Below are positions 1-64,000 of a DNA stretch of 64,000 bases, one piece after another. The stretch comes from Megalobrama amblycephala. Lineage: Eukaryota; Chordata; Actinopteri; Cypriniformes; Xenocyprididae. The notes beneath the pieces are model-generated. The model did no database searches. It saw only the letters and a list, made by a program, of their open reading frames with translations, and was not told the DNA's origin. The first letter of the stretch is position 1. The number at the start of each line of letters is the position of its first letter. The stretch spans positions 13,682,623 to 13,746,622 of the forward strand of contig NC_063053.1 of the NCBI RefSeq assembly GCF_018812025.1. Direction: 5' to 3'. A program made the translations under genes and the position numbers.

Positions 1-955
1 GTGCCCTAGAATTAAATATTGAATTTATATTGGCATAGTTAAATAAGAGTTCAGTACATGGAAAAGACATACATTGAGTTTCAAACCCCATTGCTTCCTC
101 CTTCTTATATAAATCTCATTTGTTTAAAAGACTTCCGGAAAACACGCGGATCTCAACATAACACCGACTGTTACGTAACAGTCGGGATCATTAATATGTA
201 TGACCCCAATATTTGCATATATGCCAGCCCATGTTCAAGGCATTAGACAAGGAAAGGCAGTATTTACGTCTGGATCTGTGCACAGACAAGGTAAGCCAGC
301 AAGAACAACAGCGAAAAATGGCAGATGGAGCATTAATAACTGACATGATCCATGATAGCATGATATTTTTAGTGATATTTGTAAATTGTCTTTCTAAATG
401 TTTCATTAGCATGTTGCTAATGTACTGTTAAATGTGGTTAAAGTTACCATCGTTTCTTACTGTATTCACGGAGACAAGAGCCGTCGCTATTTTCATTTTT
501 AAACATGTGCAGTCTGTATAATGCATAAACACAACTTCATTCTTTATAAATCTCTCCCAACAGTGTAGCATTAGCCGTTAGCCACAGAGCATAGCCTCAA
601 ACTCATTCAGAATCAAACGTAAACATCAAAATAAATACTTTACTCACATAATTTGAAGCATGCATACAGTATGCATGACGAACATCTTGTAAAGATCCAG
701 TTGAGGGTTATATTAGCTGTGTGAACTTTGTAAATGCGCTGTAATATAGTCCAGAGCTCGTGTGGCAGGGAGCACGCGATTTAAAGGGGCGGCGCTGCCA
801 AAATCAGTGTATAGTTAATGATGCCCCAAAATAGGCAGTTAAAAAAATTAATAAAAAAAAATCTATGGGGTATTTTGAGCTGAAACTTTACAGACACATT
901 CAGGAGACACCTTAGACTTATATTACATCTTGTGAAAAAGCATTCTTGGGCACCT
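1..955 (+). mobile_element. piggyBac-like MITE, copy 1 (5' end cut by window)
   Basis: Non-autonomous DNA transposon of about 0.96 kb. The right end reads TTCTTGGGCACCT followed by TTAA (956-959). The left end starts inside the terminal repeat at GTGCCCTAGAA. Two fuller copies lie at 16656-17608 (inverted) and 48826-49789, both bounded by TTAA with ends AGGTGCCCTAGAA / TTCTAGGGCACCT. TTAA target duplications are the piggyBac hallmark; Kolobok elements also use TTAA. No transposase is encoded. A short ORF starting MEKTY (58-246) recurs in the other copies but looks like no known protein. The element carries a perfect 20-bp palindrome at 165-184 and an octamer-like ATTTGCAT near 212. Confidence 0.75.
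165..184. promoter_or_regulatory. Palindromic D-box (PAR-bZIP-type) site inside MITE
   Basis: CGACTGTTACGTAACAGTCG is a perfect 20-bp palindrome whose core GTTACGTAAC fits the PAR-bZIP/E4BP4 consensus RTTAYGTAAY. The core is intact in all three copies of this MITE (also 48996-49013 and 17421-17438). Binding is inferred from the motif only. Confidence 0.4.
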
Positions 956-1059
956 TTAAGGGAATTTAATGTATAATTAATGCAATTTGTTTTCAAAGAT
1001 TTAAAACCTGTGCAATTATGCCAATACAAATAGGAAATTTTGTTTTCAGTTGACAAGCA

Positions 1060-1486
1060 ATATTACCCCAACAAGCAAATCTAAACATCTCAATTGCATT
1101 GTCTGTAAATCTGCAAGAAACAAATGTACAGAAGTCCTATTTTTGATCACAAGCCCAGAGAACATTTTCAGCTCAACCTCAGAGAGCAGTTAAAAAGTGC
1201 CTATTCAAAAAAAAATAGTCGTTCCATATGGTATTACCATAAATAACCCACATAATATATCCACAAAGATATATTACCATGAATAAAAATGCTATTTTAA
1301 AAAATTTATAAGAACAATAGATTTCTGTCATTCATTTGGCAAAAAGGTTTCGTTGACTATGCATTTTACCTTCTCCTGGTTTGATTTAGTATTAACATCA
1401 TAATCTGAACACAATCTTTTACATTACTTGCTTTTCAAATGTTTTAAAATTGAACGGTCCCATGGGCCGCCAGTTGCCCATCCCTG
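1060..1486 (-). mobile_element. Possible hAT-type element end
   Basis: The stretch ends in GGGCCGCCAGTTGCCCATCC-CTG, which reads in reverse as CAGGGATGGGCAACTGGCGG. Starts of the form CAGGGRTGGGCAA are typical of vertebrate hAT (Charlie-like) elements. No matching left end is visible, so this is a truncated fragment and its left limit is a guess. The body is AT-rich without coding signal. Confidence 0.35.
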
Positions 1487-1576
1487 ATGTAGAGCATCCA
1501 AAGATATAAAACTGTAGCTGTGTGAGCTTAAATTTGGTGGTGGTGGGGTGGGGTCTTTGGTTTCTTCATCTCACTG

Positions 1577-1907
1577 ACAATGGATCCAAATGATAAGTCT
1601 ACGGAAAGAGGTTTTGTTAGTGATAGAGTTGTTACAGTCCACACAGCCAGATGATCAGTCCAGTAAGATGTCTTCCATTGTGTGGTGTGAAAGAAGCAAG
1701 ATTCAAAACAGCCTTGAACAGTCATGTTGGAGAATGCCAGACCCTTGGTGTACTGAGAGGGTCCATGCTGCTGTCTGAAGGAGTTGTGAAAGTCAGGCAC
1801 ATCGATGCAGAGAGTGATTATAGTCGAAACATTCAACTGCCATGAAGGTCAACCTACCATCAAAGAATATCCTCAGTGTAGCAGCTGAAGAAACCATAAA
1901 AGTTGAT
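1577..1907 (+). pseudogene. Coding-like remnant, unidentified
   Basis: Several protein-like stretches lie in more than one plus-strand frame: one runs about 1651-1844 and another starts at 1842. The first includes a C..CG...F...L..H...C-like pattern that weakly recalls a small zinc finger. A good splice donor (GAT|GTGAGT) follows at 1908. Stops and frame changes mean it is not an intact exon. It may be a decayed host exon or transposon coding sequence. I do not recognise the protein. Confidence 0.25.
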
Positions 1908-2157
1908 GTGAGTATAACCTTGTGGGTGTTTCAGAATTTATTTCCTGGCAGAATAATAAAAACACACACTTGTCACTCCCAGAAGTTGCATAGCAGCCAG
2001 CCAAACAGATTGGAACTGCCATTTTCTTTAACTTCTTGTTATATTTTGTAATATTTTGTTCAGTATGTTCAATTTTTGTAATATGTGTCAGAAGGGTTGT
2101 GAATAAACTGAGACTAATCAGAGTGCAAATCAATGTGTCCTTTAATTTTAGTCAGTA

Positions 2158-2975
2158 TTAAAGGATTAGTTCACTTCAGAATTAAAATTTCCTGATAATT
2201 TACTCACCCCCATGTCATTCAAGATGTTTGTCTTTTCTTCTTCATTTGAAAAGAAATTAAGGTTTTTGAGGAAAACATTCCAGGATTTTCTCCATATAGT
2301 GGACTCCACTGGAGTACAATGGGTTGAAGGTCCAAACTGGAGTTTCAGTGCAGCTTCAAAGGGCTCTACACGATCCCAGCCGAGGAATAAGGGTCTTGTC
2401 TAGCAAAACGATCTGTCATTTTCTAAAAAAATTTAAAAAATGTTATACTTTTTAACCACAAATGGTCTTCTTGCACTGCTCTGCAATGCGCCACACATTA
2501 CGTAATGACGTTGGAAGGGTCACGCCTGACGTAGGCGGAAGTAGCGCGGTAGGCCGAAAAACTGATTTTCTCCTCCAACTTCAAAATCGTCCGACATCAT
2601 TGTTTTACCTTTTTTTTGTAAAGGGCGTTTGACTTGGTCTTTGCATGTTCAATTTGTAGACACTGGATCGGTAGTTCCACCTACACCACACGTGACCTTC
2701 ACAATGTGATTACGTAATGCGTGGAGCATCGCAGAGCAGTGCAAGACAAGCATTTGTGGTTAAAAAGTACATACATTTTTGTTTTGATTTTAGAAAATGA
2801 CCGATCGTTTCTCTAGACAAGACCCTTATTCCTCGGCTGGGATCGTGTAGAGCTCTTTGAAGCTGCACTGAAACTGCAATTTGGACCTTCAGCCCGTTGT
2901 ACCCTGTTGAAGTTCAGTATATGGAGCAAAATCGTGGAATGTTTTCCTTTAAAACCTTGATTTCAGAAAGAAAGA
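2158..2975. mobile_element. Foldback element with AGTTCAC-type ends
   Basis: The left end is TTAAAGGATTAGTTCACTTC and the two halves are inverted copies. The segment with GATCCCAGCCGAGGAATAAG near 2371 returns in reverse near 2825-2850, and the AATGGTCTTCTTGCAC-like segment near 2460 is mirrored near 2735-2760. The outer ~60 bp of the right arm appear lost. It is related to the cyprinid elements that start AAAGGGATAGTTCACCC (Angel-like MITEs; family name from memory). The central spacer is relatively GC-rich. No coding potential. Confidence 0.6.
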
Positions 2976-3666
2976 CTTCACTCAACTGAACTCCAGAACA
3001 AATAATCCTCGCAGCACACTGGACATCTAAACTATTGGTCACAGTGATGTAGTTCGGACTGTTTTTTTGTTACTCTCAGAATTACACTTTATATAAATGA
3101 GATGTTAACCCAAATAATGTTTTAATATGAGGATATCTGCAGAACAAAATATCTTGGGACATGCATATGATAATAAATCAAGATTTCATCCAGCATACAA
3201 TGTCTTCAATATTCCATACACAAAACACAATGATAGTGGCAGTCAACATCAAATCATTAAACAAACAGATGCACTCAAAGTCATCACCACATAACTCTTA
3301 AGAAACAAACGTCACCAGTGGAGATAAAGTTCTAAACAGTAACAATAAGGCTGTAATTTGCATGATTTATTCACGCCGTGGTACAAGCTAGGAATGAGTC
3401 CAGCATCCAGCACTGGAAATCCCACTCACATTCATTACCTTGTCGCTGACAATACAGGCATGGCAATACAATCAAGTCTGAGCGCACAAAATTTGTTTTA
3501 GTCAGTTGACATTATGGTTACTGTGCATGTCCTTGGGTGGTCTTCACATACAGGTATATTAACTTTCACTTTCATCACAATAACCCTGTCCACACATTTA
3601 AACATTTTGGATTGCATTTGGATTTTTATTATTAAAATAAAAAGCAAGAAAAAAAAAAATGTTAGG

Positions 3667-3920
3667 GTATTTTTAGAATATTTTAGGCGTGTATATATAT
3701 ATATATATTATTTAATATGTAATGTATTATCAGTGTTGTGTAAGTTACTCTAAAAAAGTAATTAATTATTAGCTAATTACATCTTGAAGTGTAATTAGAT
3801 TGCTGTACTAATTACTCTCTCTAAAATGTATTGGATTATTATGTACAGGGATATATAAAGGGAAAAGTAATTAAATTACAACAATTAGATAACTTTGTAA
3901 TTGATTAGACCCACACTGAG
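3667..3920. repeat. AT-rich repeat with AATTACT motifs
   Basis: A short TA run (~3691-3709) is followed by recurrent AATTA/TAATTAC motifs (AAGTAATTAATTATTAGC, GTAATTAGATTGCTG, AAGTAATTAAATTAC). This resembles the very common fish repeat containing GTAACTAGTTACT-like strings. Boundaries are unclear. It contains no gene. Confidence 0.35.
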
Positions 3921-4237
3921 TATTATACATTTGAGTAATGAAAAACACGTGCAAAATTTCTTCCAAATATTTACATATACTTTACACTGTGAAGACTGCA
4001 ACATGTTGCCTTTGAAGCTGCACACACAGAGTTCAATGTTCATAATTTATATTATACAAAAAAAAAAACAGAGTTGTTTAGCTCCAACAAAGTTTGTTTT
4101 GGAGGAATATCTCATTCTCAAAATTAGTTTTGTGGCATTAGAAGTTATTTGTTGAGTGCTTGAGGTCAGAATTATCTAGGTTCTAACACTCATTAACACT
4201 CTGTTAGCTGCTGTCAACTAGTTTCCTATTTTATCAT

Positions 4238-4727
4238 TAGCCGCTTTTCCAGCAAAACTACCCAGAACAATTTGTCCCAGGAACTTTTTTCCTAGGAACT
4301 TTTTTTTCTCCCCAGACCTGTTGCTGTCTACGTTTCCATCGCGGTCTAAAGTACCTTGAAGATTAGGCAAGTGACGACTGTGCGCCACTTTCCAGTTCAC
4401 GCTGGATTTATTTTTTAAACTCCATTGTTGATAGGAACAGCAAACAACTCTTACTGAAGACTTTTAAAAATGGTGGTTGAAATAAAATACTACGTAGTGT
4501 CAACCAATCAAAATGCTGCGTGAACTCAAGGAATCAGCAAGTTCATCGCCCAAGTCCCACCCCCAAAAATTCCTGAAAAAGTACTACTTCGTGAGCAGGG
4601 ACTTTCTGAGGGGGGAATTTTTACTCAGAACTTCATTTAGACCCTGTTCCCTGCGGGCGAAACACACCAAGCACCACCCCAAAGTCCCTAGTTCCTGGGG
4701 AAAGTTCCTGCGGTGGAAAAGTGGCTA
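4238..4727. mobile_element. Palindromic MITE with TAGCCGCTTTTCCA ends
   Basis: The left end TAGCCGCTTTTCCAGC is mirrored by the right end GGTGGAAAAGTGGCTA. The subterminal segments also match in inverted orientation: CCCAGGAAC/TAGGAAC on the left and GTTCCTGGGGAAAGTTCC on the right. About 490 bp, non-coding. Superfamily is not decided because no clean target duplication was found. Confidence 0.65.
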
Positions 4728-6344
4728 TTAGCTGTAATTTTGTTTTCATGTTAATTAGGGGTGTGTCCTGAGTTAACTATGGCCTTCATATTATATGCTA
4801 CATCCAGACCTCCTTATTCTTCTCTGCACTTTTTTATTCATTAAACTTTACTGAGTACTGCAATAAAATATATATCGCAACCCAGGTGATAGGCCTAATA
4901 GTGATCGTTCATTTGTGAATTTTTAAAAAAAATTAGATATGCTGTGTAGCCCTACAATGAATCACCAAATCCTCCTTGAAATGGGTAAACAGAAGCTACT
5001 GGATATCACAAAAAAACATCTACTTTATTTCCACACCAACTATAGTTCCACCATTGTACTGTAGTTCCAAAGGGATCAGTACTCATACCCTTTTACACCA
5101 AACCACTTAGTAAAGTCATCACTCATGGCTAGCTCTCATAGCTTCTCCCATCATTCTTTTGCAGATGATATTGAATTAGTTCTCTCTATTCCAACCCCTG
5201 ACAACCAGATACCCTTATGAATCACTGCATGTCTGGCAAGCATTTCTGCCCGGATAAACACATTATCTAAAGCCCAATTGATCAAAAACCAAGTTGTTGT
5301 TCATCCAAGCCAAGAACCACCCTTGCCAAGACCTTGTCATTTCAATAAACTCAACCATCTCACCCACAAGGAAAGCCAAGAAACTTGTTGTCACACTGGA
5401 CAGCAGCCTATATTAAAAATACTCCCCTTTTCAGCAGTAATTGACTATGTTTACATGTGCACCAATAATATGATTATTTGTCAATAATAATCAGAATAAG
5501 GTCTTAATCACACAAGTGACATGAGCAGAACTCTTCACTCCAGTTTACCTGCAATTTTTATTACTCTGATTATTCACTAATAAGCACCACACTCAGATTG
5601 GCATACAGTACGCATGTTAATAACGGACAAGCCTGGTTTTTACTAGTTTCTCCTCGGAGAAATAAAAAGAATGATAAAAAAAGAGGTTTTACAAATAACC
5701 TTTATCACTACATATTGACAATATAACTGAAAAAATTATTGATGTGGCTCATTGCATGCAATTTTGTGTGTAATCCTGTTTCTCACTGCAGCTACATGCA
5801 TGAATTACCCTGCAGTGTCTAAGACAAGAGCTGATGACGTGATCTTATTGTAGTGTTGCAAGATCTTATATATTTTCGATTAAAGACAATAACTTGTTAC
5901 TTAATAATTGCACAGCAAAGTTGAAGTCATCATGATGTCACATTGATTTTACATGTTTTGTTTTTTACATTTCGAAGGCTTGACTTACAACATGCTCATG
6001 CTGCTTACAGAATAAATGGATGCACAGTAAAGGCACAATACTGCAATTCTCTGAACTAGTACATGAATAATGCATTGTTATTTTAGATAAAGTATAAAAA
6101 ATCCAAGTAGGCCAGTTTTTGTGGTCTGAAAGTGTAAAAAAAAAAAAAAGACAGACCTTGAAGATTTTCCAGTTTTAAGTCTTCAAAGATTTTCTAGCAT
6201 TTTCAGTGTTACAGGTGAACTGTGTGCGACTAGTGACATCAAACATAATAACTGCTTCAAACATAAAATTGCTTGGCTTCCCCTTGTGTTTAGTTTATTC
6301 AAGAGATATAGATTTTTGGCAGAGGAAGCTTGGGATTATATATA
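4728..6344. other. AT-rich stretch, no gene seen
   Basis: Mostly unique-looking sequence. About 5445-5510 (TTTACATGTGCACCAATAA followed by AATAATCAGAATAAGG) resembles the end of a common cyprinid MITE, but no partner end could be placed. No ORF with convincing coding character. Confidence 0.4.
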
Positions 6345-7790
6345 GTCATAGTCAGAATTATTGGCACCCTTGTTAATATGATCAAAGATGGTTGTAAAAA
6401 TAAATCTGCATAGGTCTGATCTTTCATTAAAAAAATTTGCAAAAATCTTTCATTGAATTAAACGAATTGAAATTAAAAAAATATTTTTATGGGTAAAATA
6501 TCTCAAAGTAAAGTATATTCCCATTCATATTTACATTTTTAGCACACAAGGATGACTAGGAACATGAAACTGTCTCTGACTTCTTGTTTCACATGAGTAT
6601 AAATATGAGCAAACACAAAAGTCAAATTCCCTTAATAATCTATCACAAGGGGTAAAACCTAGTTAAATATAGTTCTGATGTTCAGAAAAAGATTATTGAG
6701 CTTCGCAAAATAGAAAATGGCAGTAATAAAATAGCTAAAGCATTGAAAATTCCCATTTCCAACATCAGGACAATAATTAAGAAGTTCCAATCAACTAAAG
6801 ATGTTACAAATCTGCCTGTAAGAGGATGTGTGTCTATATTGGTGAGGAGGAAAGTTTGAATGGCCAAAGACTCTCCAAGGTTCACAGCAGGAGAACTGCA
6901 GAAATGAGTTGAGTCTTGGGGTTGGAAAGCCTAAAACAGTCCCTACATCACCACGTTATTTGGGAAAGTTTCGAGAAAAATCCTCCTCATCCAAAAAAAA
7001 AACTAAACAAAAACTCCAGCATATTCATTTGTTAGACACGATTGGAACTTCAAACGGAACCTGGTTCTGAGGTCAGATTAAACTAAAAAAATAGATTTTT
7101 GGCAGCAAACCCTACAGATGGGTTTGGCGCAAACAGGGATAAAAATTACCCCATGCCCACGGTTAAATATACTGCTGGATCTTTACTGTTGTGGGCCTAT
7201 TTTTTTGCTGGAGGTCCTGGACATCTTGTTCAGATACATGGCATCATGGATTTAATCAAATTCCAACAGATAAAAAAAAAATCAAAACTGACCGCTAGAA
7301 ATCTTATAATGGGCCCTGTTTGGATCTTCCATCAGGACAATGTTCCAAAACAAACATCAAAATCCAAACAAAAATGGGTCACTGAGTAAAAAACCAAGTT
7401 TCTGCCATACCCTATAGAAAATGAGTGGAGTGAACTGAAGAGAAGAAGCACCAACATGGAGCTGGGAATCTGAAGGGTCTCGAGAGATTCTGTATGAAGG
7501 AATGGTCTCTGATCTCTTGTCAGGTGTTCTCCAAACTCATCAGGCATTTTTGGAGAAAACTCAGAGCTGTTATCTTGGCAAAATTAAGTATTTATTAAAA
7601 GGGTGCCAATAATTGTGGCCAACATGCTTTAGAGAAAACATTTATGTCATAAAGAGATTTTTCCCCACTTTGAATTCTTTTACATCAATGAAAGGTTTGA
7701 TTTTTGCATTTTTTTTTAAATGAAAGATCAAAAAGATAAACAACGCAGATTTATTTTTACAGCCATCTTTTTTTCATATTTACCAAAATC
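6345..7790 (+). mobile_element. Degenerate Tc1-like transposon 1
   Basis: The left terminal repeat begins AGTCATAGTCAGAATTATTGG and contains AGATGGTTGTAAAAATAAAT. The right end has the mirrored ATTTATTTTTACAGCCATCT near 7750-7770. GGTGCCAATAATTGTGGCC (7603-7621) is the inner direct repeat of an IR/DR-type end. The left inner repeat is deleted, and the outermost right end (expected second AATAATTCTGAC-like repeat) is missing, so the copy cannot be mobile. Poly-A and AT expansion has further eroded it. Confidence 0.75.
6640..7590 (+). pseudogene. Tc1-like transposase pseudogene (element 1)
   Basis: Between the terminal repeats, short pieces of Tc1-type transposase are readable in shifting plus-strand frames. 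The first part corresponds to the N-terminal helix-turn-helix region (~6690-6810). The later part corresponds to the catalytic region, including a glycine-rich GGP segment near 7200 and a weak HQDN-like stretch near 7330. Numerous stops and frameshifts interrupt it. The longest open piece is 96 codons (7099-7389). It is non-functional. Confidence 0.6.
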
Positions 7791-7916
7791 ATATCAAGTG
7801 TTTGAAATGTTCAAATAAATATAAATATAAAAACCTATCTACCTCCTCACAACAGCACAAGAAATACCTGGTGATAATAACACCTTTTAGCCTTGACTAT
7901 ATTCACAATATAATTA

Positions 7917-9482
7917 CAGGTGCTGGTCATATAATTAGAATATTGTGAAAAAGTTCATTTTTTTTATTGTAAATTATTTTTAAAAATGAAACTTTCATTT
8001 ATACTAGATTCCCTACATGTAAAGTAAAACATTTCAAAAGTTTTTTTTTTTTTTTTTTTAATTTTGATGATTAGAGAGCGTACAGCTCATGAAAGTCCAA
8101 AATCCAGTATCTCAAAATATTAGAATATTTACATTTGAGTTTCATTAAATGACCATCCCTACAGTATAAATTCCGGGTATCTCTTGTTCTTTGAAACCAC
8201 ACTAATGGGGAAGACTGCTGACTTGGCAATGGTCCAGGAGACAATCATTGACACCCTCCACAAAGAGAGTAAGTCACAGATGGTCATTACTGAATGGGGT
8301 GGCTGTTTACAGAGTGATGTATCAAAGCATATTAAATGCAAAGTTGACTAGAAGGAAGAAATTGGGTAGGCAAAGGTGCACAAGCAACAGGGATGACCAC
8401 AAGCTTGAGAATACTGTCAAGTAAAGCTGATTCAAACACTTGGGAGAGCTTCACAATGAGTAGAATGAAGCCGGAGTCAGCGCATCAAGAGTCACCACAC
8501 TCGGACATCTTCAGGAAAAGGACTACCAAGCCACTTCTGAAACAGAAACAACGTCAGAAGCATCTTACCTGGGCTAAGGAGAAAAAGAACTGGACAGTGA
8601 ACAGTGGTCGGAAGTCCTCTTTTCAGATAAAAGTACATTTTGCATTTCATGTTGAAATCATGGTCCCAGAGTCTGAAGGAAGACTGGAGAGGCACAGAAT
8701 CCAAGCTGCTTGAAGTCTAGTGGGAAGTTTCTGAAGTTAGTAATGATTTGGGGGGCCGTGACGTCTGCTGGTGTTGGTCCATTGTGTTTTATCAAGTGCA
8801 AAGTCAATGCAGCCATCTTCCAGGAGATTTTGGAGCACTGATGCACAGATGGAGATGCTTCCATCTGCTGACAAGCTTTATAGAGATGCTGATTTCCTTT
8901 TCCAGCAGGACTTTAGCACCTGCCCACAGTGCAAAAACCACTTCCAAGTGGTTTGCTGACCATGATATTACTGTGCTTTATTGGCCAGCCAACATGCCTG
9001 ACCCCTGAATCTATGGGATATTTTCAAGAGAAAGATGAGAAACAGTCGATCCAACAATATACAGATGATCTGAAGGCTCAATAGTGCCTCAGCAGTGCCA
9101 CAGGCTGATCACTTCCATGCCACACTTCACCGATGCTGTAATTTGTGCTAGAGCAAGTCATTTGCTGTAATATGTGCTGCCGACCAAGTATTGAGTGTAC
9201 AAATGAACATACTTTAAAGAACTTGAACTTTTCTGTTTTGAAAATCCATTTTTTGATTAATCTTAGGAAATATTCTAATATTTTGAGATACTGGATTTTG
9301 GACTTTCATGAGCTGTACGCTCTAATCATCAAAATTAAAAAAAAAAAAAAAAAAAAAACCTTTTGAAATGTTTTACTTTACATCTAGGGAATCTACAATA
9401 TATGAAAGTTTCATTTTTAAAAATAATTTACAATAAAAAAATGAACTTTTTCACGATATTCTAATTATATGACCAGCACCTG
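7917..9482 (+). mobile_element. Tc1-like transposon 2, full-length but dead
   Basis: Ends CAGGTGCTGGTCATATAATT and AATTATATGACCAGCACCTG are perfect inverted partners and are flanked by TA on both sides (7915-7916 and 9483-9484), the Tc1/mariner signature. The inverted repeats run about 210 bp (7917-8130 and 9268-9482). They include a poly-T tract near 8041-8059 mirrored by poly-A near 9337-9358. Total 1,566 bp, a normal Tc1 length. Confidence 0.85.
8180..9150 (+). pseudogene. Tc1-like transposase pseudogene (element 2)
   Basis: The open pieces at 8393-8713 and 8748-9008 follow the order of a Tc1-family DDE transposase. A short FSDKSTF segment near 8618 holds the first catalytic Asp, an IWGAVTSAG block follows near 8750, and a FQQDFS block near 8900 holds the second Asp. 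The region that should carry the third acidic residue (PDLNPIE-type motif) is missing by a small deletion near 9000-9012. Several frameshifts and in-frame stops are also present. It cannot encode active enzyme. Confidence 0.75.
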
Positions 9483-9484
9483 TA

Positions 9485-10034
9485 TTTGATTCGCCTCACA
9501 TTCGTACAGCATTATAAACAATTTTAGATCGAATAAAATGTAATAAAAACATTAGAGAGCAAAGGAGAATCATTATTTAGAAAATCTGACATTTAGGTCA
9601 CAAACAAAAGAGTTTAAACTCTCAATACACATATATTTAATACATCTGAATATTTCATAGCTGCAAAACATGAGAGAAACCATGCTTCACAACTCGGGAT
9701 TGACTGGATAAGTGCAGTTTCACTAACTTTACTCACAAGCTCTCAAAATCCATCTAATAATGAGAATGCATGTTATTTTATTCTAAAATGTGGAATATAG
9801 TATGGTAAAAAAAACAAAAACAAAAAAACAAAGAAAGTAGGCTAAAGAATAAGGTGTGTCGAAACATTAGACTTGTAGCAATTTTCATTCATTAAATGTA
9901 GAGAGAACTGCATTTACAAAATTCACCAGTGACTTAACCATAGTTACTTGTCCTATTTTCCATCACTTCCATTACTCGTCTGATTTCTCAATGTCTGTGG
10001 GCGGTCTAAGGGTTTGCATTCTCGTTTATGAATA
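9485..10034. other. No gene seen
   Basis: AT-rich DNA between Tc1-like element 2 and the palindromic nest. It has an A-rich tract near 9807-9835. Nothing else supportable. Confidence 0.4.
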
Positions 10035-10860
10035 ACATTGAGCCTCTGCAGGCTCTTGACTCTTGATTGTTTTAACTTTTTTTTTTTTTTCTGGCTGTTG
10101 CAACTACATGTGTTTCTAAAGCACATTTGTTTACAGCAAAAATTGCAAGAGAAATTCTGATCAGATGAAATTGGTTATTTGTTAAGTCATATAGTGATTA
10201 ATCGACCTCATGCAGAGTCTCCTCTCTAAGTATAATAGCTCTTAGTTTTGCATTATTTACAGCAGCTATGTTATATTATGAAGTTTTTGTGAATTTACAG
10301 GCAATTACTGGCAAAAAAGTTGCCAATACTTTACTGTTAATTTTACAGTTCTTTACCGTAATCTACATTTGCTATATCTTGCTGTAAAAATACCATGCAC
10401 TCGAATTAAAACTCGTTAACTAATTTCATTTGCAGAAATCGATTGCCTTAAATTTTCTGACTGCCGTTTAAATTCATAAACCTATATTAATAACTATGAA
10501 CATATTATTCACTCAAACTTATTTTACTTGAGTCTACTAAACAAAGAAATAACCAAAATCACTAAAACTAAAAATATTATGTCAGCTATAATCTCTTACA
10601 GATAACTGCACATGTGCAACTACAATTAGTTAAGAGATTGTCACTGCATCAGCAACCACACAGTTATTGCCTTTAAATAAAGCAACATGCAATATAACAT
10701 CAATGTTACTGTATCATCATTTACTGAAGCACAGGCTCTACTCTTCTGCACAATGGTAACACACAAAACTCAGATAACAGAAACCTTTTAAATCCCAACA
10801 AAACATTAAACAGCATCTAGTGCAGAAACCCATAAAAAAAAACACTTCAATTCATCATTT
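10035..10860 (+). repeat. Arm fragments of foldback family FB (copy C, left side)
   Basis: The segment from 10035 (GGCTCTTGACTCTTGATTG, TTCTAAAGCACATTTGTT, TCTGATCAGATGAAATTGG) matches the arms of the foldback composites at 16.6-17.7 kb and 26.7-26.9 kb. The segment 10700-10830 (TTTACTGAAGCACAGGCTCT, AACACACAAAACTCAGATAA) matches 26505-26600. Between them (~10295-10400), ATTTACAG/TTTACCGTAA motifs belong to another fish repeat, with related motifs at 10925-11040. The TTAA at 10072-10075 is the unoccupied counterpart of the MITE insertion site in copy A. Confidence 0.55.
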
Positions 10861-11755
10861 ACTCTGATCAATTATTGAGTTGTATTAACTTTCACTAATA
10901 CTTCAGTGAAATTAACTTGTTTCATTTAATAAATTTGACTGTTAAATTTTACATTACATTGCTGTTTTTTTCATGATTTTACAGTAAATTATTGTTTTTC
11001 TACAGTTTGTTGCTGTAAAATTAATTTAGCTTATTACTGTATAAAAGTGTTTCGCTATGCGTGTATATTCATCTTACACCTTTAACCCTTTAAATGCCAC
11101 AACAAAACCCCTAGTGTTTAACAAACACTTGTATGTGTCCACACTACAGAGTGTTAGAGTAACACTGAAGCAGTGTTGAAGTTAATGAGATAATTCAGTG
11201 ATTAATTAAGTGATGATTGAGAATTATTGACAAACACCTGCTGTTAACAAGCAGAATCAGTGAAGGAAAAGAAACAAGAACAGAAAAAAGACAATCAGAT
11301 GAAATCAGCTGAAGATAAAAGACATTAAATCGCTCAATATCTCAGCAGAGAAGGGTTAAACAACAAAAATAATATTACCAGCTTCACTTATTACAACCAG
11401 ATTTACTTTATTTCTGTCAGACATCTACAGAAGTTCTTATTGAGAACTAAAAGATGTTGTTTTATTGTTTCGTTTGACATTACCATGATGGAGGTCAGTG
11501 CTTGCTTTAGTTGTGTTCTTGACACTTGACTTGTAACATTAGTTGTTTTTTTTGGTTGCTATAAACGTGTTTTTTTGTTTGTTTTTTTAACACGTTTGTT
11601 ATGGCATGAAGAAACTAAGAGAAAATGTGTTGTTGGTTATGTTTTGATTATGACGTGATCATTATGTAATGCTTAATTTACTGAACTTATCCAGTGTCCA
11701 AAAAGAAAGGCAAACAGTAAGAATTAAAAAATGTAGCTGCATAATTTATTCATGC

Positions 11756-11773
11756 CGCAATGCATGCTGGGAG
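11756..11773 (-). promoter_or_regulatory. ZNF143/Staf-type site (left of pair)
   Basis: On the minus strand this reads CTCCCAGCATGCATTGCG, matching all 18 positions of the Staf/ZNF143 consensus YWCCCRNMATSCMYYRCR. It lies in the left half of a perfect 21-bp inverted repeat. Occupancy is inferred from the motif only. Confidence 0.5.
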
Positions 11774-11800
11774 TCATGGATGATTTCAGTACTATGCTGG

Positions 11801-11818
11801 TACCCAGCATGCATTGCG
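11801..11818 (+). promoter_or_regulatory. ZNF143/Staf-type site (right of pair)
   Basis: TACCCAGCATGCATTGCG again fits all 18 consensus positions. It faces the site at 11756-11773 across a spacer of about 27 bp, giving two inverted copies. Confidence 0.5.
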
Positions 11819-12839
11819 GCATGAAGCTTTTGATTGTCACCATTGTTGTGATTCATACGCCAATTCTTGATGTCTGCGTGACTCTTTCAGTAGTTCAAAA
11901 TGTCTTGAGCACAGACTGTACTCAAAAGTCCTTCATATTTTCTGGTAACAGCACTGATGGATTTTATGTGTAGAATCACAGGAATACCATAATAAAAATA
12001 TAAAACATCACCTATATAATAATAGATTAGACTCTGATGAGATCAGCATCAGGCCATAAAATGATGATAGCAAGCATTAATAATAATTGGTAAACATCAT
12101 CTGAGCACATTTTCATTTTTTCCATAACAAATGTGTTTTGAAAACACATTTACAGCAACCAAAGAAAAACTAATGTTAAATTATCAAGGGTCAAGAGTAC
12201 AACTAAAGCAAACGCTGACCTCCATCATGATAACATCAAACAAAACAATAAAACAACATCTAAACCTCTGTTAATTCTCCATAAGAACTTCTGTAGATGT
12301 CTGACAGAAATAAAGTCAGTCTGGTTAGTAATAAGTGAAGCTGGTAATGTTGATTTTGGAGTTGTTTAATCAGATCTTGAGAGGTTTAATGTCTTCTTTT
12401 ATCTTCAGATTTAATCTTTTTCTGTTCTTGTTTCTCTTTCCTTCATTGATTCTGCTTATTAACAGCAGGTGTTCATCAGCGTCTGAATTCACACACGTGT
12501 TTTCATTCACTCTCTCAAGTTGACTATATTAGTGAACTAATGTAGGGAATAGTGAATGAGGATATAAGGTGTGATTTGGAACACAGCCTCAGATATCTAC
12601 TTGGAGCGATGTTAATTCACAGTATATTCTGGTAGGTTACTTTCTCGAAAACGTCACATATTGCCCAGAATATATTGTTTTCTATGGTATATTATTGTTT
12701 TAATGGAAACCAGCAGACAGGACTTTATGCAAAAATTTATTTTTTGCACAATTAATAAATCTAAATAAAATACTCCCAGATTACACTCTGGATGAGATCA
12801 GCAAATCAGGCCATTCCATGATGATTGAAAAACTGATGT

Positions 12840-12947
12840 AAAAAAATCAAGGGTCAAGAGCCCAACTAAAGCAAACGTTTACCTCCATGACAGTGAACTT
12901 CAATAAAACATCAACATCTAAACCTCAGTTAATTCTCATTGGGGCGG
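12840..12947 (-). repeat. Foldback family FB arm fragment
   Basis: TCAAGGGTCAAGAGCCCAAC, AAAGCAAACG and ACCTCCATGACAGTGA repeat the arm seen at 12180-12240, 18957-19015 and 27455-27510. It is cut on the right by the CCCGGACAGGG-type element. Confidence 0.5.
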
Positions 12948-13930
12948 TTTCCCGGACAGGGTTTAAATTAAGCCAGGATAGGCCTTAATCCAGAATCGTG
13001 GTTTAAAAAATGGCTTTCTGAAACACAGATTAAGTACAGATTACTAAAACCTGGACTATGGAGTCTTGAATTAAAATAAACTAGATTAATTTAAAACCAA
13101 CTGCAAATCTGAATTAGCATGAGAGAGGTTGCCTAGAAAACATGGAATGAACCAAGAAAAGCTTAAAATTGCATGGAACTGAGAAGTAAATCCAAGGAAA
13201 ACAATGGCAGCAAAAAAGACTCCAATATAAAAACTTAACTAAACAAGAGACAATTATTTTAAAGCAAGTAAAATGCATCAGCTGTGGGAGAAAAAAAAAA
13301 GAAATGCCTGGAAATCTGTTGGTAATGAATTCTTTAAATGATAGATGAATTCTATATATATATAGTAATCATATGATTATTAATGCTTTTGTTTTGTCCT
13401 TTACATAGCGACAAATTATACATAACTATTTATATACACATCATAATCGGTATTAGCTTTCTAGAATTGATACTGGAGAAGGAGAAAAAAAAAAAAAGAA
13501 GAAGAAAAGAAAGGCAATTTTTGTAAGCAGGTCCTCAACCCAAGCGCAAGCTCAACACTTCACCACAACGGTAATCTCCAAAAAAACACAAACATAACAA
13601 AAACTTTTACATAATAGAACAATAAACAGTAAGTAAGTCTCTCCATATTCTTATCTTTCTAAAAAATTATAAAATAACACTATTTCAACATTTACTCTCA
13701 CACTTCAGTCTGGTGCAAAACATGATGGGAAGTGAAAGTCCTGTTTGATTGGTTACTTGACTGAAACATGTTATTTCAAAATGAAAACATCAGGCGAGTT
13801 CTAGTAACCATTTCAAGTCAATTTAACATGAAGGAATTACATTTGAACCAGAAACAATGGTGTTAAATCAAAATAAATTGTTTAAATAAAGTGAACAGCA
13901 CCAAAAAAAAAAAAAGAAAAGAAAAGAAAA

Positions 13931-14003
<73 letters not shown>

Positions 14004-14246
14004 TCAAACAGGACTTTCACTTCCCATCATGCTTTGCACTGGGCTGAAGTGGGAGAGTAAATGTTGAAAAAGTATTATTTTATAATTTTTTTAGAAAGAT
14101 GAGAATGTGGAAAGACTCCATAGTCCAGGTTTTAGTAATCTGTACTTAATCTGTGTTTCAGAAAGCCATTTTTTAAGCCATGATTAACTATTCTAGATTA
14201 AGGCCTATCCTGGTTTAATTTAAACCCTGTCCGGGAAACCACCTCC
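12948..14246. mobile_element. Foldback element with GGTTTCCCGGACAGGG ends
   Basis: The left end GGTTTCCCGGACAGGGTTTA (from about 12949) and subterminal GATAGGCCTTAATC are mirrored by GATTAAGGCCTATC and TAAACCCTGTCCGGGAAACC at the right end. The mirror extends inward: ACCTGGACTATGGAGTCTT is mirrored near 14115, and AAAATTATAAAATAACACTA near 13664 is mirrored near 14070. A ~570 bp block (~13060-13630) without a mirror partner interrupts the left arm. The loop holds an (AT)n run. A ZNF143-like string with one mismatch sits at 14021-14038 in the inner repeat. No transposase seen. Confidence 0.65.
13932..13995. repeat. (AT)n microsatellite
   Basis: About 64 bp of uninterrupted AT dinucleotide, ending in ACACACAC. 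It sits in the loop of the surrounding foldback element. Confidence 0.95.
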
Positions 14247-14480
14247 TAGTGTTTAATGTTATGTTGTCTGAGTTTTGTGGGTTACCACTGTGCTGAACAG
14301 CCTGCTTCAGTCAATGAGGAGCCCAGAAACACTGATGTTATGCTGTATGTTGCTTTATTTAAAGGCTGCAGTAACTGTGTAGTTGCTGATGCAGAGGTTG
14401 TGCATGTGTACTGTTGCTTACTAATCGTTAACTGCAAGATATTTATGTTTTACAGACAGTGTTTCACTATAATAATATTG
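14247..14480 (-). repeat. Foldback family FB arm fragment (copy C, right side)
   Basis: TTATGTTGTCTGAGTTTTGT and CTGTGCTGAACAGCCTGCTT, then GAGGAGCCCAGAAACACTGA, recur as reverse complements of 10700-10830 and 26500-26590. This shows that the GGTTTCCCGG-type element lies inside a broken FB copy. Confidence 0.5.
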
Positions 14481-14736
14481 GAAATACCTGTAACGTAACT
14501 GTTTTTTGTATAACATTTAAAGAAAATTAAGATGTTTTACCTGAATTTTATGGTACTTGTTTGGCAGACACTTCTGCAGTCAATCTTTTTTTAATGATTT
14601 TTAGCCGTTCTTTTCATTAATGGTAAATGTTTGGCACCCTGTGCCTGTTCTTTTGTTTGTTTGTTTTTTTAGTGTATATAATCTCATTGGACCTAGATCC
14701 CAATTTACAAAATGTGTCTCTGTCTATCTTTCTCAG

Positions 14737-16147
14737 TCAGTGAGTGATGAAACTACTCTCACCTACACAGAGAAATATGAGTCAGAAACGGACCGTGTCT
14801 CTACTGTGGTCAGAGAGGTCACCTGTGCAGCAGAATCTGGCTCTTTCAAAGAGGAAGGCTTTTTTCTTGTCTTTATGAAACACTTCAGCACTCTTCCACA
14901 TGCAGTATGTTGCTCCACAAGTATATATTACTGCACCAGTGCACAGCAAAACTGAAAGAAATCAGGCCACTTTGACCCTCCACCTCCAAATTACTCACCC
15001 AGTATATCTATGAGAGACTATCTCACCCCCTGAGTTCAAATCCACAGATAGCTGAGATCCCACTCCCACTGCACAAATTTTTTTTCTGTAGGACAAATAT
15101 TGGTTAAATTAAATTAATAATAATTAATTAAATTAATAATAATATTGTAGTTGTTCACAGCAGGAGTGGAGCAGATTCATAACATTGGCACAATCTAAGT
15201 TTTTTATAATTATTGAGAAAATTAAAACATATTTGGCTTGCTCACCATCCTAAATGATTTCAAAGATTGGATTCCCCTTAACTTGTAAATCCCCCCCCAA
15301 AAAATGTAAAAGGAACTTGAACATTCTGACATTTTACTCACCCTCAAGTCATTTTAAACCTGTATGACTTTCTCTCTTCCATGGAACACAAAAGAAGGTA
15401 TTTTGAAAAATATCTCAGTTTCTTTTTTTCTTGTTGCTTTGCACACTGACTTTCAGTGTATGGACAAAAAACATTTAAAAAATCTTTTGTTTTCCAAAAG
15501 TTATAAAATGTTCAAACCATAATACTTACGAATAAACATAGAGGTGAAGATTTTGGAGAGATGCCAGAAGAACTGTCATGGGAGTGAAGTGACCCTTATG
15601 AAAGAGGATCTAGACTCAAAGAATTCTGTCATCCAGAAGTCCCAGGAACATCAGACGATTCAGATTCATAAAGGTGCTGTTGCGATTTTTTATGGAGTAG
15701 CCCACAGAAAATGTCCCTGGTACCTAACAGATATCTCTGAAAGAGGTATCCAGAGATATCACACTTGTCTCTGTGACAGCTCCAGGCTCTCTAAAACAGC
15801 AAAAAAGAATGTGACCACAGGAAGCTATTGTTTAGCCACTCAGAAGACTTTGAGACGCACTTTGCCTGTCAATCACTTTGAGCATTCGGGATTGCTGACA
15901 GAGAGAGGAGGCAGTCTTATTCAGACAAGCCTGGTGGAAGTTAGCAAAATAACTAACATCACTTACAGCACTTTAATGCTGATAAAAAATTTTTTTTTAA
16001 AATCACCCCTACAATCCACACCTCCTCGCTAAAGCAAATGTTCATCATTAAACCAAAAATTCAAATTACAGACACATCACCGTCCACCACCTCTGGATAT
16101 AGAGATGAGTCCTACTGGATTCTCAATACAGAAGCAGAAGGATGTAC
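14737..16147 (+). pseudogene. Decayed coding exon split by a MITE, gene not recognised
   Basis: A good acceptor (CTATCTTTCTCAG|TCAGTGAG) at 14736/14737 opens a plus-strand frame that runs to 15028 with a single TGA (14953-14955). Beyond a ~500 bp interval containing an AGTTCACCC-type repeat, the same genomic frame is open from 15544 to 16147 with a single TAA (16030-16032). Its 162-codon piece is the longest ORF in the window. Composition is protein-like: S/T/E-rich near 14740-14830, a FDPPPPNYSPS-type stretch near 14974, and a RPPPLDIEMSP-type stretch near 16081. No domain or gene was recognised. It could be host exon remnants or unknown element coding sequence. Confidence 0.4.
15290..15500 (+). 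mobile_element. AGTTCACCC-type MITE fragment
   Basis: ATTTTACTCACCCTCAAGTC, AACCTGTATGACTTTCTC and ATGGAACACAAAAGAAGGTA are the diverged body of the same family as 21067-21240. Terminal parts are poorly preserved. It separates two open parts of the decayed coding region. Confidence 0.55.
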
Positions 16148-16655
16148 CCTGCTAGAAATTTAACATTCCCAGAACATTCTGTGGTGAATGTCAGTATTCT
16201 GTGGTGAATATCCCAGAATGTCAGAATGTGGTGTTAAGGGCGTTGCCTAGTAACGTTCCCAGTATGTTCAGAGACGGGCACGATGTGGAGTTCTTTTAAG
16301 GTTTAGGGGACGTTATTTGGCGGACCTTCACAGAACATTCAGGACGTTCTCTGAATGTTTAAGGAACCATATTTTACTTGGAAATGTTCTCAGAACATCC
16401 CTGCTGCCCTTATCAAAAAAATGAATAGAAAATTATAGCTAAATTGGTTAAAAAAAAGTGGCTCTTCAAACAAAAACCAATTTCTTAAATGTCTTACAAA
16501 AAAAGGGGGGAAAAAAGCTCTTTACAGGTATTTTCTTTATTTCTTTCATTCAAATCTTCTTAATGAGGTGTTGATGTTTTATTCAAATTTATAAATGTCA
16601 CTGTTATGGAGGTAAGTGCTTGCTTTAGTTGGGCTCCTGACTCTTGCTGTTTTAA

Positions 16656-17608
16656 AGATGCCCTAGAACTTCCTTTTAAAAGATGTAATATAAGTCTAAG
16701 GTGTCCCTTGAATGTGTCTGTGAAGTTTCAGCTCAAAACACCCCATAGATTTTTTTTAATTCATTTTTTTAACTGCCTTTTTTGGGGCATCATTAACTAT
16801 GCACCGATATATAGGTAGCGGCCCCTTTAAATCTCGTGCTCCCCCTCCCCCGGAGCTCACGCTTGCCTTAAACAGCAAACACAAAGTTCACACAGCTAAT
16901 ATAACCCTCAAAATGGATCTTTACAAGATGTTCGTCATGCATGCTGCGTGCATGGATCGGATCATGTGAGTATAGTATTTATTTGGATGTATTACATTTG
17001 ATTCTGAATGAGTTTAAGGCTGTGCTCTGTGGCTAACGGCTAATGCGACACTGTTTGAGAGATTTATAAAGAATGAAGTTGTGTTTATGCATTATACAGA
17101 CTGCAAGTGTTTAAAAATGAAAATAGCGACGGCTTTTGTCTCCGTGAATACAGTAAGAAACGATGGTAACTTTAACCACATTTAACAGTACATTAGCAAA
17201 ATGCTAATGAAACATTTAGAAAGACAATTCACAAATATCACTAAAAATATCATGTTATCATGGATCATGTCAGTTATTATTGCTCCATCTGCCATTTTTC
17301 GTTATTGTTCTTGCTTGCTTACCTAGTCTGATGATTCAGCTGTGCACATCCAGACGTTCTGCCCTTGTGTAATGCCTTGATCATGGGCTGGCATATGCAA
17401 ATATCGGGGGCGTACACCCCGACTGTTACGTAACAGTTGGTGTTATGTCGAGATTCGCCTGTTCTTCGGAGGTCTTTTAAAAAAATGAGATTTATATAAG
17501 AAGGAGGAAACAATGGAGTTTGAAACTCAGTGTATGTCTTTTCCATGTACTGAACTCTTGTTATTCAACTATGCCAATATAAATTCAATATTTAATTCTA
17601 GGGCACCT
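16656..17608 (-). mobile_element. piggyBac-like MITE, copy 2
   Basis: Bounded by TTAA at 16652-16655 and 17609-17612. Ends are AGATGCCCTAGAA and TTCTAGGGCACCT. It is inverted relative to copies 1 and 3. The 75-codon minus-strand ORF 17546-17319 is the counterpart of the short ORF in the other copies. The paralogous sequence at 10060-10090 retains the TTAA without the insertion. Confidence 0.85.
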
Positions 17609-17803
17609 TTAACTTTATTTTTTCTTAGAAACTGTGTTTTTAAAGCACATTTTTTATAAAAAAAATATTGTGAGAGAAAAAAAGTCTGATCAAATGGATT
17701 TGGTTGCTCATTGTTGATGATTTCATCATCATACAGTGGTCTTGTTCACTGATATTTGAATATTATATATTCTTTTATATCATTGTAGTTCTATGATAAT
17801 GCT

Positions 17804-18484
17804 TGTTACACGCTTAAGTCTATTAAATGGAATGAACGCAACATTTCAGTGAGATGCAGTGTGGGAGAGAACAGATCACACAACAAGGGTTGCAGCAAAA
17901 ACCCAATGTTTATTGACACGGGGAGAAAGAAGACAATACAAGAGAAATGTGAAACTCAATAAAGTAAAAAAAAAAAAAGAAACGAGGGTGTCGTGAAACA
18001 AAAGAAATAAAACAAAACCCATGCCCAAAACCCTAAAGTGGCTACCAAAAGGAAAATGTAGAAATAAAACAGCAAGCGTCAGCGTATGCGACGCCTTAAA
18101 CTACGTAAAAATACAATAAAGGCGAACACCTACACACTAACTAACATAACATACTAGCTACCAGTTTCAAGCCAACGTCACGTATGTCAGAGTTAACAAG
18201 TTAATTGTCAGTGAAATTGAGATTAACACTGGGTAGGTTTGTACATGACAAAGGGATCATTATCTGTCAAACAAGACCGAATCAAGTGATTAACAGCATT
18301 CTGCGAGGTGGGCAATAATAAAGAAGTTCACACCAGCATCACAACAACATCAAAACATCATCACATCAGAACAGATGATTGACGGTTCTCCAGTCCAATA
18401 AGATAAACTTAAAATAACTCAAAAGCAAGATAACAAAAGAAAGAGAAAAACAAACAAAATGCAAAACATATGCGGAATGTAACA
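17804..18484 (-). mobile_element. Solo LTR (minus orientation), tentative
   Basis: This 681-bp block is absent from copy B at the equivalent place. It starts TGTTACACGC and ends GAATGTAACA, giving TG...CA ends on either strand. On the minus strand an AATAAA signal (17909-17914 reversed) lies near the 3' end, as expected for LTR R/U5. Flanks ATGCT / ACGCA are only an approximate 5-bp duplication. No internal retroviral sequence accompanies it. Confidence 0.45.
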
Positions 18485-19694
18485 ACGCATATAATCCTGT
18501 CCTGCTTTGATATTTTGAAAGCTTTTATCATTGTGCAGAAATTATTCAGACAGGATCATGTAGACTCACACAGACATCAAGATTCTGCGTATGAACCTCA
18601 ACAATGGTGACAAAATTTTCAGATAAGCAGATCAACTCTGAACCTCACAAAATTAAAGTCACAAAAAAGATTTTTGTTTATTGTCACCATTGTTGAGGAT
18701 CATACGCTGATTCATGATGTCTGTGTGAGTCTGAAAGACACTGCTTAAAACCCTGTCTGTATAATGATTTTTAAAAAAATAATAATAATTCATAAAAAAA
18801 AAGTTAATGAATGCAAAACTTACCATGAAAACCATGATGATTAAGTCAGCATCATTAAATAACCAAATTCATCTGATCAGAGTTTCTCTTACATTTTTTG
18901 CTATAATCATGTTTTAGAAACACAGTTAAAGCAGCCAGAGAAAATCTAATGTTAAAAGTCAAGAATCAAGAGCCCATCTAAAGCAAACGCTTGCCTCTAT
19001 AACGGTGACTTCAAACTTTATTATTTTCTATAAAACACTCACGTAGAAGGCGACGTTCTCGTGACCTTGCACAAGGTTGCCTAAAAGTTCTCTAAAGGTG
19101 ACGAAAATTCTGAACCTTTACAGAACATTTGGGACATTCCTAAAACATCCTCTTTTGGTAATGAAAGTGCTGCAGTTCAAGGTTCCTTATATGCCTTTAG
19201 GGGGATGTTCCAATTTGGTTAATTTTATGGTCACATAAGAACGTTACAATGAGGATATTTGGGACATTAACTGAATGTTTCCACATGGTCCTCTGTTGGT
19301 CATTTAATAACGTTCCCGATATGAGTTTAGGGGGACGTTCTATTTTGGTTATTATATGGTCGCGCGAGAACGTTACAAAGAGGGCATTTGGGAAGTTAAC
19401 AGAAAGTCCTATAGTAATAGTCCCCTAAACATTCCCAGAACGTCCTGAATGTTCCCTAAAGGTCCACCAAATAACGTCCCCCAACCCTTAAAAGAACTCC
19501 ACATCATGACCGTCTCTGAACGTACTAGGAACATTACCAGACAACGTCCTTAACACCAGTGGGGACGTTCTGAGAATGTTCGGGGAAAGTAAAATTTCTA
19601 GTGGGGTAACCTGTCACTTAGTAACGTTCCCAGAACGTTCAGAGACGGTCAAGATGTGGATTTCTTTTAAGGGTGGGGGACGTTATTTGGTGGA

Positions 19695-21066
19695 CTTTTG
19701 AAAAAAGAGCACTTTGTGGAAGTGATTCACTCTGTTCTTATGTACAATGTATTATGTATTGCCTGCCAGTATTTCTGTGACTTCTTAGCCAGTTTGATGT
19801 AATCATTGCATCTTCATCTAGTTCTCCATGAAAAATAAGTGCACTTAATTGTACTGAAGGTGCACTTGTAGTGTACTTTAAATCTTAAAAGTATAGTTTG
19901 CAGATAATATAAAATTATTGAAATAAATTGCCACTTAGGTGTCCAAACTTGCTAAAGTACTTCCTTTTCACAAGGGACAGTTCACCTAAAAAATGATATT
20001 TAGCCATTATATTATGTTTTTCTGAAAAATTAAATGTGCTGAAGCTTTATTTTTAGTACAGTTAATGTGCATACTGGTGTCTAAAAGGATATGCCTAAAG
20101 TACATGCTTATCTTTTTCTCAAACACATGTGTTGTGATGTCTGCTTCCAGCCCAAGGCATTTTTCATTACATCCCCATCTGCACAAGGGACTTGAAAACA
20201 GGGATTAAGAAAAGATGAAAGGCATCTTTACCAGTACTGTTCTCTGATTTATTCAGATCAGCTCAGCTCCACACTGCTGCTTGTTTAGCGCAGAATAATG
20301 AGGCCTGTGGTCAAACACCGTATTTAATTGCCGGGGATCAGGATCACGATAATGGTTTGTTCTTCACTGTTTATGGTAGTATGTGCTTGTGGACTCTTTT
20401 CTTGAGCATTTCAGACTAGATACAGATGTTTGACAGCATGCAAGACTTGATAAGAAATTATTGTTGAAATCATCAACTAATAAGTACAGGGAGGATACGT
20501 TAAAAAGAACTGCAATGATGCAGCGCCATCCTTTTCCTTGAGGAATATTCCTCAATAATGAATTGCTCCTTGTCGTTGCTTTAAAATGATATCGGGGGTG
20601 GTATCAGTTTTACATGATTCTCATTTAACAGTGACAGTTTAATATCAAAAACATGTCTCTAAAGTGTACAAATTGCATTATTGGTGAAACGATGGGATGT
20701 GGAGAAAATGAATAGCTCTTCTGTATAATCGTTTTTTTTTTTTGTTTTTTTTTAAACATAAGCTAGTTACACTCTGTGTGTGTGTGTGTGTGTGTCTCTG
20801 TTCAGCTTTCAGATCGATTACAGCTGTTGATGCTGACAAATGATGGTAATTTTCTAACTGTCTCTGAACCATTATAGTGGTGATTATTTTCACAGTGTGG
20901 TCACCACTATAGAAACTGCTCCTTGATGGCAAAGGTACAACATCACTGCAATTCAACTGATGTTGCATTTCGGTGAAATTTCTATGACACCAGGGAATGC
21001 TTACAGTGTTTTTAAAGAGTAAAGACTGCATCTGCATATCCATCTGCACATATTTTCAGTGATTTA
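19695..21066. other. No gene seen
   Basis: Unique-looking AT-rich sequence. A (TG)n run lies at about 20774-20796, with poly-T tracts near 20732-20753. The 123-codon minus frame at 20678-21049 spans these low-complexity tracts and shows no recognisable domain. Confidence 0.4.
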
Positions 21067-21240
21067 TTAAAGAGATAGTTCACCCAAAAATGAAAATTCT
21101 GTCAATTTACACACCCTCAAGTTGTTCCAGACCTGTATTAATTTATCTCTTCTGTTGAACAATAAAAAGAAGATATTTTGAAGAATATCGGTAACCAAAC
21201 AGTTGATGGGCCCCGCTGTATGGAAAAAAATTTGTATGGA
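21067..21240 (+). mobile_element. AGTTCACCC-type MITE, 5' part
   Basis: It begins TTAAAGAGATAGTTCACCCA and continues with CTCAAGTTGTTCCAGACCTG, the standard left end of this cyprinid family. The right half is not recognisable. Confidence 0.65.
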
Positions 21241-21722
21241 AAAAATTCAAATATTTAATTAAAATGATGCTTATACTGGAGAGATTTCATTGACTCTACA
21301 GGTGTCTTGCTCAGCATATAGTAAATACTTTATCATTGTGATGAAAAAATAAAAATAGTATATAGATATCCCCGAGTATTATATCATCAAAAATGTCTTG
21401 TTGGAGCACCTTCTCCTAAAGCCCTTCAGCTTCCGCTGCACAGCGTGTGGTGATAGCCGGTTTGCTTTTGATAGCTTTTGATCTCTGAACACCAGAGTAG
21501 CTGTAGTGGGCATTAAGATGGCTACTCTAAAATGAAGTGTTATCACAGTTTAAAGTGTTTCAGAGCTGAGTGCTTTACTGATCAACTGATTTGTGCACAG
21601 AACGAAATGTAGACAAGGCATTTTTACTTTATGCAAAGGCTGGTCACTTAATTCTGTACAATAAATATTACTAAAATAAATATTACTAATATTTATTAAC
21701 CGTTTATTTATTTTTTTTAAAA

Positions 21723-21955
21723 AGGGTAACACTTTAGATTAGGAAACACTATTCACTATTAACTAGTTGCTTTTTAGTATGCATAATACTAGCATACTGA
21801 CTGTTTGTTAGTACTTATAAAGCACATGTTAATACCTTATTCTGCATGACCATATTCTAGATCCCTATCCCATACTGAAACTTAACCGCTACACAAACTA
21901 CCTTACATACTATCAAGTAGTAATTAGGAGTTTATTGGGGGAAAACCTCTAGTTA
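21723..21955 (+). mobile_element. GGTAACACTTTA-type repeat
   Basis: GGTAACACTTTAGATTAGG opens a stretch with TTAACTAGTTGC and ATGCATAATACTAGCATACT. A related start, GGTAACACTTTACAATAAGG, occurs at 22627 inside the hAT element. This is a very common fish DNA-transposon relic. The exact right end is not clear. Confidence 0.5.
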
Positions 21956-23457
21956 ATGGGTTAATAGTTCACCCAAAAATGAAATTTCTGTCATTAGTTG
22001 CTCACTCTCAAGTCATTACAAACCCACAAGACCTTCTGAGCCGGCGTTCGGACGTAAACACGGAAGCTCTGCACTGCGATCAATGTGTCAACTGCATAGG
22101 AGATTGATATGGGAAGAGGAAAAATTGTTGAAAGTTATTGCACACAAAAAGTATTCTTGTCACTTCATAACATTAAGGTTGAACCACTAGTCACGCTGAC
22201 TATTTCATAGGGGTGTGACTAGACGGGTATCTCACGAGACGAGACGAGACTCGAGATTGAGTTCACGAGACGAGACGAGATAAGATTTTTACACACTATT
22301 TTTAAGAAATCCTCAATGGCGAAATACATGACTAGAAAAATATTCTACAGGTGTATTTGAAATGTTTTAACTAATCATCTTGTAATGAATGTCATTTCAG
22401 TTCTACTTTCTGAGTATGAATTATCATATGAAGTAAAAGACAACAATACTCAAGTACTGTAAAAGGTTTTGCCACAAACTCAACTGACTGATTTCTCTCC
22501 TGTATAATTTCAGTCTCTTCAGACCTTACTGTACATGATTTATGAGCTTCTACAACTTTTGACCTCCTAACTGAACTCCTTTCCACAAACTGATCATAGA
22601 AATAAAAACAGTATGAATAAAAATGGTAACACTTTACAATAAGGTCTCATTTAGGCCTATTAACATTAATGTATTAACCAACATCAACTAACAATGAGCA
22701 ATATATTTGCTACAGTATTTATTAATCTTTGTTTATTAATAAAAATAGTCATTCATTGTTAGTTCGTGATAGTTCACAGTGCATTAATTAATGTTAACAA
22801 ATGAAACCTTATTGTTTGTGCTTAATAAGATTAAGAGAAAACTGTTATTCATTTTTATGGTAACACTTTACAAGTGCAACCATAATCGCACTCTCTCAAT
22901 ATTCAAAGTGCAAATAAGACCAATTTTTTCTTTGATACAGAGCTAAGAGATGGTTACAACTACACTGCCCAGCATAAAATAGCTTTCATATTGAGAGATA
23001 TTTGCATTCATCAGGGAGCCGCTTTCAAAATGCAGGGTATTGAAATCACGTTTGAATGCGCGCTCGCGTTTACTTTCACTTTCAGCAATCGCGCGTAACT
23101 CTGTAAATATGGAGCGGCGGCGACCGTTATCCAACTGAATTAAATGTTTTTTATTTAAATACAAAGCAAAATGACAGTGGAGGCGTAATGTAAACGTAGC
23201 GGTGGCATATTCTTTCCTAATCATCCTTACTACTCTGTCATGGAAACATCACGAGACTACTTTTCGCCTCGACGAGAAATCTCGTTACATTTTAGTCTCG
23301 CGAGATCTCGTGACACGAGATCTCGTCACACCCCTACTATTTCAACCATGTTTTTACTACTTCTTTGGACCTTGAATGTGGTAATTTTGTTGCTTTCTAT
23401 GGGAGATAAAAACCTCTCAGATTTCATCAAAAATATCTTAATTTCTGTTTCGAAGAT
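21955..23457 (+). mobile_element. AGTTCACCC-type element split by a hAT insertion
   Basis: The left part, 21955-22207, starts TTAATAGTTCACCCAAAAAT. The right part, 23337-23457, resumes at CTATTTCAACCATGTTTTTA and continues to TCGAAGATGAAC. The two pieces join into one colinear element once the hAT element between them is removed. Its own right end is missing: at ~23460 the sequence passes into the minisatellite element. Confidence 0.65.
22208..23336. mobile_element. Non-autonomous hAT element with perfect 8-bp duplication
   Basis: The ends TAGGGGTGTGAC and GTCACACCCCTA are inverted repeats, flanked on both sides by CTATTTCA (22200-22207 and 23337-23344). Eight-bp duplications are the hAT signature. 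Subterminal zones are rich in GAGACGAGAC and ATCTCGTGACACGAGATC motifs. A nested GGTAACACTTTA-type repeat lies near 22625-22870. The 1,129 bp contain no transposase; minus-strand 22943-23224 is an incidental open frame. Confidence 0.9.
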
Positions 23458-23467
23458 GAACAAAAAA

Positions 23468-24395
23468 AATAAAACCATCTCGAGATTAAAGTTGTTAAAT
23501 TTCGAGAAAAAACTCGTTAAATTATGAGAACAAATTCGTAATTTAACAAATTTGTTCTTGTAATTTAACGTTTTTTTCTCATAATTTAATGACTTTATTC
23601 TCAACATTTTATCTTAACTTTTTTCTTGAAATTTAATGACATTTTTCTCATAATTTAACGAATTTGTTCTCGTAATTTAACGACTTTTTTCTCGTAATTT
23701 AATGACTTTATTCTCAACATTTTATCTCAACTTTTTTCTCAAAATTTAACGACATTTTTCTCATAATTTAACGACTTTTTTCTCGTAATTTAATGACTTT
23801 ATTCTCAACATTTTATCTCGACTTTTTTCTCGAAATTTAACAAGTTTTTTTTCTCGTAATTTAATGACTTTATTCTCAACATTTTATCTCGACTTTTTTC
23901 TCGAAATTTAACGACATTTTTCTCATAATTTAACAAATTTGTTCTCGTAATTTAACGACTTTTTTCTCGTAATTTAATGACTTTATTCTCAACATTTTAT
24001 CTCGACTTTTTTCCTCGAAATTTAACGAATTTTTTCTCGAAATTTAACATTTTTCTCATAATTTAACGAATTTGTTCTCGTAATTTAACGACTTTTTTCT
24101 CGTAATTTAATGACTTTATTCTCAACATTTTATCTCAACTTTTTTCTCAAAATTTAACGACATTTTTCTCATAATTTAACGAATTTGTTCTCGTAATTTA
24201 ACAACTTTTTTCTCGTAATTTAATGACTTTATTCTCAACATTTTATCTCGACTTTTTTCTCGAAATGTAACGAGTTTTTTTCTTGTAATTTAACGAGATT
24301 ATTCTCAACATTTTATCTTGACTTTTTTCTCGAAATTTAACACGTTTTTTCTCGAAATTTAACAACTTTAATCTCGAGATGGTTTTATTTTTTTA
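23468..24395. mobile_element. TIR element with internal minisatellite body
   Basis: The left flank AACCATCTCGAGATTAAAG with GTTGTTAAATTTCGAG is exactly mirrored at the right (CTCGAAATTTAACAAC, then CTTTAATCTCGAGATGGTT), giving ~45-bp inverted repeats at 23468-23512 and 24344-24390. The right side continues into GCTTGGCCCTAATCCTCTTC (to ~24421), whose left counterpart is missing, so the element is probably 5'-truncated. Everything between is tandem repeat. Confidence 0.65.
23510..24360. repeat. Minisatellite of TTCTCGTAATTTAACGACTT-type units
   Basis: About 850 bp built of ~22-24 bp subunits (TTCTCGTAATTTAACGACTT, TTCTCGAAATTTAACGA, TTCTCATAATTTAACGA). A marker variant TTCTCAACATTTTATCT recurs eight times, near 23600, 23713, 23804, 23876, 23988, 24121, 24234 and 24304. 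Spacings are therefore irregular, 70-133 bp. The array is AT-rich with regularly placed CTCG steps. Open frames crossing it are artefacts. Confidence 0.9.
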
Positions 24396-26110
24396 TTATA
24401 GCTTGGCCCTAATCCTCTTCCGTATCTAATAGATTTTGACACAATATGGTACTTTTTTTTCACACAATTTATCAAATGAATACAGTTTGATTTACAGTAA
24501 TCTTATTTTTAACTACAAATTATGCCCTCCTCCTCAAATCAGTTTAATAAATGAATAATTATGCAAATATTATCAAAATAATAATCATTACAATTGTTTT
24601 CATTATAGCATAACTTATGAACAGACCTGAATCCTGAGGAAATCTTTTACTTAAGAGCATCCTCCTCACCTCAATCCCCAAGGAAGTGGATCTGAGTTTA
24701 GTACAGTCTTTCTTTTTCACACTGTGTGATTTGACTTGTCACCACAGTGACAGAACAAGCAAGAGCCGCCCACCACAGCCCAGCTTTATTACCTATAAAT
24801 CCTCAGGGTGGCCTTATGCAGATGGCGCAGATCAAGAGATGGTGGTACGGAATCTATTTTCTGTGAAGGGTGGTTGTGTTTGTTGAGTTAAGTGGTATTG
24901 GTGATCATCAATACATTAATGAAAAGATGACATTCACTTGTTGTTTTTGTCAGGAGTAACATCTACTGAAATTAATAAAGTTTGTATGGAGATGAGTTAG
25001 CCAAGATGCAGAAGGCTATAGCACTCACATCTCATTAGTCTTCCTGAAGTATAGATATCCTTAGGGTGCTCTGAGCTTTCCATATTTAAATATCAAGCAC
25101 AAAAGCACAATGCTTTTACTAAAGCCATATCGGTACCAGAGTTCATGTTAAAGTGAAAGAAATCCAAGCTCACTGTTCCCCTCACCTCAAAGCACCTTCA
25201 CTGCCTCAGGCAGAGCATTTTTTTCCTTGCTGCTTTAGTCACTGGAGGCCTCGCAAGGAACCCTGGGTAACTTCTGGAAGCTTTCAAAGTGAGTCAAATA
25301 AGGCAGAAACACAACAATAAAGACGTGTAGAGGGGATCATTGTAAGTAGTGACCTCGGTAAGTAGGGGGGTGATGCAATGCTTACATCAGAAACCCTTTT
25401 TTTAATAAGTGCCATAAGAAATAATTATAAAGTATTCTGTTCCTGTAAACAGCATTATAAATTATTGAAAACATGTTCCCCTTACAACTTTGGAGATCAA
25501 TTAAAATAAATAGCTGGAATTTAAATTCGCTGTGCATATTCCAAATGTGGTAATTTGCAAATATATGCATCATCATCTTGAATTTGATACTTTTAGATGT
25601 CCTTTAATGTCCCTGCATGTGTTCAGTCCCTCACGGTGAACCAGGACCCCTTTACTTGTTTCCTGCCCTCCCTTCTGTTTGTGTTAGAGCTGAAGGGTGA
25701 GAGATACAGAGAAACTCTATTAAAGCATATGGAGTGGTAAGTTGTTGACATAATGGGGTGTGACAGAGCATGAGCTCTGCTGTGATCTCAGGTCACCACA
25801 TAGGTGTGGAGACATCTGTGGATGATACACAGACACTCTAGTCAGCTAACCACAGCCGTTTCCATCAGCTGCCGAGTGAATTATGCCAACAAGGTGCAAA
25901 GGTGGGACTTATATACTGTATATATAATGTACTAGGACTGCATTCCGTGGATGTTTGAAAAGAGTTAACTTGAAATCACTTTGAAAATTAAATGACTATG
26001 AAGTTACTGTCTTTTCTCAGAGATGTCACAAAGCTGTCCTCTCATGAGGTTACATGCAGTTTCTAAGCCACATTGCAAATATATATATACATATATATAT
26101 ATTTGCAATA
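24396..26110. other. No gene seen; one AT palindrome
   Basis: Unique-looking sequence of somewhat higher GC content around 25200-25300 and 25620-25900. No splice-bounded ORF could be supported. 26072-26109 is a 38-bp AT-rich palindrome (ATTGCAAATATATATATA mirrored by TATATATATATTTGCAAT). Confidence 0.4.
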
Positions 26111-26166
26111 AACCAATAAAAAAATAGAACAGAGAAACACATAACCTGAACATCTAATCAGAACAT

Positions 26167-28460
26167 AGGTGTGTTCGACATCAGCTGCGGCTGGTGTAAA
26201 GGACGTTGCCTAGTAACGTTCCCAGTACGTTCAGAGACGGTCACAACGTGGAGTTCTTTTAAGGTTTGGGGGACGTTATTTGACAAACCTTCATAGAACA
26301 TTCAGGACGTTCTCTGAATGTTTAGGGAACCATATTTTACTTGGAAATGTTCTCAGAATGTCCCTGCTGCCCTTACCAAAAATTAAATATTAGAGCTAAT
26401 ACAAAAGTGGCCATTCAAACAAAAAATAACTTTTCTTGAATGTCTTACAAAAGACAAAAAATCAGCAACCGCACAGTTACTGTCTTTAAATAAAGCAACA
26501 TCAGTGTTTCTGGATCATCACTGACTGAAGCACAGGCTCTACTCTCCAGCACAATGGTGACCTCACAAAACTCAGATAACAGAAACAGAGCATTAAACAC
26601 TAACAGATCTCTCTAGATCTCTGCATCTTCACTTATTACAAACCACCCTCACTTTGTTTCTTTCATACAAATCTTCTTTAATGAGGTGTTGTTGTTTTAT
26701 CAAAATGTATAGATGTCACCGTTACGGAGGTAAGCGCTTGCTTTAGTTGGGCTCCTGACCCTTGACGTTTTGGCTTTTTTCTAGTTGTTGTAACTGTGTT
26801 TTAAAGCATTTGTTACAAAAAAACAAGAGAAAACAAAAATCTGATCAATTGGATTTGGTTTCTCATTGTTGATGATTTTATTATACAGTGGCCTTATTCA
26901 CTGATCTCTGAATATTGTATTTTCTCTCATGTTGTTATAGTCCTGTGATACCACATAAAATCCTGTCTTGCTTTGACATTTAAAAAAAAAAAGTTTATCA
27001 TTGTGCAGAAATTATTCAGACAAGATCATGTAGACTCACACAGACATCAAGATTCTGTGTATGATCCTCAACAATGGTGACAAAATTTTCAGATACACAG
27101 ATCAACTCTGAACATCACAAAACAAGCTACTAAAGTCACAAAAAAGATTTGTATTTATTTTTCACCATTGTTGAGGATTGTACGCTGATTCATGATGTCT
27201 GTGTGAGTCTGAAAGACACTGCTCAAAACTCTATCTGTGTAATGAATTAAAAAAATATTAAATAACACAAAACTGACAGTTAATACACTCACAGTTTAGA
27301 CTTTGGTGAGGATCAGTGAATCAGACACTCCATGATGACTGAATCACCAGCATTAAACAAATCAATTCATCTGATCAGAGTTTCTCTTGCTTTTTTTGCT
27401 ATAACTAATGCGTCTTGATAACACAGTTAAAGCAGCCAGAGAAAATCTAATGTTAAATGTCAAGAATCAAAAGCCCATCTAAAGCAAACGCTCACCTCCA
27501 TAACGTTTTATTGTCTATAAAACACCCACGTAGAAAGCGACGTTCTCGTGACCTTGCGCAACTTTGCCTAAAAGTGACAAAAATTCTGACATTTTACAGA
27601 ACATTTGGGACATAAAACATCCTCTTTTGGTAATGAAAGTGCTGCAGTTCAAGGTTCCTTATATGATTTTAGGGGGACATTCCAATATGGTTAATTTTAT
27701 GGTCACATAAGAAGGTTACAATGAGGATATTTGGGACATCCGATATGAGTTTAGGGGGACGTTCTATTTTGGTTATTTTATGGTTGTGCGAGAACGTTAC
27801 AAAGAGGACATTTGGTCCACTAAACATTCCCAGAACATCCTGAATGTTCCCTGAAGGTCTACTAAATAACGTCCCCCAACCCTTAAAAGAACCTCTCATT
27901 GTGACCGTCTCTGAATGTTCTGGGAACATACCAGACAACGTCCTTAACACCAGTGGACATTCTGAGAATGTTCTGGGAACATAACATTTCTAGCGGGGTA
28001 ACCTGTCACCTAGTAACGTTCCCAGAACGTTCAGAGAAGGTCACGACGTGGAGTTCTTTTAAGGTTTGGGGAACGTTATTTGGTGGACCTTCAGGGAACA
28101 TTCAGGATGTTCTGGGAATGTTTAGGGGACTATTACTATAGGACGTTCTGATAACTTCCCAAATGTCCTCTTTGTAACGTTCTTTTTTTGACCATAAAAT
28201 AACCAAAAGAGAACGTCCCCCTAAATTCACATAAGGAACCTTGAACTGCAGCACTTTCATTACCAAAGGAGGACGTTTTAGGAACGTCCCGAATGTTCTG
28301 AATTTTCGTCACCTTTAGAGAACTTTTAGGGAACATTGCGCAAGGTCATGAGAACGTCACCTTCTACGTGGGAAGTTGGACAAAATATCTTATCGGCATG
28401 CACTGCTTCAAGTCAGCTGCCGATCGGTCTGTGCAGCACTGCGTGAAGTTGAACAAGCCT
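26167..28460. mobile_element. TIR element (AGGTGTGTTCGAC ends) carrying foldback composite B
   Basis: The outer ends AGGTGTGTTCGACATCAGC and GAAGTTGAACAAGCCT are imperfect inverted repeats, flanked by CAT (26164-26166 and 28461-28463). The flanking sequence AATCAGAACAT...GACACATGAACAG exists uninterrupted at about 29475-29497, an empty site. Only ~27 bp of left end and ~80 bp of right end belong to the outer element; the rest is FB sequence. The same ends occur at 40670-41361. A 3-bp duplication suggests PIF/Harbinger, tentatively. Confidence 0.6.
26194..28380. repeat. Foldback composite FB, copy B
   Basis: 26194-27240 is colinear with copy A (GTAACGTTCCCAGTACGTTC, CTTGCTTTAGTTGGGCTCC, CATGTAGACTCACACAGACA, ATGATCCTCAACAATGGTGA). 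From 27528 to 28375 there is a second foldback with ~400-bp arms meeting near 27990: ACCCACGTAGAAAGCGACGT on the left faces ACGTCACCTTCTACGTGGG on the right. AACGTTCCCAGAACGTTC-type palindromes recur through both arms. The minus-strand ORFs 27669-27950 and 28136-28336 are translations of these repeats, not genes. Confidence 0.65.
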
Positions 28461-28463
28461 CAT

Positions 28464-29170
28464 GACACATGAACAGAGGAAGCACATGACAGGATCACAT
28501 GAGGGGAGCAGGGAATCACATGACATGACCAGGAACAAACAGTGCCTGTGAAATTGCGTACAAAGAATATACACTGACAAGAAGCAAAACTCAACAGAAC
28601 TTTCCATTGCAACACCGGCGCCCAGCGGCAGCCCTGCGTTTCCGCAATTTTGGTGTGAATATCAGCTGCTTTGTTAAAAAAAAAAAAAAAAAGGACATTA
28701 AAGCTAAAATTCAACCTGAATCATGACAACACAGAATAAAATACTATCACTAGTGATCATCAAATCCTTTTAACAGTTTATTTTACAGACTTTGTGTTTA
28801 AGTCTTCCACTTTTTTCACAAAACCGTTGCTCTCTAGAAACCCAGTCAGTTTGGGTTAAAATTCTTTGAAGTTCAAGTATTAGCATTATAACACTGAATT
28901 AATAGCAACATATGAAATTAAATTACGGACATGCATCAGAAAAATTGGGAATGTTGGACAATAAATATATAACAGAAAATAACAGCTTGTTTTTGCAGTG
29001 TTGTATGTTAAAGCAAAAGTGTCCAAAAGTAGGAATTATGCGATAACGGACACAGCAATGCATCATGTATTATAAGATCATTATGTTTGTAGCGTGATCC
29101 ATTCAAATGTACAATATAATATTTTTAAATTTAGATAGTGGAGTAATACTTACCCAAAAAGGATGAGTTT
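28464..29170. other. Repeat remnants, no gene seen
   Basis: 28464-28560 (GACACATGAACAGAGGAAGC...) is paralogous to 29485-29540, probably LTR-type repeat DNA. The rest includes poly-A at 28676-28692 and AT-rich unique-looking sequence. The minus ORFs at 28413-28714 have no recognisable domain. Confidence 0.4.
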
Positions 29171-30310
29171 CGCCTCTTAGGTTCTATACTCTTTGGTAGG
29201 TACTACATTTGAATTTGATATTACTTCGCGACCATTAAAAAACTATGAATGTGTGTAGTATGAATGTAATCTGGATGTACTACATCTGCCATGTTGTCAG
29301 ACAAATTTTCTAACCAGAATGCATTACTTCTGTCTGGCGGCAGCCAATCTTTGTGGCGCCGCATGAAGTCGAACAAGCCTAAGGACTAATGACTAACAAG
29401 AAACACCTGTGAACAATCAAGACAATAAATCAATCACAAAACAGAACAGAGAAACACATAACCTGAACAACCAATCAGAACATGACACATGAACAGGGGA
29501 AGCACATGACAACATCAAATGACCAGGAACAAATGGTGCATCATACACCGATCAGTCTGCGCAGTGCCGATGCATCTGGAACAAGCCTATACTGTCTGAG
29601 TACGTACTACATCTGAATTTGAACTTCACGACCCTTAAAAAAAGTACTATATGGTATGAATGTGTGTAGTATGAATGTAATCCGGACGTAATACATCTGC
29701 CATGTTGTCATTATCACGTGACCTACCCACGTTTGTTGTGTCACTTCACCGAAGTGTGGATCCGTGCACACTATAAAGGCTAATATTGCCCACAACCCAT
29801 TGCGCGTAGGACGAGGATTCAGTTCAGAACTACAAACACAAGTAAAATGTGTTAAAAAGCTACAAAACATGGCAGATATGCGCGACCGACGCTGAGAGGT
29901 TTGAGTGATTAATAATCAGTTTAACCTGATGGAAAATATTTATTTAATGTTATCTGTGTTATATTTCATCTACAAATACCAATGTGGACTTTTATAAAGA
30001 TCCGATTGGCCATTAACTTTTAAATGCATCATTATGCATATGAGGAGAGTTCTCCACATGAAAAACCCACGACTGGAAATTAGGTAGGAAATTAACTAAA
30101 TGAAATGTGCAGGATGTAAAATGACTGACAGGCCAGTTTACAGTGACAGGATGCGACAGAGACCAAAGACGCAATCGTATGACGTGTTAGTATGTCCCAA
30201 AGATTGTCTACTCTTTTGCTACACACTCAAAAGTATGTACTTCTTGTTCACAAAAAGAGTACATACTTTTAGGGCGTAGTAAAAGTAATGCGAATCGGGA
30301 CGCAGCATAT
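29171..30310. repeat. GTAGTATGAATG-type TIR repeat with an internal direct duplication
   Basis: About 130 bp at 29195-29320 (TACTACATTTGAATTTGA, GTGTGTAGTATGAATGTAAT, ACATCTGCCATGTTGTCA) recurs in the same orientation at 29600-29712. Fragments of the GAACAAGCCT end lie between and beside them (29371-29380, 29581-29590). 30190-30310 (AGTATGTCCCAAAG, AAAAGTATGTACTTCTTG, GAATCGGGACGCAGCA) resembles the terminal region of a common cyprinid element. A related, diverged piece lies at 55140-55470. Confidence 0.5.
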
Positions 30311-31869
30311 GAGGATTACAAAATAAAAGACACATAAATGACACTTAAAAATTCAGCTTTGCCATCACAGGAATAAATTACATTTTAAAATATAAAAATG
30401 TTTCAAAATTGTAATGATATTTCACAATATTACAGTTTTATTGTATTTTTGATCAAATAAATGCAGTCTTGGTGAGCAGAAGAGACTTGAAAAAACCTTT
30501 ATATCGACCCAAACGTTTGAACAGTGTATATTTCTGATTAATATTTCAGAAATGTAAAATTAGGATTCATGATTTTGCACAACCGTTGATTTATACAGTA
30601 GACGTTCAATTAAATACGTGTTTGTGTAAATGTATGAATTCCAAATAGAGCTCATACTGAGCAATTTATTGACAAACCCTTTATCAGTCTCAGTATTTGT
30701 CTGTCTGTGTAACAGTTGAGTGACAGTCAAACAATAAGCTATTAAAAAGGAATTATTGAGGAGCAATGTATTTGCAAATGTCTTTTTCATTTTTTACAGA
30801 CCCTAAGCAAGACTCCACTGAGAGTTCAGTGCGCTGGTCCTCAGTCAACAATGCAATCAAACTTCACACATTCTACCTGTCAGAGCTCTTCTGCCTGTGT
30901 AAGTAAATCTTCAGGGATGTGGTCTTGTCTTCTGCTTCACATTTTTCATTACTTTGTACTTTTTTCCCTGTGTTCTTAAATCCCTGAGCGAACTGTCACT
31001 AATTTAAAGCAAGTCTGGGAAACACATCGAAATTATCTGAGAGATTCAGAAACAAAAATGTGTGACAGAGTGGAAAATGCATGTCTGCTGTGTCAGAAAA
31101 AAAATGGTCTGCTTGTCTGAAAGAAAATACAGCTGAGTGACATACAGTGGAAGTAAAGATCTGCACAGTCTTTCAGGATGAGAATAAATATCAGATATCA
31201 TACACTAAAATACAACATGACATAAGACTCGGCAACTGAATAGGAAGACGTTTTCAGAGAACGTTGAATTAATAATCGTATGCAGGGCAGAGTTGAACTG
31301 TATAGTTTGTTTGAACAGATAACAGACAGTGAGCCAATGAATTAAGCATGGCATGGATGCCAGTCACAGAGTTTAGTTTTCCAACCTCTTACTCCTCTCC
31401 GTGAAAACCTCTCAGGTTACTATAGCAACACAGCCTCACTCAAAGGCTTTTTTGACTATTTGGACTTGATGTCAGGGTTGTTTTGATTGTCTGTAGCCCC
31501 TTAAAAGCAAAACTCAATGCCAGTCAGACCAGAAAACAAGAGATGTGTTGAAGCCCAGGGATGCTAAAACTGATCAAAACATGATAATGAGGTTAACATA
31601 CCAAAGTGTTCTCCCAGCCTAATCTCATCAGTGTTCACACATTTTTGTATGTGTTGATACATACTGAAACATGCATATGGATGTATTGAAAGCATCTAAA
31701 ACTCTAAAGCAAAAAAGTAATTGCATATACATTATACAGCTCTAGAAACAAAAATCTTTACAAATCCTTTATATTGTATTTTTTTAAATATATTATTATT
31801 AATATATTTGGATCTGTACATTTTACTATTAAAGATGTTAGAACAGAAAATAGAATAGAATGGATTATG
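30311..31869. other. Unique-looking sequence around the candidate exon
   Basis: Apart from the splice-bounded segment 30800-30898, no repeat family or ORF can be supported. Includes an AT-rich tract near 31770-31810. Confidence 0.35.
30800..30898 (+). CDS. Candidate 99-bp internal exon, gene not recognised
   Basis: A strong acceptor (TCTTTTTCATTTTTTACAG at 30781-30799) and a strong donor (GTAAGTA from 30899) bound exactly 99 bp, a multiple of three. Two of three frames are open. The one starting with two leftover bases reads as a hydrophilic then mixed 32-residue segment with RWSSVNN in the middle and an LSELFCL end, giving symmetric splice phase. No family was recognised. No partner exons are visible nearby, so it could be an exon of a gene spanning the window, an alternative exon, or chance. 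Confidence 0.4.
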
Positions 31870-32240
31870 TTAAAAGGTTAGTTCACCCAAAAATGAAAAT
31901 GATGTCATTAATGACTCACCCTCATGTCGTTCCAAACCCGTAAGACCTCCGTTCATCTTCGGAACACAGTTTAAGATATTTTAGATTTAGTCCGAGAGCT
32001 TTCTGTCCATCCATTGAAAATGTATGTACGGTAGACTGTCCATAAAGGTAATAAAAACATCATCAAAGTAGTCCATGTGACATCAGTGGGTTAGTTAAAA
32101 TTTTTTGAAGCATCGAAAATACATTTTGATCCAAAAATAACAAAAACTACGACTTTATTCAGCATTGTATTCTCTTCCAAAATCCTTTCCATTGAATTGA
32201 TTCCATTGAATCCTTTCATCTGTTGGCGTTGGTAATGCAC
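31870..32240 (+). mobile_element. AGTTCACCC-type MITE, left half
   Basis: It starts TTAAAAGGTTAGTTCACCCA and continues with CCCTCATGTCGTTCCAAACC, CGTTCATCTTCGGAACACAG and AGTCCATGTGACATCAGTGG, the usual body of this cyprinid family. The right end decays around 32240. Confidence 0.7.
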
Positions 32241-32960
32241 TTTTCCGTCGCCGTGGTTGTTTTTGTATTTTGTATTGTACTTTTTCTTGAGTGTCTTTTT
32301 TTTATCTCCAAGGATATGCTTGTTTCTAAACTTTTATTTATGTCTTTATTTTTGTGCGCATAAACTTCACACAAATCTTGTATAAAGTTAAATATAACTT
32401 GTATCAAGTTAGGTCAACTAATATCAAGTTCTCTGATGCGAATCACTAAAACACTGAGCAGCGTCCTACGGTGCTAATGTTAAGTAAAACTCACAAGCCA
32501 TCTGTGCCTGTGAAAGAAAATATTATTCCACTGCTTGTTAACAGGGAAAGAAAATGTGGTTCTTGTCCACTTTCAGTGGGAGTCTGTGCCAGATGGGAGT
32601 GGACATGTTTTGTTTGCTTCAGCTGTCAATTCGAGAAATAGCACCGTGCTATCAATTTTTATTCAGAGAGGATTTGAAGCTGGCGCACTGGTGCTTTCTC
32701 ATACAGATCTTCAGCTGTTCCACCTTCTCAGTTAAGGCTGCAGGCAGGTGCAGACAGGTGTGCAATCTCCAGGGGGTATGGAGGTACATCACTGTGTTTA
32801 AAGTGCTCTTTGGCTGATAAACATTTATTATCCATTTATTATCCGTTATTGTGTATTTTTGAGGTGCTAATATGGAAGACAACAGACTTGCACTTGGGTG
32901 TAAAAGTGGTTTCTTAGAAACATAGTTGAAGTTCAAGTGAGCACATGCATCTCAGTGTTC
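32241..32960. other. No gene seen
   Basis: Open frames at 32535-32817 (+) and 32652-32936 (-) overlap on opposite strands. They lack clear splice signals or recognisable domains. Confidence 0.3.
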
Positions 32961-33571
32961 TTAAAGGGATAGTTCAGCCAAAAATGAAAATTTGATGTTT
33001 ATCTGCTTACCCCCAGCGCATCAAAGATGTAGGTGTCTTTGTTTCTTCAGTAGAACACAAATGATGATTTTTAACTGCAACCGCTGCCGTCTGTCAGTGG
33101 TATAATGCAAGTCAGCGGGAACTTGGACTATAAGAGTAAATAAAACACGACAGACAAATCCGAATTAAACCCTGTGGCTCGTGACGACACATTAATGTCT
33201 TAAGACACAAAACGATCGGTTTGTGCGAGAAACCGAACAGTATTTATATCATTTTTTACCTCTAATACACCACTATGTCCAACTGCATTCATCACTCGGT
33301 TCGTGAGGTCTGATCGCGCTCTGACAATGGCAGTGATGTCTCGCGCATATACTTCCACAGGGTTTAATTTGGATTTGTCTGTCGTGTTTTATTTACTCTT
33401 ATAGTCCAAGTTCCCGCTGACTTGCATTATACCACTGACAGACGGCAGCGGTTGCAGTTAAAAATCATCAATTGTGTTCTACTGAAGAAACAAAGTCACC
33501 TACATCTTGGATGCGCTGGGGGTAAGCAGATAAACATCAAATTTTCATTTTTGGCTGAACTATCCCTTTAA
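32961..33571. mobile_element. Near-perfect foldback MITE, AGTTCAGCC ends
   Basis: TTAAAGGGATAGTTCAGCC at the left is mirrored by GGCTGAACTATCCCTTTAA at the right. The arms are ~214 bp (32961-33174 and 33358-33571) and nearly identical, including GTTTCTTCAGTAGAACACAA and GCAACCGCTGCCGTCTGTCA with their mirrors. The loop is about 180 bp. TTAA lies at both tips. It is likely younger than the other AGTTCACCC-type copies. Transcription would give a long hairpin. Confidence 0.85.
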
Positions 33572-35532
33572 ATTTGACCCTTAAATCAATTGAATATTGA
33601 ATATAACATTCTACAACCTTGCCATTGTTATATCATCTTATGATATTTGATTGACAAAGGTTCTAGTACAAATTCATATCTGAATGATTCATAATCCAGA
33701 TTAGCTATGTTAGCCACAATTTTTTTTATTTATTATAAAAATTATTTTTTATAATTTTTTAATTATTAAAAATAATTATAAAATTATAAAAAATGCATAA
33801 TTTGCTAAAGATAATTTTAAGAGTGTTATTTTAATATTCAACTAACTTTACGTGCACATTAGATGATGTTGAAGGTTATAAAGCGCATACAAAAAATTCA
33901 ACATAGGCTCACAGGAAAAAACACACCTGTACTGTACATACAAATCACTGCAGTTTCCAACTGAAATGAACACTAGTGGCAGCTAAAACACCAACAACAT
34001 TTATTCCTTCTCACAAATTGTTATTGCAGGGTCATATTATCAGTTAATAAAGACTTATTTTTGCACAGTTCCATGTACAATGCTATGACTTCAAAATATT
34101 TTTTACCATAGTGCAGGATTTGTAAACAAATACATTTTGACATTTGAATCACATAACCAGCTGTATATGTATGGATTTTCTGACATAGTAAACTTGCTCA
34201 GTACTCTAGCTCGCCTGGTACAACATTGTTCTGTGCAGCGCCAGGGTAAGACACTTGTCGAAGCAAGCTAAAATGACAAGGTTGCTTCAGCAAATGTGTT
34301 TTATCTCATGGTTGCTTTTGTTAACACTACTAATTAGGTTTAGTGTAGGATTTAGTGTAGACAGTACATTATTTTCAAACACGATACGCATTGACCTTTT
34401 AGAGCTACTTGTCATTTCCGAATTGCCATGATGCGTACAACAACCACCGTAATAAAAAGTGTCTAGATTTGGATAAAACTGAACAAGATTTTAGCTCCAC
34501 TTGCTAGACATTTCACTTTGAAAATGTTGCAAAACATGCAAGAAGCAACATAATATAATTTTGCAGAAATGTTGCCAGAGGCATGTGGTAAGCCTGGGTT
34601 GGCAAAATTGAATATCCAATTCTGGCCCATTGTAATAAATTAACAAACCTCTAATATCACAGATTAACCGATATGGCACCCTAATATATATTAATGCTAA
34701 GCAATTTTACTTGCTGTACAGTATAACGTCAGAGTCTTTGCTTTTGTATGTAAACACTTTCTGTATGTGTGTTTTTGAACTATGCATGTCTTTTTGTTTG
34801 TCTTGTTTTAGTCTTTAAACAAGTCAAAAGGCAAATTTTTTCATGTTCACAACTATTGTTATGATTGATACTACAAAGCTACAGCGCCACACGTCATGTA
34901 ATCTGTCGAATCAACGACTAGCTATTACTTCAACTCAACTTGAAGTTGCCAGCCAGAGTTTCCATGCCTCTGTTGAACTGAGAACAAGAGCAAACACTAA
35001 CCTCTCTTGATGCCCTTCACTTCCTTGTCACACTGTGGCCATGGCCAAAAAAAGAGTGGATGGGTCAATTTTTTTATTTATTTTTTATTTTTTGCTAGCA
35101 AAGAAGGTACAGTATATTTTTCCCTCTTTTTCTCTTAACTATCTCTTCCCTATCGAATGCACAGGGGTTGTTTTCTTGTTGAAGAAATGACTATCCATCT
35201 GAGAGTGTTTGTCATCAGTCATCACTCATGTACTATATCCAAAGCACAAATTGGCAATGGAGAGTGTTCATATGCCCAATTACTTTTACAAGGTCAGATA
35301 AAGACTTCAGCTGTACCCTTATTTACAATACAGCGCAACAGTGGCCACTCACTTTTTTTAGCAGTCTTGGTTCTGGAAGTATCTTCCTTGTTTATTTTCT
35401 CCATGAACAAGACCACCCCCCTCTGATTAATCACACTACAAATTTTGTTTTGAGGCAAAAATACATTTGAAATTAAAAGAAAAAGTCAAAGTTACAAAAA
35501 TGGGGGGGAGGGGTTAATGCAGTTCTTCAATT
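33572..35532. other. No gene seen
   Basis: AT-rich, with a TTATAATTTTT/AAAAATTATAA self-complementary block at 33720-33795. Plus ORFs at 35157-35470 overlap in two frames without recognisable domain or splice context. Confidence 0.35.
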
Positions 35533-36378
35533 GTTAAACACAACCCAGTCTCATTAGAAAAACGTACCTGTGGGAACATTTTCGCGAGTTGCAAAATACG
35601 TACCAATACGTTCACTGCAGTTTCGATGTGAAATGTCCACTGAGTGGCGTTAAAAGCGTGTTAATTTTTTTTGCCGGAGCAGATAAACGTGAATATGGTA
35701 CGTTTTTATGACGTTAGTTCTGATTTGACATTTGCACTCCATTGCGTTTTAAAATAACGTACCACCAACACTACACCTAAACCTACCCGATAGTCTTAAC
35801 AAAAGCAAATGTGACATAAAAAGTATCCGTAATCGTACCGTTTTAGCTTGTTTAGATCTCTCTTTGAGCTCTTTTACCGTGACTCGCCTTTCACGGAATT
35901 TGTACCCAAGGCTTTCTCGTCTTAAGTACTCCGTATCAGCTGAGCTAACAAGATGTCAGAAAAGCAAAACATATGGAGCTGGTTAAGCAATGCAAAGCCC
36001 AAAATATATTCGTTTACAAGTTGTGCACTCTGGTAAAAAAGCGTTTTGAAGTCATAACATAATATTGTGCAAGGAGACGTGAAAACGAGTCTTTATTAAT
36101 CCATAATCTGACCCCATAATCGTAACTGCGTATGAAAACGATTAAAAGCGCTTGCCGTTTTACTGCCTCTCATTTCTGTTGGAAACTGCAGAGATATGTA
36201 CGTGTAATGGAGGCCAGCTTGTAGTTGCTGTGCGAGTAAACCTCACTCCTCTGATCTCAAGAGATTTGTAGTTGCAGCATTTAGCCTCCTTGTTACAGCG
36301 TCCGATTCCCATGCCGGAGACCCATGTTTGAGGCCCGCGCAGAGCGGGGCGAGTAGGACCTGGGTAGAGGGGAAACAT

Positions 36379-36396
36379 TGGTGCCGTGACCCGGAT
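36379..36396 (+). promoter_or_regulatory. tRNA-His-type primer-binding site (first of four)
   Basis: TGGTGCCGTGACCCGGAT differs at one position from TGGTGCCGTGACTCGGAT, the complement of the 3' end of vertebrate tRNA-His as used by some endogenous retroviruses. Equivalent sites follow LTRs 2, 3 and 4 at 36614-36631 (one further change, GCCATG), 36849-36866 and 37083-37100. Confidence 0.6.
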
Positions 36397-36484
36397 GGGA
36401 GTGAGGTTTAGGGGGGTGAGTGTAACGGAGGCCAGCTAGTAGTTGCTGTGCGAGTAAACCTCACTCCTCTGATCTCAAGAGATG

Positions 36485-36505
36485 CTCTAGCGACTGACGC
36501 TAGAG
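36485..36505 (+). other. Perfect hairpin in LTRs 2-5
   Basis: CTCTAGCG-ACTGA-CGCTAGAG forms an 8-bp perfect stem with a 5-nt loop just upstream of the tRNA-like segment. It is present in LTRs 2 to 5 and absent from LTR 1, which accounts for most of the length difference. Confidence 0.7.
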
Positions 36506-36509
36506 GTTG

Positions 36510-36585
36510 CAGCCTTTAGCCTCCTTGTTAGAGCGTCCGACTCCCATGCCGGAGACCCAGGTTCGAGGCCCGCACAGAACGGGGC
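36510..36585 (+). promoter_or_regulatory. tRNA-like segment with A and B boxes inside LTR 2
   Basis: TAGCCTCCTTG (36517-36527) resembles the Pol III A box TRGYNNARNNG. GGTTCGAGGCC (36560-36570) matches the B box GGTTCGANNCC exactly. Their 43-bp spacing equals that of real tRNA genes, and an anticodon-arm-like CTCCCATGCCGGAG lies between. The T-stem pairs only partly, so it is tRNA-derived rather than a functional tRNA gene. The same B box is kept in LTRs 3-5 and degraded in LTR 1 (TGTTTGAGGCC). Confidence 0.55.
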
Positions 36586-37395
36586 GAGTAGGACCTGGGT
36601 AGAGGGGAAACATTGGTGCCATGACCCGGATGGGAGTGAGGTTTAGGGGGGTGAGTGTAACGGAGGAAAGCTAGTAGTTGCTGTGCGAGTAAACCTCACT
36701 CCTCTGATCTCAAGAGATGCTCTAGCGACTGACGCTAGAGGTTGCAGCCTTTAGCCTCCTTGTTAGAGCATCCGACTCCCATGCCGGAGACCCAGGTTCG
36801 AGGCCCGCACAGAACGGGGCGAGTAGGACCTGGGTAGAGGGGAAACATTGGTGCCGTGACCCGGATGGGAGTGAGGTTTAGGGGGTGAGTGTAACGGAGG
36901 AAAGCTAGTAGTTGCTGTGCGAGTAAACCTCACTCCTCTGATCTCAAGAGATGCTCTAGCGACTGACGCTAGAGGTTGCAGCCTTTAGCCTCCTTGTTAG
37001 AGCATCCGACTCCCATGCCGGAGACCCAGGTTCGAGGCCCGCACAGAACGGGGCGAGTAGGACCTGGGTAGAGGGGAAACATTGGTGCCGTGACCCGGAT
37101 GGGAGTGAGGTTTAGGGGGTGAGTGTAATGGAGGCCAGCTAGTAGTTGCTGTGCGAGTAAACCTCACTCCTCTGATCTCAAGAGATGCTCTAGCGACTGA
37201 CGCTAGAGGTTGCAGCCTTTAGCCTCGTTGTTAGAGCGTCCAACTCCCTCACCGGAGACTGGGTTCGAGGCCCACGCAGAGCGGGGAAAGTAGGACCTGG
37301 GTAGAGGGGTTACATACGCATTGATACGTATTTTGGCTACTTGCGAAAACGTTCCCACAAGTACGTCTTTCCTATGAGACCAGGTTGGTTAAACA

Positions 37396-40151
37396 ACAAT
37401 TAATATACATCTTTTTTTAATTGTCATGAAATCATACTGACTTGTGGGTTCTACAGAAGAATACTGTACAGTATATCATCACATAACAACATTGTAGCTC
37501 AAGGTCTGTCTCGAAAGGTTTATACATTATAGTCAAAAATCAATTTCTCTATGGAGAAAGTCAATAGGAGTTTTACTTCCATAACCCAGAAGTTTCTCTG
37601 TTTTGATCTGCTAAAATTTTGGCTATGGCCTATATAAGCACTATAAATAACACAGTAAACCATGCTGCTCATTTTCATAAAACTGTTTCATTTTTCATTC
37701 AATAACATCTCTCATTGCCTTTATGAGGCAGAGTTCATAAAATCATAAACTGTGTGGCACTGAGAATCAAGATTTAACCCAATTTATGAGTTAAGAGGCC
37801 TATCTATCAACCCATTAGCTCTTGATTAGGTCAAAATATGGAACGTCAATTTTGAAAATATGTATATACAGATATATTGGAGGTTTGCCAAAAACAGCCA
37901 CGCTACGGCTGCTATAAAAGAATAATGTCAAGGAACATTTGTCATGACTGTCCCTTCAAATTGTTGCCAAGAAAATGACAGCACTTAGATTTAAATTTTA
38001 ATTTCAGTTTAAATTTAGATTTAGATTTAAGCCAAAGCTCAATCCAACTCCAGAGTCATTCAACTGTCCTGCTTGAGTAACAGTCAAATAGTCAACGAGA
38101 AACATATGTGAATCATGTTTTGGAAATACTGTAAATGTAAATAATTTTATCAAAATATTTGATCTGTGTGTCTACCTTCTTTACCATACTTTTTTTTTTC
38201 ATTTGTCCCGATTTTATGCAGTTCTGCATTGTTGTTTTGGATGTCACAGTAATATCTCTCCAGGTGGAGGGAAATATCATAAACAGTGAAGCCTGCAGTG
38301 CTGCTGAAGGCTGATCTAAATCACAGACTCTTTGTAATGCATCTGCATTCTTAGGTTTGAACAAGGCAAGGAAAGAGACAGGCGGAATCAGAGAGAAAGA
38401 GCAGAAATATGGGAAGAAGGGTCCTGAGGAGACATGAGATTATTATTAAGTCTTCTGTCCAAAGCATGCCAGCACTTTCAAGGATAAATTTGCAAAATGT
38501 TATGAAGTGTCATTTTCTTTATTAAATATTCTTATTCCTCATGACAAAAAGGCAATATTTTGTTTCAGCAGGAATCCTAAGAGAAAGATTGTATCTTCTT
38601 CACAAAGTTTTATCTCTACGGTGTAATTTAAAGACTATTGAGGTTTTAATGTGGCATTTGTTGGCATTGTATGAAATTCTATCTAAATAAAACATGCTCT
38701 TGACAAAGGTGCAACAATAAAACTGCAATCGAAATGACCTCAAGCTAAGCCACTGAATCAATATTGAAGCAAAGGGAAGTCAGTAAAGAAATCAATGGCT
38801 CTCTATGGGGAGAAATATGTTCCTGTTAGATCCACCAGTGCATGGATGAAAGTAAACTTGCGGCACCCTCAACATGTGACAATACAGAGCTGAAACCATG
38901 CTAATAAACATGATGAGTTAAGAAAGTCAAAAGTGTCATCCTGAGGGAAAATGGTCACACACACAGTCAATTGCTAAATTTCTTTGGTCTCTTTAGTAGT
39001 AATTAGCTACAGTATGTGGTTTCAGTGATTTATTTGTACCAGATAAATACTTGTTCTCTAATTAAAGCTTTTTTTGGTTAAAAATGATCCAAAATCAATT
39101 TTTGAGCAAGTACATAACCAGCCAGTGTTCAAAACTATCTAATTATCTTGTCTCGATTCACAACAGTAAGCTTGTAATAATGTTTTATAATAAGAGCGAC
39201 ATGGCAGATTTCTGCGGTAAATTCGAGCATGCAGCAGTTCCTCTGTGCGTCATTACATCACGTCCGTAAACAGAAAGGAAGGAGTCCCGTCGAGAGGCTA
39301 GTCAGTTATATCATGTGAGGATGCTGCTGGTAGCGGCACATTTATAGCCTTTTCTCACAGCAGCTGAAATAATTAAACTAATCATTTTGATGGCGGATTG
39401 TAATCCAGAAAGATCCAAATGACAATCATCAGTGACAACTGGAGATTTACCCGTAGTCAAAAAGCAAAAGACTGTGGAGTGGCTACAGAAATTGAAATCT
39501 ACAGGTAACGCTAATACACACTAAATACACAGTCACGCAATGCTGATGTTGTTAACAATAACAATTTGAGAACAATATAACAGTAATAATAATTTGCACG
39601 GTTTGGCATGATCTGAGCTAAGCGATCGTTAAATTTAATCACCATTAGCAGCGCGATTTATTGTAGGTCTAATGCTTTTTTCCTCAGTTGGTCAGAACAA
39701 AAGTGGCAGACATGTTACTTACTTGTTCAGATGATATTTTCCAGTGAAAATTCTTATATTGGTCATACTTTCAAGATGTAGAATCTGTGATTCTGAAGTG
39801 CAGTATCTACACCAGTGCGGTGACTGACAGCAAACATTAGATTCATCCGCGCCGACGAGCTGTGCTGAGGCACAACGCACGTACAGATAACTGTTCCGCA
39901 TATGACTGCAATCGCATGTTTCAAACAGAGATGGCGAAAAAGAGGAAAAATCACGGACTGCAGCTTTAATTAAATCACGTAATCTGATGATTATAGAATT
40001 TAAAATATATTGCCTCATTAATTAGCTTTAATGCTGTTTTTGGTAACTTGTAGTGTAAATAGGTACTTTTTAAAAGATTGCAAAAAGCTGTTCATCTATA
40101 AAACATCTATAAAAAAAATTGGACAAAATGAGTAAATGATATACATGTATT
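37396..40151. other. No gene seen
   Basis: Mostly unique-looking AT-rich sequence. Open frames (e.g. 39719-40018 on the minus strand, 99 codons) have no recognisable domain. 39190-39420 is slightly less AT-rich but has no supportable exon. Confidence 0.35.
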
Positions 40152-40404
40152 TGTTACGAACTGCTCTAAGACTTGGGTTGAAGACCCAAATGCAGCCTTA
40201 TTGGGACAATCCAAAATCATAATCCATATAACAGGCAAGAGGTCAACCACACGGGCAAACAATCCAAATGAGCGACTGGGCAGAAAACACAGGGAAAAGG
40301 CAGAGAATCAAAAAACCAATACACAGGAAACCAAGATAATGCTCAGAAATGAAGTGTAACAACATACAAGACTTCGCAAAGAGTGAGAGAAAACAGGGCT
40401 TATA

Positions 40405-40638
40405 CAACACTATCTCACGACGAATTCGTATGGATTTTCTGAGGTGGCTAATTCATATGAATTCGTACGACCTCACTTGTACAAATTCAAGTGATGTCTA
40501 ATAAATTGGTTATAAATTTGTCTAAACCCCAGTGACAGGCAGGTTTTAGGGGCGGGGGTTAGGGGTAGGTCATTCGTACGAATTTGTACGAATTAGCCAC
40601 CTCGTAAAATACGTACAAATTGCAGTGAGATCGGGTTG
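40405..40638. mobile_element. Short hAT-like MITE
   Basis: Ends CAACACTATCTCACG and TGAGATCGGGTTG are inverted partners; inner GAGGTGGCTAATTC (from ~40440) is mirrored by GAATTAGCCACCTC. GGCTTATA (40397-40404) and GGCTTATT (40639-40646) form a 7/8 matching 8-bp duplication. The terminal sequence resembles the larger element 35541-37387. 234 bp, non-coding. Confidence 0.75.
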
Positions 40639-40669
40639 GGCTTATTACACAGACTTTAGCAAGCTATTA

Positions 40670-41361
40670 GGTGTGTTCAACATCAGCTGTGGCTGGATGC
40701 ACCCGATCGGCGAGAGTAGCCGCATGCAGGTGGGGAGGAGGTTAAAACGGAGACGTGAAGTCGGACACTTTCTGGTTCCCATAGTGACCCTTGTGCTGCG
40801 TTTGCATACTTTATCACAGCTAAGGTGAAATAAATGCAATATTTGACTAATACACAGATGTTTCAGAGACATTTTCATTCAATACTTTATGTATTGCTTA
40901 CAGCGTCTGTTTTTACAAGAATGTAGTTCAACATAAGCATATATTATTTAAATACCAATGTAGTGGGATCTATGTTTTTTATCAGTTTTATATTAAACAT
41001 GACACAATATAACATCGCAACTACATGAAATAAGCTTTAACTGTTATAAAAATACAGATTTGTGAGCATTAGTGGAATTAAAGTTTTCAGAATAAACACG
41101 AAACACACGTGATTGTTTTCATGCAGTGAATCTGGCCAATCATGAAACAGCTGTGTCATCATCAGAGCTTGTACAGCTGCTCTTGAGATGCTGTGCTGGC
41201 TGACTCATCCGACTGCTCTCGAATCGCTCTCGCGGTACTTTAATGTCACAGCCACATGGCGTCAGCGCTGTCTCAAGTCGGACAAAATTTCTTACCGGCA
41301 TGCACTGCTTCAAGTCAGCCGCGGATCGGTCTGTGCAGTGCTGCATCAAGTCGAACAAGCC
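40670..41361. mobile_element. TIR element with GGTGTGTTCAAC ends
   Basis: The left end GGTGTGTTCAACATCAGC and right end GTCGAACAAGCC are imperfect inverted repeats with TTA/TAA next to them. The right 75 bp (GCATGCACTGCTTCAAGTCA, GGATCGGTCTGTGCAG) matches the right end of 26167-28460. About 690 bp without transposase. A PIF/Harbinger-type affiliation is possible. Confidence 0.6.
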
Positions 41362-41979
41362 TAATAACACATAGGTGGATGTAATCACACGATAATGAGT
41401 CCAGGCAAAGGTTTATGGGAAATGTAGTTCATGATGGAATGGCAAAAGACTAGGGAGAAGTGTCCTTTGGTGGCTATCATAGGCACTCCGGCTGGCAGGC
41501 GTGACAGTGTCTCACCGATCTAAACTCCCCAGCTGAGTTACGTTAATTATGAGCCAGTGACAGCTTCCAGTTCACACTCATACTATAAAAATTTCAGTTG
41601 TTTATTTCTTATTATTACTTGAGTTGTATCATACACTTCAATTTGTTCTAACAGAATTAAATAATTGAGCTCAGCTCCCTGTCTATTGTCATAAATCTGA
41701 ATTTAAAGTGTATAGATGAGCCCCACCTCAGAGCTCTTCACTGTCATCTTATTCCACCATATGCTCCGACTGTTTCATTTCCCATCATTTATTCATTCAT
41801 TTTATTTTTAAGAATAAGGCACTCTGAGAAGTGTCATCAATACAGAGATTTTATCTCTTTCTTGAAACATGGCAGGCTGTCAGGAGCTTTATGAATGTTG
41901 CAGTATCTAAACGCCTAGACGTTGATGAAATGGCTCTATGGCTCAGTCATTGATCCCCAGACATTGTAACTTGCTTTAG

Positions 41980-42147
41980 ATTAATGACACTATAGCCATG
42001 GGAGGACCCCATCTGCATGCCATTTCCATCTTGATGGGACTGCGGCATGACGCTGCATTACTACCTGCACGTGAGCTTGTAGCAACGTCTTTTACACCGC
42101 TTCCCGAGGATGACGGCAGCGATGCATCAAATGTGCTGGAAACATGA
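41980..42147 (+). CDS. Candidate terminal exon, gene not recognised
   Basis: A plausible acceptor (TTGTAACTTGCTTTAG|ATT at 41979/41980) opens 55 codons ending in TGA at 42145-42147. The stretch is clearly more GC-rich than its surroundings. The predicted residues include MGGPHLHAISILMG, then an acidic LPEDDGSDAS tail. The opposite strand is also open (41976-42176, serine-rich), so strand choice is uncertain. No known family identified. It could be a host exon or a conserved non-coding element. Confidence 0.3.
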   Translation: MNDTIAMGGPHLHAISILMGLRHDAALLPARELVATSFTPLPEDDGSDASNVLET

Positions 42148-42997
42148 CTGGAAAGGTTTGAAACATGGTTTTTCAAGTGCTCTATTCAAAAGCTTTTACT
42201 GGTGTAATCTTTGGTAAAGTTAATTAAAAGTTTACAGATAGTCATGATGAGAAACTAATGGAATGAAAGAATAAACCATAGGATTATGCTTTTCTTCTGA
42301 ATGGAATTACATGCATAAGAGCATTAATCCATAAGAGCATTACACCACCTCAACAAAATTTAGCAGAGCTGATAATTAATTCAACATTGTTAAAGATTAG
42401 TTTAATGGCGGAGCAATACTATTGTAAAAATTGTGTAGGTGTTTGTGTGAAGAATAAAAAATAAGATATTGTATAAAAAAAAGAACTTCATTTTTACCGT
42501 TCAAGGGATGTTGGTACGAAATACATGAGAACCAGCTGATGAATTTCAGATGGCTCATAACAGCTATGCAGTCTTATATGAATTGATCTTCATTCTTTAG
42601 ATGGCTGCCCATGCCACTTTGCAGAAGATGTTTCCAACATTTATTGCACAGTCTGAACCTCAAGGCTCACATTGGCATTGTTATCCTGAGGGGCTCAGCA
42701 TTTTAAAGACACACCCTTCAGCTCCCAACGGGCCCCTGTCCCCCCACTGCAAAATGCTTAAGGCTGAGGAGATTGAATGGAGGAGGGCAGGATCTGCTTA
42801 GACCCAAGACACAATAGATCTCAGTTCAGTTGTTATGACTTGAAGAGGAATTTGAACATTGAAAAGGTCAACCGAATAATATGCAATAGGATATTTCACC
42901 TGTGTCCCTTTGAAAAGATTGAAAAGCACTTGTATAATACACCTATATCCTTTTTTGAGTCCTTTCAATCTTATTACTTTTTCCGAAGATCTGAAAT
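42148..42997. other. No gene established
   Basis: An ORF of 66 codons at 42601-42801 starts just after an acceptor-like TTCATTCTTTAG, with locally raised GC content. No donor or domain was found, so it is noted only. Confidence 0.25.
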
Positions 42998-43853
42998 AGT
43001 GTTGTGACAGCTCCTTGTAAAATATGACACTGAAGACAAAAAAAAGAAATAACGAAATAGAAGATAAGATAGAAGACTATGACTGAAATCATGCATATTT
43101 TGAGATTTTGAACAAGAGTAGTATAGTATAGCAGAGCATGAGTTTTACAAATATATTTGAACTGAATTGAAAACGCCACACATTGCTTCGTTGTTTGGTA
43201 CTTGACTCACGTGCTTGTTTTGCCCTGTACCATCCTTGTGTTTAAATTTTGTTGGTTAAGTCTGTGTTCTTTGATAAATCAGTGTTAACTGCTAATCTTT
43301 TCTCTCTTTTCCGTTTCTGTTATCTGATTGATAAAACGACATTACTAAATGGGGAAAGAGATAAAGAACAGGTAAGATATCACGTGATATACATGTGCCA
43401 CACTGAGCTATCAATTTTTGTCTAGAACAAAAATTGATTTTTTTTTTTTTTTTTTGTATTTTTGGTTTTAGTAAGGGTAGTGTATTTAGGGCGTCCTTGA
43501 CGCTGAAGATTTTTCTTTTTGTTTTTTTTTGTTTTTTGTGAAAATTGATGGTTGAGTTAGATTAGAAGTTTTGTTTTCTGCTTAGTAAGATTGGTTATAT
43601 TTTTGTTTCTTTCTTTGATTTGGCACGGTCTTTTCCCCGTTCTTTTGTGAATTATTTTTGGCTTGGTTAACGAATGTATATAATTTGTAAATTTATGTAA
43701 ATATATTTTGGATTAATTGGTATTGGTTTCACTATAATAAACAAACACATTGCTGACTTAATGGTGTGCAATTATTTTCCAGTATACATTCAGTGTTTTA
43801 ATGTTGCACCCTTGTTTACCCTAGACAATTTAAAAAAGGGTTTGTAACATTAA

Positions 43854-43871
43854 TGGGGGCTCGTCCGGGAT
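43854..43871 (+). promoter_or_regulatory. tRNA-Pro primer-binding site
   Basis: TGGGGGCTCGTCCGGGAT is the well-known 18-nt complement of the tRNA-Pro 3' end used by many gammaretroviruses and some fish Gypsy elements. It lies four bases after the LTR end. Confidence 0.85.
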
Positions 43872-43923
43872 CCATAACAGCTTGTCCCGAACAATTAAGC
43901 ACTGTTCATGTACTGGAAATTAA

Positions 43924-44752
43924 GTGATGGTAAAGGTTAGGGAGGGTTTGTATGTTGGAGCAAGGTTTAAGTCTTGGGTTGTTGCTTGCTGGATAGGAGT
44001 AATAATAATCATGACTTTGTTCAATTTGAAAACCTTTATTGATGACCCGACTGTAGAGTTATTTGACAAATGTAGAAAGGACGATTTGCTAGCCATTGCG
44101 AGTCATTTCCAAATTCCAGTAGTGAAACAATCGCTTAAGAAAGAGATTAAAAATGTTGTGTGGAATCAACTGCTTGAATTAAAAATTCTGGTTGTGTCGG
44201 ATTCAGACTCTATTAGTTGGTGCTGAAGGCGTTTCTAGTCCTGATGTAACTGATAGAGAGAATGCGCGAAGCGAGCTGTTCTCTGGAACTGGAGCAGAGG
44301 ACATGGTTAGGACCGCCCTGCCCCAGTTCGATCCGTTTTCACCTGTTTCCTCTGGTTCCAAGGGGGATGTTAGATTAAAAGTTCGGATAGCTCGTTTACA
44401 GATGGAAGCTCAAGAAAAAGCTGATAAACAACAGGCTGAATTAGATTTGCGCCTTAAGATACGCACACTTGAGATTGAGGCTGAGAAACAAGTTAAGATG
44501 TGACAATTGGAGTTAGAAGCCATGAAAATTGTTGGTGGTGCAGCAGCCGTGCAGTCAGTTCCTCCTCCTCAAGTTATGCCAGCTCCTTCTCAAGTTCCAT
44601 CTATTCCCTCTCGAGTTGCTACGGTCTCTCCGCCGGTGGATTCAAACTCAGTAGCGGGTACGTTTGATGTTGGTAAATATATTACATTAGTACCTCATTT
44701 TAGGGAAACCGAGGTTGACTCCTATTTTAATGCCTTTGAACGATTTTCTTGA
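43924..44752 (+). pseudogene. Broken gag-like gene
   Basis: Three overlapping open pieces (43924-44226, 44192-44503, 44507-44752) read in order as a fish Gypsy-type Gag. There is an N-terminal block with LFDKCRKDDLL, a charged coiled-coil-like middle (44390-44500), a proline/serine linker, and the start of a capsid-like region (VGKYI...HFRETEVDSYF) that stops at 44752 where LTR sequence begins. One frameshift (~44200), one in-frame stop (44501-44503) and the 3' deletion inactivate it. The capsid C-terminus, protease and polymerase regions are absent. Confidence 0.65.
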
Positions 44753-45062
44753 CACTAAAGATTTTTCTTTTTGTTCAATGTAGGGTTTTTTTGTGAATAT
44801 TGATGGTTGAGATAGATTAGAAGTTTTGTTTTCTGCTTAGTAAGATTGGTTATATTTTTGCTTCTTTCTTTGATTTGGCACGTTCTTCTCTCTTTTCCCC
44901 GTTCTTTTGTGAATTATTTTTGGCTTGGTTAACGAATATATATAATTTGTAAATTTATGTAAATATATTTTGGATTAATTGGTATTGGTTTCACTATAAT
45001 AAACAAATACATTGCTGACTTAATGGTGTGACCCTAGACAATTTAAAAAAGGGTTTGTAACA

Positions 45063-45940
45063 GTGGGATATATTAGGCAGAAAGTGAACATTTTGTCCTC
45101 AAAGTTGATGTGTTAGAAGCAGGAAAAATGGGAAAGCATAAGGATTTGAGTGAGTTTGACAAGGGCCAAATTGTGATGGCTAGACGACTGGGTCAGAGCA
45201 TCTCCAAAACTGCAGCTCTTGTGGGTCTGCAGTGGTCAGTATCTATCAAAAGTGGTCCAAAGAAGGAACAGTGGGTCATGGTTGGCCAAGGCTCATTGAT
45301 GCATGTGGGGAGCGAAGGCTGGCCCGTGTGGTCTGATCCAAGAGATGAGCTACTGTAGCTCCAATTGCTCAAGAAGTTAATGTTGGTACTGATAGAAAGG
45401 TGTCAGAATACACAGAGTTCATTGTAGTTTGTTGCGTATGGGGCTGCATAGCCGCAGACCAGTCAGGGTGCCCATGCTGACCCCTGTCCACCGCCAAAAG
45501 CACCAACAGTGGGCAAGTGAACATCAGAACTGGACCACGGAGCAATAGAAGAAGGTGGCCTGGTCTGATGAATCACGTTTTCTTTTACATCATGTGGATG
45601 GCCGGGTGCGTGTGCGTTGTTTACCTGGGGAACACATTTGCGCCCTGCCACAAAGCAAAAATGGTTCAGGAATGGTTTGAGGAGCACAACAATGAGTTTG
45701 AGGTGTTGACTTGGCTTCCAGGTCATTCCCCAGATCTCAATCCAATCAAGCATCTGTGGGATGTGCTGAACAAACAAGTCTGATTCATGGAGGCCCCACC
45801 TCACAACTTACAGGAGTTAAAGGATCCGCTGCTAACATTTTGGTGCAAGATATTACAGCACACCTTCAGGGGTCTAGTGGAGTCCATGCCTTGAAGGGTC
45901 AGGGCTGTTTTGGAAGCAAAAGAGGCAACAACAATATAAA
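45063..45940 (+). mobile_element. 5'-truncated Tc1-like transposon 3 with internal deletion
   Basis: GTGGGATATATTAGGCAG starts immediately at the LTR end, and transposase follows: a helix-turn-helix region (45128-45240, [19 protein letters not shown]), then HHVDGRVRV-like sequence near 45590. It then jumps, missing roughly 80 residues, to PCHKAKMVQEWFEEHNN near 45650 and SPDLNPI near 45730. No terminal repeat is recognisable on either side. Frameshifts and stops inactivate it. It is a different Tc1 lineage from the two at 6-9.5 kb. Confidence 0.75.
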
Positions 45941-47338
45941 AAGCCAATTAGTTCAATTTGCAAGCAACACTTTTTCTTTATATAATATTTTTCTCATACA
46001 GTATAAATGGGACTTTATAAATGTCATCTTTTTTTCATATATGGGTGTCTTTGGCATCAAGTTTGAAAACCTGAATAGAGTGAAGTCATATTTATGTTTG
46101 CAGACCTACAATTACAATGTACAAGTAAATCATCTGTTAGTCCCAGCATTTATATCTGTTAAACAAAGCTGGATCAGTTGCTACAGTAGTACATTAGTAT
46201 GTTTCTGAAATGTTCTGTTCAAAATTAACCATGACTAAGATGATTATAGACGACTATAGAGTCCATGATGCACAAATGGGCTCACAGCACAATTCTGACA
46301 CAATGAAATCAATATATAAAAGTGAGAAGAAAGCTGTGAACGTTTCTGTAATCAGTGGTGCTAGCCACTGCTAATGAAGTGTGTTGAAGCTTGTGTGCAG
46401 TATTGTAAATGAAAGGCAGATTTTCATGGCAACACTTTTCTAATTTGCATGTAAATAGCAGCGGGTGTTTGGCCTGCGTCTTCCATTGGCCTGTGGTTAG
46501 CAGCTCTATGCATTTTCCCATCTGTCCTGTGTCAATACACTTGAAGCGCACACGCACCCACGTGAACACACACAAATCAATAAGCTCTCTTCTCTGCTAT
46601 GCTTTCAAGCATACTAAACTATGATTACATTCAAACATACCATTGCTCGCAGGGCTGTTCAGTGATTCATGCATATGCTACAAATGGTTAAACAGATAGA
46701 TTGTCTTTGAAAACAAGACAAACATGCATGCACTATGATTTGCCACATGCAATTTGTAAGGAATGTGCTGGTGAATAATGTGCTGACACACTCACAGCAG
46801 GTTCCTGAATGTCGGGCACTGCAGGAGTCTGACAGTCTCAGACAATGAGACTTCCTTCTGTGTGATACTCAAGCTACCATATATATATATCTCCCCTCAT
46901 ATCTAATCCAAATAAAGCAGCCGACGTCTTATTCCCACTACATCATCTGCTTCAACAGGAAGCAGGATATAACCATCTCAGCAAAGTGGAAATTAGTCTC
47001 ATCTATTCCTCCCACCCTCCATGTGGATCTATCTTTATAAATTAGACATCATCATCATCATTCTGATGGTTACGTTCTTCTTTTCTTCTATTCTTTGTTT
47101 CCACACATGCACAAACAAAATGGAAACACATTAACAATGCATGATCCAATATTTTATTCACAGTGGGTTTCAGCCTTGGCAAGAAATCCTCACCAGTTCA
47201 CCCAAAAAACAAAGTTGCGTTTACAAGGTTCTGAGTGATCGGTTTTGGAGAAGAACTAGTCACAACTAGGGCATTTGCCAAGGTTTTCCAGGTTAGAAAT
47301 CAGATCTTTGAGTATGGTTTTAAATGTTTAGTTGTAGA
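45941..47338. other. No gene seen
   Basis: Unique-looking sequence. A short AT run at ~46879-46892. Overlapping small ORFs at 46309-46624 lie on opposite strands without recognisable domain. Confidence 0.35.
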
Positions 47339-48476
47339 TAGGGATGCACCAATGTATAGGCCAAAAATCGTTATCAGACGATACAAGCAATTATTTTCAC
47401 TATCAGCCATCAGCTGATTGTTTAAAAAACAGCCGATGATCAGAGCCGATTATATCCTGTCAATCAAAAGGGGGTGGGAAAACATGTAAGATTGCAACTT
47501 GTACTGTGTGAAGTAAATGTCTCTTGTATGGAATTTAAGGCTGTCAAAGTTAATGTGACAATAACGTGTTAAAAGTAAAAAAAAAATTACCGTTGTTAAA
47601 GCGGGCTCTATTTGACCCTATTAATATCACAGGTAGCTCAAGCCAGGCTTGCCAGGTCCATGGTTTTTCCCAACACCAAACAATATTTTTAGCATGCCCC
47701 AAAATCCAATAATCACAAAGAGCATTGTGCTTTGTTACTTCTGATATGAAACAAAGTCTCAACTTTCAAATTCTGTCTTTTTTATCATGAAATTCAAACA
47801 ATAAATGGTGTTTTGATGCACTTGTCATGAGACAGATCGAGAGTATTTTCTTCCACTTCAATACAAGTTAAAGCACGAAAAAACATGTATGAACATCAGA
47901 AAGTATGTTGAAAAGTACAGTACAACTGACCAAAATGTATCATGTCTCATGTAATTGCTCAATCAGTGTTTCAACTGTGGAAAGACCCCTTAGTGTTTTT
48001 AAGACACTTGCCCATCATATGGGGGCTTCTGGCTACAGAAGATCCCACATGACTGCTTTGCACTTTACCTTATATACCAAGAACATTTTTATTACACCAA
48101 CACCTGTTTTGGGGGAGAGTGGGTTTTTCAACACCCAAAAGGAGGACAGGGGTTGCATCCTGTAGATGTTGTGAGGGCAAGGCATTGTCCTATGCTATTT
48201 CTTTGTGATCTTCTCTCCAGATGAGTTTTATTGCTTTATTGCAGGGCACTTGATCTCAGTTTTTGTCTAGCAGGAAAATCAAGTCTTACATTATTATATC
48301 TGAAAATAAACAATAATATTATAACAATGTACCGATTGAGAGGGTTCCCAGTATTGTTTACAGCAATCATTGGGACAGATTTTTTTTTCCTTAAGAAACT
48401 ATTGGTATTGGCAGATATCTTTATAAATAATCAGCTATCATTATCAGTGGAGAAATTTAGTATCACTGCATCTCTA
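47339..48476. mobile_element. Degenerate hAT-like element, TAGGGATGCACC ends
   Basis: TAGGGATGCACCAATGTATA at the left is partly mirrored by CACTGCATCTCTA at the right; TATCAGCCATCAGCTGATTG at the left faces AATCAGCTATCATTATCAG at the right. TAGGGATGCACC starts are common among vertebrate hAT elements. No target duplication was found. The 140-codon ORF at 48231-48653 runs past the right end and shows only hydrophobic AT-rich codons. Confidence 0.5.
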
Positions 48477-48825
48477 ATAGTAAGTAAACTTGATATTTGT
48501 TATGTTATGAGGTTTCTTTTTCATTGTGTCTCAATTTATTGTATTTTGATAATATTTGTGTATAATTTATTGTATTCCCTGCTCCTCGTTCTTTTATTTT
48601 ATTTATTACATCTTACTCCTAGCAGATGTAATAATATTAATGTTAAATATTAAATATTATTGCTCAGATCAGAAAAAAATGCAGTACACATTTAAAAAAA
48701 AAACTGTTACAATACCTTCTCAATCTCAACAGCGTATGTAGGACAAGAACATTTGCTTTTACATGTGTGTCTTACATATCCTTATAATATTATGACATAT
48801 AGATTATGTCAAAGTTGGCATTTAA

Positions 48826-49789
48826 AGGTGCCCTAGAATTAAATACTGAATTTATCTTGGCATAGTTAAATAACAAGAGTTCAGTACATGGAAAAGACAT
48901 ACACTGAGTTTCAAACTCCATTGTTTCCTCCTTCTTATATAAATCTCATTTATTTAAAAGACCTCCGAAGAACAGGCGAATCGCAACATAACACAGACTG
49001 TTACGTAACAGTCGGGATCATTAATATGTACGCCCCCAATATTTGCATATGCCAGCCCATGATCAAGCCATTAGACAAGGGCAGAACATCTGGATGTGCA
49101 CAGCTGAATCATCAGACTAGGTAAGCAAGCAAGAACAACAGCGAAAATGGCAGATGGAGCAATAATAACTGACATGATCCATGATAACATGATATTTTTA
49201 GTGATATTTGTGAATTGTCTTTCTAAATGTTTTGTTAGCATGTTGCTAATGTATTGTTAAATGTGGTTAAAGTTACCATCGTTTATTACTGTATTCACGG
49301 AGACAAGAGCCGTCGCTATTTTCATTTTTAAACACTTGCAGTCTGTATAATGCATAAACACAACTTCATTCTTTATAAATCTCTCCAACAGTGTGTAATG
49401 TTAGCTTTAGCCACGCAGCATAGCCTCAAACTCATTCAGAATCATATGTAATACATCCAAATAAATACTATACTTACATGATGCGATGTATGCAAGCAGC
49501 ATGCATGACGAACATCTTGTAAAGATCCATTTTGAGGGTTATATTAGCTGTGTAAACTGTGTTTATGCTGTTCAAGGCAAGCGCGGGCTCCAGGGGAGGG
49601 GGAGCACGAGATTTAAAGGGGCCGCAACCTATATATCGGTGCATAGTTAATGATGCCCCAAAATAGGTAGTTAAAAAAATTAATTAAAAAAAAATCTATG
49701 GGGTATTTTGAGCTGAAACTTCACAGACACAATCAGGAGACACATTAGACTTATATTACATCTTTTAAAAAGAAGTTCTAGGGCACCTT
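48826..49789 (+). mobile_element. piggyBac-like MITE, copy 3 (complete)
   Basis: TTAA at 48822-48825 and 49790-49793 bound the perfect ends AGGTGCCCTAGAA / TTCTAGGGCACCT. 964 bp, same orientation as copy 1. It contains the palindromic D-box GACTGTTACGTAACAGTC (48996-49013) and octamer ATTTGCAT near 49043. The short ORF 48888-49124 corresponds to those in copies 1 and 2. Confidence 0.9.
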
Positions 49790-49793
49790 TTAA

Positions 49794-52700
49794 CATTTTT
49801 AGAGATTTTCAGTCTCAAGACCTATGATAGATATAAGATTATGTTAAGGTTTTATCTGGAGGCAATTGCATGTGTGATTAAAAATTATGGCAAATAACTA
49901 GAAATATAGAAAGGGCAGTAAACAGTAAAACTTATTTCACTGCAATATTCTAAATTTAAGAGGCAAACTATTCTTGTGGCTTTATAGGTTAAAGTTCAGC
50001 TCAGTATTAATACAGTTGGTAAACACATTTAGTTATAAACTCAGGAATTCAGTTGAAAGAAAGGGGAAAGTGATGGCAGCACACACTTCAGCATACTCGC
50101 TTTGAGCTACTGAGACAGTAAAAAAGAGCAAAAGAGCATGTGACAGGGAAGTCGACAGGGTAGTAGAGATATGGACATTCTCACGGTCTGAGCTTTGATT
50201 CATTCTCACAGAAGGAGCTTTAAGCTTTAATTCCTGCTACAATTCCTGCCACACTCTTTACAAAAGTAGCTGCACTCGGCCAGCTTTCGTTTGTCTAGTT
50301 GTGTAAGAAATTCATGGTGACACTTACAAAGATTTGAGCTGGTGGTCTTTGAGTACACTGTATACCTGAACAGTGAAGTTAACCAAATTAAATAAGTTTA
50401 TTTAGTTCAAATATTACTGAAAGTCCATTGCGTACATGCAAATGTATAGTGATAGTCTCTTGGCTAAATATTATTGTATATATTATAAATAACAGTAAAA
50501 ATATATATTATATTAGCACATGTAAATGTAAACAGCTAGTTGTAAAAAACAAAACAAAAATTAATATGATGAAATAAAATTGAAGTTTATGAAAAAAAAT
50601 TTAGCTTAGTTAACAATTCAATAAAATTGCAATTAACATGTTTGTGTAGTACTAAAAACAAAATTTTAAGTTCTACTAACTTATTCTTGAAGTTTGTTAA
50701 CTTAAAAGGTGTAAGCAGTAACAGAAAATTAGAGTTGACAATGTTATTTAGCTACAACAATCATATGAGAAAGTATGTAGTATTTCATATGCATTAAAAT
50801 TCACATCATGTTAAATATTATTATTAATATGTCCATGATTTAATTAAGATATCAACATTCAACCTTTACATTAATCATGAAAAATCATTGTATTATTACT
50901 TAAAACCACAGTATCCATTCTTTTGTCTAAACTGTACTTTATAAACAAATGTTTTAGTTTACAGGCCATAGCAATATTGTTTATGCCAGTCCTATAAAAT
51001 TGTAAAGAGGCTTTACAGTGATTGAGGTGGTAGGAGGAAAAAATACTGTACAGTATACACTATTTATACAATTCCTGGACTTTGCTAGCCAGCAGAAGTG
51101 GCAAATGCTCTTGACTTGCATTGCTTATGTTTCGATATACATCTGAGATGTGCAAAATTAGAATTGATCAGAACAATGAATGTGAAGCAATTATAGAACT
51201 GTCTTGAGTCATTTGAATATAAATTAAAAACAAAAATCAATGAGTAGTAATTGCAATATACTTTTTCTGGCTGAGTCATACATGCAATGTTGCAGACGGC
51301 TATTAGCAAGTTTTCCAAGCTGCTAAGACTCTGCAGTCAAACGCTGTCTGCTTTAAATGCTTTTTTACATACAACTTAAATTGTTTTGTTTTTTTCATTT
51401 GGTCTGACTGCTTATCTTTATACTCCTTTATATGAATGTGTTCACACATTGCAACACATCCACTGCAGACTCGTTCCAATCTAAAATGGAGAGATGTTTA
51501 CAAATATCTGCTTAAGAATCAAGCAGTAAGGATAAAATCGAAGATTTTATGGATATGGCTACAACAAAAACAAGCAAAATGATAAATGATAATACAACAG
51601 TTGAAAGATTTGAGATATTTGCATGATGATACTGCTGAATCTGTGACTTGCAGAGCTTTATAAACTTTGCAAGAGCTAACTTTCCAATATGAGATGCTCT
51701 TAGTGTCCCAATTTTCTCAGTTGTCTGTGCATAGCTGTGCTCTGGTGAAGACCAATGGGTTGGCAGAGGAGATAAGAAAACAAGTATGCAATCTCTAACT
51801 CCTCCAGCAATGGTCTTTAAATTGTTCTTAAACGGAATCGGGTTATTTTGCTTCTTCCACTTGTTCAGCCAACCCAGACCAATCCTCCAGTTTAATTTTT
51901 GTCGTCTATATTGACGTTTTCTTGTAGATGGCATGAGCTAATTTCATGCTTCAATTGTTTCTTCTTCATAAGATCTGCCTTGAAGCGGTAAAAACAAGGA
52001 ATATATCAGAAACACATTACTTTATGTTTAAAAAGTACCAAGTAGCCATAGATTGTTTAAGGTCAGGTTTTTTTAACCAATAAAAAATAAAATAAATGAA
52101 AAAAGACCTCAACTTTTATTTGTTCTCATATAAAAAAAAATCTGTCTACCATGTAAACATTCAACAAATAAACAGAATAAACTCCAAAATTGTTTAATAT
52201 CTGCACACAGTAATCAAATAAATGACAAAAAAAACTTCTCAAACTATGTTTATCAGCCATCAACACAAGTTATAACTTACCTAATTCCCTGTTTGTTGTG
52301 AGACATAAACAGATTTTGTCCGGAAGCATCTAAAATCAGACATTTGCTTCATTCCACCTGCCACATACAGTATAGTTCAGATCAGTAAAATTTTAGACAC
52401 AGAACTCACATCTTTGCAATTTCCAAGGAAACCACCGAAGTAAGTGGGTGGACAGAATCTGCTAAATATATTCTTAGATTATGAATTATGTGCTTTTTGA
52501 CTTTGGTTTAAGGCTACTATTCTCTGACCAAGTGAATGAATTAAATAGCCAATTTTGAATTGAAGCCAAAAGAAAAGCGGACTCACATAACCCAAAAGTA
52601 CAATATAATTAATAAGAACGTTTAAGCTAGACCTGGCCTCAATGCCCAGGCAAATCAGTACAAGTGAAAACTGTTCTCTCAAAAATCATCTACCCACAAC

Positions 52701-53080
52701 AAACACTCGTTGTGTACCCACAACATAGTGCATACTGTATCCATCCAAAGTGGTTGTTAATTAATGGAAAGCAACTCCTGTGGAACAAGGACATTAAAAC
52801 TAAAGCTAATATTGGGCTATCTATAATTAGCAGAGATAAGTCAGGGAGAGGCAAAGTCATTTGTCTTATTATACATCACAGAACCCCATTAGCTCAGCCT
52901 CATCAAACAATGGCTGTGCTGGTGTCACCTGTGCTGTGAGAGACAAGCCTGTTTCCTCATCCCACTCTAATAAATAATAATAAATAAACTTTATTTATTA
53001 TAAAAAGCTTAAACTATATATTGTCTAAATGACTACTTGAGGGGTTTGAGAGGTTACTCAACAGATTTTACTACCCTCCG
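49794..53080. other. No gene established
   Basis: AT-rich, unique-looking. Includes AAGTTAAC/GTTAACTT-type motifs at 50370-50720 that may be a worn MITE. The one notable open frame, on the minus strand at 51512-51934, is listed separately. Confidence 0.35.
51512..51934 (-). CDS. Unassigned ORF with C-terminal hydrophobic segment
   Basis: 140 codons from ATG to TAA. The N-terminus is strongly basic (about residues 1-40), a neutral middle follows, and a ~20-residue hydrophobic run (about 110-130, VVLSFIILLVFVVAISI) would suit a tail anchor or single membrane span. The start context is poor (CTCATG), with an in-frame TAG two codons upstream. No homologous family recognised. In AT-rich DNA it may be chance. 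Confidence 0.2.
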   Translation of the reverse strand: MPSTRKRQYRRQKLNWRIGLGWLNKWKKQNNPIPFKNNLKTIAGGVRDCILVFLSPLPTHWSSPEHSYAQTTEKIGTLRASHIGKLALAKFIKLCKSQIQQYHHANISNLSTVVLSFIILLVFVVAISIKSSILSLLLDS

Positions 53081-53669
53081 AGGGCCTGATTTAGAAACAC
53101 AAAAACACATGCAAACTTGCACATTTCAGATTAGCAAAACAACAAAGCTATTATTTATGCAATTTGGGGCATACCACCAAAAAATAACAAAATAAAGGGC
53201 GTGCCAATGAAAATTGCTTCAGTTCCCATAACGCGATTTATCAAGCATGAAAGTCATTTCAGAAACAGTAACTGTGTTTGCAAATGAAAATAACTGAAAG
53301 ACAAGAATTTATCTGATTCGTGTTGTACACTATGGCTGCTGTCAGAGAGAATGCAAAGATGTATCAATGCTGCTGGACTGCTGATATGCAATAATGATGT
53401 GAAACTATTTCTCATGAGCTTATGGTGGGATGTTTTTCTATTAAATTGGTGAATATTCTGTTTAAAAAAGAAAGAAAAAGAAAGAAAAATAATCAGAAAG
53501 AATAAAAAAATTAATACAGGTGATATTGTTATCCTAAAAAAGTCTAATACTTGAGTATTTCTTTGGTACATTTGATATTACAAATAATGTACATGCCAGA
53601 AGCACAAACGTCATTTGGACAAGCAAATTATTACCATTTATTTGTTAGGATGTTAATAAATCAGGGCCC
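53081..53669. mobile_element. MITE with GGGCCTGATTTA ends
   Basis: AGGGCCTGATTTAGAAA at the left is mirrored by AATAAATCAGGGCCC at the right. About 590 bp, AT-rich inside. The region 60178-60430 (CTGATTTACTAAGGTTTGTG...) has similar character and may be a related copy. Confidence 0.55.
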
Positions 53670-53679
53670 AACATTGCTT

Positions 53680-54006
53680 TACATTCTAAGAAAAAAAGGG
53701 TTAAATGGGGTTCTATTTAGAACCCCTTTATGCCAAAAAGTTCAAAAATGCCAAAAAGGAGAAATGTCTTAAATGATTGCATAATAGTTTCATGTTTAAT
53801 GGGTTATTTTGACTTATAAAGTATGTTTACAAGCTGTTTAATTAATAAAATTCAATTAAAATTGAAAGTGAATTAAAACAAAATTAATTAATTAAAACTA
53901 AATCCATAAAATGATCCCATGATGGGAACTCCCTAAATGTTTATATACAAAGAACCTGACAGAACCCTTTAAGGTTCTATATAGAACCTTTTGTTCTAAG
54001 AATGTA
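53680..54006. mobile_element. MITE with TACATTCTAAGAA ends
   Basis: TACATTCTAAGAA at the left faces TTCTAAGAATGTA at the right. Inner GGGTTCTATTTAGAACCCC and GGTTCTATATAGAACC are each palindromic. 327 bp, AT-rich loop. It lies 10 bp from the preceding MITE. Confidence 0.65.
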
Positions 54007-55139
54007 CAGATTTTTTTTAGACATTGTATTGGTTTCAGATCAATTCAGTCAGGAGCAATGCCCAAGATGCAATGTGTTTTTATGCAAAGGAAAACTAAAA
54101 AGAGTCTTTCTAAATGTTCAATTTTAAAACGCTTCTGAACACGAGACAAAAAAACTTGAAAAGTTCTTCTTGCGGTCATTGTTCTCCATCCAGAACAATG
54201 TCCTGTTCTTGCCAGAAGTAACTAAACACAGATAAAAGACAAGTGGTAGGATTCCAAGTTCAAACAATCAAACCGGCTATTTGAGAAAGAGTGTGAAAAA
54301 CGAAGGACATGGATATGCCTTGATGTTTCAAAGAACAGACTGAATTCTAAAGATGAAGCTAGAACTAAAGCTTTTCATCATAATCACAGGGTGACACTTA
54401 CTGTAGTGACACACACCTGGAAGGATCATAGTCTCTATACTTCATTTGGCTGTACAATTTTCGACCATGAGCTCCACATCCTGTGGGCAACATCTCACCT
54501 TGAGTGAATCAAAGGATTTATGGATGGAACCTTGAGGACCAAAGAAACAAGACATGTTCATCAAACTCCTTTAAAGTTGCATTCAGACGAGATAAAGAAG
54601 TCCTCTCTTCTGAGTGAATGCCTGAGCGCTCTGTGGTTTCTGTTATACTTATTACTATGATGATTTTGAGTAAACAAAAAACTAAATAATATCTCTATTC
54701 ACCATGCAGGAAGCTGGTACTGTACTTTGTATTTACTAAACCAATTAAATTAAACCAATTGTTATGATATGATACACTGGAATTTCTTACCCGATATTTA
54801 CTACTGATACTAGTTCCACAACTGTACTTGAAAAGTAGTACATACTAAAAATGCAGGTAAAAGAATTGTTATAGAAAAAGAAAGTGATTCCGTACTCATA
54901 CTAAGTCTTGTAAATACTGAGGGGAAAAAAACAATACTGAAATTCTGGCTGATACCAAAAACCTTTGATTATTTATGTTATTGCTGATAAATGGTCAATA
55001 TAAAAAATAATACAGTTTTGTCTGTATTAAATAAATAATTAAAAAAAAAAAAAAAAACTAAAATCAATAGTTTTTTGTCAAAGTAAAATCAATACTGTGA
55101 TGCTTAAGTGAATGTAGGCATCACAACAACACTATAATG
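54007..55139. other. No gene seen
   Basis: AT-rich sequence with poly-A near 55040-55057. No supportable feature. Confidence 0.4.
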
Positions 55140-55470
55140 TACATTATGAATTTGGATAATAATCTGAGTCTAAAATCAAATGCTTCCTTACTATATAGTA
55201 TGCGAAAAACAGTAAGCCAAAAGAGTAGTATGTCTGAATACATAGTATTGGGAAAACAGGAGACAAAATGTCCCCGGCATGACCTACTACTTCTGCTGAG
55301 ATTCTAAAGCGTGCATTCGAGGGACAATTTACTATCCCATGAGGCCCCGGGAGGGGATTTATGAATGGAAGTTGGAAGTTGACGGTCACAAGACATTAAC
55401 AACATTCATACTATCATTCACACTACATTCATACTTTTCATACTACCCATATTAATACCGTATATAGTGT
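55140..55470. repeat. Diverged GTATGAATG-type repeat
   Basis: Motifs TATAGTATGCGAAAAACAGT, AGTAGTATGTCTGAATAC and CATACTATCATTCACACTAC ending at TATAGTGTACTTTTTTAAC relate it to the family at 29171-30310. The minus ORF 55144-55389 lies within it and is not a gene. Confidence 0.45.
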
Positions 55471-57714
55471 ACTTTTTTAACAGCCGTGAAATAAATTCCA
55501 ATTTATTTCAGTGAAAAATAAAGTTGAATATTATTATAAAAAGAAATGTATTATATATAGGAATGTGCTCTTCCTACGCTCTTCTAAAAAAGGTGGAAAT
55601 TTGTATCCATGTTTAAATATCCAATATTGTCAAAACCGATAAAAAAAAAAATCTATAATACTGTATCAACCAAAAACCAATATGCAGAAACCATTAACAC
55701 TGCACCTAGAATGTATGCTTGAGTGTGTGACTCTGACACTCTATAAAGCTCATTGCATCTCTTGCTTACGACTGCTCAGAGGAAGGCCATTCTTCAGGCC
55801 AGATGCAGAAGCATGTCAGAGCGGAGCCTTCAATTGACCGATGTCCTGACAGTGAAACTCATCTAAAATCCTAAGTGCCTTCCCTATTCTCCTTTTCCTG
55901 AATCACAGGATCAGCCGTAGGATAACAGCAAAGAGAGACATAATGCACAGCGAGTGACAGGAATACTGAGCAGACTCTACTCGTAGAGACAGAGGAGGAA
56001 ACATCAAAGCTTTTAAGCGAGAATTCATTTATTTTCAGGGCTGATTAATTTCTCATACTTTTGATTAAAACAAGTCCTTCCTGGAATGCAATCAGCAGAC
56101 AAAATCCATTGATCAAAGGCTCGTTTACAATCATTTACAACAGAGAAATCTGAGATGAAGTGCCATCTGAGAAGTGCCAAGGGTAGTGGAGTGGCTGCAT
56201 GTGAAATTTACTGAAAATAATCGAACGGCTCTGACCTATTGAAGTCACAATAGGAGGAAAAGTTACACAGTGTAATCCTGTAGCTTGCTGAAGCTCATAG
56301 ACTTACTGAGAGAAATTCAGTATCTGTTTTCAGACATACTTATTTGGATGAGATTACTACAACACATAGGCAGCTGTTTATATCTCTTTAATACCTAAAT
56401 TGTATAAAGGTGTATATTTAATTCAACAAAGAGAGAGCGAGTCAACGGTGTGATACAAGAGATATGAAAGTTGTGTTAAAATTACTGTATGAGCGGACTA
56501 ATTTACAACATTATCATGGACAATGGGGAATAGTGGCCTTGGTGCCGAAAGTATTTCTCCCATTTAAAAGTTATAAGCCATGAACCAAACCAACTAACTA
56601 CAAGGTGAATATAATTTTACAGACTTCTACAAAGCAAAAAATTATTTGAAAACTGGACAAAAAGACAAAGGTACAAGACTGTGTACTAAACGGCTTTAAT
56701 GAGCGAAAGAACTACAACCCCACAAAGCATTATCGTAATAAAAACAATGGAAAAATATACAACTACATATACAAATATCTAGATTGACTATTACATCATT
56801 CGCAGTGCTTCATGGGAGTGGGCAGACACAAAAGAGTTCTTGCTTAAACACAATTATTTAAAAAAATAAGTTGAAATAACACAGGTTTATACTTTCAATA
56901 AAAGCATATACCATAGAATAACAACCTCATAGCTCACAGTAGGTCTGTCTTTAATGGTTTATAAGATATCATTCAAAATCAATGGGATTTTTACTTCCGC
57001 AACCCAATTTGGAATCAAGTATTCCAGAGAGCCGTGTAACAAGTTCCAATATTGCTGTGGTTGCAAATGTTTGTTCAACAGCTTAAATTTTTAGTTAGTG
57101 TGATTTAGTGTGTTGCTGAAGCTGGAAATTCAATAACACTCATTACCATGCATCACCACATACTTTCATTGTACAGAACTAGCACCATTTTGTGATCTTC
57201 CTCCACGGTTACAAGTCTGACTAATTATAAGTTCTCTTAACCTGAATTATTACATGATATGGCTGAGCCACTGTGCCTGCGGTTACAAGTAGGGGGTCTC
57301 TGCCCTCCCAGAGCTTCCACTGCCTCATTTTCTGCCTCTAATTATGAAGGTGGGAAGGAAGGTTGCTCATACACCCTGCTGCTCTTCTGTGCTGATGTTC
57401 ACATAATAACCTTCTCTCCAAAGATGTGCACAGCAACAGGGTAAATAAAGACGTCCTGTTTTGGTGAGCACACTGTGGCATGTTAGCTACAGGCAGTTTG
57501 TGAGCCAAAATAATTTTAAATTTAAATCAACACAATTTTTACATGTTAAATCACTCATTATATCAGCTTGGTAGATGCAAACAGAGACAAATATCACAAA
57601 TGTCACTAGTTTCAGCATAATTATGACAAAGAAAGACTTCAAGGGCTACTTCAAGTCATATCAAGGAGCTGCTGTTATCTGAGACATCAAGGTGGAACAA
57701 GGTTCTGTAAAACC
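55471..57714. other. No gene seen
   Basis: Unique-looking sequence with no ORF of convincing character. 57259-57444 is open for 61 codons with raised GC content but lacks a clear splice context. Confidence 0.35.
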
Positions 57715-57718
57715 TTAA

Positions 57719-58519
57719 AGAGGTCATATCATGAGAATTTTCCTTGATCTTTTGAAGCAAAAAAAAAAAAGCCTAACACGCTCTAAAATATATTGTAACT
57801 CTCAGAACTTAAATTTTCCTCCTCAGGGCCTAATAAGCCTAATAAGTTTAATTGAGTTGATCTAATGTGGTCTTTTCATTGAATTAACTTAAATGTTTAA
57901 GTACAGATAACTTAAAAAGGCAAACGACTTATTCTGTACTTTGTAACTAAGTAATACACTGCACTCTTGTAATCTGTAGCCCCGTCCACACTGAAAATCC
58001 ACTGGAGTAAAATTCTGCTTTTAAAGTATGTTTAACATCAAACATGGGTGTGAAGAGATAGTGAAAAAATGGATGTGAAGAAAGTTGAAAACTATAAAAT
58101 ATTTACAATTAATTTAAAATAAGTAACACAACAGAATTTCCTGTTCAATAACTATGCTCATAGTAATTAAGTAGCTATGCTCTCATGCTTTCCCCTCATT
58201 TTGGTTAGAGTTATACAGTATATTGTCATGATCTCTGTGCGCCGCTTATCAGCTTCAAGAGTAGTCGACCGGAGCGGGGATCGCCCGCAGGTACCCACCC
58301 CTGTACTCACTACTGCAATAATTACTCATTTTATCCTAGAAATTAATATAGGACCAATTCACACGCTGTTCTGGATGGTTAAATCTTGCTTTCAGTAGAC
58401 AGAAAAACAGCTTGCCTTTAAGTTAGTAGAAGCTGGAAAGTGCTCTTAAAAAAAAAACTAAAACATGATAAAAATCGAAAATTTGTCACAAAAATCATGA
58501 CTAACTTTATACAACCTCT
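57719..58519. mobile_element. TTAA-flanked MITE with AGAGGT ends
   Basis: TTAA at 57715-57718 and 58520-58523 bracket AGAGGTCATATCATGA and TATACAACCTCT. 801 bp. This suggests a piggyBac- or Kolobok-type non-autonomous element, distinct from the AGGTGCCC family. The interior has AATAAGTTTAATTGAG-like repeats and a GC-rich patch at 58235-58310. The 73-codon ORF at 58177-58398 crosses that patch and is not recognised. Confidence 0.6.
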
Positions 58520-58523
58520 TTAA

Positions 58524-60170
58524 TATTCAAAGCAGAATTCAGCTCTCCTCTTTGTTATCACTGTTTTATACGCAAGACATCAAAGGCTGTTGATCACAAG
58601 ACAAAATGAAGGAAGCCTGATTTGAATACACAGAAATGAATTCAAATGGATCGCAATTGTTGAATACTGCATGAGATTAAGAGGCTCAGAACAGAGTACA
58701 ACCCAGAGCGAGAGAGATCAGATTAAAGGTTGCCAGATCAGTTCATTACAGTCACTTTTCATGTGAGTGGGAGGACACTCAAAATGCACATCAGCTCAAC
58801 ATGATTCCAGTGCAAGTGATACTGGACCATCATCCCTCATCTACAGACAGAGAGAAAGTCAGTGTCCTGAAGATAAAGAGGGTTCGGGAGAGAGAAAAAC
58901 AAGCATGCAGACGTGTGGGGTAACATTCAATTAAGTTTATTCACAACCACCAACAGGCTCGTTAATCAAGAGGAGATAAATATTACAGCACATTAGCTCC
59001 ATTTATTCTACAAAATCAATTCTTCTCCAGACTATGTTTTCCTTCCCTTTCTGCTCCGGGCTAAAAGAGAAGACAAATCGCTACTTTTTAATACAAGCCC
59101 TTAATGCAGATGAATGGTAGTGTCCATCTTTACACAATTCTCCTGTCACCCCACTTCTCCATAAACAGCTAGCTTCACCAGAAGCTCCTATATCTGCCAG
59201 AAATTCTATCTATCAAACACCACCATAAAGGCACATCCACTAATAACTATTTAAACACTTATCTACATATGCATACGTTTATCTTGGTCAGTGTTGGGGT
59301 GTAAATAACCTAAAATAGCAAAGTTACTAACCACATTTGCAATAGTGACGACTATATGGTATTTTGTTTTCATCCTCAGCTTTACAACCGAATAAGTTAA
59401 GGCAATAATCAAACAAGCTCTCCTGAAATGTTCTCTCTTCAATATGTAGCTTTGTGTCTGGTTCATTTTAGCTGATTTGTTCAAAAGTCTGCACAGTTAA
59501 GGTCTTAAATTGTAACTAGACACTAAATTAGAAGGACAAGAAACCTCAAAAAATAGCAGCTCTGCCGTAATCCATGGCAGTCTGACCCACAAACCACAGA
59601 TATTAGAGAAGATGAGAGATTCAAATGATGCTGGGTGAAGTGAAAAGACTGAGAAAATGTAAAATAAAAAAACATTTTATTCCTGACTTGTCATTGAGTG
59701 ATACATTTTGTCTAATATAGACTCACTGAAAAAACGTGCCTCTACCAACACATTTGCAAAACCCCAAAAACATACTAACTTAAAACTAAACCTTTTCCCG
59801 AACTCATTCTTCTCCCTTTTCCCATCGCATATCAACATGGAAAGGCATTTATTTTAAATAAAAATTAAGAAAATATTTGAAAAGAGGAAATAAAGTGTAG
59901 GTGTAGGGGTGGGCTTTATAGGGAAAGACAAGTTATGTCCCAATAAAGGTGGCATATGATTATAAATATAATCATATACACTTAAAATGTTGTTATTGCA
60001 TACTGTTTTATAATATACTTCAGTACACTGAGGTGCAAATAGTATCTGTCACACTTTTTGTTAAAAAACGACTAAGCATGGAAAGTTATTTTTGTGGCTG
60101 TCCCTATTGCATATGTATGTTTCCCTTTTTTAGATGAAAAATGTATGGGAGAAGAGTGTTTAAATGAATC
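58524..60170. other. No gene seen
   Basis: Unique-looking AT-rich sequence. Small ORFs only. Confidence 0.35.
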
Positions 60171-60540
60171 ATGCAAGCTGATTTACTAAGGTTTGTGCTA
60201 GTCAATTTACTGGTACAGTGTTTGCGCAATTATTTACCGCCCAAAAAAGGCATGTCTTAAATCAGATGCTAATTTGTGCTGCTCTTAGTAGATTGTGTTG
60301 GTCATTATGGATATGATCCGGCTGTGTCTGTGTTCTTTATTCTGCCCATTGTCAGTAGATCATGCGCTTTCCACTCCCATCAGCGCTTTTATGGAATTGC
60401 CCTTTCACACCAATTTGCCCTGTTTAGTAATTTAGCTATTTAAGCTTAGTGCAAAGAAAATATTTAGTTGCTATTTACACTTAATGTGCAAATTTACTTT
60501 GTGCAAATAGCCACTGCCTATTTAAAATTTGTATTTCCTA
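60171..60540. repeat. Possible repeat with GATTTACTAAGG motif
   Basis: CTGATTTACTAAGGTTTGTG, GCGCTTTCCACTCCCATCAG and TTTAGTGCAAAG-like strings resemble common cyprinid repeat DNA. Ends cannot be placed. Confidence 0.3.
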
Positions 60541-62096
60541 ATATTGCTGTTTTTACTGTAGTTTGGATCAAATAAATGTAGCCTGGGTGAACATAAGAGA
60601 CTTTAAAAACATTAATGTGACTATATTTCTTCAAAATTTAGTTTGTATCCATCAGTGTAATCCCATAGTATTTTTCATATTTAATTATGCATTGCATAGC
60701 TGTTTCTTTTTTTTTTCAAATGACAGAGTAGGGTCTTATGTTGGCTTCTCAGGAAGGAAGATTGGAACAGTAAGGCAAACAGAAGAAATGGTAATGACAC
60801 AATAGACAGAGAGCTGATGTTTGAGTCTAATTCCCTGCCCCATTAGCCAGGTAATGGCTGATTAAAATGAAGAGGGGTTAGATGCATTGAGTCCTCCCTA
60901 GTCATTGGGGCACTGCACTCCTAAAGGTTTGCAGCAACTATTGATGGAGAGTCATTATACTGGGATGTGGTGAAATCCATAGTCACCGGAAGGCTCATGA
61001 GATCATCTAATTTAGACTTAATTGAAGAGCATTTTCTAATGACATTCTATTTTCAACATTCTAATTTATGTTGTGTTCCATAAAATAAAATAAACAATAT
61101 GGGTTTGGAATTTTCATTTTTGGGTTGACAAACCTTTGTCTGAGTTCTGGACTTGGGACAAATTTCCTAATATCTTACTATAAAAAAAATAAAGAAAAAC
61201 AAATCGAAGCAGAGCTTCTCATTACCAGCAAAAACTTGTTCAACTTTTGGTTCACCTTCTACAAGCTTCTTTGAGGGTGGTTCTGGTCCCAGTGGAAACC
61301 ATAAGCTCAATGCTAACAGTCACTCACTTTCATCAGAGTCAGGGAAGGTTGAAACACCTAAAACATGAAACAAACTATTAAATGAAACCTGTTTAAAGGT
61401 GCTTAGCCTCAAAAAGAAGGTGCAGACACCTTGATGATTCCACATATTCAGTTATCACATCAACATCAAAGAGATTTCAGATATTCTAGAGACAGGTGGA
61501 TTGAAAAAGAAAAAGTTATACATTTTATATTGGTAAAAAAAAAAATACTTATGTGATTGTGCACCAGTGACATTGTATTAATTTATACTTCAGTGTCTCA
61601 AAGACATCTTCTGTTTTTCTCTCTGCAGAATCCCACAAACATCCTTTCTATCACTGTCTCATTCTTTCAATATGGGCTTTTTGTCTCAATTAAATTTATT
61701 GAAATTCATCAATGTTGAGCCTTAGAGAGTGATGATGTACACCTGCTTGATCAAAAAAAATTATAGCTGTATTTGTAAATCTGACAGCACTCTGCTTTGG
61801 CCGTTCCACAGCAATCAACAGCAGATATCATAATAACTAAAAGTGACTGTCTCTGCTGTACTGAATAAACTGTTCAGTGTGCAGTTACGGAAAGATGTCA
61901 TTATGCAGCTACTTTCACAATCCATCATCTTAACCAACACTGGTTACAACAGATGAATGCTTTTTTAAATGTTTATACTAAAGCTATATTCCATAATATT
62001 TCAAAAACTTGTTGACATTAAAAGCAAAGAGTTATTGTATTGCTCAAAATGGAAGATTCTTGAATATGCTGTATGTAACATGAAATTACAGTTCAC
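60541..62096. other. No gene seen
   Basis: AT-rich, with a short AGTTCACCC-family end-like string (TTTTCATTTTTGGGTTGACA) at ~61113-61132. No supportable gene. Confidence 0.35.
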
Positions 62097-62135
62097 ATGG
62101 TCATGGAAAACTGCTCCATAGTTTTCCATGACCAT
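62097..62135. other. Perfect 16-bp hairpin
   Basis: ATGGTCATGGAAAACT (62097-62112), a 7-nt loop, then AGTTTTCCATGACCAT (62120-62135). The stem does not extend outward, so it is shorter than a typical pre-miRNA. Confidence 0.7.
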
Positions 62136-62296
62136 AAATTGACATGGTGATGTAAAAAATATGACATGTGAGGGAAATATATATTTCAGTGCTTTGGCGT
62201 TCACCCGAGAAACTTTGCATTCACTCGCAAAGAGGGAACGCAAAACATTTGTGAGAGAATGCAAAAGCTTAAACATAGTAATTTTTCCACCCATCT

Positions 62297-62301
<5 letters not shown>

Positions 62302-62378
<77 letters not shown>
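62302..62378. repeat. (TA)n microsatellite
   Basis: About 77 bp of TA dinucleotide repeat. It produces spurious Tyr-Ile ORFs on both strands (62001-62427). Confidence 0.95.
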
Positions 62379-62381
<3 letters not shown>

Positions 62382-64000
62382 TTTTTCCAAAGTTCATGAT
62401 TTTGTTTTAAGAATTTTTAAGTTTTAATAGAATTACATTGGAAACTAATATAATTAATTTATTGACTACTGTAATTAAATAAAAAAATACACAGCCATGC
62501 AAACTCAAATTAATAGCCAAATAACATATCTGGGCAGTTAAAAAAAAAGATAATAATAAACAATACTGTTTTGTGCAGAAACCTGAAAGCTTTATTTTCC
62601 TCATTTACTAAAATTGCCCCCATTATTTCAGCAGGGTGTCTGTTGTCTTTCAGGTAATTGGAAGGCTTGTCTGTGAGACTGTATAATGTGAGCTACATCA
62701 ACCGACTTTGAGTCCCATTATGGTCATAATCACACTGCTATGGCTTCTTCTTTGTAACAGACGTTATTAAGTGTTGCATCTAAGTGTTGTAAGAGAGTTG
62801 ATGTCATCCCAATTATACTGTCAGGCCATGTCATCATTTCAATCTGTTATTCTGACTGAAACATGAGAACACAGAAAATTGCACTTGGAGTTCTCAAGCA
62901 ACAAGAGGGACGTCTAAACAAAAATCATGCCCAGCAGGAATTTCCAATAATGCTCTCATGCTCCAAGTGGAAAGAACAACAGAGATTTTGATCGTTTTTG
63001 CTTGTCACTGTGCTGACAATATTAGTATTAGCTTTTCGTGGAGTTAAGTAAGTTACTTTTGAGTACTGTGATCATCCGAGTGAACGTTTCGTGTAAATTG
63101 ATACTTTTAACTGAAGGGTCACACATCAGATGGATTCTACCCTCTTTATTCTCTCAGATGGGTTCATCAATAAAATTACCACTGACAGTTAAGATGAGAA
63201 AAGTGTCTTGTGCGAGTCGAATAGCACAAAATATGCAATCAGTCGAAAACCAGCATAGACTCTTAATCACAGACATTTGCATCCTGTTAACATAAACATT
63301 CAACCATGCTTAATTAAGATGAATTGTGCATTGCTACTTCAGTTGAAAGATATTCTCTAAAATGGTGGCTCTCAAAATCTGCTTTTTTACTAGAATTATT
63401 CTTTGCTTTAATGAAACAGCTGGCAAGGCAGTACAAATCATTATTTTCAAATATATAATTAAAGATAAATACACGTTGCATTGAATTATATATATATAGA
63501 GAGAGAGAGAGACCTATAGATGGGTAAAATAGTCAAGCTTAAAAGATGTACGTAGTACTGCTCAGGTTGTAAATTAGCATTCAAGAGCAATCCTTTAGAG
63601 TGAAAAAAAAACTTTTGGGGGGTAATTGGAGTAATCTCTGAATGAATGCAGTGAATCTCTTATTTATACACATTCCAGACATGCTTCGACTTAATGCTTT
63701 CTTCACTCTGCCTGTGAGTCTGAAGACTCTGAAAGTTATTATGAAGGATTCGTAATTGTTTTGGACAGACCAATAGTGTGTTGTTCATGTTTGACAATGA
63801 TCAACCTGTTTCAATGGTCTGATTTACAGTGTATACATACAGCAAAATATTAAACCAAGAGGCATTTTTGAAAGCACAAGCATATATTTTTTAATCAAAA
63901 CAGTTCACTGAAAGTTTTGTAAAATTAAAAATGTATATGTAAATAAATAGATAAACAGTTCAAAATGAAGACAGAACTATTTGGACACTTTCAACTTAAG
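62379..64000. other. No gene seen
   Basis: AT-rich with a short (TA)n(GA)n run at 63487-63512. An 85-codon ORF at 63038-63295 has no recognisable domain. Confidence 0.35.

Follow-up and report, generated by a model that had tools for sequence, protein, structure and literature searches.

A five-LTR tandem array of a probable Helenus-type TRIM in the genome of Megalobrama amblycephala

A stretch of 64,000 nucleotides of Megalobrama amblycephala DNA (64 kb; hereafter, the window) contains, at positions 36203-37314, five LTR-like units in strict alternation with four very short internal segments, which raises the question of what kind of element underlies such a structure and how it came to be repeated. 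The alternation, proposed in an earlier note on this DNA, is borne out by the coordinates (Table 1). Placed by the anatomy described for that group, the locus is very probably a Helenus-type TRIM repeated in tandem, with a tRNA-derived stretch in the LTR as a possible Pol III promoter. It is this tRNA-like stretch in the LTR that decides the type of element.

Table 1. Coordinates of the array and of its sequence features within the window.
Feature	Position	Strand	Remarks
Left target-site duplication	36199-36202	.	TACG
LTR1	36203-36377	+	175 bp; 17-bp gap relative to the other LTRs; B box decayed
A-box-like motif, other LTRs	36282, 36752, 36986, 37220	+	9, 9, 9 and 10 of 12, respectively
Internal segment 1	36378-36420	+	43 bp; PBS 36379-36396 (17/18), then purine-rich tract
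LTR2	36421-36612	+	192 bp
Strong predicted hairpin, U3 arm and A-box region (LTR2)	36481-36537	+	
A-box-like motif (LTR2)	36517-36534	+	TAGCCTCCTTGTTAGAGC; 9/12 against TRGCYNARYNGG
B-box-like motif (LTR2)	36560-36570	+	GGTTCGAGGCC; 10/11 against GGTTCGANTCC, N counted
Internal segment 2	36613-36655	+	43 bp; PBS 16/18
LTR3	36656-36847	+	192 bp
B-box-like motif, other LTRs	36795, 37029, 37262	+	
Internal segment 3	36848-36889	+	42 bp; PBS 17/18
LTR4	36890-37081	+	192 bp; identical to LTR3
Internal segment 4	37082-37123	+	42 bp; identical to segment 3
LTR5	37124-37314	+	191 bp; 3' half diverged; end TTACA
Right target-site duplication	37315-37318	.	TACG

Tandem Repeats Finder recovered the same array, with a period of 234 and 4.4 copies. 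All five LTRs start with TGTAA and four of the five end in AAACA, the exception being LTR5, so that TG...CA repeats surround a short non-coding internal segment, as in TRIMs. The length of about 190 bp previously given for the LTRs holds for four of them (191-192 bp) but not for LTR1, with its 17-bp gap; the figure of 42-43 bp for the internal segments agrees with the measured values of 43, 43, 42 and 42 bp. The 234-bp unit formed by LTR3 and internal segment 3 is repeated letter for letter by LTR4 and internal segment 4. The flanks of the array match over four letters (TACG on both sides) and cease to match at the fifth, which would occur by chance with a probability of about 0.005 given the composition of the window, and the single duplication around the whole array that the earlier note had seen thus stands. 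Judged from its letters, the element is a protein-less LTR retrotransposon of approximately 427 bp (192 + 43 + 192). A blastn search of the 64-kb window revealed no further copies: outside the array there were three short matches (E 6.1), and the matches with E 0.5 were inverted matches within the array itself. Exact scans of mainly non-eukaryotic contig collections with two slightly different PBS patterns (viral contigs; genome contigs) and with one LTR 22-mer yielded 0 stretches each.

The internal segments carry the signals expected for reverse transcription. From its second base onward, each begins with a primer-binding site, TGGTGCCGTGACCCGGAT, which in three of the four segments matches the complement of the 3' end of animal tRNA-His at 17 of 18 positions, and in segment 2 at 16 of 18. 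Elsewhere in the 64 kb, on either strand, the best match was 13/18, reached at one place. Ahead of each inner LTR, the closing 24 bases of the internal segment are 75-79% purine, and this purine-rich tract adjoins the next LTR, as expected of a PPT. A PBS beside the 5' LTR and a purine tract beside the 3' LTR are both present. Together with the TG...CA LTRs and the duplication, they complete the TRIM anatomy suggested by the earlier note, which had read the internal segment as nothing but a tRNA-His-like PBS and a purine tract; the PBS and the tract are confirmed, but the tRNA-like stretch in the LTR had been missed.

Every LTR contains the motif TAGCCTC(C/G)TTGTTA(G/C)AGC, with a B-box motif following 42-43 bases on (start to start). 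We take these motifs, by comparison with A-box and B-box consensus sequences, to be the boxes of a tRNA-type Pol III promoter. B boxes matching at 10 or more of 11 positions were found at only four places in the 64 kb on either strand, all of them in the array; in LTR1, the box has decayed to TGTTTGAGGCC (8/11). The A box is weak on its own: 1661 places in the window reach 9/12, and none of the 14 places that reach 11/12 lies within the array. The combination is confined to the array: an A box of at least 9/12 with a B box of 10/11 or better 30-60 nt farther on occurs at only four places, all of them there (64 kb, both strands). When the plus strand of LTR2 was aligned to a human tRNA panel (12 sequences), it scored 40, a value that 9 of 5000 dinucleotide shuffles attained; LTR5 scored 39, attained by 2 of 300 shuffles; the best score among 1302 window chunks outside the array was 35, the window being more AT-rich than the array. 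Within the panel, LTR2 aligned best to tRNA-Gly and LTR5 to tRNA-Thr, and tRNA-Val was outside the best five for both.

An intact tRNA gene was rejected: the Rfam tRNA model gave no match up to E 10 (36100-37450), and a standard ARAGORN run yielded no tRNA gene, so we regard the stretch as a promoter-like remnant. At lowered thresholds, the folds listed by ARAGORN were unassigned or intron-bearing, and one among them (LTR1, 61-144) covers both boxes. Over the whole window, every Rfam family stayed below its gathering score; the hits to mir-355 (two), mir-1224 (two) and MIR2619, with E of 1.7 to 8.4 and far under gathering scores, were taken as chance. A run of four T is absent from the array, the first starting at 37331, 17 bases beyond its end. 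Therefore, Pol III transcription would not be terminated within the 3' LTR, which argues against a plain copy of the Cassandra scheme and favors read-through RNA.

These features suggest a life cycle for the element. Pol III transcription would start a short way ahead of the A box, at around LTR position 86-90, and the RNA would run across the internal segment into the next LTR. Transfer RNA-His would then bind the PBS and prime reverse transcription, and the proteins for copying and insertion would be supplied in trans by an autonomous Gypsy-type element. A single insertion would be followed by multiplication and homogenization of the inner units through unequal exchange or conversion between LTRs, and the outward-facing parts of the end LTRs would drift meanwhile.

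The distribution of differences among the LTRs fits this last step. Besides the identity of the two inner 234-bp units, private changes are found in LTR1 and LTR5, so that the earlier contrast between near-identical inner units and diverged outer LTRs is confirmed. In the alignment of 192 columns, the 9 private substitutions of LTR1 fall in columns 18-144, with the 17-bp gap beside three of them; they leave its inner quarter free but extend over some two thirds of its alignment, which counts against this reading. The 12 private substitutions of LTR5 lie in columns 104-189, together with a gap of one base, so that LTR5 is diverged in its outer half only. A rank test for edge polarity gave p 0.0036 for single substitutions and p 0.026 when neighboring changes were hand-merged to 6 (LTR1) and 7 (LTR5) events; the latter is the safer figure, because the substitutions are non-independent. 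Since private changes in the end LTRs lean outward, we infer one insertion, with the inner units multiplied and homogenized later. The outward lean fits the trace that would be expected if tandem LTRs had undergone unequal exchange or conversion. The first extra unit may be a product of exchange at the insertion site or may have been brought in with the cDNA, and both routes are discussed in the literature (PMC7215508, PMC11899658).

The second route might also be taken as the whole explanation, with a concatemeric transcript or a template switch producing a multi-LTR cDNA that was inserted as such. The single TACG duplication encloses the entire array, the missing four-T run makes a read-through concatemer RNA plausible, and the route was considered by Kalendar et al. 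2020 (PMC7215508) and Morales-Diaz et al. 2025 (PMC11899658). However, pre-integration origin alone leaves unexplained both the outward lean and the presence of near-identical inner units beside diverged end LTRs, and we consider it unlikely as the full account; a pre-integration concatemer could have been the first step, with homogenization coming next. It is very doubtful that two adjacent insertions recombined through their LTRs into a chimeric array. The differences of LTR5 do cluster (columns 126-128, 138-139, 165-166 and 188-189), which could reflect mixing with another subfamily, and its different terminus could be a mark of the same, but the outer flanks of the array match at 4 letters (~0.005 by chance) and LTR1 and LTR5 have three states in common that LTR2-LTR4 lack (columns 6, 154 and 159). 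Finally, a plain satellite or an array of a tRNA-derived SINE, with no LTR element involved, would account for a tandem structure with a period of 234-235 bp but is scarcely credible given the TG...CA ends, the PBS beginning one base past the end of the LTR, the purine-rich tract abutting the next LTR, and an array that starts and finishes with an LTR inside a 4-bp duplication.

The preferred reading, expansion of a Helenus-type TRIM after one insertion, can be compared with the published description of the group. Helenus elements are defined as TRIMs whose LTR includes a tRNA-derived sequence (Kojima 2024, PMC10886601); tRNA-His is among their vertebrate primers, and their target-site duplications in animals are of 4 bp. 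Zebrafish LTR-11_DR has relatives in various Cypriniformes, and tandem arrays were reported for it (PMC10886601). A cyprinid host, as named in the earlier note, would fit this published range. The present array has in common with the LTR-11_DR group, as described there, the TRIM length, the tRNA-like stretch in the LTR, the PBS and PPT, the putative tRNA-His primer, the 4-bp duplication and the tandem arrangement. Its LTRs contain a tRNA-derived stretch, although not an intact tRNA; box B (GGTTC) is found in four of the five LTRs (within GGTTCGAGGCC) and is decayed in LTR1; of the box A motifs, TRGCY is found in all five LTRs and YGG is absent (TTGTT), the full consensus being matched at 9-10 of 12 positions; and the duplication has the 4-bp length typical of animals. 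Whereas fish Helenus elements were aligned to tRNA-Val (PMC10886601), Gly (LTR2) and Thr (LTR5) were the best matches of the present array in our panel. We regard the array as a new locus of a known kind, likened to LTR-11_DR by published description, rather than a new class of element, the kind and its tandem arrays having already been described in carp-like fishes.

Similar structures are known from other lineages, and the novelty that the earlier note attached to a multimeric TRIM does not hold, as tandem TRIM arrays have been published both for LTR-11_DR (PMC10886601) and for biv-TRIM of bivalves (PMC6934838). The latter is likewise a TRIM forming alternating repeat-internal arrays, with terminal repeats of 202-218 bp and, at its longest locus, 58 terminal repeats and 57 internal segments, but its internal segments measure 77-80 bp, against 42-43 bp here. 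SMART, or FRetro129, of grasses is likewise a tiny protein-less LTR element (292 bp, with LTRs of 85 bp, an internal segment of 122 bp and a 5-bp duplication; PMC3281118). The internal segment of Helenus-1_SMo is 85 bp (PMC10886601). The internal segments described here are shorter than those of FRetro129 (122), Helenus-1_SMo (85) and biv-TRIM (77-80), and no record is claimed. Cassandra of plants has in common with the present array a promoter of a small-RNA gene in the LTR of a TRIM and long LTR-internal arrays, and its self-complementary transcript is a further likeness; it differs in that its promoter is of 5S rRNA type and its LTRs have terminators, whereas that of the present array is tRNA-like and a four-T run is lacking (PMC7215508). 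An assignment to Cassandra or Ajax was set aside, as the Rfam search gave nothing for 5S rRNA at E values up to 10 (36100-37450). Retrozymes, too, are small LTR elements that are non-autonomous, have 4-bp duplications and carry a functional RNA motif in their LTRs, but the motif is a hammerhead ribozyme, unlike here (PMC4918200); this assignment was also set aside, with no hammerhead match up to E 10 (36100-37450) and no Rfam family at gathering score in the window.

The LTR is also predicted to fold as RNA. The stretch around the hairpin formed by the U3 arm and the A-box region (36476-36545) had a folding z of -5.0, with none of 200 shuffles as good; the fold was computed on LTR2 only, and the arm is present in LTR3-LTR5 as well, whereas LTR1 lacks 17 bp of it. 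On the minus strand, U3 aligned to tRNA-Lys with a score of 41, reached by 6 of 5000 shuffles, and its tRNA-Lys-like D arm is the predicted partner of the plus-strand A-box region in the hairpin. Note that the antisense signal and the hairpin are not independent, because a tRNA D arm is itself partly palindromic. For the longer predicted RNA of 36506-36847, none of 100 shuffles folded as well (z -6.5). Taken alone, 36506-36655 (z -2.14, 5 of 200 shuffles as good) and the U3-internal stem at 36613-36720 (z -1.74, 11 of 200) gave weak values and are not claimed as conserved folds. A perfect 13-base complement links LTR positions 36455-36467 with internal positions 36633-36645 and is present in all five LTRs and four internal segments; none of 1000 unit shuffles gave one as long, and, being invariant across all copies, it offers no covariation to test. 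Positions 36540-36552, part of the anticodon arm, are 85% complementary to 36625-36637, which run from the last part of the PBS into the adjoining sequence, and the two pair in the predicted RNA.

A more elaborate model would see the LTR as two head-to-head tRNA-like modules in a long hairpin, one on the plus strand and the other being the tRNA-Lys-like D arm of U3 on the minus strand, transcribed by Pol III from both strands and, for want of a four-T run in the array, into concatemeric sense and antisense RNA. We regard this model as improbable and likewise give little credence to the antisense stretch of U3 as a working second promoter; an antisense module goes unmentioned in the excerpted text of Kojima 2024 (PMC10886601). 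If true, the concatemeric sense and antisense RNA would seed both tandem growth and small-RNA silencing.

Read as a Helenus-type mini-element in the course of turning into a short satellite, the array would be a clean example: it has a single insertion site, its internal segments span only 42-43 bp, and its mutations are distributed in a way that fits homogenization of the inner units. Annotation of tRNAs and satellites should expect such arrays.

Elsewhere in the window, Pfam gave no match in the 6 scanned of 10 open frames of at least 110 aa. Two open frames, at 8348-8713 (+) and 45463-45807 (-), contain what may be Tc1-transposase-like stretches, with no match in Pfam. A separate AT-rich tandem array lies at 23480-24376 and is composed of 22-bp units, with a higher-order period of 113 bp among the reported periods.
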